DNA of 46,031 nt from NCBI GenBank assembly GCA_027002475.1, contig JALWZS010000038.1:1-46031 (forward strand). The letters run 5' to 3'. Positions 1 to 46,031 of the stretch are shown in pieces. The translations under genes were made by a program, and so were the position numbers. Numbering within the stretch: the stretch's first letter is position 1; each line of letters begins with the position of its first letter. Source of the stretch: a bacterium. GTDB lineage: Bacteria > Patescibacteriota > 4484-211 > GCA-002791395. The notes beneath the pieces were generated by a model. It was not told where the DNA came from, ran no database searches, and saw only the letters and a program-made list of their open reading frames with translations.

Positions 1-1
1 A

Positions 2-592
2 CTTATCCTAACAAGAGCTTTAGTGGTGCAAGCCATTAATAAAGAGCTTGCACCGTTTGGTATGACTGTTCGTTATAAACATAGCCCGCAAAGTTTGCGG
101 GAAATAATTCGGGAATTCTTGCAGGAAATAAGTGCGGAGAAAGTGATTATCCCTTCTGCGACGGCGAATCAGACGTTCGGTAATTATTCGGAGATTGTGC
201 GGGAAAAGTTTTTAGAATCCCTGAAAAAAATGCGGGAAAAAGAAATGTTATTAGGATTTTCCTTATTTGGTCCACAAAGAGACGATTTCCGTTTCTACTT
301 AAAGGATGAAATGTACCCTGACGAGTTGCGAGATGTTGGGCGTTTTGGTTCTAGAGGAGAGCAACGGATGTCGGTTATTCGCTTAAAACTTGTAGAGTCA
401 AGACTTATCTCTCAACATACTAAATTGGTGCCAATCCTTTTGTTTGACGATATCTTCTCAGAGCTAGACGAGGCAAATAGGGAGCTTGTTTACGAAATAA
501 TGCAACAACATCAGTCGTTTCTAACAACAGCAGAAGAGTTAAGGACAATAAGAACCGTTATAGATGGAGCTAACCTAATTAAACTAAAATAA
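2..592 (+). CDS. recF: DNA replication and repair protein RecF (3' part)
   Basis: RecF is an SMC-like ATPase that binds DNA at gaps and stalled forks and helps load RecA. The frame is open to the left edge of the window, so the N-terminal part with Walker A is missing. Visible family marks are GPQRDDF, the RGEQR signature region followed by a LKLVES helix, and the Walker B and D-loop segment ILLFDDIFSELDE. The C-terminus ends at a normal TAA. RecF usually lies beside dnaA-dnaN, and rpmH-rnpA-yidC-jag lie 4.7 kb downstream, so the window probably starts near the replication origin. Two short GCGGGAA-type repeats and one arm of an inverted repeat lie inside this coding region. Confidence 0.93.
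   Translation, partial: LILTRALVVQAINKELAPFGMTVRYKHSPQSLREIIREFLQEISAEKVIIPSATANQTFGNYSEIVREKFLESLKKMREKEMLLGFSLFGPQRDDFRFYLKDEMYPDELRDVGRFGSRGEQRMSVIRLKLVESRLISQHTKLVPILLFDDIFSELDEANRELVYEIMQQHQSFLTTAEELRTIRTVIDGANLIKLK
97..129 (+). repeat. Arm 1 of a long inverted repeat, inside recF
   Basis: Positions 108-129 are the exact reverse complement of 669-690 (22 bases). The match continues imperfectly through GCGGGAAAT to position 97. The arm is read in frame as part of a RecF helix rich in Arg-Glu pairs. Confidence 0.75.
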
Positions 593-668
593 TTCCCGCA
601 TCATTCTTGCGTTATTCCCGCGTAGCAGATTCGCGATTATAAGTAGCAATTGTTCGTTTACCGAATGC

Positions 669-700
669 ATTTCCTGCAAGAATTCCCGAACATTTCCCGC
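669..700 (-). repeat. Arm 2 of the long inverted repeat, intergenic
   Basis: This arm lies in the 126-base gap between the recF and virB4 stop codons. It mirrors positions 97-129 of recF with one indel and a substitution. Two more ATTCCCGC units lie nearby, at 593-600 and 614-621, so the gap appears to be built from copies of one short motif. Confidence 0.75.
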
Positions 701-718
701 ACGATATGTATTCAAGTA

Positions 719-2659
719 TTAGGATTCATCTGGTTCGGAGTAGGGCGTATCTGTAGCGCTAACTCCTTCTTCTTGGATTTGGCGGATTTTTGCTTCTGCG
801 TCGGTTCCTTGCTCTTGAGCCTTTTCTATGACTTCTAGTTCTGCTGGGTTTGTGGTAATTAGTTCATGCTCAGCGTCACTTGCCATAACCTGCATTGCTA
901 CGTGGCTTTCTCCTGCGAAGAATAAACCTTCTCCCACGTTTGCGGATAGAAGTAGATTTTGTTCTCCTTCAGAAAGATAAAAGACATCTGCAAGGTTGTC
1001 GATTGCTGTGGCTGACTGTTTCATTAATACTTGGATCGAGCTGTTTGTAACGATAGCAAGTCCTTCTTCTGAATTTAAGAAATCCTGGATATCTTGACTG
1101 ATTGTAGTTACACCTAGATAGTATTTACGTGCACGTTTAGCCATTGCTTGTAAGAAAGCAGCGGAGTCTTTGTGTTTCATCATAATCCACGCCTCGTCTA
1201 CGTATAAAATCCTGCGCCTTCGATCTCGGCGAACACGAGTCCAAATGTAGTCTAAGATTAAAAACATTCCAATAGGGCGGATGCTTTCTTCTAGGTCTCG
1301 AATACCAAAGACCGTAAAGGTGTTTTTAATATCAACATTAGTTGGTTGGTCAAATAATCCATGCGCTGATCCCATAACGTAACGTTCTAGTTGTCCTGCA
1401 ATTTCTCGTGCTTCTTGGTCTTCCATACCAAGTAATACTTTATATAAGTCTTCCATTAACGGTGGTTCTCGTTTTTGAGTTTCTGGGTCTGGAGTAATTC
1501 CCTTAAGTCGATATGTTTCAATCAACGCTCTATCAAGAATCGCTTCGTGGACAGGGGAGAGTTCTCCAAGCATAACTTTCATGAGTGAGTCTAGAACTAA
1601 GATTTTTTGTTCTAGCTGGTCAACACCTTCTTCATATACCTGGGCTAAATCGAATGGATTAATTCTTGCATCTGAATTAAAGTCGTAAGTTATATATTCA
1701 CCACCAATAACATCGCACAAAGTTCTAAATTCGTTTTCTGGGTCAATAATCATGATTTCGCTACCAAGAAGTAAGTACCTAAGCGCTTCAAGTTTCACAG
1801 TATAGCTTTTACCAGATCCAGATTTTCCAAAAATAACTGAGTTTGCATTTTCCATTAAAAATCTGTCAAAGATAATTAAGCTACCGTTGTGTTCGTTTAG
1901 TCCATACATAATGCCTCGTTCTGTAGTTAAACTGCTTGAGGTGAATGGAAAAGTTGTGGCGATAGATGTTGTGTCCATGTTTCTGTAAACCTTTAGGAGG
2001 TCGTTGTGTATTGGGATTGTTGATTTAAAACCGTCCTCCATTTGCAACGTGGCTTTTCTTGGTAAAAGTAAGATTCCTGCTAAAGTGCTTTCTAGCTGTT
2101 TGCATACAGAATGTAGTTCTTTTTTACTCTCTGCCGGGATAGTTAAATAAAGCGCAAACTGGAAAAAACGTTCTCTTTCTGCAACTAGTTCATCTTGTAG
2201 AGCTTTGGCGTCTTGTAGTGACAGCTGGACTTCAGGATCTAAGATTTTGCCTTCTTTGTACTCAATGTTTAATTCGGTTTGCATCTCGGTTATTTTCCTT
2301 CGAAGGTTATTTAACACTTGTCTTGCGTCAATCGGGTAGTAAAACATCGATATGTCCAAGGCATGACTAAAGTTAATTAGTGGAGAGAGCCAGTTAGCAC
2401 CAACTTCTCGTGGGTATCCGGCAATAAAGTATGTCCTGTAATATGTTGAGCCAATTCTGATATCGTTAAAATCGATTTCGATGCCACTTGGGGCGATGAT
2501 ATCCTTTATATCGATAACCCCTTTTGCAAATTGCCTTGCCTGACGAAGCGCTTTTGCCGCATCAACTTGTTCTTTTGTTTTAGGTTGAGAACCAGGCTTT
2601 TTTTTCTTGCCCTTTTTCTTAAATATTAAGTTTTCTATTAGCTCTTGGATTTTATTCAT
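719..2659 (-). CDS. VirB4/TraC-like type IV secretion ATPase
   Basis: This is a cytoplasmic ATPase of the VirB4/TraC family, which powers type IV secretion and conjugation-type machines. The Walker A motif GKSGSGKS lies around residue 280, followed by MIIDPENEF. Walker B is ILYVDEAWIMM, followed by the ARKYYLGVTTISQD segment typical of VirB4/HerA-type ATPases. The N-terminus is basic. I chose the ATG at 2659 because it overlaps the upstream gene's stop by eight bases (ATGAATAA), a translational-coupling arrangement. An in-frame ATG at 2710 would add 17 Lys-rich residues and cannot be excluded. It is the last gene of a four-gene minus-strand operon. No pilin, relaxase or coupling protein is visible here, so the transported substrate is unknown. 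Confidence 0.88.
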   Translation of the reverse strand: MNKIQELIENLIFKKKGKKKKPGSQPKTKEQVDAAKALRQARQFAKGVIDIKDIIAPSGIEIDFNDIRIGSTYYRTYFIAGYPREVGANWLSPLINFSHALDISMFYYPIDARQVLNNLRRKITEMQTELNIEYKEGKILDPEVQLSLQDAKALQDELVAERERFFQFALYLTIPAESKKELHSVCKQLESTLAGILLLPRKATLQMEDGFKSTIPIHNDLLKVYRNMDTTSIATTFPFTSSSLTTERGIMYGLNEHNGSLIIFDRFLMENANSVIFGKSGSGKSYTVKLEALRYLLLGSEIMIIDPENEFRTLCDVIGGEYITYDFNSDARINPFDLAQVYEEGVDQLEQKILVLDSLMKVMLGELSPVHEAILDRALIETYRLKGITPDPETQKREPPLMEDLYKVLLGMEDQEAREIAGQLERYVMGSAHGLFDQPTNVDIKNTFTVFGIRDLEESIRPIGMFLILDYIWTRVRRDRRRRILYVDEAWIMMKHKDSAAFLQAMAKRARKYYLGVTTISQDIQDFLNSEEGLAIVTNSSIQVLMKQSATAIDNLADVFYLSEGEQNLLLSANVGEGLFFAGESHVAMQVMASDAEHELITTNPAELEVIEKAQEQGTDAEAKIRQIQEEGVSATDTPYSEPDES

Positions 2660-3401
2660 TGTTAACTTGGTCTTCTTTAGCTTCTTTTGTATCAGTTTTT
2701 TGTGCTTCATTTCCCGCTATGCTTTCTTCATCTATTTGGACTGGCGGGATGGAGGAGCGGACAACGCTAGTTGTATAGCCGTAAATATCTTGGTCTAATG
2801 TAGCATTTTGTGCGGACTCCGGGTTGTAGATTTCATAAAACAAGCGAATTAGCTCTTCGGTGTTTAACTGTCGCACTTTAATCCCAAGCCGATTAAACTG
2901 CCATTGCAGATCTGAAAACTTTTGTTGTAGTACCTCCTTGGCCTTCTTTAATTTTTGTACAGAATACGTGTTGCTTGGTTTTTTAGCTTGAGCACTGGCA
3001 GCGGCAGCAGCGGAACCAGAAAAGTATGGAATGACAAGGAAAAAACGTTTTGACAACACTGTATTTTCTGTAACAAGATGCTCAATAAACTCTTTATAGT
3101 TAGCTAACTGCTTTCGCAGTGCTGCAGATGGCTGTTCGTGCATGACACTATCGAGGTAGTCAAGATAGTTTGAAATGTCCACTTTTCTTGTACGAATTAC
3201 GATTTGGATTGGGTAGTCAATGGAATTGACTAAGTTGGCATAGGCGTAAATTGTCGCATTCTGCTCGTCTTCAGATAACAGCTCAAAGTTTATAGCCGTT
3301 GCTTCTACAACAAGTCTAAACTTACCTCCAGACAATACCAAAATATCATCCTTTATGTCGATTATATCTAAATGGTCTTGTGTTCTAGGCAGTAATTTCA
3401 T
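2652..3401 (-). CDS. TraC/VirB4 N-terminal-like protein of the secretion operon
   Basis: A 249-residue protein that begins LLPRTQDHLDIIDIKDDIL, followed by a predicted alpha/beta domain and an Ala-rich loop (about residues 128-140). This resembles the small proteins encoded just before VirB4 in Gram-positive and CPR conjugation-like loci, and the N-terminal domain of TraC/VirB4. It has no Walker motifs. The C-terminal 35 residues are acidic and look disordered. It overlaps its upstream neighbour by 17 bases and its downstream neighbour by 8, so the four genes are probably translated together. The family assignment rests mainly on context and is moderate. Confidence 0.6.
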   Translation of the reverse strand: MKLLPRTQDHLDIIDIKDDILVLSGGKFRLVVEATAINFELLSEDEQNATIYAYANLVNSIDYPIQIVIRTRKVDISNYLDYLDSVMHEQPSAALRKQLANYKEFIEHLVTENTVLSKRFFLVIPYFSGSAAAAASAQAKKPSNTYSVQKLKKAKEVLQQKFSDLQWQFNRLGIKVRQLNTEELIRLFYEIYNPESAQNATLDQDIYGYTTSVVRSSIPPVQIDEESIAGNEAQKTDTKEAKEDQVNNE

Positions 3402-4638
3402 GGCTTTGGATTAATACTGGTGGTACAACCCCACCTGTTAAGTTTACTTCAACAATATCAAATGAATGTCCTGGTTTCGAGACTTCAATGTAGTATTTTC
3501 TACTAGGCAAAGGCGTTGTTGCAACAAATTGCCCAAGTGCGTTTGTTTTTAACGCACGTAAGTTTTGCCCAGCAACGTTTTTAATGAGGACAACAGCGGA
3601 CTCAATGAACTTACCCTTTTTATCGACAACTATGCCACTAATTGCATTTGCCTTTCTTGTAAGTATGGGTAGTTTGACTTTAGGTTGAGTTTTGGCAGTT
3701 ACAATTTTTTTGTGTGTTTTAGGTGGGTTTAATGTGCTTTTAACTGTATCATCCAACAGCTTTTCTAATTTTTTAATTTGCGATTGACTGTTTAATTTAT
3801 CTTGTTTGGCTTGTTGTAGTTGTGCCGACAGGTCTTTTAGCTTTTTCTCGCTTTCTTGTACCAACGCCTGGAGCTTCTTTTGCTGCTCAGTCATTGCTAT
3901 TATTTGATTCTTGTAATTTATAATTTGTGCTTCTAGCTTGTTAGTTTCCTCAAGACTCTTTTTAAGAGATGCTATTTCTTCTTTTAAGGCTCGGGTTTCG
4001 TTCTCCTTCTTTTGTATCTTTTCTTTTAATTCGGCTAACTGTTTTTTGTCGACTTGCTGTTTGCTTAGGTTTTCTACTTGTTGTTTCATGTTTTGTATGA
4101 CCGCTTCGGCAGTTTTTTGTTGGGTTGTTAGTGCTTTGAGTTGGTTTTGTCGCTGCTGTTCTACTGTTTTTAGTTTCTTAAGCTCAATCTCTTTGTCAGC
4201 AAGCTTTTTTTGTAGTTGATTACTTTGTTGAGATAGCTGTTGTTGGGCTTTAGTTATTGCGGTATTTTTGTTTACCTGTGGGGGGTGTTGTGTGGTGGGA
4301 CTGCTTAGATCTGAAGAAGCAGGGAGGTAGGCTTTTGTTTGAGCGCTTTTGGGAGTAGGTGAGAGTGCCGGATTCGGTCGAACATTATCAGCGTTAGTAC
4401 TGCTTGGTTTTTGTGTGGGACTTAATATTGCTTGTCCTTTTATTGGCTGCGGTTTGCTTTGAGGGTGCATGGCTGTGGTTGTCTTGTGAATGTCACTGAC
4501 AATGGAAACAATGTTTCGCATTGGCCCTGTAAATCTTCTTCCTGCTAATTTGGCCTGTCTATACTGCGGAATTTCTCCTGCCAGAGGAATAAATGCGGTG
4601 TTTTTAGGTTGTGTTGTTTGTGTGTTATTTGTATTCAT
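3385..4638 (-). CDS. Long coiled-coil protein with C-terminal carboxypeptidase-regulatory-like domain
   Basis: A 417-residue protein with three parts. Residues 1-125 are low-complexity, Pro/Thr/Ser-rich and probably disordered. Residues about 130-310 are a Gln/Lys/Glu-rich coiled coil. Residues about 335-417 are a beta-sandwich of the CarboxypepD_reg type (ISGIVVDKKGKFIESAVVLI ... TNALGQF). No signal peptide or membrane segment is visible. It lies between the PrgI-like gene and the TraC-like gene and overlaps both, so it is probably a structural part of the same machine, perhaps a stalk or linker. This role is inferred from position only. Confidence 0.62.
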   Translation of the reverse strand: MNTNNTQTTQPKNTAFIPLAGEIPQYRQAKLAGRRFTGPMRNIVSIVSDIHKTTTAMHPQSKPQPIKGQAILSPTQKPSSTNADNVRPNPALSPTPKSAQTKAYLPASSDLSSPTTQHPPQVNKNTAITKAQQQLSQQSNQLQKKLADKEIELKKLKTVEQQRQNQLKALTTQQKTAEAVIQNMKQQVENLSKQQVDKKQLAELKEKIQKKENETRALKEEIASLKKSLEETNKLEAQIINYKNQIIAMTEQQKKLQALVQESEKKLKDLSAQLQQAKQDKLNSQSQIKKLEKLLDDTVKSTLNPPKTHKKIVTAKTQPKVKLPILTRKANAISGIVVDKKGKFIESAVVLIKNVAGQNLRALKTNALGQFVATTPLPSRKYYIEVSKPGHSFDIVEVNLTGGVVPPVLIQSHEITA

Positions 4639-5248
4639 GGTTATTCGTTTTTAAAGTGTCAGTTGAATTTTGCTTTTTTGGTAGTGGTCTTGGTTGTTGT
4701 GTTGTTGCGCTTTTTGTGTGTTGTTTTGTTGTGGATTTTAGGATTTCGTTAGCTTTTAAGTCTACCTTTTTTTGATTTGAGGTTAATTCTCGTATTTTAG
4801 CAAGCTTTTCTTTTTCTGCATCTGTTAAGTCTTGCGTCTCGGCAGAGATTGGCTTCCATATATTTATAAGCTCATTTAATTCTGTTGTTGTTCGTTTACG
4901 TGGTCCGAGTTTTCTCTTTGGTGGATGGTAGTTAGGTAGTAGGTATTTAGGCGGGTGTGGTTTTTTTCTCCATACCCGTTGAGTTGGAATATAAGCTACA
5001 TGCAAGAATGTTGATATCCAAAAATCCGTACTCCGACCATCTATATTGGCAAGAGCTAGCGTTAATGATATTAAGCCGACAACCCCGGAGATTCCAATCT
5101 TGTATGGTTTGGGCAAAGGAGTATTTACAGTAAGAAATATTATCATTGCACCAATAGCAAGAAATATAAACTGCTTTGCCGTAAACTTACCAATAATTCG
5201 TCCTTGATAAGTTGTTACATTTTGTGGGATTTTGTGATACTGCGCCAT
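4625..5248 (-). CDS. PrgI-family membrane protein
   Basis: A 207-residue protein whose first half matches the PrgI family: an N-terminal IPQNVTTYQGRIIGKFT segment, two adjacent hydrophobic helices (about residues 28-68), then ISTFLHVAYIPTQRVWRK. PrgI proteins are small inner-membrane parts of conjugation systems and are usually encoded next to VirB4. The second half is a basic, low-complexity cytoplasmic tail that PrgI proteins normally lack. It is the first gene of the minus-strand operon 5248-719. The divergent spacer to rpmH (5249-5347) would carry promoters in both directions. Confidence 0.8.
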   Translation of the reverse strand: MAQYHKIPQNVTTYQGRIIGKFTAKQFIFLAIGAMIIFLTVNTPLPKPYKIGISGVVGLISLTLALANIDGRSTDFWISTFLHVAYIPTQRVWRKKPHPPKYLLPNYHPPKRKLGPRKRTTTELNELINIWKPISAETQDLTDAEKEKLAKIRELTSNQKKVDLKANEILKSTTKQHTKSATTQQPRPLPKKQNSTDTLKTNNHEYK

Positions 5249-5347
5249 CTTTTTACTCTTATATTAACAAAGAGACAACTTAAAGTCATGGTCTAGTGTT
5301 GTTAGGTAGCAAGCCAAAGTAGCATTGTTGTGGTAAACTTACTATCG

Positions 5348-5506
5348 ATGAAAAGGACGTGGCAACCCAATAAAAGAAAAAGGCAAAAAACACACGGATT
5401 TCTTGTGCGCATGGCACGAAAGGGAGGCGGAAAGGTCTCTCGGCTAATTCGCAATAGGAGAAAAAAGGGTAGACATAGTCTTGCCCCGCAGGCATACTCA
5501 AAATAG
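5348..5506 (+). CDS. rpmH: Ribosomal protein bL34
   Basis: A 52-codon gene in a gap between larger frames. The product starts [19 protein letters not shown] and continues with [22 protein letters not shown], the bL34 signature, then a six-to-eight residue tail (LAPQAYSK). bL34 is a small basic protein of the large subunit. The stop at 5504-5506 lies nine bases before the rnpA start, the classic rpmH-rnpA arrangement. A TAAACT box at 5334-5339 lies eight bases before the ATG. Confidence 0.96.
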
Positions 5507-5515
5507 CCTAATAAA

Positions 5516-5866
5516 GTGTTAAGTAAAGAAAATAGACTTACCAGGTCGCGTTCTATTAAGTATATTCTTCGAAATGGACAAAAAGTCTACTCAAAGTACT
5601 TCACCGTATTTTTTGTGCCAATACGTAACGCAAATGAGCTAAGGATTGCTTTTATCGCAAGCAAAAAGGTTGGTAACGCTGTAAAAAGGAATAAAGCTGT
5701 GAGGCTATTAAAAGAGGCTTCGCGACTATTGCTTAAAGATTACAAATTAGAAGGAGCGCATTTAGTTGTTGTAGCAAATAATAAGATACTAAATGCGTCT
5801 TTTAATGATGTTGTAGAAGACATAAAGTCTTCATTTGAGCAAGTGCGCTCAAAACTAAAGCCATAA
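5516..5866 (+). CDS. rnpA: Ribonuclease P protein component
   Basis: The protein subunit of RNase P, which with the RNA subunit matures the 5' ends of tRNAs. The GTG start gives an N-terminus LSKENRLTRSRSIKYILRNG that fits the family. The RNR-type motif appears as KVGNAVKRNKAVRLLKEASR. At 116 residues it has the usual length. It follows rpmH by nine bases and precedes yidC. The rnpB RNA gene is not visible in this window. Confidence 0.95.
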   Translation: MLSKENRLTRSRSIKYILRNGQKVYSKYFTVFFVPIRNANELRIAFIASKKVGNAVKRNKAVRLLKEASRLLLKDYKLEGAHLVVVANNKILNASFNDVVEDIKSSFEQVRSKLKP

Positions 5867-5907
5867 CCATGGTGCTTGTGGTGGTGTAGTAAACTGATTA
5901 AAGTTAT

Positions 5908-6639
5908 ATGTTGGGATTTATCTGGAATACACTATTAAAACAGCCTATTTTAACGGTTTTGCTCTGGCTGTCGTCGTTTACTGGAAACTTTGGCTTAGCT
6001 ATTATTTTATTAACCATTCTTATACAGCTAGTTCTACTACCTTTTAGGCTTCCACAACTAAAATCTTCTCACAAAATCAGACAACTAAAGCCAGAGCTGG
6101 ACAAACTAAAAGAAAAACATGGTAAGGACAAACAAGCCCTAGCTAAAGCCCAAATGGAGCTTTATAAAAAGCATAAAGTAAGCCCGTTAGGAGGATTACT
6201 TCCAACTTTAGTTTCAATTCCTATTATTTTGGCTCTATATAGAGTTTTACTTTCTACTCTTGGTGGAGATACGGGTGTTGATACATCTTTTCTATGGTTA
6301 GATGTGACTAAGCCAGATCCATACTATATATTGCCGCTAATTGTTGGTGGGGTTCAGTTTGTGCTTAGCTCAATGACACTTTCCGCAACAACTAATAAAA
6401 AGAAAGATAGCAATAATAAAGGAACTGACAATAAAAAAGAGAAAGGCATGGAGGACATGGCACAAACAATGCAGTCGCAAATGAAGTTTATGTTCCCGGC
6501 AATAAGTGCTTTTATTACAGCCACTTTACCGGCAGGGGTTGGCTTGTACTGGTTAACCTCTACAAGCTTTGCTATAATCCAACAGAAGTTTGTAATGAAA
6601 AGATATGGACCTAAAAACGATTCAACAACTACAAAGTGA
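5908..6639 (+). CDS. yidC: Membrane protein insertase YidC/Oxa1
   Basis: A 243-residue member of the YidC/Oxa1/Alb3 family, which inserts proteins into the cytoplasmic membrane. It is the short form without the large periplasmic domain. TM1 ends in LPFRLPQ, carrying the conserved Arg of the hydrophilic groove. The cytoplasmic hairpin KPELDKLKEKHGKD follows, and the last helix region is LPAGVGLYWLTSTSF. A Lys/Asn/Asp-rich loop (about residues 168-186) between TM helices is an extra low-complexity insertion. The 3' end overlaps jag by 35 bases. Confidence 0.95.
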   Translation: MLGFIWNTLLKQPILTVLLWLSSFTGNFGLAIILLTILIQLVLLPFRLPQLKSSHKIRQLKPELDKLKEKHGKDKQALAKAQMELYKKHKVSPLGGLLPTLVSIPIILALYRVLLSTLGGDTGVDTSFLWLDVTKPDPYYILPLIVGGVQFVLSSMTLSATTNKKKDSNNKGTDNKKEKGMEDMAQTMQSQMKFMFPAISAFITATLPAGVGLYWLTSTSFAIIQQKFVMKRYGPKNDSTTTK

Positions 6640-7078
6640 TATTAAGTCTTTATTAGAGTTAATGGGTACACCATTTGTAAACCCATCTGTAGAGGTCGAC
6701 GAGAGTCAGACTATAAAGGTTAATCTCGATCGTGACGGTGACGAGGAAAAGAACCTGGGGATTCTCATTGGAAACCATGGAGAGACATTACGCGCTCTAG
6801 AATACGTTATTGCGTTAATGGTCAACAAAGATAGAGATGAATGGCTTAGGGTAGAGGTGGACCTCGATGGGTATAGGAAACACCGTGAGGAAGAGTTAAC
6901 GTCTTTAGCAAACAGGATGGCGGAAAAGGCTTTGTTTTTACATGACGCAGTGGAACTAAAGCCCATGAGTGCCGCCGACCGAAGGATAATACACATGGTG
7001 CTTGCTGATAATAACTCTGTTGTAACTGAGTCGGTAGGGAATGGTAGAAATAGACACGTAGTTGTTAAGCCTGTTTGA
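6605..7078 (+). CDS. jag: Jag/KhpB RNA-binding protein (KH + R3H)
   Basis: A 157-residue RNA-binding protein. The KH domain carries the GILIGNHGETL loop (about residues 50-60). The R3H domain carries RRIIHMVLAD and ends in SVGNGRNRHVVV. The N-terminal Jag_N domain found in Firmicutes is absent. The family acts with KhpA in RNA binding and cell-envelope control in Gram-positive bacteria. The start lies inside yidC (35-base overlap); a later in-frame ATG at 6662 would remove part of the first helix, so the earlier one is preferred. It ends in TGA, evidence for a standard genetic code. Confidence 0.93.
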   Translation: MDLKTIQQLQSDIKSLLELMGTPFVNPSVEVDESQTIKVNLDRDGDEEKNLGILIGNHGETLRALEYVIALMVNKDRDEWLRVEVDLDGYRKHREEELTSLANRMAEKALFLHDAVELKPMSAADRRIIHMVLADNNSVVTESVGNGRNRHVVVKPV

Positions 7079-7108
7079 TTCTCCTCGTAGTTTAAGGGAG
7101 TTCTTAAG

Positions 7109-7114
7109 TATAAT
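7109..7114 (+). promoter_or_regulatory. -10 box six bases before the start codon
   Basis: A perfect TATAAT is followed by six bases and then ATG at 7121. Transcription would start at or beside the A of the start codon, giving a leaderless message. No convincing -35 is seen. Confidence 0.65.
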
Positions 7115-7120
7115 GTTTAT

Positions 7121-8410
7121 ATGTCCATAAAGCGTCTTATTGAGGCGGTTCGAAAAGTTCTGGTTGTTCTTTTACTGTTGACATTCTTTTGGCAAACGCG
7201 AAAAGCTTTCATCTTCCGTTTTGAGGTTTTTGATTACTTGATACCGTTTGTTTACCTGTCAGACATATTCATTGTATTACTGCTTGTTTTAGAAACGATA
7301 CAGTCACCCACATGGATATTTAAGTCTATTGTTTTAAAAAACAAGGTAGCGTCAACGGGTGTTGCTCTTTTATTTGTGTCTATTGTGGCAAGCATTGTTT
7401 TCCAAAAGAACTTGCTCCTTTCGGCATATGTGTATAAAGCGCTTAAGCTTTTAATTTTATGGCTATTTATTAACTTTATTCCGACTCTTGTTGAAAGGTA
7501 TTCGACTAAAAAAGTTATGACATTGCTTTCTGTTGGACTCTTGCCGCTACTTTTGTTAGGGGCTATTGAGATGTTATTGGGGCATTCTCTTTCGCTAAAA
7601 CTTCTTGGGGAGTGGGCATTTAGTAAGCAAATGCCGGGTATCTCGACAATATCTCTTGGGTCGTTTTCGATCTTAAGACCATATGCAACATTTCCGCATC
7701 CGAACCTTTTTGGTGCAGTTATGGGTATTTTTTCTATTTATTGGTTAGTTAGGTTTGTTTCGGCAGATTATGTGGTTAAAAAACGCTTAGCGAAGTATCT
7801 TGTAATAGTATTCGTTTTTGGGGTTTTTATTTCATTCAGTAGAACCGCTTGGCTTGGATTAGCCTTAGCTTTTACATATGTGGTTAGGGCAAGTCGCTTA
7901 AAAGCGCCCCTTTTTACAGCAAAGCCTGGAGTTTGGAAGATAGTAACTTTTTTAGTAGTAATTATGACGATTATTTTGTTTCGATTTAATCAATTATTTG
8001 GTGCGGATTCATTATCCTTACTTAGGCGCTGGGAGTTAGATAAGATAGCATTTAAGGTTTGGCTAAAGAACCCTGCCTTAGGGGTTGGTTTAAATCAGTT
8101 TCTTTTGGTATTAGATGAATATTGGGTAAGGGTAGGGTTGCTACGGTTTAGTCAACCTGTGCATAACATTTACTTAATGATCTTGGCTGAGCTGGGCGGT
8201 ATTGGTTTGTTAGGAATGGTATTGGTACTTTACTCAGCGATAGTTCGCGCTTGGAATAAACTCCCCATATGGCTTCGTGCCGTTTGGATATTTATACTTG
8301 TAACAGGATTATTAGATCATTACTGGTGGACGCTTCAGCAGGGGCTGCTTGTGCTGTCCTTGACCTTAGGGTTCAGTTTCGCTAGCATGAATACAGATGA
8401 AAAAGCCTAA
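7121..8410 (+). CDS. O-antigen-ligase-like membrane protein (Wzy_C family)
   Basis: A 429-residue polytopic membrane protein with about 10-12 hydrophobic segments. The family core is visible: SFSRTAWLGLALAFTYV, then NPALGVGLNQF and a loop ending in QPVHNIYLMILAELGGIGL. These are the Arg/Gly-rich and His-Asn motifs of the O-antigen ligase/polymerase (Wzy_C) family, which transfers or polymerises lipid-linked glycans on the outer face of the membrane. The next gene starts 14 bases before its end. A Wzz-like protein and a DUF4012 fusion lie downstream, so a surface-glycan role is likely. Substrate unknown; it could also glycosylate proteins. Confidence 0.85.
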   Translation: MSIKRLIEAVRKVLVVLLLLTFFWQTRKAFIFRFEVFDYLIPFVYLSDIFIVLLLVLETIQSPTWIFKSIVLKNKVASTGVALLFVSIVASIVFQKNLLLSAYVYKALKLLILWLFINFIPTLVERYSTKKVMTLLSVGLLPLLLLGAIEMLLGHSLSLKLLGEWAFSKQMPGISTISLGSFSILRPYATFPHPNLFGAVMGIFSIYWLVRFVSADYVVKKRLAKYLVIVFVFGVFISFSRTAWLGLALAFTYVVRASRLKAPLFTAKPGVWKIVTFLVVIMTIILFRFNQLFGADSLSLLRRWELDKIAFKVWLKNPALGVGLNQFLLVLDEYWVRVGLLRFSQPVHNIYLMILAELGGIGLLGMVLVLYSAIVRAWNKLPIWLRAVWIFILVTGLLDHYWWTLQQGLLVLSLTLGFSFASMNTDEKA

Positions 8411-8981
8411 CAGATTACTATTGATTATGCTACAAACCGTTGGGTATATATGGTACTTCATTGTTTATGTGATACTACTTCCGTTTTTTATTCTTATGCT
8501 TAGTAAGGGGTTAGACTACCTTGTATTTGACCAACTTTTAGGGCTTAACGTTAAGGAGATTGTAGTGAGTTCAGGGTTATTTATAGCTTATGAGCTTTTT
8601 GCACTAGTTATGTTTTCTTTAGGTGTATTGTTATTTCTTGAAGCAACGATTACTTTATATGCGAAAACTAATGGGTTTCCTTTCTCCACCATTCAACACA
8701 AGCATTTACAGCCTAAAACTTTAGCTACTTCAGGTATCTACGGAAAGATTAGGCATCCTATGTTGCTAGGCTACTTAGTTATATTAATATCGCTTGGGTT
8801 AGTAGAGTTTTCCCCTATGATGATATTTTGGTGGGTTCCGCTTCTTGGAGCGTGCTTTGTTGAGTATTACAAGCTAACAGAAGAAAAGAAGCTACTAAAT
8901 TGGTTTGGTGATGAGTACATGCAGTATAGAAAGCAAGTGCCAGCGCTTATCCCTCGATTTAGGAAAAAAGGAATGTCATAA
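8397..8981 (+). CDS. Isoprenylcysteine carboxyl methyltransferase-like membrane protein
   Basis: A 194-residue integral membrane protein with about five hydrophobic segments. The C-terminal half has the ICMT/phospholipid methyltransferase pattern GIYGKIRHPMLLGYL, followed by a hydrophobic hairpin and EEKKLLNWFGDEYMQYRK, where SAM and lipid substrate bind in the family. Bacterial members methylate unknown lipids or small molecules. It overlaps the ligase-like gene by 14 bases and is probably cotranscribed with it. The acceptor cannot be told from sequence. Confidence 0.8.
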   Translation: MKKPNRLLLIMLQTVGYIWYFIVYVILLPFFILMLSKGLDYLVFDQLLGLNVKEIVVSSGLFIAYELFALVMFSLGVLLFLEATITLYAKTNGFPFSTIQHKHLQPKTLATSGIYGKIRHPMLLGYLVILISLGLVEFSPMMIFWWVPLLGACFVEYYKLTEEKKLLNWFGDEYMQYRKQVPALIPRFRKKGMS

Positions 8982-9009
8982 AGACGTGTCTTTTTCCTGC
9001 TTAATAAGT

Positions 9010-9015
9010 TATTAT
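9010..9015 (+). promoter_or_regulatory. -10-like box before RNase H gene
   Basis: TATTAT followed by seven bases and ATG at 9023, compatible with a leaderless or nearly leaderless message. Confidence 0.45.
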
Positions 9016-9022
9016 TCAAGTA

Positions 9023-9451
9023 ATGGAAGTTAAACTTTATACAGATGGTGGTGCTAGGGGAAACCCCGGTCCAGCCGCTGCTGGTGTAAATATTATTTTA
9101 GACAAAAAAGAATATGTCTATGGTTTTTACCTAGGAGAAAGGACAAACAATCAGGCTGAGTACCTAGCGTTAGAGCTAGGACTTAAGTCCGTTGCAGATC
9201 TTTTAAAAGAGGGAGCTTTCCGTGCAAAGGTGTCTGTTTTTATGGACTCGGAGCTTATCGTTCGTCAACTTAACGGGGAATACAAGGTTAAAGATCAACT
9301 ACTACAAAAGCATTTTTCGCAAGTGAAAAGCCTTATAAAAGAGTTTGCTATGGTAGAATTTACGCATATACCAAGGAAGTTAAACAAGACAGCAGATAGT
9401 GCTGTCAATAAGGTTTTAGACATTCAAGATGGAATTAAGACAATTAATTGA
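9023..9451 (+). CDS. rnhA: Ribonuclease HI-like protein
   Basis: A 142-residue RNase H-fold nuclease that cuts the RNA strand of RNA-DNA hybrids. The four acidic residues are in place: the first Asp in LYTDGGARGNPGP, Glu in NNQAEYLALELGL, Asp in VFMDSELIVRQL, and a final Asp in LNKTADSAVNKVLD. It resembles the compact bacterial/archaeal type without the basic protrusion of the E. coli enzyme. It sits inside a surface-glycan gene set and overlaps the Wzz-like gene by 23 bases, a link that is probably positional rather than functional. Confidence 0.93.
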   Translation: MEVKLYTDGGARGNPGPAAAGVNIILDKKEYVYGFYLGERTNNQAEYLALELGLKSVADLLKEGAFRAKVSVFMDSELIVRQLNGEYKVKDQLLQKHFSQVKSLIKEFAMVEFTHIPRKLNKTADSAVNKVLDIQDGIKTIN

Positions 9452-10049
9452 AAATTTACGTAGTAATTATTTGTACATAGTTATTGCAGTTATAATTTTT
9501 GCAAGTTTTGGGTTTGTTACTGCTAAATTGTGGCCTGTCTCATATACGGCTGGTTATACGCTTTATGTCCAAAAACAAGCTGAGACAACCCCAAACAATG
9601 ACTACACCTATGATGGATACTACGCTCAGCAGGCAGTTGAAGGTTACACAGATACTGTAAAAGGGTTGGTTACTAGCCCAGAAATAATGTCTGAGGTGTT
9701 GCAGGAATATTTGGGGGAAGACTTGGTCTCAGAGTATTTGCAGGAGTATCGTGCGAGCTTGAAATCGCAAAAGGTTGCACCTCAGTTAGTATGGGTTGAG
9801 ATTACTCGTCCCACCAAAGAAGACGCGGACAGAGTTGTTTCCGGGGTTGTAAAAGTACTGATTAAGAGAGTAGATTCTTTAAACCACTTAAGGAAGGATA
9901 AGTATGTGGTTACCTCGGTTAATAAGTCTGCTATTGTTACTAAAAATCAGATGCCTGTTGTTTTGACAGTGATTGTTGCATCCTTTTTGGGGCTAATTCT
10001 TAGTAGTTTTATAGTTGTTGTTAAAGCGTACTTTGCTGCCAATGAATGA
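9429..10049 (+). CDS. Wzz/chain-length-determinant-like membrane protein
   Basis: A 206-residue protein with an N-terminal TM helix (about residues 16-36), an extracytoplasmic domain of some 130 residues and a C-terminal TM helix (about residues 178-200). This two-helix hairpin layout and the MELRQLIENLRSNYLYIVIA start fit the Wzz/Vpu-like polysaccharide co-polymerase family, which sets glycan chain length. It lacks a kinase domain. The start lies inside the RNase H gene, and the stop overlaps the next start as ATGAATGA, so translation is probably coupled to the SDR/DUF4012 gene. Confidence 0.78.
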   Translation: MELRQLIENLRSNYLYIVIAVIIFASFGFVTAKLWPVSYTAGYTLYVQKQAETTPNNDYTYDGYYAQQAVEGYTDTVKGLVTSPEIMSEVLQEYLGEDLVSEYLQEYRASLKSQKVAPQLVWVEITRPTKEDADRVVSGVVKVLIKRVDSLNHLRKDKYVVTSVNKSAIVTKNQMPVVLTVIVASFLGLILSSFIVVVKAYFAANE

Positions 10050-13000
10050 TTTTGCTGCCCACGACGAACAATACAGTGAGAAGCTTAAAGGTGAGTTCAA
10101 GTCCTTAAAAAAGAGGAAGGATGAAGTTGTAATCGTTGCAGGTTCAGCAGGCTTTGTTGGCTCTAGGATTGCAGAAGCATTAGTGAGTGTTGGGTTAAAG
10201 GTTATTGGAATAGACAACTTTGTTTCGGGTAACGAGCATTACTTAGAACGCTTGATTGGCAAAGAAAACTTTGAGTTGATTGAAGCAGACTTGATGCAGG
10301 GAATTCCAGAAGCCCTTTTTTCAAAAAAGATTGCCTATATTATTGATGCGCTGGATGTTTATCCTCATGTTGGTAGAACTGAGTTTGGTTTGACAGAGCT
10401 TCTTAACAACTCTGTTACGCTTAAAAACCTTTTGAGTTTCGCTAATCAAATGAAATCAAGGGTGATTTTTACATCTTCTGTTGATATATATCAAGGGCTC
10501 GCGTCACATGAGTATCTGCAAAACTACTATGATGGTCGTGAACTTACTTCGTATTATGAGTTCCTGGAAGGGAAACGGTATGGAGAAGCGTTGTGCCGAG
10601 AGTTTGTTGATAAGTTTGACTTAGACGTACGTGTAGCTAGGGTTGCCGAGGTTTATGGTCCTAGAATGGATATACAAGGCAGTTCAATCCTTGCTCGAGC
10701 AATAAGGCTATCTTTAGAGGGAAAAGATCTGATATTTGACGAAGAGGGAAGTCAGCAACATCAGCTTATTTATATCGACGATTTGGTTTATGGAATATTA
10801 AAGCTATTATTTAATGATGACGAAAAGGTTCGTGGTGGAATCTTTTATTTTGTTAACACAGAACCAGTTTCCACGCTTTCTATTGCCTACACCTTAAAGG
10901 AGTTAACAAAAAAGGACTTAAAGGTTGAGTTTATACCCCGCCATAGAAAAATAGGGTTGCCACCGCCTCAAAAGATTGATATCAGCCGAACAATGAGATT
11001 GCTTAAGTGGAACCCTAAGATTCCGCTGACTGAAGGGCTGGAACTTACACTAAAGTGGTTTGTTGAAACCGCTAAGTCTAGAAAAGAAGTGCTAACGCAC
11101 AACCTAGCTACGGAAGAAATTCCGACCCCGATACCTGTTCCAACAAGCGAGGTGCCAGAACAAATCGCTCCTAGTTTAAATAATATTGAGCCAGTTGCTC
11201 CTGAGGTTAGCCCTCAAGAGGATGTAGTGTCTCGCCCTGAACCATACATACCGCAACCCAAGCTTGATGATACGGTTCCTGCGCAACAAACTGCTCCAGT
11301 AGAGCCCGAAAAACCGCTTATGGCTAGCCCTCAACCACAACCTGTTGTGCCTCAACAAACCGAACCTACAAAGGAACCAGAACCGACACCGGTGATTGAA
11401 GTTCCTCAAGTTGTACATTCAAAGGAGCAGTCAAAACCACACTCTACGCATAAAGCGGGTTGGCTTTCTTTGGTAACTAAAAAGCCAAAGGCACCAAGGG
11501 GTCTGGTATCGCTAAGCAAGCATGTGTCACTTAACTTTAGCCCTAGGGATCTTTTGCGCTTTTGGCCTGAGTATTTGATGGGAGTAGTACTATTTCTTGT
11601 GTTAGTAAGTATTCCGATCCTTATATCGCTAGGTCTCGCATGGCAAGGAGTAAATGCCTTTAAAGATCACAACTTCAAGAAAAGTGAGGAGCTCTTGTAT
11701 CAGTCGTCAAGCTTGTATAGGTATTATAAGGCGCCTGCTAAATGGCTAGGTCTGTCAAAACAATACGAAGCATTGAATAAGTTGTTCGAGGTTGGGATAA
11801 ACACAACAAGATTAGCGCAAGAATCCCAGGCGGCGTTGGTTCCCTTGTCTCCGATTGCTGATTTATTAAAAGCTTCCTTGGTCGGAGATAAGGCGGTGAA
11901 GGAGTATTCGGTTAAAGAGCTTTACTCAATGGTGGATAAATCTTTGACTGATTATTATGTTGCTAAGTCGTGGTTTTCTTTAGTCAACCAAGGGTTAAAT
12001 GATGTCAAAGTAGCGAATTTGCCAAAGCTTGTTCAAGACGACATTTCAAAGTCGCAAGAATTATCTTGGCTATTGGCACCTATTTTAGGGCGCGGTGATG
12101 AGTTTTTAAGGCATTTAGATTTAGTTCTTGGATTTGATAGGTCTAAACGTTACATTGTTTGGTTACAAAATAGTAACGAGATAAGACCTACTGGGGGGTT
12201 TATTGGTAGTTACATGGCTGTGACTATAGATAAAGGTAAAGTTACAGACTTTAAGGTTGATGACATATACAATCCTGATGGATTGTTAGGGGAACACGAC
12301 TCACCAGTTGACGACACTATGAGGCGCTTTTTCATCACAAAGAACTTATGGATAAGAGACACTAACTGGTGGGTAGATCTTCCAACGTCGGCGTCAGCTT
12401 TTATAACCTTATATGAACAGGCTACAAAGGAAAAGATAGATGGAGTAGTGTCGTTTAATCTTTCTACAGCGGAGGACTTGTTGAAAAACATCGGTCCAGT
12501 AAGAGTTGATGAATACGACGAAACTGTTACGAGTGAAAACTTATTCCTTACAGCAGAACAGCACGCAGAGATCGGATTTGAGCCGGGAAGTACAAATAAA
12601 CGAGACTTTTTAGGAGCGTTGTTTGAGGCAGTAATGGCAAAGTTAATATCTGGGGATAAAGATGTAATGAATGGGCTAGTTAAAACTATTGGTGAGAACG
12701 TGTTGTCACGAGATATCGCAATATACCTTGCAGATGAGGATTTAGAGAAAGTTGTAAAAGACATGGAAGTCGCTGGCGTTATGTTTGAAGAGCCGGGTGC
12801 AGATTATATTAAGGTTGTAGATAGTAATGTTGGCATAAACAAGGTCAATGCATGGGTGAAACGGTCTACAAAATATTCTGTTGATGTGACTAGAAGTGGG
12901 CACTTACAGTCAACGCTGGAAATTACATGGAACAATACTGCCCAAAACAATACGTGGCCTCACGGAGAGTATGTAAACTATGTGCGTGTTTATGTTCCAA

Positions 13001-13326
13001 CGGGTGTTTCTATAGTCAAAATGGAACCTGAACTTGATGAGTATGATGTTGATGAAGAGTTTAATCGTACTGTAATCACAGGGTTAGTGCATGTTCCTGT
13101 AAAAGAAAAAACATCTGTAAAAATAACCTACTTATTGCCAAAAGACTTCGAGCTAGGAGAAGATTCAGAGTATAAGTTGATTTGGGAACCTCAACCAGGA
13201 CTAGAAAATGAAGACATATCGTTTTCTCTAAATCTGCCAGTCTTTCTAAAAAGTGACTACAAAACGTCTTTTGATAGAAAACTAAACTGGCCGATTCGAA
13301 TTGACATTCCAGTTACTCGTTCTTAG
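10042..13326 (+). CDS. SDR epimerase-like domain fused to a DUF4012 surface domain
   Basis: A 1094-residue fusion. Residues about 28-350 are an extended SDR of the NAD-dependent epimerase/dehydratase type: the glycine motif GSAGFVG (34-40), IGIDNFVSG, and the TSSVDIY segment (144-150). The usual Tyr of YxxxK is Phe174 with Lys178 retained (FLEGK). Residues about 375-470 are a Pro/Gln/Glu-rich linker. A single TM helix lies near 512-535. The remainder contains DUF4012, with NSNEIRPTGGFIGSYMA near residue 710 and DTNWWVDLPTSA. I chose the ATG at 10042 over an upstream TTG at 10015 because it overlaps the previous stop. The topology places the SDR domain inside and DUF4012 outside the cell. DUF4012 function is not established. 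Confidence 0.85.
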   Translation: MNDFAAHDEQYSEKLKGEFKSLKKRKDEVVIVAGSAGFVGSRIAEALVSVGLKVIGIDNFVSGNEHYLERLIGKENFELIEADLMQGIPEALFSKKIAYIIDALDVYPHVGRTEFGLTELLNNSVTLKNLLSFANQMKSRVIFTSSVDIYQGLASHEYLQNYYDGRELTSYYEFLEGKRYGEALCREFVDKFDLDVRVARVAEVYGPRMDIQGSSILARAIRLSLEGKDLIFDEEGSQQHQLIYIDDLVYGILKLLFNDDEKVRGGIFYFVNTEPVSTLSIAYTLKELTKKDLKVEFIPRHRKIGLPPPQKIDISRTMRLLKWNPKIPLTEGLELTLKWFVETAKSRKEVLTHNLATEEIPTPIPVPTSEVPEQIAPSLNNIEPVAPEVSPQEDVVSRPEPYIPQPKLDDTVPAQQTAPVEPEKPLMASPQPQPVVPQQTEPTKEPEPTPVIEVPQVVHSKEQSKPHSTHKAGWLSLVTKKPKAPRGLVSLSKHVSLNFSPRDLLRFWPEYLMGVVLFLVLVSIPILISLGLAWQGVNAFKDHNFKKSEELLYQSSSLYRYYKAPAKWLGLSKQYEALNKLFEVGINTTRLAQESQAALVPLSPIADLLKASLVGDKAVKEYSVKELYSMVDKSLTDYYVAKSWFSLVNQGLNDVKVANLPKLVQDDISKSQELSWLLAPILGRGDEFLRHLDLVLGFDRSKRYIVWLQNSNEIRPTGGFIGSYMAVTIDKGKVTDFKVDDIYNPDGLLGEHDSPVDDTMRRFFITKNLWIRDTNWWVDLPTSASAFITLYEQATKEKIDGVVSFNLSTAEDLLKNIGPVRVDEYDETVTSENLFLTAEQHAEIGFEPGSTNKRDFLGALFEAVMAKLISGDKDVMNGLVKTIGENVLSRDIAIYLADEDLEKVVKDMEVAGVMFEEPGADYIKVVDSNVGINKVNAWVKRSTKYSVDVTRSGHLQSTLEITWNNTAQNNTWPHGEYVNYVRVYVPTGVSIVKMEPELDEYDVDEEFNRTVITGLVHVPVKEKTSVKITYLLPKDFELGEDSEYKLIWEPQPGLENEDISFSLNLPVFLKSDYKTSFDRKLNWPIRIDIPVTRS

Positions 13327-14083
13327 GTTTTATAGCCTTAAACCATATAGATGGTCCTAAGTTAAGTTTTGTGAAGATAGGCGTTATGAGTTTGTCTGAT
13401 AGTAAAAGTGTTGATAATGGCATCTTGCTTTTAATGCTTGGGGGAAGGCGAAGGTTTGAAACAGACAGCTTCTTTATTATATTAAATCCTTCTGCCTCTA
13501 GTATCTTTTGAATGGCGGCAGGATGAAAGTTATAAAAGATACCCTTTTCAGGGTCTTCTTTTGACGCACCTAGTTTTATTGGGGTTTCGTCTTGAATAAA
13601 CGAGAAGTCTTTTTTTAAAACACTTCGAATTCGTGCCTTTAAGTGAATTTTATTTGCCATCTCTAAGATCAAAAATCCTCCTGGTTTCGTAACCCTGTAT
13701 AGTTCCTTAATCAACTTTTGTGGGTTTTCAATGTGATGCATAACTCTTATCATAATGACGGTATCAAAAGAATTATCTTCAAAAGGCATGTTGTAAGCAT
13801 CTCCTTTAACAGTTGTTAGATTTGTGATGTTTCTCTTCTTTGCCAGATCCTTTGCCTGATTTAGTGCGATTTGAGAATAGTCAAGAATTGTGGCTTTTTT
13901 AAATCGCTTTGTATAGATTGGGGCAAGTCTTCCAAAGCTTCCGCCGACATCAAGTATTGCGTCACCTTTGGTTGGAAGTAAGTTTTCTAATGCTTTTTGC
14001 TCAACTAAGTTCTCGTAATCACGCCCTTCCCAATACTTGGTGTAGTCATAGTTAATACTGTCGTAGTCTGAAATATCAGGCAT
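13313..14083 (-). CDS. Class I SAM-dependent methyltransferase
   Basis: A 256-residue cytosolic methyltransferase of the Methyltransf_11 type. The SAM-binding motif I is ILDVGGSFGRL (about residues 39-50), motif II lies around TILDYSQIALNQA, motif IV is FDTVIMIRVMHHIENP, and motif VI is TKPGGFLILEMAN. The middle His-His pair is common in small-molecule and sugar methyltransferases. The 3' end overlaps the 3' end of the SDR/DUF4012 gene by 14 bases on the opposite strand. TACCAT lies six bases before the ATG. The substrate is unknown; the neighbouring glycan genes suggest a sugar or lipid. Confidence 0.88.
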   Translation of the reverse strand: MPDISDYDSINYDYTKYWEGRDYENLVEQKALENLLPTKGDAILDVGGSFGRLAPIYTKRFKKATILDYSQIALNQAKDLAKKRNITNLTTVKGDAYNMPFEDNSFDTVIMIRVMHHIENPQKLIKELYRVTKPGGFLILEMANKIHLKARIRSVLKKDFSFIQDETPIKLGASKEDPEKGIFYNFHPAAIQKILEAEGFNIIKKLSVSNLRLPPSIKSKMPLSTLLLSDKLITPIFTKLNLGPSIWFKAIKPKNE

Positions 14084-14227
14084 GAGCTAATGGTAGTAAG
14101 GAATTGGTAATAAGTAAAGTAGCGTCTGCTACGTTGAAGAGTTCTCATGATAGAAACTAGTGAGCTAGCAACTAGTAACTGTGCATAGTGGATTTGTTTG
14201 AACTGTGAGGGTATAATACGATTCGTT
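14084..14227. other. Divergent spacer with short repeated motifs
   Basis: This 144-base spacer separates divergent genes. It holds a small hairpin (GTAGC-GTCT-GCTAC, 14119-14132) and a run of related words such as actagt, agctagcaactagt and agtaact between 14150 and 14182. Similar words occur at 31640-31690 and 32178-32200. The rplY promoter lies at its right end. Confidence 0.5.
14212..14217 (+). promoter_or_regulatory. -10 box of rplY
   Basis: TATAAT ends ten bases before the chosen ATG at 14228, which leaves at most a few bases of leader and no room for a Shine-Dalgarno sequence. Confidence 0.6.
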
Positions 14228-14899
14228 ATGTCAAGAACGCAGCTACTAGCAAAAATTAGAGAAGTCACTGGGCGCAAGGTTAGAGCTCTTAGAAGGCAAG
14301 GAGTTGTGCCGGGAGTTGTGTACGGGGTTAAATCAGAGCCAATTAACGTACAGGTGCAAATGACAGAGGTGTTAAGGTTGATTCGGGCAGGTCACGAGAG
14401 TGAACTATTAGACTTGAAACTGACAGAATCTGGTCAAACTCGAACTGTGATAATCCAGGATATCCAAGAAGACCCTGTAACTGGTGCACCACTACATATT
14501 GATTTTTATGAGCCAGACTTAACTCAGCCGGTTGATGTTGATGTAGAGATTGAGCTTGTTGGCGAAGCTCCAGCTGCGCAAGAAAAACGTGGAGTGCTGC
14601 TCTTTATTACTGAAGAAGTTCCAATTCGTGTGTTGCCTACACAAATTCCTGCAAGTATTCAAGTTGACATTAGTGGGTTAAATGAGGTTGGGGATCAAAT
14701 ATCCATTGCTGATGTTGACCTTCCTGAGGGTGTTGAACTAATGCTTGAAAATCCTGAAGACGTTATTGTTGCTAAGATCGGTGCACTGCGAGCACAAAAG
14801 ATCGAGGAGGAAGAGGAAGAATCTGAAGAGGGCGCAGAGGAAACTGCAGAAGAAGCTAGAGAAGGCGCTCAAGAAGAGACCGAAGCAAAAGAGGAGTAA
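14228..14899 (+). CDS. rplY: Ribosomal protein bL25 (Ctc form)
   Basis: A 223-residue two-domain bL25/Ctc protein, which binds 5S rRNA. The N-terminal domain has REVTGRKVRALRRQGVVPGVVYG, typical of L25, and the C-terminal TL5-like beta domain follows (PVDVDVEIELVGEAPAAQEK). The last 40 residues are almost all Glu, Ala and Gly and look disordered. I chose the ATG at 14228 over the upstream TTG at 14198, since the promoter -10 box lies between them. Confidence 0.93.
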   Translation: MSRTQLLAKIREVTGRKVRALRRQGVVPGVVYGVKSEPINVQVQMTEVLRLIRAGHESELLDLKLTESGQTRTVIIQDIQEDPVTGAPLHIDFYEPDLTQPVDVDVEIELVGEAPAAQEKRGVLLFITEEVPIRVLPTQIPASIQVDISGLNEVGDQISIADVDLPEGVELMLENPEDVIVAKIGALRAQKIEEEEEESEEGAEETAEEAREGAQEETEAKEE

Positions 14900-14904
14900 T
14901 ATTG

Positions 14905-15726
14905 TTAGTTGTTTGTAGCGCTTAGTTGTTTTTCTAGATCTAGAGCTGGTTTATAGTTTGGGTCGATGTCGAGTGTTTTATCTAGTTCTTGTCTTGCCAA
15001 GTCGTTTTGTCCGTTTTTTAGATACGCGAATGCAAGTAGATAATGTGCGTCTCTATATCCAGGAATTTCTTCTACTAAGTTAGTTAAGAGGTGTTGGGCT
15101 TGAGTTAGCGCATTGTTTTCTATTAATACTTTGGCAACGGTTGCTCTTTTTTGCGCGTCGTTTTTAATTTGTGAGATTTTATTAAGTTCTTGTTCAAGTG
15201 ACTGTACCCTCTCAGTCGTTAACACGGAGCTTGAGTCGTTTTCAATAAATGTCTTTGTACTACTAAGTGATTGTTTTGCGCCTTTAATATCTAAATTGCT
15301 AAGTTGGGTTAGCGCTTTGTAAAACAAGATTTGGGCATTTTCATTAATTCCTGCTTGGGAGTATATTGTTTGAGCTAGCCTATAATCACCATTTAAAAAT
15401 GCGTTATCTGCTTGTAGTTTTAGGATATTTTTATTTTCAGGATCTAGGCTTAGGGCTTGTTGTAAAAGGTTAATGGCATCGACGTAGTTTGCCTCTCGCT
15501 GAGCCGTTTTTGCCCTAAGAATGTAATCACTAATTTGTGCGTCTTTCGTTAGGTGTTTCGCTTTACTAAAGATACCAATAAGTACTATTGCAATAATTGT
15601 TAATGTTAAGACGACTGAAACGATAATTAGGTATGGTTTGGCTTGATGTGCAAGCTTAAGAAGAGCCTTTTTCCTTGATTTGCCCTTAGGCGGATTTACT
15701 TTGTTGTCTTTAGACTCTGTGGCCAT
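14905..15726 (-). CDS. Membrane-anchored TPR protein
   Basis: A 273-residue protein with a basic N-terminus, one TM helix (about residues 33-55, IIVSVVLTLTIIAIVLIGIF), and several tetratricopeptide repeats after it (for example NYVDAINLLQQALSLDPENK and a last one ending LDKTLDIDPNYKPALDLE). TPRs mediate protein contacts; here the repeats probably face outward. Its start lies inside the end of valS (31-base overlap), so it is probably cotranscribed with valS. It ends five bases from the rplY stop on the other strand. No specific partner can be named. Confidence 0.82.
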   Translation of the reverse strand: MATESKDNKVNPPKGKSRKKALLKLAHQAKPYLIIVSVVLTLTIIAIVLIGIFSKAKHLTKDAQISDYILRAKTAQREANYVDAINLLQQALSLDPENKNILKLQADNAFLNGDYRLAQTIYSQAGINENAQILFYKALTQLSNLDIKGAKQSLSSTKTFIENDSSSVLTTERVQSLEQELNKISQIKNDAQKRATVAKVLIENNALTQAQHLLTNLVEEIPGYRDAHYLLAFAYLKNGQNDLARQELDKTLDIDPNYKPALDLEKQLSATNN

Positions 15727-17993
15727 TTCGCAATACTAATACTTTTAGCATCCTTGTTGGGTAGCTTCTGGTAAATCTCCTCGGTGATAAACGGCATAAA
15801 TGGATGCAAGAGCTTTAATGCTTCTCGCCAAGTAAAAACTAAGGTCCATAACGCCTTTTTAGCACTCTCGCCAGGGGTGTCGGTAAATAGCCGTTCCTTT
15901 ACCGCTTCTATGTACCAACTAGCAAAATCGTCCCAAATAAAGTTGTATAAGGCATCTAGTGCCCGTGCGAATTGAAACTTGTCGTGGTTTTCTTTGTCAT
16001 TGTCAAAATCAAGCACCTTTGTTACCTGAGTAATTGTAGCGTTAAGTCTGTTTAGAATTGTTTTATCGTCTTCTTCTAATACGTCCCACATTTCTGCTTG
16101 AGTGGTTTCATAATCGACGTTTAGGTCATTCAGATGTGTTGTTTGCCCAAAGATAAATCGGCTAATATTCCAGATTTTTGTAACAAAGTTTCTACCTCCT
16201 ATCATCTTTTCTTCGCCAAGTGGAATATCAGAAGCTGGTGCGACCCCAAACATCAATGCAAATCTTAAGGCGTCTGCACCATACTTTTCGACGAGATCCA
16301 TTGGATTAACAACATTCCCTTTGCTCTTGCTCATTTTTTGTCCTCTAGCGTCAACAACACGAGAATGCAGATGTATCCATTTAAAGGGGACTTCTCCAGT
16401 TCTATAAATTCCAAGCATTAGCATGCGCATAATCCAAAAGGCTAAAATGTCCCACATTGTGTCAAGCAATGTGGTTGGATAAAAGTATTTAAAGTCTTTA
16501 CTGTCTGGAAAGCCTAAGGTTGTTAGAGGCCATTGTCCTGAGCTAAACCAAGTATCAAACGTATCTGTTTCTTGCAAAACAAACTTGCTCGGGGCGTCTT
16601 TCGGATCTAAGTAAAAAGGTGTATTTACTGGAGCGATAAGGCTTTGTAGACCATTTTTAATCTCATCAAACTCGTATTTATCGTTTATGTCTTTGTAGAC
16701 ACCTGTTATGCGGTTTCCTTCTTTGTCTAGGAATGTAACCTCAATATCAGGACTTTCTGTCAGGTCGTACCAAGCAGGAATTTGTGGACCCCAAACAATT
16801 TGGCGACTAATGTTCCAATCTGGGGCAGTTTCTAACCAGCGTCTTAAGTCTCGCTCAAACCGCTCTGGAAATACGCTGACTCTTTTTTCGTCAAGAGCCT
16901 TAATAACGTTTTCAACTAGTGGTTTTACCTTTACATACCACTGCGGCACTAAAAGTGGTTCTATAACAGATTTGCACTTGTAGCATGTACCAACTGCGTG
17001 ATGAAGGTCTTCAACTTTAATTAACTTACCTGCTTCTTTTAACTTTTCTACGGTAATCTCGCGGGCTTTTTTAACGTTTAGTCCTTCGATGTACTCTGGA
17101 ACATTAACCATTCTCCCAAAGCGATTGATCACCGAGATTCGCTCTAATCCGTGCTTTTTGCCAATTTCAAAGTCTGTTTGGTCGTGCCCTGGGGTAATCT
17201 TTAATGCTCCTGTTCCAAAATCAATTTCGACGAGTCCGTCACCGATTACTGGGATTTCTTTATTGATCAAAGGCACCTTGACTGTTTTACCGATTTTGTC
17301 TTTATGCCTTGGGTCGTTTGGGTTAACTGCTACTGCAACGTCTGCAAATATGGTTTCAGGTCTTGTTGTTGCAATTTCGATGCCGTCGTAATCGAGATAA
17401 TAAAGGTGATCATCGCGTTCTGCGTGGTTGATCTCTAGATTGCTAAAACCAGTTCCGCACCTTGTGCAATAATTAACTAGTCTCTCGTCACGGTAAATTA
17501 AGCCGTCCTCGTGTAATTTCTTAAATGTAGAATAAACGATTTCTAAAATCTCTGGATTTAGCGTGTATTTTTCTCTTGACCAGTCCAAGCTAAACCCAAG
17601 TCTTCTAAGTTGATCTGTTGCGACCCCTCGGTTTTCTTCAACAAAATCGTGTACAAGTTTGTAAAGCGACTCTCTGTCGTAATCGAATCTTGACTTGCCT
17701 TCTTTTTTTAATTTTTTCTCTAAAACAAACTGGGTTTCGATTCCAGCGTGATCGGTTCCTGGCAAGAAAAGAGTAGGGCGCCCTTGCATTCTGTAAAAAC
17801 GAGAAAGAATGTCTTCAACAACGTATAGGGCGTGTCCTGCATGCAAAGGGGCATTGGCGTTTGGTGGTGGTAAAAGGATTGTAAAAGGTTTTTTATCGGG
17901 ATCTATTTTGGCTTTAAAAAAGCCTTCTTCTTCCCACCACTTACTAAGACTCTGTTCATATTCACTAAAGTTGGGTCGCTTTGGCAGCTCCAT
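15696..17993 (-). CDS. valS: Valyl-tRNA synthetase
   Basis: A 765-residue class I synthetase that charges tRNA-Val. The HIGH motif reads HAGH (residues 51-54) after LPPPNANAPL. The CP1 editing domain shows IATTRPETIFADVAVAVNP and GTGALKITPGHDQTDFE. KMSKS is intact (RGQKMSKSKGNVVNP, near residue 550). A zinc-type CTRCG and CYKCK pair is also present. The anticodon-binding domain ends at FITEEIYQKLPNKDAKSISI, and the C-terminal coiled-coil tRNA-binding arm of longer ValRS (about 950 residues in E. coli) is absent. The IATTRPET context supports Val rather than Ile or Leu. TACAAT lies nine bases before the ATG. Confidence 0.95.
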   Translation of the reverse strand: MELPKRPNFSEYEQSLSKWWEEEGFFKAKIDPDKKPFTILLPPPNANAPLHAGHALYVVEDILSRFYRMQGRPTLFLPGTDHAGIETQFVLEKKLKKEGKSRFDYDRESLYKLVHDFVEENRGVATDQLRRLGFSLDWSREKYTLNPEILEIVYSTFKKLHEDGLIYRDERLVNYCTRCGTGFSNLEINHAERDDHLYYLDYDGIEIATTRPETIFADVAVAVNPNDPRHKDKIGKTVKVPLINKEIPVIGDGLVEIDFGTGALKITPGHDQTDFEIGKKHGLERISVINRFGRMVNVPEYIEGLNVKKAREITVEKLKEAGKLIKVEDLHHAVGTCYKCKSVIEPLLVPQWYVKVKPLVENVIKALDEKRVSVFPERFERDLRRWLETAPDWNISRQIVWGPQIPAWYDLTESPDIEVTFLDKEGNRITGVYKDINDKYEFDEIKNGLQSLIAPVNTPFYLDPKDAPSKFVLQETDTFDTWFSSGQWPLTTLGFPDSKDFKYFYPTTLLDTMWDILAFWIMRMLMLGIYRTGEVPFKWIHLHSRVVDARGQKMSKSKGNVVNPMDLVEKYGADALRFALMFGVAPASDIPLGEEKMIGGRNFVTKIWNISRFIFGQTTHLNDLNVDYETTQAEMWDVLEEDDKTILNRLNATITQVTKVLDFDNDKENHDKFQFARALDALYNFIWDDFASWYIEAVKERLFTDTPGESAKKALWTLVFTWREALKLLHPFMPFITEEIYQKLPNKDAKSISIAKWPQSLKTTK

Positions 17994-18021
17994 ATGAAAG
18001 CTATTGTAGCATTTTGGATTA

Positions 18022-18050
18022 TTGATTTGTTTAGGCTTTAAGGATAGTAT
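18022..18050 (+). promoter_or_regulatory. Promoter of the 18057 gene, leaderless geometry
   Basis: TTGATT (18022-18027), a 17-base spacer and TAGTAT (18045-18050) are followed by six bases and the ATG at 18057. The start point would coincide with the start codon. Confidence 0.65.
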
Positions 18051-18056
18051 TTTGTT

Positions 18057-19103
18057 ATGGCCTTAAGAGGAGACGCTCTTGGTGGGCGACCTGAAGTGAC
18101 AGCCGTTACTTCGGAGGTGTTGACAAAAGAATCTTTTCAGGCTCGACTTGACAAGCTCCAAAGACAAGTCGATGAGCTAAAGCGTTTGTTGTCTGCCAAT
18201 GAAGGTAAAGAGGTTTTGGTAGAAGGACTTGTAGCAGCAGTAGAATCATTGGCTGCTGATATAGATATTTACACCCTAGAAGAGCTTGACACAGCTATTG
18301 AGCTCGTTGAGTTAATGGTGCAATGGGCTTTAAAAACTGCCGAGAGTATCAAACAAGCTCAGGCGCTAGCGAATGCTCTTCCGCAAGAAGATCCTCATCG
18401 TGCTGAATTGTTAAGTAGTGCTGAAAAAACGCAACAAGCATTGGTTGCATGTGCAAGGGAAGAGGATGATAGGGCGCGACTTGATTTATGGAACCATGGT
18501 GTAGTGCCAAGTGTTGAGGGCATGAATGGCGCCCTTATGCCTATTAAGGCGGATCTTTTGAGTCGAGAGATAAAACATTGTGCAGTAACCGACTCTGCCT
18601 ACGATAAGCATATATATGCTCAATTACTGCATAAAATAACAAGTGGTGGTTTTTCTGATGAGGTTAGGCATAAGCTTATTCGCGAGCTTGATGAAAAGTT
18701 CCCCCAGTATGCCCACCACAACTTGGAGGGATTGAAGCAACAGAAAAATGAAGAAGGGCATTCGTCGTCGGGGTATGAGGGAGAAAGCAGAGATGCCTTG
18801 CCCCAAGTAGAGAGGAGTAGTTGGGCTCTAATTGAGATGTTGATAAATGCGTTTCCGGATGGGGATTTACGAAGGGTTTCGGTTGCATCTAGGGATAGGC
18901 TACTTGCCAATCTGAAAAACGCTGAAAAAGCAGGAAGCGACGAAGCTCGTGATTACTTTATGCGTGAAGCGGCTCGAGCGCTTGGTGACCTCCGCGCGGT
19001 TGTTGGAGACTGGATTGATAAGGTGGGGGATGGAAATAAGCAACTCGCTGCAAGATCAATGATGGAAGAATTAACTTTAGTAGTAGATAGAGCCTATGGA
19101 TAG
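18057..19103 (+). CDS. Hypothetical helical protein
   Basis: I do not recognise this 348-residue protein. It is soluble and almost wholly helical by composition. An N-terminal coiled-coil segment is visible (QARLDKLQRQVDELKRLL, about residues 29-48), followed by an Ala/Leu/Glu-rich region and a less regular stretch near residues 225-245. No signal peptide, TM helix or known catalytic motif is seen. It has its own promoter and faces an unknown minus-strand gene (19110-20294) with only six bases between stops. Codon use and composition match the neighbours, so it looks like a real gene. Confidence 0.7.
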   Translation: MALRGDALGGRPEVTAVTSEVLTKESFQARLDKLQRQVDELKRLLSANEGKEVLVEGLVAAVESLAADIDIYTLEELDTAIELVELMVQWALKTAESIKQAQALANALPQEDPHRAELLSSAEKTQQALVACAREEDDRARLDLWNHGVVPSVEGMNGALMPIKADLLSREIKHCAVTDSAYDKHIYAQLLHKITSGGFSDEVRHKLIRELDEKFPQYAHHNLEGLKQQKNEEGHSSSGYEGESRDALPQVERSSWALIEMLINAFPDGDLRRVSVASRDRLLANLKNAEKAGSDEARDYFMREAARALGDLRAVVGDWIDKVGDGNKQLAARSMMEELTLVVDRAYG

Positions 19104-19109
19104 CTGTAG

Positions 19110-20294
19110 TTATGTTTCATTTGGAGATAAGCCTAGCTCCTGAAGTATGTCGAGCCCGAGTTGTATTTGCGTAAAGACTCTTTCGAGTTCGAAGTACAAA
19201 ACGTCTTTTAACTCGTCGCGTTGTATGTCTGAAAGTTGCTGTTGATTGTCGCAATAGTTGCGAATTGCTTCTTCTAGGTAACGTTGCTGCCGGAAATCAG
19301 CATAAAGTTTCCCGTCGGTGGGACTTCTAAAGTATGTTTGAGTAAAATCTGTTGGCCAGTAGTCGCTTAGTATACTCTTTAGATCTCGGGACACGTTGAA
19401 GTCAAATGCAACTAGGCGATCGTCCTCGGTGATTAAGAAGTTTTTTGGGTATGGTTTTGGTTCCGTAGAGCTAGTTCTTGGTACGACCTCTAGTCCTTGC
19501 TCACCACCTATGAGCACGTCGATGGAGAAGCCTTCATTAGCAAGTTTTAATAATCCTCGCGCCGTTTTTTCGAGTGACTTTCGTCCCTCTGACGATTTGT
19601 AAAGCTCTTCGATTCGCTCTTCTGCAGCTTTTTGGGAGCCTGTAGGTACTCCACCTGGATCTTCCCAAATTTCTGCATACATTGGTGTAGAGTAAAAAGC
19701 TTCACCGAGCTCTTCTTTGGCGGCCTCGTTATCGCCTGACAACTCCTGTATCTTATCGTATGTTTCTCGGTTGTAGCCGTTGATAACGATACTGCCGATG
19801 TAGTTGGTTGTCTCTATACCTGCCTTTGCTAGGCGATGTTTGGTCTCGAGGTGTTCTTTGCGTCTAGCGGTTAAGTCGGGGGTATTAAGCGTTAGGTCTG
19901 GGCGTGCGTTAAGTACTTGGTTGTAATACGTCCATCGCGATAATGGCTTTTCGTCTTGTGGTCTTTTAAACATGCGTTCTACCTTAACAACATATCCGTG
20001 TCTGTCGTTGGGGCTTCGGGGGCGAATAAAGTAAGTCCGATTCATAAGCCCTACTCTTGAGTCTACGAAATGGAAGGACTCAGAAGTGAGTACGACGTTG
20101 CGGATCGACTTGAGGTCAGGGATTATTTCATTCACCTCTAACCGAGTAAGACCCTCTTGTTCTCTGGGGAACAAGAAGGTCTCTGGTGTTTCAAGGAGTG
20201 GTTCTTGTGCGCTTTTTTCACGACGAGTCTCGGGCGGACCGATAGACCTAGAAAACGGAATCGTTGTAGTTACTCTTCTTTTTCTCCTAAACAT
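19110..20294 (-). CDS. Hypothetical protein with protein-kinase-like features
   Basis: A 394-residue soluble protein that I cannot place in a named family. Several segments fit the protein-kinase-like (PKL) fold: YVVKVERM could be the beta-3 strand with its Lys, MYAEIWEDPGG the hinge, TARGLLKLANEGFSIDVLIG the catalytic-loop helix, and PKNFLITEDDRLVAFDFN the loop Asn with the metal-binding Asp of a DFG-like motif. The order and spacing resemble aminoglycoside-phosphotransferase-like kinases. The classic HxD catalytic Asp is not clear; FSID may be its place. It lies 15 bases after tsaC and is probably cotranscribed with it. Confidence 0.6.
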   Translation of the reverse strand: MFRRKRRVTTTIPFSRSIGPPETRREKSAQEPLLETPETFLFPREQEGLTRLEVNEIIPDLKSIRNVVLTSESFHFVDSRVGLMNRTYFIRPRSPNDRHGYVVKVERMFKRPQDEKPLSRWTYYNQVLNARPDLTLNTPDLTARRKEHLETKHRLAKAGIETTNYIGSIVINGYNRETYDKIQELSGDNEAAKEELGEAFYSTPMYAEIWEDPGGVPTGSQKAAEERIEELYKSSEGRKSLEKTARGLLKLANEGFSIDVLIGGEQGLEVVPRTSSTEPKPYPKNFLITEDDRLVAFDFNVSRDLKSILSDYWPTDFTQTYFRSPTDGKLYADFRQQRYLEEAIRNYCDNQQQLSDIQRDELKDVLYFELERVFTQIQLGLDILQELGLSPNET

Positions 20295-20309
20295 AGTTGG
20301 CTGTTCTAA

Positions 20310-20900
20310 CTAAATAGCAATTGCGCCAGTTCGCAAAATTTTAGGTTTTGTCCTGGTGCAATCAACTATTGTGCTGGGTGGGGTTTGGGGAAGCTCGCCA
20401 ACGTCAATCACAAGGTCGATATCTCCCTCGTCAAATTGCTCTAGAGCTTCTTCTACTGAGTAAGGTGTTTTACCGCCGCTCGGGTTTGCTGACGTGCTTG
20501 TGTACGGTCTTGGGTAGGCGTTAGATATCGCTTTTGTTACTTCATGTGAATCTTGGCGTAAGGCTATTGTCTCTTGCCCTGCTGTGACTACGTCCAAAAT
20601 AGAATCTTTTTTATTTAGCACAATCGTTAGTGGACCTGGCCAATACTTTTTCATAAGTTCTTTTGCGGTTTTGTTTACATGAGCGTACTTCTTGGCGTCC
20701 TCGATGTCTTTTACTAAAACGATGTATGGCTTGTCGTGGCGATTACAAATGTTGTTTAGTCTTTTTATTGCATCCTCATTAAAAGCGTCAACCGCTAGCC
20801 CGTAACTAGTACTTGTTGGATGTAAAACAATTCCACCGGTATCAAGCGTCTCGTATGCAAGCTGTAGCCAGTTGGGATCATCTAAAGTAACCTTAAGCAT
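20310..20900 (-). CDS. tsaC: Threonylcarbamoyl-AMP synthase (TsaC/YrdC/Sua5)
   Basis: TsaC makes threonylcarbamoyl-AMP from Thr, bicarbonate and ATP, the first step of tRNA t6A37 formation. The 196-residue single-domain form lacks the Sua5 C-terminal domain. Family marks are GGIVLHPTSTSYGLAVDAFN, DKPYIVLV, YWPGPLTIVL, TIALRQDSH and TSANPSGGKTPYS. The partner tsaD lies 1.7 kb upstream on the same strand, with one unknown gene between. TATAAT lies eight bases before the ATG. Confidence 0.94.
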   Translation of the reverse strand: MLKVTLDDPNWLQLAYETLDTGGIVLHPTSTSYGLAVDAFNEDAIKRLNNICNRHDKPYIVLVKDIEDAKKYAHVNKTAKELMKKYWPGPLTIVLNKKDSILDVVTAGQETIALRQDSHEVTKAISNAYPRPYTSTSANPSGGKTPYSVEEALEQFDEGDIDLVIDVGELPQTPPSTIVDCTRTKPKILRTGAIAI

Positions 20901-20951
20901 TGGTAAAAATTATAACCTATGACCTTCACTCCCTGTGTAGTGTTTATTTAA

Positions 20952-22619
20952 TTACTCCTTTCTTGTGCGTTCCATTTGGCGCAGGAGTCTAAATGCATCT
21001 AAAGGGGTTTTATCGGTGTCTGGTCCAAGGTCTTGTATACGCTTTTTCCATAAATCACGGAATATTACCCACGCCTCGCTAGCAGATATGTCCTCAATGT
21101 CAGGGTATTTTTCTTTAAACCGCTGCAATAAAATATTTCGCACTTCATCAGAGATTTCCTCTTTTGTTGCTAGCCTCCAAAAACCTATCCAGTCTTCAGG
21201 AGTTTTAAATGGTTGGTTCAGTTGTAGGATTGGATACTCAAGCCTTACTATGACATCTTCTTTATGTGGGCCCCCTGAGTAACTGTATTTACCGATCGCT
21301 AGTTCGCCGTTATCCTTTAAGTATAAAACTTTGTCGCCGTCGCTTGGGATAAACTTACGTTCTCTTAACTTGGCAGATTCAGAAACTCTCATCGCGATCT
21401 TTAGCCACTGAGATATTGGACTAAATCTAAAGAGTTCTATTATCTCGTCTTTTGCCCAGCCATTAACGGAAAGAATCTTATACGCGTCAACGGCTTGTTG
21501 GGCAAGGGTGCTACTTCGTTCTATAAAGCGTTCTCTTGGCGTCGTTTCTGTTCCATTTGGAGTATGAGGCACTATATCTTTTATGTGTGTCCAATACCGG
21601 TATGCATTGCCAGCCAGTTGCGACTCGATGTCTTGTAAATAGTCGTATCTTGTGCGAAACAAAGATGGCAGTTGGTCTACAGAAATAATGTTGGCAGTGA
21701 CATCTTCTAATCGAGATATTACCTCTGAGGCTACCTCTGGGGCGATGAACCTACTATGGTACGCGAGTAACAACTCTGTAGCTGCGGTAGTATTTAGTTG
21801 AGAGCTTCTGGCTTTAGCTAAATAGTGATTGATTCGTTCAAGACTTTTGTTCTGGAACTCCGATTGGATACGAGTCGTTACTACGTGTTGCTCTTCGTGT
21901 TTTAGTATCGTTTGCCATTTGGAGGTATCTTTACCGAATCGTTGTTCTAAGCCGCTAATATTAAGAAGTATTAGTTGTATATGATTAGGAAACACTCCTT
22001 GGATTGCTTGTCCGAGCTCTCTTGTTGTGCTGACGGACTGGTTGTTGTCTTGTTGGTCGTGAACGATGTCCCTCGGTTCCGCTAGACCCTCGTAGTCACG
22101 GGGGCGTTCACATAAGACTACGACTGCGAACGGGCTGTTGATAGATTGGTCTATGTGTAACTTTGCCGATACTTGTTGGCGGTATGATTCGTCATACCCT
22201 CGAAGTAACACATCTGTTACCTTACGAGCGATAGCGGTTTCTCCTAATTGTTTTATCTGTTCAGTTTGAGTTACTAAATGTTGCAATGACTTAACAATGC
22301 CTGACAGAAACTCCGCAAAATCACTTGCGAATTCTTCTGGACTATGTTCTTGCGAAGATACTTCGGTAATAAATGCGCTTGTCTCGTCGCTAGATTTACC
22401 GCTGCGAACCATTTCAACAACTTTTGATATGGCTTTAATCCTTGCTTTTAATTCCTGTGAGTATTCTTGTTTTAGCTCGTTAACATCTAAGCCCTCGCAG
22501 ATCAATGCTTTAGGGGCATCTGCATGAATCTCTTCTGCGTGGGGGACGCTTGCGGCTTCTGCTCCCCCTTGTATCTTAGCTTTGAATCCATGCCTGTAAT
22601 CGACGTCAATACGTGCCAT
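20952..22619 (-). CDS. Hypothetical protein with an HExxH motif
   Basis: A 555-residue soluble protein that I do not recognise. The N-terminal 160 residues are mostly helical. A segment AVVVLCERP and an alpha/beta stretch NHIQLILLNISGLEQ precede ILKHEEQHVVTTRIQ, where HEEQH (residues 241-245) matches the HExxH zinc-protease motif and lies in a predicted helix. A third metal ligand is not obvious. A beta-rich segment (KVLYLKDNGELAIGKYSYSG) and a helical C-terminus follow. No signal peptide is seen. It lies between tsaD and tsaC on the same strand, 15 bases after tsaD's stop. A metallopeptidase role is possible but unproven. Confidence 0.65.
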   Translation of the reverse strand: MARIDVDYRHGFKAKIQGGAEAASVPHAEEIHADAPKALICEGLDVNELKQEYSQELKARIKAISKVVEMVRSGKSSDETSAFITEVSSQEHSPEEFASDFAEFLSGIVKSLQHLVTQTEQIKQLGETAIARKVTDVLLRGYDESYRQQVSAKLHIDQSINSPFAVVVLCERPRDYEGLAEPRDIVHDQQDNNQSVSTTRELGQAIQGVFPNHIQLILLNISGLEQRFGKDTSKWQTILKHEEQHVVTTRIQSEFQNKSLERINHYLAKARSSQLNTTAATELLLAYHSRFIAPEVASEVISRLEDVTANIISVDQLPSLFRTRYDYLQDIESQLAGNAYRYWTHIKDIVPHTPNGTETTPRERFIERSSTLAQQAVDAYKILSVNGWAKDEIIELFRFSPISQWLKIAMRVSESAKLRERKFIPSDGDKVLYLKDNGELAIGKYSYSGGPHKEDVIVRLEYPILQLNQPFKTPEDWIGFWRLATKEEISDEVRNILLQRFKEKYPDIEDISASEAWVIFRDLWKKRIQDLGPDTDKTPLDAFRLLRQMERTRKE

Positions 22620-22633
22620 ATATATAGATTAAA

Positions 22634-24055
22634 CTATTGCCAGGATTCTTCAACCTTTAAATTCGGGTTGGGTTGGAGGTTTAGTAGTTTTCCTAGCTGA
22701 TTTTTATTGTTTGGGTCTAAGTATTTTTCTTGATTAAAGTACGCTGCAGCTGCAATATATGTGGCGTTGTCGGTTGCTAACGAGAGTGGAGGGATGTGAA
22801 GGGATGGGCGTTGAAGAGTTGAAGAGTTAGAGAGTTGCGAGTTGGATTGCCGCGCCATTTCGTGGCTCGCAATGACGTGGGGGCGCTGTACTCCTTCGCT
22901 TTTTGCAATGACATTGGGGTCTTGAGTGTCATCGCGAGGAGCAAAGCGACGTGGCGATCTTTTGCCATCTTGGATTGCTTCTCCTGCCGCTAACTGGCTC
23001 GCAATGACGCGGGCGTGTTCGCTCAGTGCTTGTTTAAACATTTCTTTTAGCCTTTGATTTGCTGCAACTCCGCCTGTAACTAGAATAGACTTAGCGTTAT
23101 ATTCGGTGGCAGCTTTTAGTGTTTTTTTAACTAGCACCTCAAATGCTGCTTGTTGAAACGAAGCGCTGATGTCGGATATTAGCTTCTTGCTTAAGCGACC
23201 AGATTGCCGCGCCACTTTGTGGCTCGCAATGACGTTGGGGTCTTGGGTGTCATCGCGAGGAGCAAAGCGACGCGGCGATCTTTTGTCGTCTTGGATTGTC
23301 CCTCCTGCCGTTGGCAAGCTCGCAATGACGCTGTCGCTCTCGCTAACTCGTAACTCGTAACTCTTTAACTCTTTAACTTTGTATAGCACCGCTGTTTTTA
23401 GTCCGCTAAAGCTAAAATCAAAGTTGGGTGTGTTAATCATTGGGCGGGGGAAGTCGAACGCATTGGGATTTCCCTCTCTTGCTAGTTTTTCTATAATTGG
23501 TCCACCCGGGTACTCTAATCCTAAAATCCGAGCAACTTTATCAAAGGCTTCACCAACGGCGTCGTCTTTTGTTTGCCCAATCTTTTGAATTTGACCGTGT
23601 CCTTTCATTAAGACAAGGTCAGTATGTCCACCAGAAGCAATGAGTGCGATTAGCGGAAAGTCAGGGGCTTTTTCGCTTTTATCTAACCAAGCTGAGTATA
23701 TGTGTCCGACTAGATGATTAGTTGGGATTAGAGGCTTTTCCCAAATATAGCTTAAGGTTTTTGCGGTTTCTACTCCAATGAGCAAACTTCCCATAAGTCC
23801 AGGACCTATTGTTACCGCAATTGCATCAATATCATCTTGTGTTAGATCGCTTTTTTTAAAGACATCTTTTAGTACTGGAATCATAAATTCAACCTGTTTT
23901 CTTGCAGCTACTTCTGGAACAATCCCGCCGTATTTTTTTTGAATATCAAGACTTGTTGCAACACTGCTTGAAAGAATCTTTACACCGTTTTTAACGATCG
24001 CTGCAGCAGTTTCATCACAACTTGTCTCAATTGCAAGGATTGTTTTAAATCTCAT
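22634..24055 (-). CDS. tsaD: tRNA t6A transferase TsaD with two in-frame repeat insertions
   Basis: TsaD (Kae1/Gcp) transfers threonylcarbamoyl to A37 of ANN-decoding tRNAs. The core is intact: AIETSCDETAAAIV, the metal-binding histidines in NHLVGHIYS, ASGGHTDLVLM, FSFSGLKTAVLY, VTGGVAANQRLKEM, and ATDNATYIAAAAY with its Asp ligand. The protein is 473 residues against about 340 usual. Two extra segments, near residues 230-290 and 345-410, are encoded by related repeats and contain shared peptides such as RSPRRFAPRDDTQDPNVIA. Both fall in loops between conserved blocks, so the enzyme is probably active. TACAAT lies twelve bases before the ATG. Confidence 0.94.
   Translation of the reverse strand: MRFKTILAIETSCDETAAAIVKNGVKILSSSVATSLDIQKKYGGIVPEVAARKQVEFMIPVLKDVFKKSDLTQDDIDAIAVTIGPGLMGSLLIGVETAKTLSYIWEKPLIPTNHLVGHIYSAWLDKSEKAPDFPLIALIASGGHTDLVLMKGHGQIQKIGQTKDDAVGEAFDKVARILGLEYPGGPIIEKLAREGNPNAFDFPRPMINTPNFDFSFSGLKTAVLYKVKELKSYELRVSESDSVIASLPTAGGTIQDDKRSPRRFAPRDDTQDPNVIASHKVARQSGRLSKKLISDISASFQQAAFEVLVKKTLKAATEYNAKSILVTGGVAANQRLKEMFKQALSEHARVIASQLAAGEAIQDGKRSPRRFAPRDDTQDPNVIAKSEGVQRPHVIASHEMARQSNSQLSNSSTLQRPSLHIPPLSLATDNATYIAAAAYFNQEKYLDPNNKNQLGKLLNLQPNPNLKVEESWQ
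22845..23009 (-). repeat. In-frame repeat element A in tsaD
   Basis: This element shares its start (gattgccgcgcca), its middle (tcatcgcgaggagcaaagcg) and its end (ctcgcaatgacg) with element B. It is 36 bases longer because of an extra subunit ending in gcaatgac, which keeps the reading frame. It is flanked on the left by a run of gttgaagagtt/gagagttgcgagtt words (22810-22844). Confidence 0.85.
23202..23330 (-). repeat. In-frame repeat element B in tsaD
   Basis: About 129 bases, with roughly 85-90% identity to element A over the aligned parts. It contains the gattgccgcgcca block, the catcgcgaggagcaaagcg block and a terminal cgcaatgacg. It is followed on the right by tandem words of the type taactcgtaactc/tttaactc (23342-23378). 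It has no stop codon in the tsaD frame. Confidence 0.85.
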
Positions 24056-24144
24056 ATTAATGATGCGATTGTATCTTATGTGTAAGCATTGAAACAGATG
24101 GAGGCGCTTTGGTTATACTCAACAAGCGTTGGTAGTGTTGTTGA

Positions 24145-24150
24145 TATACT
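24145..24150 (+). promoter_or_regulatory. -10 box six bases before a GTG start
   Basis: TATACT is followed by six bases and GTG at 24157. This geometry supports both the GTG start and a leaderless message. Confidence 0.6.
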
Positions 24151-24156
24151 GAGTTA

Positions 24157-25293
24157 GTGTTTAATTCTAGAGAGGAGAAGCTAATCTTAGCTATACTACT
24201 TTTTGCTGGGGCTTCAATTGTCAGCATATGGTGGTTATTGGTTTTAACCAATCATATATTATTTTCAGATTATAAAATTTATTACGATGCTACGTTGAGG
24301 CTCTTTGAGGGGAAGAACCCATATGAACCATATCGTACATTTATTTATCATCCTTTTGTTTTGCTTATGATAAAAATGTTTTCTTTATGGGGATATAGGG
24401 CAGGTCCCTTTTTATGGAGTGGCGCATTGATTATTGTATGGGCTTGGGTGGGGTTTTCTTTTAGGCGCTTGTTGTTGACGTTAGGAGATATACCAGCTTT
24501 GTATTACTGGGTGCTATGGTTTTTCTTTGCACCAGTGGTAGAGAATATTGTTATTGGACAGATTAACATATTTGTAATTGCGGTTTTACTACTAGGTTTT
24601 CTACTTGCCGAAAAAGGCAAGTCTAGCTTGGCAGGATTGTGTTTTGCTCTAGCCATTATATTTAAACTTACCCCAGTAATGTTCTTGCTATATCTAGTTG
24701 TTGTAAAACAATGGAGAACAATTCTTTGGGTTATTATATGGTTCGCGTTTCTTACAGTTATAACAATTGTCGTGCTCGGGCATGTTGTGTTAATGCAGTA
24801 TTTGCAGCTTATGCCATTATTGTCGGTTGATCTGGCTCTAGGTATATATAATCAGAGCATAGTAAGTAGTCTATACATATTGATGCCTAAGTTTATGGGG
24901 GTTTCTAAATTGCTGAACTTAGTGCAGAAATTGATTTCGGTTTATGTTTTGTTTGAGCTCATTAGGGTTAGTAAGAGGGCGGTGGATTCTGCAATGAAGT
25001 ATAGGAAACAACGGTTTGTTTTATTTGTGTTCTTCTTGATGAGTACTCTATTGATGTCCCCTTTGTTGTGGTATCACTATGGCGCTTACGTGCTGTTGCC
25101 TATTTTGGTTCTAGCTGCAAGAACTCGTCGATTGCGCTGGTTAATCGTTAGTGTGGTTTTGTTGTTACAGTTCGATAGGATAATCTTTATGGTGATGGGA
25201 GTATCACTTATATCATCTATAATATATTGGTTAGTGTGGTTTTTCCTAATGCAAAATATTAAGAAGCAATCTGTATTGCAGGTAAAGACTTAA
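24157..25293 (+). CDS. GT87-family (DUF2029) membrane glycosyltransferase
   Basis: A 378-residue polytopic protein with about ten TM helices. The first extracytoplasmic loop has DYKIYYDATLRLFEGKNPYE with a later YHPFV, the Asp-containing loop of GT-C enzymes of the DUF2029/GT87 type (PimE-like), which use polyprenyl-phosphate sugars. Later segments ENIVIGQINIFVIAVLLLGF and FKLTPVMFLLYL are also typical. The start is GTG, supported by the -10 box position. It ends 26 bases from the stop of lepA on the other strand. The sugar and acceptor are unknown. Confidence 0.85.
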   Translation: MFNSREEKLILAILLFAGASIVSIWWLLVLTNHILFSDYKIYYDATLRLFEGKNPYEPYRTFIYHPFVLLMIKMFSLWGYRAGPFLWSGALIIVWAWVGFSFRRLLLTLGDIPALYYWVLWFFFAPVVENIVIGQINIFVIAVLLLGFLLAEKGKSSLAGLCFALAIIFKLTPVMFLLYLVVVKQWRTILWVIIWFAFLTVITIVVLGHVVLMQYLQLMPLLSVDLALGIYNQSIVSSLYILMPKFMGVSKLLNLVQKLISVYVLFELIRVSKRAVDSAMKYRKQRFVLFVFFLMSTLLMSPLLWYHYGAYVLLPILVLAARTRRLRWLIVSVVLLLQFDRIIFMVMGVSLISSIIYWLVWFFLMQNIKKQSVLQVKT

Positions 25294-25319
25294 CTTTATA
25301 AAGCCGAATTGGAACTACC

Positions 25320-27233
25320 CTATATATTAATAATTTTTTGATAGACCTCGTGGGGGATTGAGACTTTGCCTTGTGCTTGTAGTCGTTTTTTGCCCTTTGC
25401 TTGTTTTCTGAGGAGTTTGTCTTTTCTGGTCCGGTCTCCACCGTAAAGTTTGGCTGTAACATCCTTTCGCACTGCAGGTAGGTCTGCTCTTGCAACAACG
25501 TTCCCTCCAATTGCAGCTTGAATCGGCACTTTAAACTGTTGGCGAGGGAGTGCTTCTTTTAGTGTTTCTACTAGCTTTTTGCCAATCTCAACCGCTTGTT
25601 CTCTAACAACAAGTCGTGATAGCGCTGGGTGTGGTTCCTTATTAAGTAATATTTCAAGTTTAACCAAGTCGACTGCTCGATATTCTGTGACCTCATAATC
25701 CAAAGAGGCATAACCTGACGAGACCGACTTTATTTGGTCATGGTAGTTGCTTATAACCTCAGATAGTGGCATGTTGTAATGTAACTCAACCCTAGTCGAT
25801 GCCTCAATGTACTTGTCTCCCTGCCCGCTATCACTTGAGCCTTGTGACTGTGGTCGGGCAAAATACTGCATATCGATAAATTCACCTCTGTGTTCCTCGC
25901 TAACTTTCATCAGTGCTCCAATGTATTCTTGTTTAGAAAAAAGCGAGACCTTACACCATGGCTCTTCAATCTTTTCGATGTATGTAGGGTCTGGCATATC
26001 TGGAGCCGATTGAACGTGTATTGTCTCACCTTTTTTTAACGTGACATGATAAAGAACATTTGGCGTCGTGATTTGAGTGGCAACGCCATACTCTCGCTCA
26101 ATTCGCTCTCGTACAACGTCAACATGGAGTAGCCCCAAAAAGCCACACCTAAACCCAGATCCCATTATTGGGGAGTTAAATGGTTCAAATGTAAACGCTG
26201 CATCGGTTAAGTTGTACCGCTCTACCGCGTCCCTTAGTTCTTTGATTTGGTCGGCATCTTGCGGAAACAGATTGGCATAAACCATTGGCTTTGGTTCGTG
26301 ATATCCAGGCAGTGGCTCTTTGGCGCGGTTTTTGCCTGTGATTGTAATTGTGTCTCCGACTCGAACCTTGTTTATATCTTTAAGCCCGGTTGCAACATAC
26401 CCCACGTCACCTGCTTTTAATGTTGTGGTCGATTCGTATGTGCTTGTTACAAAACCAATCTCTAAAGGCTCAAAAGATGTGTTTGTATTCATTAAGTAGA
26501 GCTCACCTTTTTTTAACGCACCATCAACTATCCGAACGTGTGCAACAACGCCTTTGTGTTGATCGTAGAAACTGTCAAAGATTAATGCTCTAAGTGGCGC
26601 ATTAGGTTCGCCTGTTGGTGCTGGGACTTTTTTAATTATCTCTTCAAGAAGTTCTGATACGCCCTCTCCTGTTTTACCGCTTGTAAAAAGTATTTCATCT
26701 TCACTAAATCCAAGGGTTTCAACAAGATCTAAGGCAACGTCTTCGGGGTGTGCTGATGGAAGATCGATTTTGTTTACCACTGGAATGATTGTTAAATTTG
26801 CTTGTTGAGCTTTATGCAAGTTGGCTAAGGTTTGTGCCTCTATTCCTTGCGTTGCATCAACTAAAAGGATTGCACCTTCGCAGGCGGCTAGGGCGCGGCT
26901 GACCTCGTATGAGAAATCAATGTGACCAGGGGTATCGATGAGATTTAAGATGAATTGGGCTGGTTCGTTAGTTGCTCCCTCTTTGTAACTTGTGATTTGC
27001 TCCTTGTTTGTAATTTGTGATTTGTGATTTGGTTTTTGTGCTACGTACTTCATTCTTGCGGGTTGGAGTTTTATAGTTATTCCCCGTTCGCGCTCTAGAT
27101 CAATCTTGTCTAAAAACTGCTCTTGCATATCGCGCTCACTTACTGTTCCAGTGATTTGAAGCATCCTGTCAGCTAGGGTTGACTTGCCGTGGTCAATATG
27201 TGCAATTATCGAAAAATTCCTAATATCTTGCAT
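25320..27233 (-). CDS. lepA: Elongation factor 4 (LepA) with a repeat-like insertion
   Basis: LepA/EF4 is a ribosome-binding translational GTPase. G1 is AHIDHGKST (11-19), G3 is DTPGHIDF, G4 is NKID, and the C-terminal region ends with GGDRTRKDKLLRKQAKGKKR. At 637 residues it is longer than the usual 600. About 22 extra residues (near 66-90, rich in Lys, Gln, Ile and Thr) lie between GITIK and the G3 motif, where E. coli LepA has a short hairpin. The DNA there holds repeated gtgattt/gtaattt words. TATAAT (27240-27245 on the minus strand) lies six bases before the ATG. Confidence 0.95.
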   Translation of the reverse strand: MQDIRNFSIIAHIDHGKSTLADRMLQITGTVSERDMQEQFLDKIDLERERGITIKLQPARMKYVAQKPNHKSQITNKEQITSYKEGATNEPAQFILNLIDTPGHIDFSYEVSRALAACEGAILLVDATQGIEAQTLANLHKAQQANLTIIPVVNKIDLPSAHPEDVALDLVETLGFSEDEILFTSGKTGEGVSELLEEIIKKVPAPTGEPNAPLRALIFDSFYDQHKGVVAHVRIVDGALKKGELYLMNTNTSFEPLEIGFVTSTYESTTTLKAGDVGYVATGLKDINKVRVGDTITITGKNRAKEPLPGYHEPKPMVYANLFPQDADQIKELRDAVERYNLTDAAFTFEPFNSPIMGSGFRCGFLGLLHVDVVRERIEREYGVATQITTPNVLYHVTLKKGETIHVQSAPDMPDPTYIEKIEEPWCKVSLFSKQEYIGALMKVSEEHRGEFIDMQYFARPQSQGSSDSGQGDKYIEASTRVELHYNMPLSEVISNYHDQIKSVSSGYASLDYEVTEYRAVDLVKLEILLNKEPHPALSRLVVREQAVEIGKKLVETLKEALPRQQFKVPIQAAIGGNVVARADLPAVRKDVTAKLYGGDRTRKDKLLRKQAKGKKRLQAQGKVSIPHEVYQKIINI

Positions 27234-27239
27234 GTGAGT

Positions 27240-27245
27240 ATTATA
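27240..27245 (-). promoter_or_regulatory. -10 box of lepA, leaderless geometry
   Basis: On the minus strand a perfect TATAAT is followed by six bases (ACTCAC) and the lepA ATG. No good -35 is seen 17 bases upstream. Confidence 0.65.
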
Positions 27246-27258
27246 CGGGGAAAGAATT

Positions 27259-28737
27259 CTATTTTATAAAGTAGATTGTAGAAAAATCAATCTTTTCTTC
27301 TCGTGTGACCTTCAAATTGCTGCATTGGAATATTTTTTGCCTAAATTGCTCCCAAATAGGACCGGTGAAGTATGGCGGTTGTAAGGTGTCGACAACAATC
27401 TTTGGTTTGTTTCTGCGCAGGTCAGAACAAATAGTGTTCATGGTTTCTGGTGCGAGCCATACAGGACGGTCATAATAATACTTTGAAGAAGATCTTGTTT
27501 GCGTATAAAAATATATTTGACTTTCTCGCCCAAGATTGTAAATGAAGTCTCCTGGGTTGACATACTGACTCAGTCTGGTAGACAGGAATACACTATTGTC
27601 GTACCATTTTCCTCGTCCATACGTTTGGAAGATTGGTGCGAGAAGCTGATCTGTTCTTGTGTTGAGCACGATACTCTTATAGTTGAATATAGATATAATT
27701 GCGCTTGCAATAAGGATGGACGTTAGCGCGCTTCTAATTTGAATTTTGTTGATTCCGCTAATTAGGGCTATCGTTAAGAGTGATAGGAAAGGGATTAATT
27801 GTATATAGTAGTGAGGTGAGCCTCGGCCAATATACTGAATCAAAAGAATGCCTATTAATAAGTTCAAAGATATTAGTAGAAGAGTGATTTCCTTTCTATG
27901 GAACAGAGTATATATTGCTGCTGTTATACCTAATAACCATACGGCTATATTTTCAGTGATAATTCCAATAGGGAAATTAAATATTCGTATTGGGAAACGT
28001 AGTTGTCTCAGATATAGAGAGTTGTATGTAAAGTTGGCGAACCAATAATCATTGACATACTCTCTTCCACCAATTGCGTAATATGTTAATAATGGGAAGC
28101 TAACTGTAATCCCCGTGCCTATGGTTAAAGACAGAATTCGCTTATACTCCCTTTGCCATATTAGAAATGCCATTATTGCAAAAAGATTGCTGACCGCAAC
28201 GGTTTTTGTTAATATCGCGCTTCCTATGAGTATGCCAGCTGCCATATCCCATAAGTATCCTCGCTTGGTTAAAATAATATAAATTCCAGACATTATAAAA
28301 AAGAGCATAAAAATCTCTGTGTTTGCGGTTGATGCTTGTATGAAAGGTAAAGACAGTGAGAATAGGGATAATATGTATACGATTAGTGCATTCATAGGAC
28401 TGAGGACAATTCGAGCTACTTTGTACGTGATAAGTGATGAAAGTATAACTGCAGTTGTCGCGCATGCCTTTATGGCCACGGTATTTACTCCAAAGAGCTT
28501 AATAATAAGTGCGTAGATTAAGTAGATTACAATTGGCTTATGGTCAAAAAAATTCACGTAAGGGAAGTTACCTCTTAATAGTTCTTGGGCCATATATGCA
28601 TAGCTACCCTCATCTGTCTCTAGAGCAGAGAGATGATACTTATTTCTGAGAAAAAGAAAAATGAGTGATATGCAAATTATTAGAAATGCTGTACGGTATT
28701 TTTTTAGATGGTCGATGCTGATAGTAGATAAATGCAT
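27259..28737 (-). CDS. PMT/ArnT-like GT-C glycosyltransferase
   Basis: A 492-residue membrane protein with about 11 TM helices and a C-terminal soluble part (about residues 390-492). The first loop has LETDEGSYAYMAQELLRG and NFPYVNFFDHKPIVIYL, which match the PMT_2/GT83 glycosyltransferase pattern of Asp-Glu followed by an FDHKP motif; the acidic pair is the catalytic site of the family. These enzymes take sugars from polyprenyl-phosphate donors on the outer membrane face. It faces the PAP2 gene divergently. Donor and acceptor are unknown. Confidence 0.85.
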   Translation of the reverse strand: MHLSTISIDHLKKYRTAFLIICISLIFLFLRNKYHLSALETDEGSYAYMAQELLRGNFPYVNFFDHKPIVIYLIYALIIKLFGVNTVAIKACATTAVILSSLITYKVARIVLSPMNALIVYILSLFSLSLPFIQASTANTEIFMLFFIMSGIYIILTKRGYLWDMAAGILIGSAILTKTVAVSNLFAIMAFLIWQREYKRILSLTIGTGITVSFPLLTYYAIGGREYVNDYWFANFTYNSLYLRQLRFPIRIFNFPIGIITENIAVWLLGITAAIYTLFHRKEITLLLISLNLLIGILLIQYIGRGSPHYYIQLIPFLSLLTIALISGINKIQIRSALTSILIASAIISIFNYKSIVLNTRTDQLLAPIFQTYGRGKWYDNSVFLSTRLSQYVNPGDFIYNLGRESQIYFYTQTRSSSKYYYDRPVWLAPETMNTICSDLRRNKPKIVVDTLQPPYFTGPIWEQFRQKIFQCSNLKVTREEKIDFSTIYFIK

Positions 28738-28810
28738 ATAGAGTCTGTATTAGATTCTACAACTAACTGTCATTAAAAGTATAGTCAAATGCTATACTTC
28801 TTGGGAAGGC

Positions 28811-29719
28811 ATGCGAATTGATAAGTATACATACATAATACTGATTTTGTTTGGACTTACTGTATTCTTTTGGCTTAATGATGGTGAGTGGATGACTCCA
28901 GACAAGATTTTTGTCGTGGTCATGGTTGTAGCGATTTTGTTGGGAAAGGTTAAATCTTTTTTTTGGGATTGGTCAATATTTTTATTTCTTTTAGCATCGT
29001 ATGAGTATTTAAGGAGTAAGATTCCCGATGTGCTCTTGAGAACTCATACATTAGGTCCTATTAGGGCGGAAGAAAAGCTATTTGGTTTCCTTCCTACTGT
29101 AAAGTTACAAAGTCTGTTTTTTAAAGGAGTGCCAAGTTGGTACGATTACTTTTTTGTGTTTATATATGTTTTACATTTTGTGGTTCCACTAGCCTTTGCA
29201 CTTATTTTATGGTTAAGGAACAGGAAGCGATTCTTCTTGTTCATGGGGGCTTTAAGTTTACTTAGTTTTATGGGGTTTGCGACATATTATCTTTATCCAG
29301 CGACCCCTCCATGGCTTGCTGCTATTTGGGGGAATATACCAAGTGTTGTCTCCATACAGATGGAAGTCTACTCGCATATGGGGTTTTTAAAAATAGTTAG
29401 CGTGCCACGTGAGCTGGGGTTTTATAGCGCGTTTGGTGCTAATCCTGTAGCGGCAATTCCTTCATTACATGTAGCTTACCCGTTCTTGATCTTGCTATTT
29501 GCAACGTATTTCTATGGAAGAAAAGGATTATTGCTATTTCCTTATGTTTCGCTAGTGGTTTTAGCCGTAATATATATGGGAGACCATTACTTTATAGATG
29601 CAGTTCTTGGTGTGATTTACTCGAGCGTGGCTTTTTTGGTGGTTGTTTTACTACGCTCGAGCGTTGAGCGTTTATTGGTCTGGGGGCAAATTCGGTTGAA
29701 AAAGATGCTTTCTAAGTAG
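28811..29719 (+). CDS. PAP2-superfamily membrane phosphatase or phosphotransferase (AUR1-like)
   Basis: A 302-residue protein with about six TM helices. The PAP2_3/AUR1-type signature is clear: YYLYPATPPW, then NPVAAIPSLHVAYP with the first catalytic His, and MGDHYFIDAVLG with the second His and Asp. Family members remove or transfer phosphate-linked head groups of lipids. Given the three GT-C-like enzymes nearby, it may recycle polyprenyl phosphate or modify a membrane lipid; this is inference. TATACT lies about 12 bases before the ATG, with a weak GGGAAGG close to it. It overlaps the next minus-strand gene by 48 bases at the 3' end. Confidence 0.86.
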   Translation: MRIDKYTYIILILFGLTVFFWLNDGEWMTPDKIFVVVMVVAILLGKVKSFFWDWSIFLFLLASYEYLRSKIPDVLLRTHTLGPIRAEEKLFGFLPTVKLQSLFFKGVPSWYDYFFVFIYVLHFVVPLAFALILWLRNRKRFFLFMGALSLLSFMGFATYYLYPATPPWLAAIWGNIPSVVSIQMEVYSHMGFLKIVSVPRELGFYSAFGANPVAAIPSLHVAYPFLILLFATYFYGRKGLLLFPYVSLVVLAVIYMGDHYFIDAVLGVIYSSVAFLVVVLLRSSVERLLVWGQIRLKKMLSK

Positions 29720-31138
29720 CTGTAACTTCTTGGGCATTACCGTGTCTTTGTACATGTAGTAAAGCGGGGGGATGGTATATGCCAATACTGTAAACACTGC
29801 AATACCTAGCCGTGCCGTTGGGTCTTCTTGGATCACTTTTAGTAGCTCAAGGGACAGTACTGCGAATATGGCAGATGTTGTAATAATGATTGATCGTCTG
29901 ATATATTTTTTTCTCAAAAGTAGAGAAATTGCTAGAGGTGGGAAGTAATACCAGGGTTGTGGGTGAATTCCGCTTAATACTATCGCTGCAAGCAAGATGA
30001 TCCATGAATATCTTAAAAGATCGTTATACTTTCCCTTTTTAAGCAAATTGAAAATGAATATCAATACTAGAAAGATATAAACGCTATTAAACGCTGTAAC
30101 GAAGGCGATTTTTAAAATAATAGGGGTAAAGCTAATTGGCGTAAGGTCGGTTAGGGTCTTTGTGAGTAACCATGGAAGGTTAATTAAGTTGAATTGGTCG
30201 TAGCTAGCAATGGTGCGTACACCATCTAAGTAATTGCTGTTTAATCCGAAAATGAGGACTGTAATTAGGCTTAGCGCAAATACCGGCATGCAGATTTGAA
30301 GAAGTGACCTTCTCCAAGAGATAATGTTTGTATGAATTGCTTGGCTTATTATCCAAGCTACGGCTAGTAGAAGGATAGGGGCCGCAGAAAACTTTATCAA
30401 GGTAGCGGTTGTTAAAAGTGAGATTGAAATGAAGGGTGACCTCTTTAACGTTGTAAGCCCTGCTATTAGTAGAAGGGTTAATAAAGCTTCTTGAGTTCCG
30501 GCTGGGAGTATATATAGGAGTGTTACTGGGTTGAATGCTAGGACGAACATTTGTTTTGTTAGACGAACCCTTTCATTTTCTTTGCTAACGATAAGTGCTG
30601 TCGCGATGATGCTAAAAAGAGCGACCCCTTTGAGTAAAGATAGGAACGCAATAAGATGATATTGGACTACCTGAGAGGTAAGGTCGGTTAGTAGCAACCA
30701 TATGGGACCATAGGCGTAATTGTTAAAAACTGGTACTTGGACGTAAGGCATTTGATGGCTTGAGAAAAATGAAATCATATCCGTATATGGGTTTATGTGC
30801 ATGACGCCCCAAAGCCAGCTAGCTGCATGATAGTAAAGTGGGTCGTATATTGGGGGATATGCAAGTAAGACTGCAAAAGAAATTATTAGCATTCCTACTA
30901 GCATGCTTTTTTTAGGAACTGTGCTGCGTGTGGCTAGAAGATAATAAATTATAGTTATTGCAATAAATAGCGACATGTATACTGCAAACCTTAGTGGGGC
31001 ATTCATGAGTAAGTTGAATGGACTAAGATAATGCGTTTGTGTATTGATTTTTGCTATGGGAACAATTGCTTGACTTACCGAAAAGGCGAGTCCCATTAAG
31101 ATTAACCCCAACGCACTCCAATTAAGTCGAAACCTCAT
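29672..31138 (-). CDS. GT-C-like membrane glycosyltransferase
   Basis: A 488-residue protein with about 12 TM helices. The first large loop has YPPIYDPLYYHAASWLWG, INPYTD and NYAYGPIWLLL. This acidic, Tyr- and Pro-rich arrangement is like that of GT87-type mannosyltransferases. A later segment ILSGIHPQPWYYFPPLAISL fits the C-terminal half of such enzymes. It lies between PAP2 and tmRNA. TACAAT lies eight bases before the ATG on the minus strand. The family assignment is by pattern, and the substrate is unknown. Confidence 0.72.
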   Translation of the reverse strand: MRFRLNWSALGLILMGLAFSVSQAIVPIAKINTQTHYLSPFNLLMNAPLRFAVYMSLFIAITIIYYLLATRSTVPKKSMLVGMLIISFAVLLAYPPIYDPLYYHAASWLWGVMHINPYTDMISFFSSHQMPYVQVPVFNNYAYGPIWLLLTDLTSQVVQYHLIAFLSLLKGVALFSIIATALIVSKENERVRLTKQMFVLAFNPVTLLYILPAGTQEALLTLLLIAGLTTLKRSPFISISLLTTATLIKFSAAPILLLAVAWIISQAIHTNIISWRRSLLQICMPVFALSLITVLIFGLNSNYLDGVRTIASYDQFNLINLPWLLTKTLTDLTPISFTPIILKIAFVTAFNSVYIFLVLIFIFNLLKKGKYNDLLRYSWIILLAAIVLSGIHPQPWYYFPPLAISLLLRKKYIRRSIIITTSAIFAVLSLELLKVIQEDPTARLGIAVFTVLAYTIPPLYYMYKDTVMPKKLQLLRKHLFQPNLPPDQ

Positions 31139-31182
31139 TAGTTGTAATTGTATGACATGTTCGCTTAAGCGTTTACCTCACG

Positions 31183-31209
31183 AAAAAACCCGCCGTTAGG
31201 CGGGTTTTT
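31183..31209 (-). terminator. Bidirectional intrinsic terminator after tmRNA
   Basis: The stem acccgcc/ggcgggt with loop GTTA is flanked by six A and five T, so it can work on both strands. It lies 44 bases after the tmRNA 3' end. A second perfect 7-bp hairpin (31228-31246, TGTGAGG/CCTCACA) lies between it and tmRNA. Confidence 0.88.
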
Positions 31210-31252
31210 CAGACATAAAGCCGTTTTTGTGAGGAGTTACCTCACATAAGCG

Positions 31253-31630
31253 TGGTGGAGATGGCGGGATTTGCACCCGCGTCCAAGCAGTCTTCGATCA
31301 TAATCAGATATACAAGCTTAGTTATTCCTTGCGGAATATAAATATTCGATAAAAATCGATGATAATGTGCTACGTTGGCTCGCGCCAACAAAATAATTCC
31401 TGATATTTATTACACCGGGCTCTACTCTCATCAGGTAGAAAGTAGTCCGATGCCTTCATAAGGTTCGCTTTACCTAATCGCCCTTAGGCGATAGCTGCAG
31501 CGTATGCATATGAAGGAGCATACGTATTATTTCTCGCATGTACTTTTTTGGTTACTTTATTTAACGAGGGAAGCAACCATCCTCGGCTTGCCAATTATAA
31601 TGAATCCTCTTGTCGAGTCTTGTCATCCCC
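31253..31630 (-). ncRNA. ssrA: Transfer-messenger RNA (tmRNA)
   Basis: tmRNA rescues stalled ribosomes together with SmpB. The 5' end GGGGATG pairs with CATCTCC before the encoded ACCA end, forming a 7-bp acceptor stem with one G-U. The T arm is GCGGG-TGCAAAT-CCCGC. The probable tag frame runs from 31537 to 31484 and reads ARNNTYAPSYAYAAAIA before a TAA, which sits in the loop of a 6-bp hairpin. The Ala-rich hydrophobic end resembles proteolysis tags, but it ends in AIA rather than the common LAA. The resume codon (GCG) is my best guess. The length is 378 bases. smpB lies 67 bases upstream. Confidence 0.94.
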
Positions 31631-31635
31631 AAGTG

Positions 31636-31697
31636 AATTCATGTAACAAGTAAACAGTAAATAGTAATCTTTTTACTCGCTACTATTTGCCTGTTAC
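31636..31697. repeat. Imperfect inverted repeat between smpB and ssrA
   Basis: The left half contains gtaacaagtaaacagtaaatagta and the right half tactatttgcctgttac, which pair imperfectly around tctttttactcgc. The words resemble those in the spacer at 14150-14182. It could fold in the smpB-ssrA transcript and affect its processing. Confidence 0.55.
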
Positions 31698-32153
31698 TTA
31701 CAGCTTATGTCTTTTTAAAGTTCTTTGTAAATGTCTCTTCGAAGCTTTTTCCTCAATTGCTCTTTTCTTTTCGTACTTTTTCCTTGATTTAGCAAGTGCT
31801 ATTTCGAGCTTTATTAAACCTCGCGGGTTATTATACATCTTAATAGGTACGATTGTCAAGCCTTCCGCCTTTGCTTTTTGCCTAATCTCACGCAGCTGAG
31901 CCTTGTGTAAGAGCAACTTTCTTGTACGATATGGATCGTACTCTTTTGTTCTAGCATGCTGGTATGGCGCAATATATGTGTTCAAAAGCATTGGCTCGTT
32001 GTTTTTGTCTATTTTTATAAAGCTATCCTTTATTTGAACTCTGCCTAGTTTAACCGATTTAACTTCGGCGCCAGTCAATTGGATGCCCGCCTCGAATTTA
32101 TCGAGTAGTGTGTAATCCCTGAACGCTTTTGGGTTTTTTGCCAGTATAGACAT
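31698..32153 (-). CDS. smpB: SsrA-binding protein SmpB
   Basis: SmpB brings tmRNA to stalled ribosomes. The 151-residue protein shows the family core: LLDKFEAGIQLTGAEVKSVK, the HARTKEYDPYRTRKLLLHK segment with the conserved DP.R.RKLLLH pattern, and a basic C-terminal tail that enters the mRNA channel. Its RNA partner ssrA follows directly on the same strand. TATAAT (32160-32165) lies six bases before the ATG. Confidence 0.97.
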   Translation of the reverse strand: MSILAKNPKAFRDYTLLDKFEAGIQLTGAEVKSVKLGRVQIKDSFIKIDKNNEPMLLNTYIAPYQHARTKEYDPYRTRKLLLHKAQLREIRQKAKAEGLTIVPIKMYNNPRGLIKLEIALAKSRKKYEKKRAIEEKASKRHLQRTLKRHKL

Positions 32154-32159
32154 GCATTG

Positions 32160-32165
32160 ATTATA
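32160..32165 (-). promoter_or_regulatory. -10 box of smpB, leaderless geometry
   Basis: A perfect TATAAT on the minus strand is followed by CAATGC and the smpB ATG. This promoter may drive smpB and ssrA together. Confidence 0.65.
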
Positions 32166-32276
32166 TGATGAGGTAGTCCGGTTTGCTAGTTTTCTGGTTG
32201 CTAGTTTTAACGTATTTGTAGTCGTGGGGTTGTAGAAAATAGCTAATCTGCGGACTTCGTACTATACTATAGTAGT

Positions 32277-32975
32277 ATGTACGCATTCTGGAGATGGTTT
32301 ATTAGTGTTTTGTTTCCTCCTAAATGCGTACATTGCGCTGTGCCAGGTGCGTATTTGTGCGAGGAGTGTTTTAATAACATTGAGTACCTTGATAAGCAGT
32401 ACTGTCCTGCATGCAATAATCCTTCAATTTTAGGGTACAAATCGCATGGTTGTAGTAGTCGCTCGTATTTGGATCAGTTGATTAGTGTTGCGTGGTATCG
32501 GGGTGTTTTGCGAAGTTTAATAACAAAGTTTAAGTATGGCGCATCTATTCGTGTGCTAGAAAAAGAAATCAATAAGTTAATTAAATTATCGGTAGAGCCG
32601 ACACTTTTCTCAAAAGAAGCAGTATTGGTGCCTGTCCCGCTCCACCCTGCTCGGTTTCGAGCCAGAGGGTTTAATCAGGCTCAAATAATTGTTAAGCTGT
32701 TAAGCAAGCATCTTGGGCTTGCCGCCGATTTGAATCTACTAAAACGCGTGGTAAATACACAAAAACAAAGTAGGGAGCCTTCGTATAAAGAACGACGCAA
32801 AAACATAAAGGATGCTTTCATCGTTAACGACAACGTGTCTTTGCAGTTATATACACATGTGGTTTTAGTAGATGATGTGTATACAAGCGGCAGTACTTTA
32901 GAAGAGTGTGCCAAAACCTTGAAAAAGGCTAACCCAAACTTGTTTGTGAGCGGATTTACCCTTGCGCGAGGTTAA
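32277..32975 (+). CDS. comF: ComF-family phosphoribosyltransferase-like protein
   Basis: A 232-residue ComFC-type protein. The N-terminus has a zinc-ribbon set (PPKCVHC, LCEECF, QYCPAC). The phosphoribosyltransferase domain follows, with PVPLHPARFRARGFNQA and the PRPP loop VVLVDDVYTSGSTLEECA. ComF proteins act in DNA uptake in naturally competent bacteria. The VirB4-type operon is in the same window, but no ComEC or ComEA is visible. TACTAT lies six bases before the ATG. The 3' end overlaps the next gene by 20 bases on the opposite strand. Confidence 0.93.
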   Translation: MYAFWRWFISVLFPPKCVHCAVPGAYLCEECFNNIEYLDKQYCPACNNPSILGYKSHGCSSRSYLDQLISVAWYRGVLRSLITKFKYGASIRVLEKEINKLIKLSVEPTLFSKEAVLVPVPLHPARFRARGFNQAQIIVKLLSKHLGLAADLNLLKRVVNTQKQSREPSYKERRKNIKDAFIVNDNVSLQLYTHVVLVDDVYTSGSTLEECAKTLKKANPNLFVSGFTLARG

Positions 32976-34665
32976 GTCTCCACCAGTTGTTGTCTGAGTA
33001 TATCCACAGGCTATTGCCATCTTCGGTCAAATACAATTTTTGGATATTGTTTAGATGCTCTCCTTTGTACAATGCTTGGTATTTTCCTTCTTTATCAAAG
33101 ACTACAATTCCAGAGTTGGTGGAGATGTAGATGTACTTATGATCGCTAGCCGTTGCTATCTTCGCGTCTTGTCCAAAAGGTGGGAAGACGCCTCTTAGCG
33201 CAAATGGTTCTCTTTTGCCTATCATGAAGTAATCAATTTTACTCGGATACAAAACATAAATTCCGCCGTCAATTGCAAGGTCTATACTCCCATTAATTTG
33301 ACTTTCGTCCTGGATATAGTTGTAGGGACCGATATGACTAGCCCCGCTTTGAATGTATTTCCAAATTTGGTTTGCTGTTGGGTCTAGCACGTAAATGTTT
33401 CCTAAGTAAGTTGTTGCACTAATTGGCGTTTGCCAGTTAGTTGAGTCTAACTTAATTGGGTGATTACTAATAACCTCCCCATTAACAACTTGAAGAGTAT
33501 TGTTAATAACCTCGTCCGGGGCGCTTTCTTTTGTTACCGCAACCTCTTTTTCTTTGTAAATGGTGCTTCGGATTTGTTTTATTGTCTCTTCAAGGGCTTT
33601 TACGTCTTGAACTCGCTCGTCTCGGATTCCTGCGACTTTGCCGAGCTCTTTTTCTTGGGTATTAATAATTGACAACGATTCGTGTGGATTAAGCGTTGCG
33701 AGTTGCTTGGCGCGCGCTAAATCTTTATTGGCTTGGGTGATAATTGTCTCGTATTGGCTTACTTGCTCTTTCTTTTCTCTTCGGATATAGGTTACTGCAA
33801 CGCTTGATACGAGAAGGAAGGCGATGCCTGTTAGCGCAATCAAGCGACTCTTTTTAGTGGGTTTTTTCTTTTTTACGTAGATTGTTGGTTTGGTGAGTTT
33901 CTTGGGCATTAGAGACTTTATTTGCTGACCAACTAGCTCTACTTGTTTGTCCAGTATCTTTTTAACAACGCTTTTTTTCTTATGAAACTCTTCTGGGTAG
34001 TGAATTTCGATTATCTCTTCATCTCCTGGAACCTTTGAAATTTCAATTTGAGTAAAGATTGCTACATCTTCATAGGTTGGTTCGGGTTCTTCTGGGGATT
34101 CTTGCTCAAAGAAGCTTACAAACTCTTCGTTGTTAAGTTCTTGTTGTTCTCGAAGTGCTAGTTGTACCTTTGAGGTAAAAAAATCAGAGCTACTGATTAT
34201 AAGCAAGTCGTTGTCTTTTATGGTTTCTGTACCAACTGGCGGGTGGTCAAATTCAATAAATTCGTGGGCTCTTCTGAGGCCAATCGGTAATAACTGTTGG
34301 TTTGCGTACAGTACCGCTTTGCCCCATATGGCGACTGCGCCCACCTTTGCGCGCACCTTGTTTTGGGAAAGGGTGCTGGCATAATCTCTTGCCGACAGTA
34401 CACTTTGTTCTAGGCCCTCCAGTGGTCCACCTTCGTCTTGGTAGTATTTGTCTTGTAAACTGGCATATACTTTCTTGCCAAGTTCTGTTAAGTCGAGTTC
34501 ATCGTTTGTCGTTGGAATTAGTTCAATTAATACGAGTAATGTACCTCGTTTAGTGCGCTTGTTGGCATCTACCGGTTCGTAATAAAAAAGCTTACTAACA
34601 TGCTCAGTGTTTTGTGCGTTTTGTCTTTTAAGTCTCTTGTATTTTAGAACAACGGCCTGATCCAT
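32956..34665 (-). CDS. Degenerate PP2C-like, membrane and beta-propeller protein
   Basis: A 569-residue protein in four parts. Residues 1-190 resemble a PPM/PP2C phosphatase scaffold (KVGAVAIWGKAVLYANQQ, later NDLLIISSSDFF) but lack the metal-binding Asp motifs such as GDGxGG, so it is probably not a phosphatase. A TM helix lies near residues 277-296. A coiled coil follows (about 300-375). The last 160 residues look like beta-propeller blades (LGNIYVLDPTANQIWKYI, HKYIYISTNSGIVVFD). It is the last gene of a three-gene operon and its start overlaps the upstream gene. It is probably an envelope sensor or scaffold, by inference. Confidence 0.65.
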   Translation of the reverse strand: MDQAVVLKYKRLKRQNAQNTEHVSKLFYYEPVDANKRTKRGTLLVLIELIPTTNDELDLTELGKKVYASLQDKYYQDEGGPLEGLEQSVLSARDYASTLSQNKVRAKVGAVAIWGKAVLYANQQLLPIGLRRAHEFIEFDHPPVGTETIKDNDLLIISSSDFFTSKVQLALREQQELNNEEFVSFFEQESPEEPEPTYEDVAIFTQIEISKVPGDEEIIEIHYPEEFHKKKSVVKKILDKQVELVGQQIKSLMPKKLTKPTIYVKKKKPTKKSRLIALTGIAFLLVSSVAVTYIRREKKEQVSQYETIITQANKDLARAKQLATLNPHESLSIINTQEKELGKVAGIRDERVQDVKALEETIKQIRSTIYKEKEVAVTKESAPDEVINNTLQVVNGEVISNHPIKLDSTNWQTPISATTYLGNIYVLDPTANQIWKYIQSGASHIGPYNYIQDESQINGSIDLAIDGGIYVLYPSKIDYFMIGKREPFALRGVFPPFGQDAKIATASDHKYIYISTNSGIVVFDKEGKYQALYKGEHLNNIQKLYLTEDGNSLWIYSDNNWWRLNLAQG

Positions 34666-34967
34666 AGTGTAAAGCTCAAAAAGAGTGTACCAATCGTTAA
34701 AATTAAATACAATAGTGCAAACAGCGTAAGAATAGGAGCAAGCGGCGTTTTAAGAACCCTATTTAGAATCCTTATTTGCCGGAGTGTTAGAAATGCAAAT
34801 AAAGCCAACGATACGGTTGTTAGAAGAAGAACTGCAACAAATAGCCAATGTACAATGTCTATTGGGTCTAAATTTGTAATCCAACCTAGTTCAGGTAATT
34901 TAATACCTGTGTCCGATGATGGGGCAAGGGGGTTGTTGGTGATTTCTTTTATTTGATTTAACGTCAT
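34644..34967 (-). CDS. Small two-helix membrane protein
   Basis: A 107-residue protein with two TM helices (about residues 37-62 and 80-102) and a short polar N-terminus. No family is recognised. It overlaps its upstream neighbour by four bases (34964-34967) and its downstream neighbour by 22, which marks it as a translated member of the operon. It probably works with the PH-domain and PP2C-like proteins. Confidence 0.7.
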   Translation of the reverse strand: MTLNQIKEITNNPLAPSSDTGIKLPELGWITNLDPIDIVHWLFVAVLLLTTVSLALFAFLTLRQIRILNRVLKTPLAPILTLFALLYLILTIGTLFLSFTLWIRPLF

Positions 34968-35530
34968 GGTAATAGTTGAATAATTAACTCATGGACTCTG
35001 TTTGGCTTTGGAACTTTGTATATTGCAATGTTTTGTGATGTTCCAGCGGTTTGTATGTAGATATTTCCCATATTAAAAATTATTCCAAATATCCCACCTT
35101 GTGTATGGCGAACATCTTGTACCTCTTCTAGTTGTGCTTGTGTGACCTGCCAGTTAAACGGTGGAACAAGCGCAATATCTATTACTCGTTTGTTTGTAAC
35201 GATTAGTACGTCAAAGTACCAACGCATGAAATTCATAATGCCGTAGTAACTAACCCCTAACATATAGATTGCGACTATTAACTTGAGCTCCGTGTGGCTA
35301 AAGAGCTGGGCAAAGACTGAGGTGTCGATAAAGCTAAACACTAGATCTGGGTAAAAGACCAAAAATAGCGCTGGGCTTGCTAGAAGTACTAGCATGAAGA
35401 GCCAAAAGAAGTTGGTTGCAACATGTCTTCTTAAAAAGAGTTTTATTGATTCATTGTCGTATTGCGTGCTAAAACGTACGGATTTTATGTTGTCTGCATC
35501 AAATGTGAACGTGGATAGTGGATTGTGCAT
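34964..35530 (-). CDS. Bacterial PH-domain membrane protein (YdbS/bPH2-like)
   Basis: A 188-residue protein with two adjacent TM helices (about residues 40-62 and 82-105) followed by a bacterial pleckstrin-homology domain. The segment FDVLIVTNKRVIDIALVPPF and a later GGIFGIIFNMGNIYIQTAG are typical of the bPH2 family. The role of the family is not well known; envelope stress or lipid binding has been suggested for relatives. It is the first gene of the operon down to 32956. TATAAT lies seven bases before the ATG. Confidence 0.82.
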   Translation of the reverse strand: MHNPLSTFTFDADNIKSVRFSTQYDNESIKLFLRRHVATNFFWLFMLVLLASPALFLVFYPDLVFSFIDTSVFAQLFSHTELKLIVAIYMLGVSYYGIMNFMRWYFDVLIVTNKRVIDIALVPPFNWQVTQAQLEEVQDVRHTQGGIFGIIFNMGNIYIQTAGTSQNIAIYKVPKPNRVHELIIQLLP

Positions 35531-35537
35531 CTAGCTT

Positions 35538-35543
35538 ATTATA
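35538..35543 (-). promoter_or_regulatory. -10 box of the PH-domain operon
   Basis: A perfect TATAAT on the minus strand is followed by seven bases and the ATG at 35530, again a leaderless layout. Confidence 0.62.
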
Positions 35544-35643
35544 TCGCATAATTGTGCTGTGTGGGCTGGTTCCTATGTTATACTTCTGTTTGAAACCCAC
35601 TTGTTTATACCGTTTGTAGTTTGTTGCTTGTGGTTTGGGTCCT

Positions 35644-35717
35644 GGCCCCGTAGCCAAGTGGTAAGGCAGGAGTCTGCAAAACTCTTATCGTCGGTTCGAT
35701 TCCGATCGGGGCCTCCA
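35644..35717 (+). tRNA. tRNA-Cys (GCA)
   Basis: A full cloverleaf with acceptor GGCCCCG/CGGGGCC, D arm GCC..GGC, anticodon stem GGAGT/ACTCT with loop CTGCAAA (anticodon GCA), T arm GTCGG-TTCGATT-CCGAT, discriminator T and an encoded CCA. It is 74 bases long. It is the only tRNA seen in the window. Confidence 0.97.
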
Positions 35718-35937
35718 GGTGATTCAAATTGCAAGCGCTCCAAAACACAAATTTCAAACGGTACAAGGAAATATTTTTAGTAGTTACTCTGTTGCTTTTT
35801 AATAATTGTGTCAGGTTTGGTTTTAGGTTGTTGTAGCGGTGTAATTAGTTACAGTAAGTATCCTTTATTAGTGAGGTGTCTTGGGGTGAACGATTTGGCT
35901 CTTTTTGGTGTGTGTACTAAAAGGTCAACATATCCTC

Positions 35938-35966
35938 TTGCGTTGTTTGGAGCCCTTTGCTAGAAT
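35938..35966 (+). promoter_or_regulatory. Promoter of the ribosomal operon
   Basis: TTGCGT (35938-35943), a 17-base spacer and TAGAAT (35961-35966) preceded by TGC, an extended -10. Transcription would start near 35973, giving a leader of about 100 bases before rplC, unlike the leaderless genes elsewhere in the window. Confidence 0.65.
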
Positions 35967-35988
35967 AGCGCTCGGCGTATGCAGATAT

Positions 35989-36060
35989 TAAGGAGTTGAA
36001 ATAGGTACTAAAGTACCAAGTATCCCGATATATAAAGGGGCTGGTGCTCCTTATTTTTTT
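35989..36060 (+). promoter_or_regulatory. Leader with terminator and competing antiterminator upstream of rplC
   Basis: A terminator hairpin AAGGGGC-TGGT-GCTCCTT (36035-36052) is followed by A and seven T (36054-36060), ending 13 bases before the rplC ATG. The earlier TAAGGAG (35989-35995) is the exact complement of CTCCTTA (36047-36053) and could pair with it instead, opening the terminator. A small hairpin GGTAC-TAAA-GTACC (36004-36017) lies between. This is a classic attenuator layout; the signal is unknown. Confidence 0.6.
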
Positions 36061-36073
36061 AGTAATGTAAAGA

Positions 36074-36535
36074 ATGGAAAAAATAAAAGCAAAAAAAATT
36101 GAGATGACACAGGTTTTTGGAGAGGACGGCTCTGTAATAGCTGTAACTAAGTTACAACTACTACAAAGCGGTTCTTCGCTTAATGTTAGCGACATCGTTA
36201 ACGTTAGTGGGAACGCTAAAGGGAAAGGGTTTGCCGGTGTGGTAAAAAGGCACGGGTTTGCTGGTGGTCCTAAAACGCACGGTCAGTCAGATAGGCACCG
36301 AGCTCCTGGTTCGATCGGTGCAGGTACTGATCCAGGGCGGGTTTGGAAAGGACAAAAGATGGCAGGCCGAATGGGTGGTAAAAAGGTAACCGTTAAAAAC
36401 CTAGAAGTGATTAGTGTTAACGGCGACGAGCTTTTGTTAAAAGGTGGCGTTCCAGGCTCAAGGAACAGTGTGGTTGAGATACGCGTTGTTTCTCCGGCGG
36501 GTACCAAAGACTCTAGCGAATCTGATAATAAGTAA
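36074..36535 (+). CDS. rplC: Ribosomal protein uL3, shortened
   Basis: uL3 is an early-assembling large-subunit protein near the peptidyl-transferase centre. Only 153 residues against about 205-210 usual. The N-terminus ([20 protein letters not shown]) and the core ([45 protein letters not shown]) are kept. About 50 residues that normally lie between the first strands and the VTGTSKGKGF segment are missing, which removes part of the globular outer barrel. No clear Shine-Dalgarno sequence. It opens the operon; rpsJ is not upstream. Confidence 0.95.
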
Positions 36536-36536
36536 T

Positions 36537-37172
36537 ATGAATATAGATAAGTACGACAACAAGGGCAAAAAGGCAGGATCGGTTAAGGTTAGCGAGGCCG
36601 TATTTGCAGATAAAGTAAACGAAGAGCTTCTTGCTCAGTATATTTATGTCCACAACAAGAGACGTGCGCTTGGGACTAAAAAGACCAAAAATCGTGGAGA
36701 GGTTGCGGGTGGTGGCAAAAAGCCTTGGAGGCAAAAAGGGACTGGTCGGGCTCGACACGGGTCTATAAGGTCTCCTTTATGGGTTGGCGGCGGTCATGCA
36801 CACGCGATCTTGCCGCAAATGAATCGGCGAATCCGCTTAACAAAGAAGATGCGAGATGCTGCGCTTAGAAGCGCGTTGTCGGCAAGGGCTAGCGAGGGGG
36901 CGATTATAGCTATAGAGTCTTTAGGCTTTGATGTGCCAAAGACTAAAAGTGCGGTGGAGTTGCTTTCTTCACTAGGGTTGCAAAATAATAAAGTCTTGTT
37001 TGTGGCACCAGAGAAAGATAGCGTTTTAGAAAAGAGTGTTTCTAATTTACAAAGAGTTAACAGTACAGAAGCAAGGCTACTAAACCCAGTGGATGTGCTA
37101 AATTACGAAAAAATTGTATTTATAGGTGAAGCGATAAAACAAGTTGAAGAAAGGGTGAAGAATGACAAATAG
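36537..37172 (+). CDS. rplD: Ribosomal protein uL4
   Basis: A 211-residue uL4. The extended loop that lines the exit tunnel is seen in RGEVAGGGKKPWRQKGTGRAR and HGSIRSPLWVGGG. I chose the ATG at 36537, two bases after the rplC stop, rather than a start inside rplC. In E. coli L4 represses its own operon; whether it acts on the leader here is unknown. The 3' end overlaps rplW by 11 bases. Confidence 0.96.
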   Translation: MNIDKYDNKGKKAGSVKVSEAVFADKVNEELLAQYIYVHNKRRALGTKKTKNRGEVAGGGKKPWRQKGTGRARHGSIRSPLWVGGGHAHAILPQMNRRIRLTKKMRDAALRSALSARASEGAIIAIESLGFDVPKTKSAVELLSSLGLQNNKVLFVAPEKDSVLEKSVSNLQRVNSTEARLLNPVDVLNYEKIVFIGEAIKQVEERVKNDK

Positions 37173-37476
37173 GATACTTATAAGACCAGTTATAACAGAA
37201 AAGTCGATGCTGTTAGTCTCTAACGGAAAGTATATGTTTGAGGTTGGCAAAAAGGCAAACAAAAAAGAGATAGCGCAGGCTGTTCATAAGATATTTGGTG
37301 TGGATGTAGAAAGCGTTCGCACAAACATTCGTCCAGGTAAAACCAAAAGGCTTGTAAGGCAGCGCAAAACTACTCGTACGCCCGCGAAGAAGTTTGCAAT
37401 TGTAACTCTTGTTAAGGGGCAGCGAATTGCAGGGTTTGACGATGCCTTGGAGATAGAGGAAGGAGAGGAGGAATAA
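37162..37476 (+). CDS. rplW: Ribosomal protein uL23
   Basis: A 104-residue uL23, which lies at the tunnel exit and docks chaperones and SRP. It shows [11 protein letters not shown] at the N-terminus, [24 protein letters not shown], and the loop [24 protein letters not shown]. The C-terminus has a short Glu-rich tail. It starts within rplD. Confidence 0.96.
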
Positions 37477-37477
37477 T

Positions 37478-38308
37478 ATGGCAGTTCGACGATACAAACC
37501 AACATCACCAGGAATTAGGCAAAAAGTTACCATAAGAACTGACGAATTGACCAAAAAGCGTCCTGAAAAAAAACTAACAAAACCGTTGCCTAAAAAATCT
37601 GCTCGTGGGCACGGGCGAATTAGTGTAAGGCACAGGGGCGGTCGTCATAAAAGGTTGTATAGAATTATTGACTTTTTGCGTCACGACAAGATCGGGGTTT
37701 GGGCTGAAGTTATAGCCTTGGAATATGATCCAAACAGGACATCACATATTGCTTTGTTAAAGTATGAAGATGGGGAAAAACGATACATCATTGCTCCCCA
37801 AGGGTTAAAGGTTGGCGATAAGGTTATGTCTGGACCTGATGCAAAAATAAGTGTGGGTAATGCGCTGCCATTATCAGCAATTCCTGTAGGTGTTGGGGTT
37901 CACAATATAGAACTCAACGTCGGGCAAGGAGGAAAGATTGTTAGAAGCGCAGGTCAAGAAGCGTGGGTTATGGCAAAGGATGCTGGCATGGTTCATGTAA
38001 AATTACCTTCTGGAGAGATTCGCTTGTTTGACGAGCGCTGCTACGCTACGGTTGGCAAGGTGGGGAATGTAGAACATTCTCAAAGGGTACTTGGTAAGGC
38101 AGGAAGTGCAAGGCACTTGGGTCGACGCCCGCAGGTACGAGGAGTTGCAATGGCTGCAGGAGACCATCCACACGGAGGTGGAGAGGGGCGCACTGGAACA
38201 GGTCGCCCACCAAAGACTCCTTGGGGTAAATTAACTAGCAAGCCAACGAGAAACAAGCGTAAGAAGTCTAACAGGTTAATAGTAAAACCAAGAAAGAGGA
38301 GAAAATAA
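37478..38308 (+). CDS. rplB: Ribosomal protein uL2
   Basis: A 276-residue uL2, needed for subunit joining and the peptidyl-transferase centre. [21 protein letters not shown] and [20 protein letters not shown] are present, including the conserved His of HPHGGG. The almost universal Asn-Pro-Val before DHPHGG is replaced by Ala-Ala-Gly ([11 protein letters not shown]). A strong GGAGG precedes the ATG by a few bases, typical of internal genes of this operon. Confidence 0.97.
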
Positions 38309-38309
38309 C

Positions 38310-38600
38310 ATGGCAAGATCAATAAAAAAAGGACCATACGTAGATGAGAAACTCTTAAAAAAGATTGCTAAGCTTGAAGAGCAAGGCAAAAAAGAGGTTA
38401 TTAAGACATGGGCGCGAAACAGTGATATTAGCCCTGAAATGGTTGGCTACACATTGGCAATCCATAACGGGCGCACCTTTAAAGAGGTGTTTATTACCGA
38501 GGCGATGGTTGGACACAAACTAGGCGAATTTGCTCCAACAAGAAGGTTCTTGGGGCACTCTAAGAAGGGCTTTAACTTAAAGACGGGACTTGAAGACTAA
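38310..38600 (+). CDS. rpsS: Ribosomal protein uS19
   Basis: A 96-residue uS19 of the small-subunit head. It starts [18 protein letters not shown] and carries [26 protein letters not shown] lies shortly before the ATG. One base separates its stop from the rplV start region. Confidence 0.97.
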
Positions 38601-38601
38601 C

Positions 38602-39126
38602 ATGAAGGTAATAGCTAAACTAAACAATGTAAGACATTCCCCTTTTAAGATGAGGGTTGTTGTTAATGCTGTAAAGGATTTAAGTATTGCCGAGGCAAGA
38701 ACTAGACTAAGGCTTTCTCCTAAGAAGGCTGCAAGGTATGTGCTAAAGACATTAAATAGTGCTGTGGCAAATGCTGTAAATAACTTTAATTTAGACGAAA
38801 GCAAATTAAAAATAGAGGAGATGCAGGTTGGTGAGGGGCGACGTTACAAGAAGCCTCGATATAGGGCTAGGGGGCGACTAAATATCTTGAAGTCGCGTTA
38901 CAGTAACTTAAGAGTGGTTTTGACTGATGGTGAGGATGAGGTCGTAGATGTGAAGAAAAGTGAAAAGAAGGCGGACAAAAAGGAAGAGAAAAAGACTAAG
39001 GCTAAAGAGGTAAAGGACGCTGACAAAAAAGAAAAGAAAGAAGATAAGAAAGAGTCAGAGAAAGATGAAAAAAAGGACGAAAAGAAAAAAGAAACTAAAT
39101 CAAAAGTAAAGGAGGAAAAGAAGTAA
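38602..39126 (+). CDS. rplV: Ribosomal protein uL22 with a long charged tail
   Basis: uL22 lines the exit tunnel. The first 110 residues are normal: VRHSPFKMRVVVNAVKDL and GEGRRYKKPRYRARGRLN for the tunnel hairpin. About 60 further residues are nearly all Lys, Glu and Asp, a disordered tail that is not part of the standard protein. I chose the ATG at 38602, directly after the rpsS stop; an upstream TTG at 38590 would lie inside rpsS. Confidence 0.95.
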   Translation: MKVIAKLNNVRHSPFKMRVVVNAVKDLSIAEARTRLRLSPKKAARYVLKTLNSAVANAVNNFNLDESKLKIEEMQVGEGRRYKKPRYRARGRLNILKSRYSNLRVVLTDGEDEVVDVKKSEKKADKKEEKKTKAKEVKDADKKEKKEDKKESEKDEKKDEKKKETKSKVKEEKK

Positions 39127-39127
39127 T

Positions 39128-39757
39128 ATGGGACAAAAAACACATCCACGAGGATTTAGACTAGTTGTAACTAAAGATTGGAAAAGCAATTGGATTGCGG
39201 ATAAGGATTATTCGCAGCTGCTTCAACAAGACGAGGAGATAAGAAAGTATTTACATAAGACCGTTGGTGCGGCTGGAATCGATGACATTATGATTTCTCG
39301 TTCTATTAATGAAATCGAAATAACTCTAAAAGTAGCAAGGCCAGGTCTTGTTATTGGGCGTGGTGGTGCCATGATTGAAACAATTAAGAAGGAATTAGAC
39401 AAACTAATTGGCGGAAAGGTAAGACTTAACGTTCAAGAGGTGCAAAACCCAAATCTGTCGGCAGACCTTTTGGCAGAAAGCATTGTCGGTGCAATAGAGC
39501 GAAGATATCCCTATAAACGGGCTGTAAGTTCGGCAATGAAGAGGGCAATGGATGCAGGGGCACAAGGTATCAAGATATTTGTTAGCGGTCGGCTCGGAGG
39601 GCGTCGGATTGCAAGGCGTGAAAAGTTTATTGAGGGCTCTGTACCAACCTCAACATTAGATAAAGACGTTCAGTTTTCTAGTAAATTTGCACGCACGAAG
39701 TATGGCACTTTAGGTGTTAAGGTTTGGGTTACTCAGCCTGAGGGAGAGGAGGAATAA
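39128..39757 (+). CDS. rpsC: Ribosomal protein uS3
   Basis: A 209-residue uS3 of the mRNA entry site. It begins [11 protein letters not shown]. The KH domain has [21 protein letters not shown], and the C-terminal domain has [20 protein letters not shown] and [11 protein letters not shown]. Complete and of usual length. Confidence 0.97.
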
Positions 39758-39762
39758 GATTT

Positions 39763-40170
39763 ATGTTAGAGCCAAAAAGACTAAAATATAGAAGACAATT
39801 TAGAGGGAAAAACCGAGGGAAAGCGTATCGCGGGAATACCATGCGTTTTGGTAAGTATGGATTAAAAGCATTGGAGCATGGTTATATTAGTTCAAGGCAA
39901 ATCGAGGCTGCTCGAAAGGCAATTCGAGGCTATGTTAAGCGTGGTGGAAAGATGTGGATTAGAATCTTTCCAGACAAACCCGTTACCAAAAAGCCGCCTG
40001 AAGTACGGATGGGTTCAGGTAAAGGACCATTGGATCACTATGTTGCTGTTGTAAAACCCGGTCACATTCTCTTTGAGATGACTGGCGTACCAATGGAAGT
40101 CGCCAAAGAAGCGATGCGACGCGGTGGGCACAAACTTAGTGTTAAAACCAAATTTATAGTAAACGAATAA
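39763..40170 (+). CDS. rplP: Ribosomal protein uL16
   Basis: A 135-residue uL16 of the tRNA-binding region of the large subunit. Features are [16 protein letters not shown], the [20 protein letters not shown] segment, [20 protein letters not shown] and [10 protein letters not shown]. Complete. Confidence 0.97.
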
Positions 40171-40171
40171 T

Positions 40172-40399
40172 ATGAAAGTAAAAAAAGAACTAACCGAACT
40201 AAGGGAAAAAACAATTGATGAGTTAAAAGCACTTGCAAGAGAGCTTAGGGAAAGTATTGAGTCAGAGCGAGTGCAAAGTTACTTTAAGGACCAAACTAGC
40301 ACTAACAATGTACAATCGAGTAGAAAAAAATTAGCTCGTGTGCTTACGATAATCACCGAGAAAGAAAAGGAAGAAAAAAAGGAGGCTAAACAAAAATGA
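40172..40399 (+). CDS. rpmC: Ribosomal protein uL29
   Basis: A 75-residue uL29 with two helices: LTELREKTIDELKALARELRE, and SSRKKLARVLTIITEKEKE for the conserved Arg-containing second helix. A Lys/Glu tail follows. The 3' end overlaps rpsQ by four bases (ATGA). Confidence 0.92.
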   Translation: MKVKKELTELREKTIDELKALARELRESIESERVQSYFKDQTSTNNVQSSRKKLARVLTIITEKEKEEKKEAKQK

Positions 40400-40632
40400 A
40401 AAAAACGTTAATAGGCACTGTAGTGTCAGACAAAATGCAAAAAACAATAATCGTATCGGTGGACACGTTAATTACTGCCAAAAAGTATAAAAAGCAAATT
40501 ACACGGCAGAAGAAATACTACGTTCACGATGAGGAAGAACAGGCGAGAGTCGGAGATAAGGTTCAAATTCAAGAATCAAGACCTCGCTCTAAAAACAAGA
40601 AGTGGGAGCTTCTAAAAGTACTAGAAAAATAA
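40396..40632 (+). CDS. rpsQ: Ribosomal protein uS17
   Basis: A 78-residue OB-fold protein of the small-subunit body. It starts LIGTVVSDKMQKTIIVSVD and has KKYYVHDEEEQARVGDKVQIQESRP, the family signature. The start overlaps rpmC, so translation is coupled. Confidence 0.96.
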   Translation: MKKTLIGTVVSDKMQKTIIVSVDTLITAKKYKKQITRQKKYYVHDEEEQARVGDKVQIQESRPRSKNKKWELLKVLEK

Positions 40633-40633
40633 T

Positions 40634-41002
40634 ATGTTACAGATAGGTTCTCGACTAAAATTAGCAGATAACAGTGGTGCAAAGGAGTTGCAGGTGCTTT
40701 CTATTCCTGGCTCATGGAAGAAAAAATATGCATATGTTGGAGATATTGTATCGGCTGTTGTTAAAGGTGCTAGCCCAACAGGAAACGTGACAGATGGGTC
40801 TATCGTTAGAGCGGTTATTGTACGCACCAAAAAAGAGCAAAGGCGAAAGGACGGGTCATATATTAGGTTTGATGACAATGCAGCGGTAATTATTAATAAA
40901 AACAAAGAACCAATCGGAACTCGAGTTCTAGGGCCTGTGGCAAGGGAAGTTAAAGATGCTGGCTTTAGGAAAGTTGTGTCTTTGGCAAAGGAGGTTTGGT
41001 AA
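40634..41002 (+). CDS. rplN: Ribosomal protein uL14
   Basis: A 122-residue uL14 at the subunit interface. The start MLQIGSRLKLADNSGAKELQ and GSYIRFDDNAAVIINKNKEPIGTR with LGPVAREV are diagnostic. An AAAGGAGG Shine-Dalgarno for the next gene lies at its 3' end. Confidence 0.97.
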   Translation: MLQIGSRLKLADNSGAKELQVLSIPGSWKKKYAYVGDIVSAVVKGASPTGNVTDGSIVRAVIVRTKKEQRRKDGSYIRFDDNAAVIINKNKEPIGTRVLGPVAREVKDAGFRKVVSLAKEVW

Positions 41003-41004
41003 AA

Positions 41005-41340
41005 ATGATGTCTAAAAAAGACAAAAACAAAAAAATGCTTATTAAAAAGGGTGACAAAGTTGAGGTCATAACAGGTAAACACAAAGGTCAAAGGGCAACG
41101 ATTGAGCGTGTCATACCTAGTAAAGGGCGAGTTGTTTTGGCTGGTCTTAATATGGTTAAAAGACATCAAAAGACAAGCGGCGATCGTCCTGGCGGAATTA
41201 TAGAGAAGCCTGCATCTATAGATGCTAGTAACGTTATGATTGTTTGTGGCGCGTGCGGGCTTAAGACGAGAATTAAGGTGCAAATTGAAGGTGACAAAAA
41301 GCTTAGAATCTGTAAAAAGTGTGGAAAACAAGTAGATTAA
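41005..41340 (+). CDS. rplX: Ribosomal protein uL24
   Basis: A 111-residue uL24, an assembly initiator. It has a KOW motif KKGDKVEVITGKHKGQRATI, GLNMVKRHQK and GGIIEKPASI. The C-terminal part keeps a four-Cys zinc ribbon (CGACG and CKKCG). I chose the ATG at 41005, after the rplN stop and about ten bases from the AAAGGAGG at 40988-40994. Confidence 0.95.
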   Translation: MMSKKDKNKKMLIKKGDKVEVITGKHKGQRATIERVIPSKGRVVLAGLNMVKRHQKTSGDRPGGIIEKPASIDASNVMIVCGACGLKTRIKVQIEGDKKLRICKKCGKQVD

Positions 41341-41341
41341 T

Positions 41342-41899
41342 ATGAAAGAAATAAAATCAATGCAACAAAAATATAAAGAAGAGGTCGTACCAAGGTGGCT
41401 CAAGGAAAAGGGCTATACAACCGAAATGGCTGTGCCTCGTATAACAAAGGTAGTTATTAACATGGGGCTTGGTGCTCTTAAAGAAAACCAGAAGGAAATA
41501 GATACGTACGTTGAGCAGCTAGAGTTAATTGCAGGGCAAAAGCCTGTTGTTCGCCATGCAAAGCAGTCTATCGCTGGATTTAATCTTCGCGAAGGTATGA
41601 AAATCGGTGCAGCTGTAACTCTACGAGGGCAAAGGATGTACAATTTCCTAGAAAAGGTATTTAATTACGTACTGCCTCGAACCCGTGACTTTAGGGGGCT
41701 TTCCGCCAAAGGTTTTGACGGGCACGGTAACTACTCGTTTGGGCTTGATGATCAAATGCTCTTTTTAGAGATCGACCCAAATAAGGTTAAAAGAAGGCAG
41801 GGGTTGCAAGTAACTATTGTTACAACAACAGATGATGACGAAAAAGCAAAAGAGCTGTTAGAAGAGTTGGGATTACCGCTTCGTAAGGAGGAGAAATAA
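41342..41899 (+). CDS. rplE: Ribosomal protein uL5
   Basis: A 185-residue uL5, which binds 5S rRNA and contacts the P-site t[59 protein letters not shown] and [20 protein letters not shown] are all typical. The stop TAA overlaps the rpsN ATG by one base. Confidence 0.97.
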
Positions 41900-42090
41900 T
41901 GGCGCAAAAATCTTGGATAGCTAGAAACAACAAAAAACAAAAACAAGGGAAGAAGATTCAAACAAGGAATCGATGCTGGCGATGTGGTCGCCCTCGCGGC
42001 TATATACGAAAATTCGGATTATGCAGAATTTGTTTTAGGGAAAAGGCCCTAAAGGGAGAATTGCCAGGTGTAGTAAAATCTAGCTGGTAA
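41899..42090 (+). CDS. rpsN: Ribosomal protein uS14, zinc type
   Basis: A 63-residue short uS14 with the four zinc-binding cysteines ([21 protein letters not shown]), so this is the zinc-dependent form. It ends [16 protein letters not shown] lies just before the start, inside rplE. Confidence 0.97.
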
Positions 42091-42112
42091 GTTGGCTTAA
42101 AGAAAGGAAAAT

Positions 42113-42508
42113 ATGAACACAGACCCAATTGCAGATCTACTAACAAGAATAAGAAACGCCTATATGGCAAAAAGAATGAGCACAACTGCTCCGTACTCTA
42201 AGGTTAAAGAGCAGATTTTGTCCGTTCTAAAGAAGTATGAGTTTATCGATACCTACTCTGTAGAAGGGGAAGGCGTTAATAAAAAGTTGGTGATTGACTT
42301 AGCATACGACGAACAAGGTAAACCAATGGTTAGCGAAATTAAGCGAGTTAGCAAGCCAAGTCTTAGAAAGTACGTAAAGGCTAAAGACATAAAATCCGTT
42401 CGTGGTGGGTTTGGTATAGGGATTTATAGCACGAGCAAGGGGATTATGTCTGATAGAGATGCAAGAAGCGCAGGTCTTGGCGGCGAGTTTGTGGCTAAAG
42501 TCTGGTAA
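42113..42508 (+). CDS. rpsH: Ribosomal protein uS8
   Basis: A 131-residue uS8. The N-terminus TDPIADLLTRIRNAYMAKR and the C-terminus GIGIYSTSKGIMSDRDARSAG and GGEFVAKVW are diagnostic. AAAGGA lies before the ATG. In E. coli S8 represses the spc operon; whether it does here is unknown. Confidence 0.97.
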   Translation: MNTDPIADLLTRIRNAYMAKRMSTTAPYSKVKEQILSVLKKYEFIDTYSVEGEGVNKKLVIDLAYDEQGKPMVSEIKRVSKPSLRKYVKAKDIKSVRGGFGIGIYSTSKGIMSDRDARSAGLGGEFVAKVW

Positions 42509-42513
42509 ATATT

Positions 42514-43056
42514 ATGTCTAAGATAGGAAAACTACCAATACAAATCCCATCAAACGTAACAATTACAATTGATGGCAAAAACGTTGCAGTAAAAGGCGCT
42601 CTTGGTGAGCTTTCATATGTTTTGCCTGAAAGTATTGAGCTTGAGCAGCGTGAGAATGAGTTGGTTGTTGTCCCAAAAGATGAATCGCGACAAACAAAAG
42701 CATTTTGGGGGCTTTGGAGAAGCCTTTTAGCAAACGCTGTTGAGGGGGTTTCTAAGGGATTTGAGAAGCGTCTTGAGCTTGTTGGTGTTGGATACAGGGT
42801 GCAGAAAAAAGGTACAGGTCTTGAGTTAGAGGTCGGGTTTTCTCACAAAGTAAACTACGAGCCCCGCGAGGGGGTTACCTTAGACATTGATAAGGGAACA
42901 ATTATTGTTAAGGGCATAGATAAACAAAAGGTTGGACAAGTGGCAGCAGAAATCAGGGCAGTTCGTCCGCCTGAGCCTTACAAAGGTAAGGGGATAAGGT
43001 ATGTAGGAGAGGTTGTAAAACTAAAACCAGGTAAAACTGCAAAGGCAGGTATGTAA
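42514..43056 (+). CDS. rplF: Ribosomal protein uL6
   Basis: A 180-residue uL6 with two homologous domains near the factor-binding site. [16 protein letters not shown] at the start, [23 protein letters not shown] in the middle, and [21 protein letters not shown] at the end mark the family. Confidence 0.97.
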
Positions 43057-43057
43057 C

Positions 43058-43423
43058 ATGGCAAAGAAAACACGACAAGAACAACGAAGAAAAAGACAAA
43101 TACACATAAGAAAAAGGGTTGCAGGTACTAGCGAAAGACCCAGACTTAATGTGTTTAGGTCAAGAACAAACATATTTGCTCAGATTATTGATGATGAGTT
43201 GGGCAAGACTTTAGTTAGTGCAAGCTCCATTGATAAAGAGATAAAGTCCACGGTAAAGGGTAAAAGGGGTATAGAGGTAGCTGCTATTGTTGGTGAGGAG
43301 ATTGCAAAAAGAGCGAAAGCAGCAGGAGTAACTAAGGTCGTTTTTGACAGGGCAGGGTATAAATATCATGGTAGAGTTAAAGCCTTAGCAGAAGCAGCAA
43401 GGCAAGGAGGATTAGAGTTTTAA
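43058..43423 (+). CDS. rplR: Ribosomal protein uL18
   Basis: A 121-residue uL18, which binds 5S rRNA with uL5. [26 protein letters not shown] and [27 protein letters not shown] are typical. One base separates its start from the rplF stop. Confidence 0.97.
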
Positions 43424-43424
43424 A

Positions 43425-43964
43425 ATGGCTAAAAAAGTAACAGACATACCAGTTGAAGACAAAAACCAGCCAGAACTAGCTGAGGTTGTTGTCGAAATCA
43501 AAAGAACCTCTAAAAAAACCAAAGGAGGCGATAGGCTAAGCTTTACTGCTTTAGCGGTTGTTGGAGATAACGCAGGTTCTGTTGGAACCGCGCTTGGAAA
43601 AGCACCTGATGTTCGCGCGGCCATAAAAAAGGCAATCCGTAAAGCTAAAACAAAAATGATCTCATTTCCTCTTGTTGGAAAGGCAAAAACAATTCCGCAT
43701 GAGGTCGAGGTGAGAGTTGGCTCTACTACAGTGATGTTTAAGCCTGCTCCGGAAGGAACCGGTATTCGCGCTGGTGGTGCTATACGTTCTGTGCTTGAAG
43801 TAGCGGGAGTTAGTAATGTTGTTGCAAAGCGGCTTGGGTCTGATAGCAAAAAGAGTAGTGTTGATGCTACAATTCTTGCTCTTACTCAACTTAAAGACCC
43901 AAAGGAGCGAGTTTATACTAGGGTAGCTAAAAAGACTAAGAAAACTAAAAAGGAGGACAAATGA
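43425..43964 (+). CDS. rpsE: Ribosomal protein uS5
   Basis: A 179-residue uS5 involved in decoding accuracy. GGDRLSFTALAVVGDNAGSVGTALGKA and PEGTGIRAGGAIRSVLEVAGV are the family blocks. The C-terminus is Lys/Thr-rich. The stop overlaps the rplO start by four bases; the rpmD (L30) gene usually found here is absent. Confidence 0.97.
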   Translation: MAKKVTDIPVEDKNQPELAEVVVEIKRTSKKTKGGDRLSFTALAVVGDNAGSVGTALGKAPDVRAAIKKAIRKAKTKMISFPLVGKAKTIPHEVEVRVGSTTVMFKPAPEGTGIRAGGAIRSVLEVAGVSNVVAKRLGSDSKKSSVDATILALTQLKDPKERVYTRVAKKTKKTKKEDK

Positions 43965-44383
43965 ATTTACATAAATTGCCAAAAATAGTAAAAGGTTCTA
44001 AAAAAAGGGTTGGTAGAGGACTTGCATCTGGCAAGGGTAAAACTAGTGGTCGCGGAATGAACGGGCAACGTGCAAGGTTCCGCGTTCAACCTGGATTTGA
44101 AGGTGGTCAGACACCACTTATTAAAAGATTAAGGCAGCTTCGAGGGCGTGGATTTACAGGGCGCCCTTCTTTTATTGAATCGGTAAATTTGTCACAAATT
44201 GATGCGATGTTTAACGATGGAGATACAATCACGCTTGCGTTACTTCGCAAAAGAGGACTAGTTTCTAAAAAGGCTAAGGGGATAAAGATTTTGGGGCGAG
44301 GAAATCTTACAAAAAAGATTAAATTTGATGCAAGCATCAGGTTTTCTGCAAAGGCTCAGGAAAAGGTCTCTAAAGGAAACTAG
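43961..44383 (+). CDS. rplO: Ribosomal protein uL15
   Basis: A 140-residue uL15. KRVGRGLASGKGKTSGRGMNGQRAR and GFEGGQTPLIKRLRQLRGRGF mark the Gly-rich N-terminal half, and KIKFDASIRFSAKAQEKV the C-terminus. AAGGAGG precedes the ATG. It is the last ribosomal gene here; secY, adk and map do not follow. Confidence 0.96.
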   Translation: MNLHKLPKIVKGSKKRVGRGLASGKGKTSGRGMNGQRARFRVQPGFEGGQTPLIKRLRQLRGRGFTGRPSFIESVNLSQIDAMFNDGDTITLALLRKRGLVSKKAKGIKILGRGNLTKKIKFDASIRFSAKAQEKVSKGN

Positions 44384-44401
44384 TTTTTAAATACTCCCCT
44401 C

Positions 44402-44430
44402 TTGTATGAATTCCGTTGGCTAAGTATACT
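44402..44430 (+). promoter_or_regulatory. Promoter of the Lon-like gene, leaderless geometry
   Basis: TTGTAT (44402-44407), a 17-base spacer and TATACT (44425-44430) are followed by six bases and the ATG at 44437. The promoter sets the start codon and separates this gene from the ribosomal operon. Confidence 0.68.
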
Positions 44431-44436
44431 AACACT

Positions 44437-45600
44437 ATGCCTGATACTGCCGATAAGGATGTTTCTAAAATAACTGAAGATTCCCCCGATGCTGATGCGT
44501 CTTTTTTGCGGGTAGATGAGGTCGAAGCTCCAGAGTTAAAGGAGTTAATAAAAAGACTTGAGTCGGCGGACATTCCACCGGAGCTGCATAGCAAGGTAGA
44601 TAGAGAGCTAAGAAGTCTTAATCGTCAGTACGGCGAGGTCGGCTATAATGCTGCTTTTGATCAGGCCGAACGCTACATCGATTGGATTACGAACCTTCCT
44701 TGGAATAAAAGAAGTGAAGATAACCTTGACGTTGATAAGGCGCGTGAAATTTTGGAGACCACACACTACGGACTACAATCTGTAAAAGAACGAATCATTG
44801 AATACATTGCTGTGCTTCGTTTGCAAAAGTTAGCCAGGGAAGATGCAGAGCATAACGCCGTTGTTAAAGAAACTGTGAAACAAGGGGGACAGGCGGCGCC
44901 AGTTATCTTTTTGGTTGGTCTTCCTGGAATTGGAAAAACCTCCATTGCTTATACTGTGGCTAAAGCTCTAAATCGCGAGTTTATTCGAATTCCAATGGGT
45001 GGAATGGGAAGTGCGCTGCAGTTGCGTGGTGAGTCTCGTGTTAATCCTGAGGCAGAGCCAGGTCGCGTTATCAAAGGCTTAAGGCGTGCAGGAACTAAAA
45101 ACCCACTCATTCTCTTAGACGAAATTGACAGAACGGCTGAGCAAGCTAGAGCGCAAATTATGGGTGTTTTGCTTGAGCTTCTTGACCCTGAGCAAAACTT
45201 TGAGTTTACAGACTATTTTATCGATTATCCGTTTGATTTGTCTGAGGTTATGTTTATGGCGTCAGCAAACAATACTGCTGGAATTAGTAATGCGGTTCTT
45301 GACCGAATGGAGTTGATTAAAATGCCAGGTTATACCGACGAGGAAAAAATTGTTATTGCACGCGACTACTTGTTGCCGCGCCAGCTTAAACTAACAGGTA
45401 TGCCTGCTGATGCAATTACTTTTGCAGAGGATGTTTGGCCAGCAATTACTCGACCTCTTGGATATGATGCTGGTATTCGAACTATGTCTAGGATAATAAA
45501 CGCTGTTGTTCGAAAAGCAGCACTTAGAATGGCTGAAGGTCGAGGTGAAAAGTTTGAGATAACAAACGATAACATCAAAGAATTCATGCCAAATTACTAG
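44437..45600 (+). CDS. Lon-like AAA+ ATPase without a peptidase domain
   Basis: A 387-residue protein. The AAA+ module closely follows Lon: Walker A GLPGIGKTS (near residue 165), a pore-loop region RIPMGGMGSALQLRGES, Walker B LILLDEIDR, LELLDPEQNFEFTDYF, sensor 1 MASANN, the Arg finger in LDRMELIKMPGYTDEEK, and GYDAGIRTMSRIINAVVRKA. The N-terminal 150 residues match only the helical part of the Lon N domain (WITNLPWNK). The gene stops at 45600 where the Ser-Lys peptidase domain would begin, so it may unfold or remodel proteins without cleaving them. I chose the ATG at 44437 because the -10 box excludes the upstream TTG at 44416. Confidence 0.87.
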   Translation: MPDTADKDVSKITEDSPDADASFLRVDEVEAPELKELIKRLESADIPPELHSKVDRELRSLNRQYGEVGYNAAFDQAERYIDWITNLPWNKRSEDNLDVDKAREILETTHYGLQSVKERIIEYIAVLRLQKLAREDAEHNAVVKETVKQGGQAAPVIFLVGLPGIGKTSIAYTVAKALNREFIRIPMGGMGSALQLRGESRVNPEAEPGRVIKGLRRAGTKNPLILLDEIDRTAEQARAQIMGVLLELLDPEQNFEFTDYFIDYPFDLSEVMFMASANNTAGISNAVLDRMELIKMPGYTDEEKIVIARDYLLPRQLKLTGMPADAITFAEDVWPAITRPLGYDAGIRTMSRIINAVVRKAALRMAEGRGEKFEITNDNIKEFMPNY

Positions 45601-45641
45601 GAGGCGGACTCGCCGTTTTGGCTTCGCTTAGCAAGTAATGA

Positions 45642-45647
45642 TAAAAT
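45642..45647 (+). promoter_or_regulatory. -10 box of ung, leaderless geometry
   Basis: TAAAAT is followed by six bases and the ATG at 45654. A TTGGCT (45618-45623) lies 18 bases upstream as a possible -35. Confidence 0.6.
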
Positions 45648-45653
45648 TCCTTT

Positions 45654-46031
45654 ATGGATGTGAAAATCCACCCTTCTTGGAAGGCCGTTCTTAACGATTA
45701 CTTCAACACTGATAAGTTTAAAGACCTTGCTGATTTTGTACGTGAAGAATACGCCAAAAAGCATATCTTACCGCCACCAAGCTTAATATTTAATGCATTT
45801 AACCTATGCCCGTTTGATAAGGTGCGCGTAGTTATTGTTGGGCAGGATCCATATCACACTCCGGGTGCAGCAATGGGGTTGGCTTTTTCTGTTCCAAGCA
45901 AAAAGATGCAGCCGTCACTACAAAACATCTTTAAAGAAATAAAAAGCGACCTTGGTATAGATGATCCTAATCTTCCAAGTTCTGGTGACCTGTCTTATCT
46001 AGCAAAACAAGGGGTTTTGCTTCTTAATGCG
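45654..46031 (+). CDS. ung: Uracil-DNA glycosylase, family 1 (5' part)
   Basis: The first 126 residues of a UDG that removes uracil from DNA. The catalytic water-activating loop VVIVGQDPYHTPGAAMGLAFSV is present with its Asp, followed by QPSLQNIFKEI and the QGVLLLN segment. The frame runs off the right edge of the window. It starts with the ATG at 45654, six bases after a -10 box, and reads MDVKIHPSWKAVLNDYF. Confidence 0.95.
   Translation, partial: MDVKIHPSWKAVLNDYFNTDKFKDLADFVREEYAKKHILPPPSLIFNAFNLCPFDKVRVVIVGQDPYHTPGAAMGLAFSVPSKKMQPSLQNIFKEIKSDLGIDDPNLPSSGDLSYLAKQGVLLLNA

Follow-up and report, generated by a model that had tools for sequence, protein, structure and literature searches.

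Genetic context and layout of the leader

The window, i.e. the whole stretch of 46,031 nucleotides analysed here, contains a ribosomal protein operon headed by rplC (L3; positions 36074–36535, forward strand, Pfam PF00297), behind which the genes for L4, L23, L2, S19, L22, S3, L16, L24, L5, S8 and S5 follow in this order according to Pfam. The rpsJ gene does not head this operon and was found directly after tuf (L304, G000:C38:52696-52980). The L3 protein of the window consists of only 153 aa, and an internal segment of about 70 aligned columns, present in the sister family, is missing from the window's family. Upstream of the leader, a tRNA-Cys gene is located on the same strand (35644–35717), and a tmRNA gene on the reverse strand (31253–31630) was detected by Rfam and missed by ARAGORN. 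An antisense ORF (35917–36195, reverse strand) overlapping the leader and the start of rplC has no Pfam match and is probably spurious.

All elements of the leader described below lie on the forward strand. A sigma70-type promoter (35938–35966, score 8.7) consists of the −35 box TTGCGT (35938–35943), a 17-nt spacer and the −10 box TAGAAT (35961–35966), which would place the transcript start near 35972–35974. It is followed by a mini-ORF of seven codons, ATG CAG ATA TTA AGG AGT TGA (MQILRS*, 35979–35999), recognised from the sequence and its relatives, and since its AUG is only 12 nt downstream of the −10 box, the RNA would be nearly leaderless. A small hairpin, GGUAC-UAAA-GUACC (36004–36017), is predicted to start 5 nt past the mini-ORF stop. 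The leader ends with an intrinsic terminator, AAGGGGC-UGGU-GCUCCUU-A-U7 (36035–36060), in which the stem-loop occupies 36035–36052 and the seven-T run 36054–36060, leaving 13 bases between the end of the U-run and the rplC ATG at 36074. Folded alone, this hairpin has an energy of −10.3 kcal/mol (z −2.8), and it is the top terminator-like site within the 16 kb scanned. The promoter and the seven-T terminator ending 13 bases before rplC are thus found exactly where the initial annotation had put them; the mini-ORF is absent from that annotation, and the TAAGGAG motif (35989–35995) which it singled out as a candidate antiterminator falls inside the mini-ORF.

Conservation of the leader in the class and across the phylum

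In the sampling of relatives, the genus is represented by one genome and the class by eight, six of which have a detectable rplC; the resulting leaders are L090 (the window itself), L088, L089, L091, L092 and L093, three of them in the window's family. Alignment of related rplC leaders, which had been proposed as a check, places the terminator at the same position in 6/6, i.e. each has a promoter and then a U-tailed hairpin directly 5′ of rplC. In the five relatives a promoter of the TTGC.. −35/17 nt/TANAAT form stands at the equivalent position, and all six leaders, the window included, have an ATG 9–12 nt past the −10 box opening a short ORF which closes before the terminator. The 5′-end CTCGGCGTATGCA is common to L088 and the window.

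The survey was extended to two families in depth and to 380 genomes from the whole phylum, in 368 of which L3 is present; the small size of these genomes, mostly 0.5–1.5 Mb, and their distribution across many families point to CPR/Patescibacteria. This gave 185 leaders with rplC starts located by an HMM search for L3. A strong U-tailed hairpin no more than 85 nt from the rplC start was found in 92 of 184 leaders versus 2.5 expected from dinucleotide shuffles. Such terminators occur in 28 of 73 families, while the other 45 families, and about half of the leaders overall, are without one. As controls, a terminator was found before rplC in 1/76 cases in other phyla, and before the gene following rplC (rplD) in 1/60 cases in the same genomes. 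The median distance from the stem to the rplC start is 18 nt, and therefore there is little space for a second promoter.

Among the 75 leaders with both promoter and terminator, an ATG or GTG 8–15 nt past the −10 box with a stop before the terminator is present in 54 versus 8.3 expected, a count dominated by families f8 and f75 and obtained with search ranges set after the first examples had been seen. Weighted by family, the mini-ORF count is 11.3 of 19 families versus 2.5 expected. The mini-ORF stop is located 21–42 nt upstream of the terminator in 49 of the 54, whereas shuffles give broad distances. Promoters were picked by score alone with a cut-off of 9, and the window's own leader is outside the 75 because its promoter scores 8.7. 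When all leaders are taken and a terminator is not required, there is merely a modest AUG peak 8–12 nt past the −10 box, which becomes clear once the terminator is required.

A recurring GCUUCUAG-U-run hairpin was observed in long rplC leaders (L123, L124, L137, L152, L160, L163, L186 and similar ones from families f66, f45, f54, f135 and f94), in which no mini-ORF was found near the promoter and which possibly represent a second attenuator class.

Specificity of the module within genomes

When 282 kb from the genome of the window were scanned as stretches, 5 of 43 strong terminators proved to be located directly before an ORF of at least 60 aa, and the combination of a good promoter, a mini-ORF and a terminator occurs once, at the rplC leader, which is also the only site of this composite module within the window. 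The f8 motif TATAATN{7,13}RTGGAGGTG gives 11 matches in 26 sampled genomes, all in f8; nine of them are rplC leaders, and of the others one lies in a coding stretch resembling dnaA and one in an ordinary start region. As a separate observation, a strong terminator at L287:4914 lies 14 nt before an ORF beginning with MCLNTNMRKLLVIVGPTGSGKTS (miaA-like), with no clear promoter upstream.

Conservation of the mini-ORF frame

In f75 the distance from the ATG to a CUACAUA landmark is 28, 31 or 34 nt, so that a single frame is kept in 14/14 leaders. In most members of f8, an in-frame stop is located directly at a CCAC/CCUC strand with codon-sized spacings, and this strand pairs with the start region, GUG starts being accompanied by CCAC (11/11) and AUG starts by CCUC (8/8). 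Both the frame and the matching of start codon and strand support, at the level of sequence comparison, the suggestion that the mini-ORF is translated and that a hairpin holds its start codon.

It was also observed in f8 and f75 (e.g. L246–L270) that the codons GAG GTG make GGAGGTGAT, a near-perfect Shine-Dalgarno match just past the 5′-terminal start codon, where it might recruit or hold the ribosome. The possibility that the SD-like GGAGGTG is the conserved element instead of the ORF was rejected, as L247, with GTG GAA GTA, loses the SD-like match and keeps E-V, and the frames are kept; the stretch may have SD-like and coding roles both.

Alternative structures and candidate antiterminators

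The TAAGGAG motif is, as had been noted, the exact complement of 36047–36053, and the duplex with CTCCTTA comprises 8 bp including one U-G (−10.8 kcal/mol). As an antiterminator it fares worse, since its energy does not stand out from that of shuffles (z −1.3, p 0.11), and the pairing is not kept in L088 and L089. It was consequently rejected as a general antiterminator, not being kept in relatives and being weaker than the best pairing predicted in the window, that of AGUACCAAGUAUCCC in the spacer (36012–36026, the putative antiterminator 5′ strand) with GGGGCUGGUGCU in the left arm (36037–36048; 12 bp, −13.3 kcal/mol). A spacer:left-arm pairing is likewise predicted in L088 and L089, although six class leaders, three of them in the window's family, are too few for covariation of the 12-bp pairing.

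In the well-sampled family f75, the mini-ORF (GGAGGU, and GCUACAUAG including the stop codon) is predicted to pair with the terminator loop, the right arm and the U-run. For 13 members with the landmark, the variable spacer being replaced by AAAA, this alternative structure of 16 pairs has 91.8% of cells paired compared to 41–57% when slid, and the terminator has 98.9%; column shuffles are less decisive (14–20 of 500), because the columns vary little. Judged from these alignments, the terminator and the alternative pairing of the mini-ORF end are both conserved in f75 and cannot coexist. In f126, the partner of the left arm is the strand following the stop, with what we read as compensatory changes (CGAGUC:GGCUCG and CGAAGUC:GACUUCG). 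The idea that one antiterminator rule covers every family was rejected since the pairing partners differ: the mini-ORF end and the right arm in f75, the spacer and the left arm in f126 and possibly also in f1, and the mini-ORF start and the left arm in f8. The earlier proposal of an attenuator with mutually exclusive structures, located before the rplC operon in what is probably a CPR bacterium, is thereby retained with different pairing partners, the terminator position being kept in relatives and the alternative pairing conserved in f75.

Proposed mechanism and direction of control

What genera and families have in common, a mini-ORF located at the 5′ end and conserved in frame, points to ribosome-coupled attenuation, and the leader is probably a leader-peptide transcription attenuator of the rplC operon, as judged from sequence comparison and folding models. 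Transcription would start a few bases 5′ of the mini-ORF AUG, and the nascent RNA would form either the intrinsic terminator before rplC or an alternative pairing, of the spacer or the mini-ORF end with the terminator arms, letting RNA polymerase through. The choice between the two structures would, in the models, be set by whether and where a ribosome occupies the mini-ORF. In the most likely direction, taken from the families which can be read, a ribosome which has arrived at the mini-ORF stop would cover the antiterminator strand and the terminator would form in vivo, whereas with ribosomes scarce or stuck early the antiterminator would form and ribosomal protein mRNA would be made. Translation capacity would thus feed back negatively on ribosome synthesis without an RNA-binding ribosomal protein.

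When a ribosome is modelled at the mini-ORF stop in f75, P(terminator) rises from 0.55 to 0.96, and sequestration of the left arm drops in f126, f89, f86, f52, L088 and L089; there is no clear change in f39, f2 and f10 and a weak one in f8. For this group of families negative feedback from translation capacity is the favoured reading of the models.

The window's own leader might have the opposite sign, a ribosome at the stop masking GGUAC (36004–36008) and freeing 36012–36026 as antiterminator, so that translation would turn the operon on; the small hairpin at 36004–36017 would then be a possible anti-antiterminator according to the model. A mask reaching 12 nt past the stop indeed lowers P(terminator) from 0.98 to 0.30, but one more masked nucleotide reverses this (0.84 at 13 nt and 1.00 at 14 nt), so the predicted sign hinges on about 1 nt of footprint. 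Since the models for L088 and L089, which also belong to the window's family, point the other way, and the GGUAC hairpin does not appear to be conserved in these two leaders, an opposite sign in the window's lineage is considered unlikely.

Under ribosome-coupled attenuation, the mini-ORF could also sense a specific stalling signal, such as an amino acid or a ribosome-targeting antibiotic, instead of ribosome supply. Most known leader-peptide attenuators sense such a signal, and short peptide motifs do recur within families (EV, LAT*). Against this, no run of codons for one amino acid was found in any leader peptide examined, no consecutive Cys codons are present in the class mini-ORFs, and the peptide shows no sequence conservation among the genera of the window's class: MQILRS in the window, MHLMQYGK and MTREALLTEL in its relatives, and ORFs of 24–33 codons in the other family. 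As the peptides of the window's relatives diverge and the mini-ORF differences in f2 are spread evenly over codon positions, selection at the peptide level is not supported; it seems from these comparisons that the act of translation, rather than the peptide, matters, and a specific stalling signal is quite unlikely.

A control by ribosomal protein, in which free L4 or L3 would bind the leader and stabilise the terminator with the mini-ORF being incidental, has the precedent of the E. coli S10 operon, where L4 regulates by premature termination in the leader (PMC10931766); the present leader belongs to that same operon and likewise carries an intrinsic terminator. However, comparison across families revealed no aptamer-like element that is conserved. 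From promoter to terminator the sequences vary, the placement and frame of the mini-ORF being kept, and when the window and 20 leaders were searched against Rfam 15, only tRNA and tmRNA matches were obtained, with no leader family above the gathering threshold. We regard control by L4 or L3 as improbable, and neither the ribosomal-protein-responsive switch suggested in the initial annotation nor a ligand-binding one is supported, the shared part of the leaders being the mini-ORF.

That the hairpin is an ordinary terminator of a transcript from the upstream same-strand tRNA-Cys gene, with the rplC promoter downstream of it, is very improbable, given the good promoter between tRNA-Cys and the terminator, the 13 nt from U-run to rplC, too short a distance for any promoter other than one overlapping the hairpin, and the terminator being kept in relatives with rpsJ or another gene upstream.

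Significance and comparison with known systems

The genomes of CPR bacteria measure about one megabase and their ribosomes are reduced, and many ribosomal protein operons elsewhere are controlled by ribosomal proteins binding their own mRNA. In the open-access literature no paper was found on how CPR bacteria set ribosome number, nor a report of a mini-ORF attenuator on a ribosomal protein operon in these bacteria, this absence being weak evidence because only open-access papers were covered. A conserved translated mini-ORF, if true, would mean that these bacteria solve the problem differently, with ribosome supply being reported by the ribosome itself. Ribosome-coupled attenuation may tentatively be extended to much of the CPR phylum, where the S10-type operon would perhaps be set by a near-leaderless mini-ORF measuring available ribosomes, a protein-free feedback replacing autoregulation by ribosomal proteins; this generalisation is held with somewhat less than even confidence. 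The combination of promoter, near-leaderless mini-ORF and terminator could also serve as a marker for attenuators in unculturable genomes.

Leader-peptide attenuation is exemplified by the trp and his operons of E. coli and by ilvB1 of M. tuberculosis (PMC13236596). Like these, the rplC leaders have a short, here presumably translated ORF with its stop tens of nucleotides before an intrinsic terminator. The predicted antiterminator likewise excludes the terminator, and in the models a ribosome located at the stop shifts the balance towards termination. Unlike these, the target is ribosomal protein genes and not enzymes of amino acid metabolism, there is no regulatory codon run, and the ORF is in most families near-leaderless, of about 5–14 codons, and spread across much of the phylum.

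With the E. coli S10 leader the system shares premature intrinsic termination, predicted here, ahead of the L3-L4-L23-L2... genes; the E. coli leader, however, precedes rpsJ and binds L4, whereas the one described here precedes rplC, with rpsJ elsewhere after tuf, and has the mini-ORF as its shared part. For Archaeoglobi, an L4 leader preceding rplC is listed in a survey of new ribosomal protein leaders. In the B. subtilis rplJL attenuator, a ribosomal protein operon is likewise under antiterminator/terminator switching (predicted in our case), and the leader binds the L10(L12)4 complex (PMC4538822), the shared feature here being instead the mini-ORF.

The mycobacterial polycysteine attenuators (Canestrari et al. 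2020), as far as they are described in the papers citing them (PMC9031893, PMC13236596), resemble the rplC leaders in using a leaderless short ORF as an attenuator (near-leaderless, by prediction, here) and sense cysteine via Cys codons; the present leaders differ from that description in having no Cys run and in belonging to another operon and another phylum. The uORF attenuator of S. meliloti duf1127 has been proposed to be a sensor of ribosome availability (PMC12218461), and its attenuation depends on uORF translation, as that of the rplC leaders would, with translation capacity as the proposed signal in both, although duf1127 is a single gene with presumed Rho-dependent termination, and the leaders described here combine an intrinsic terminator with a ribosomal protein operon.
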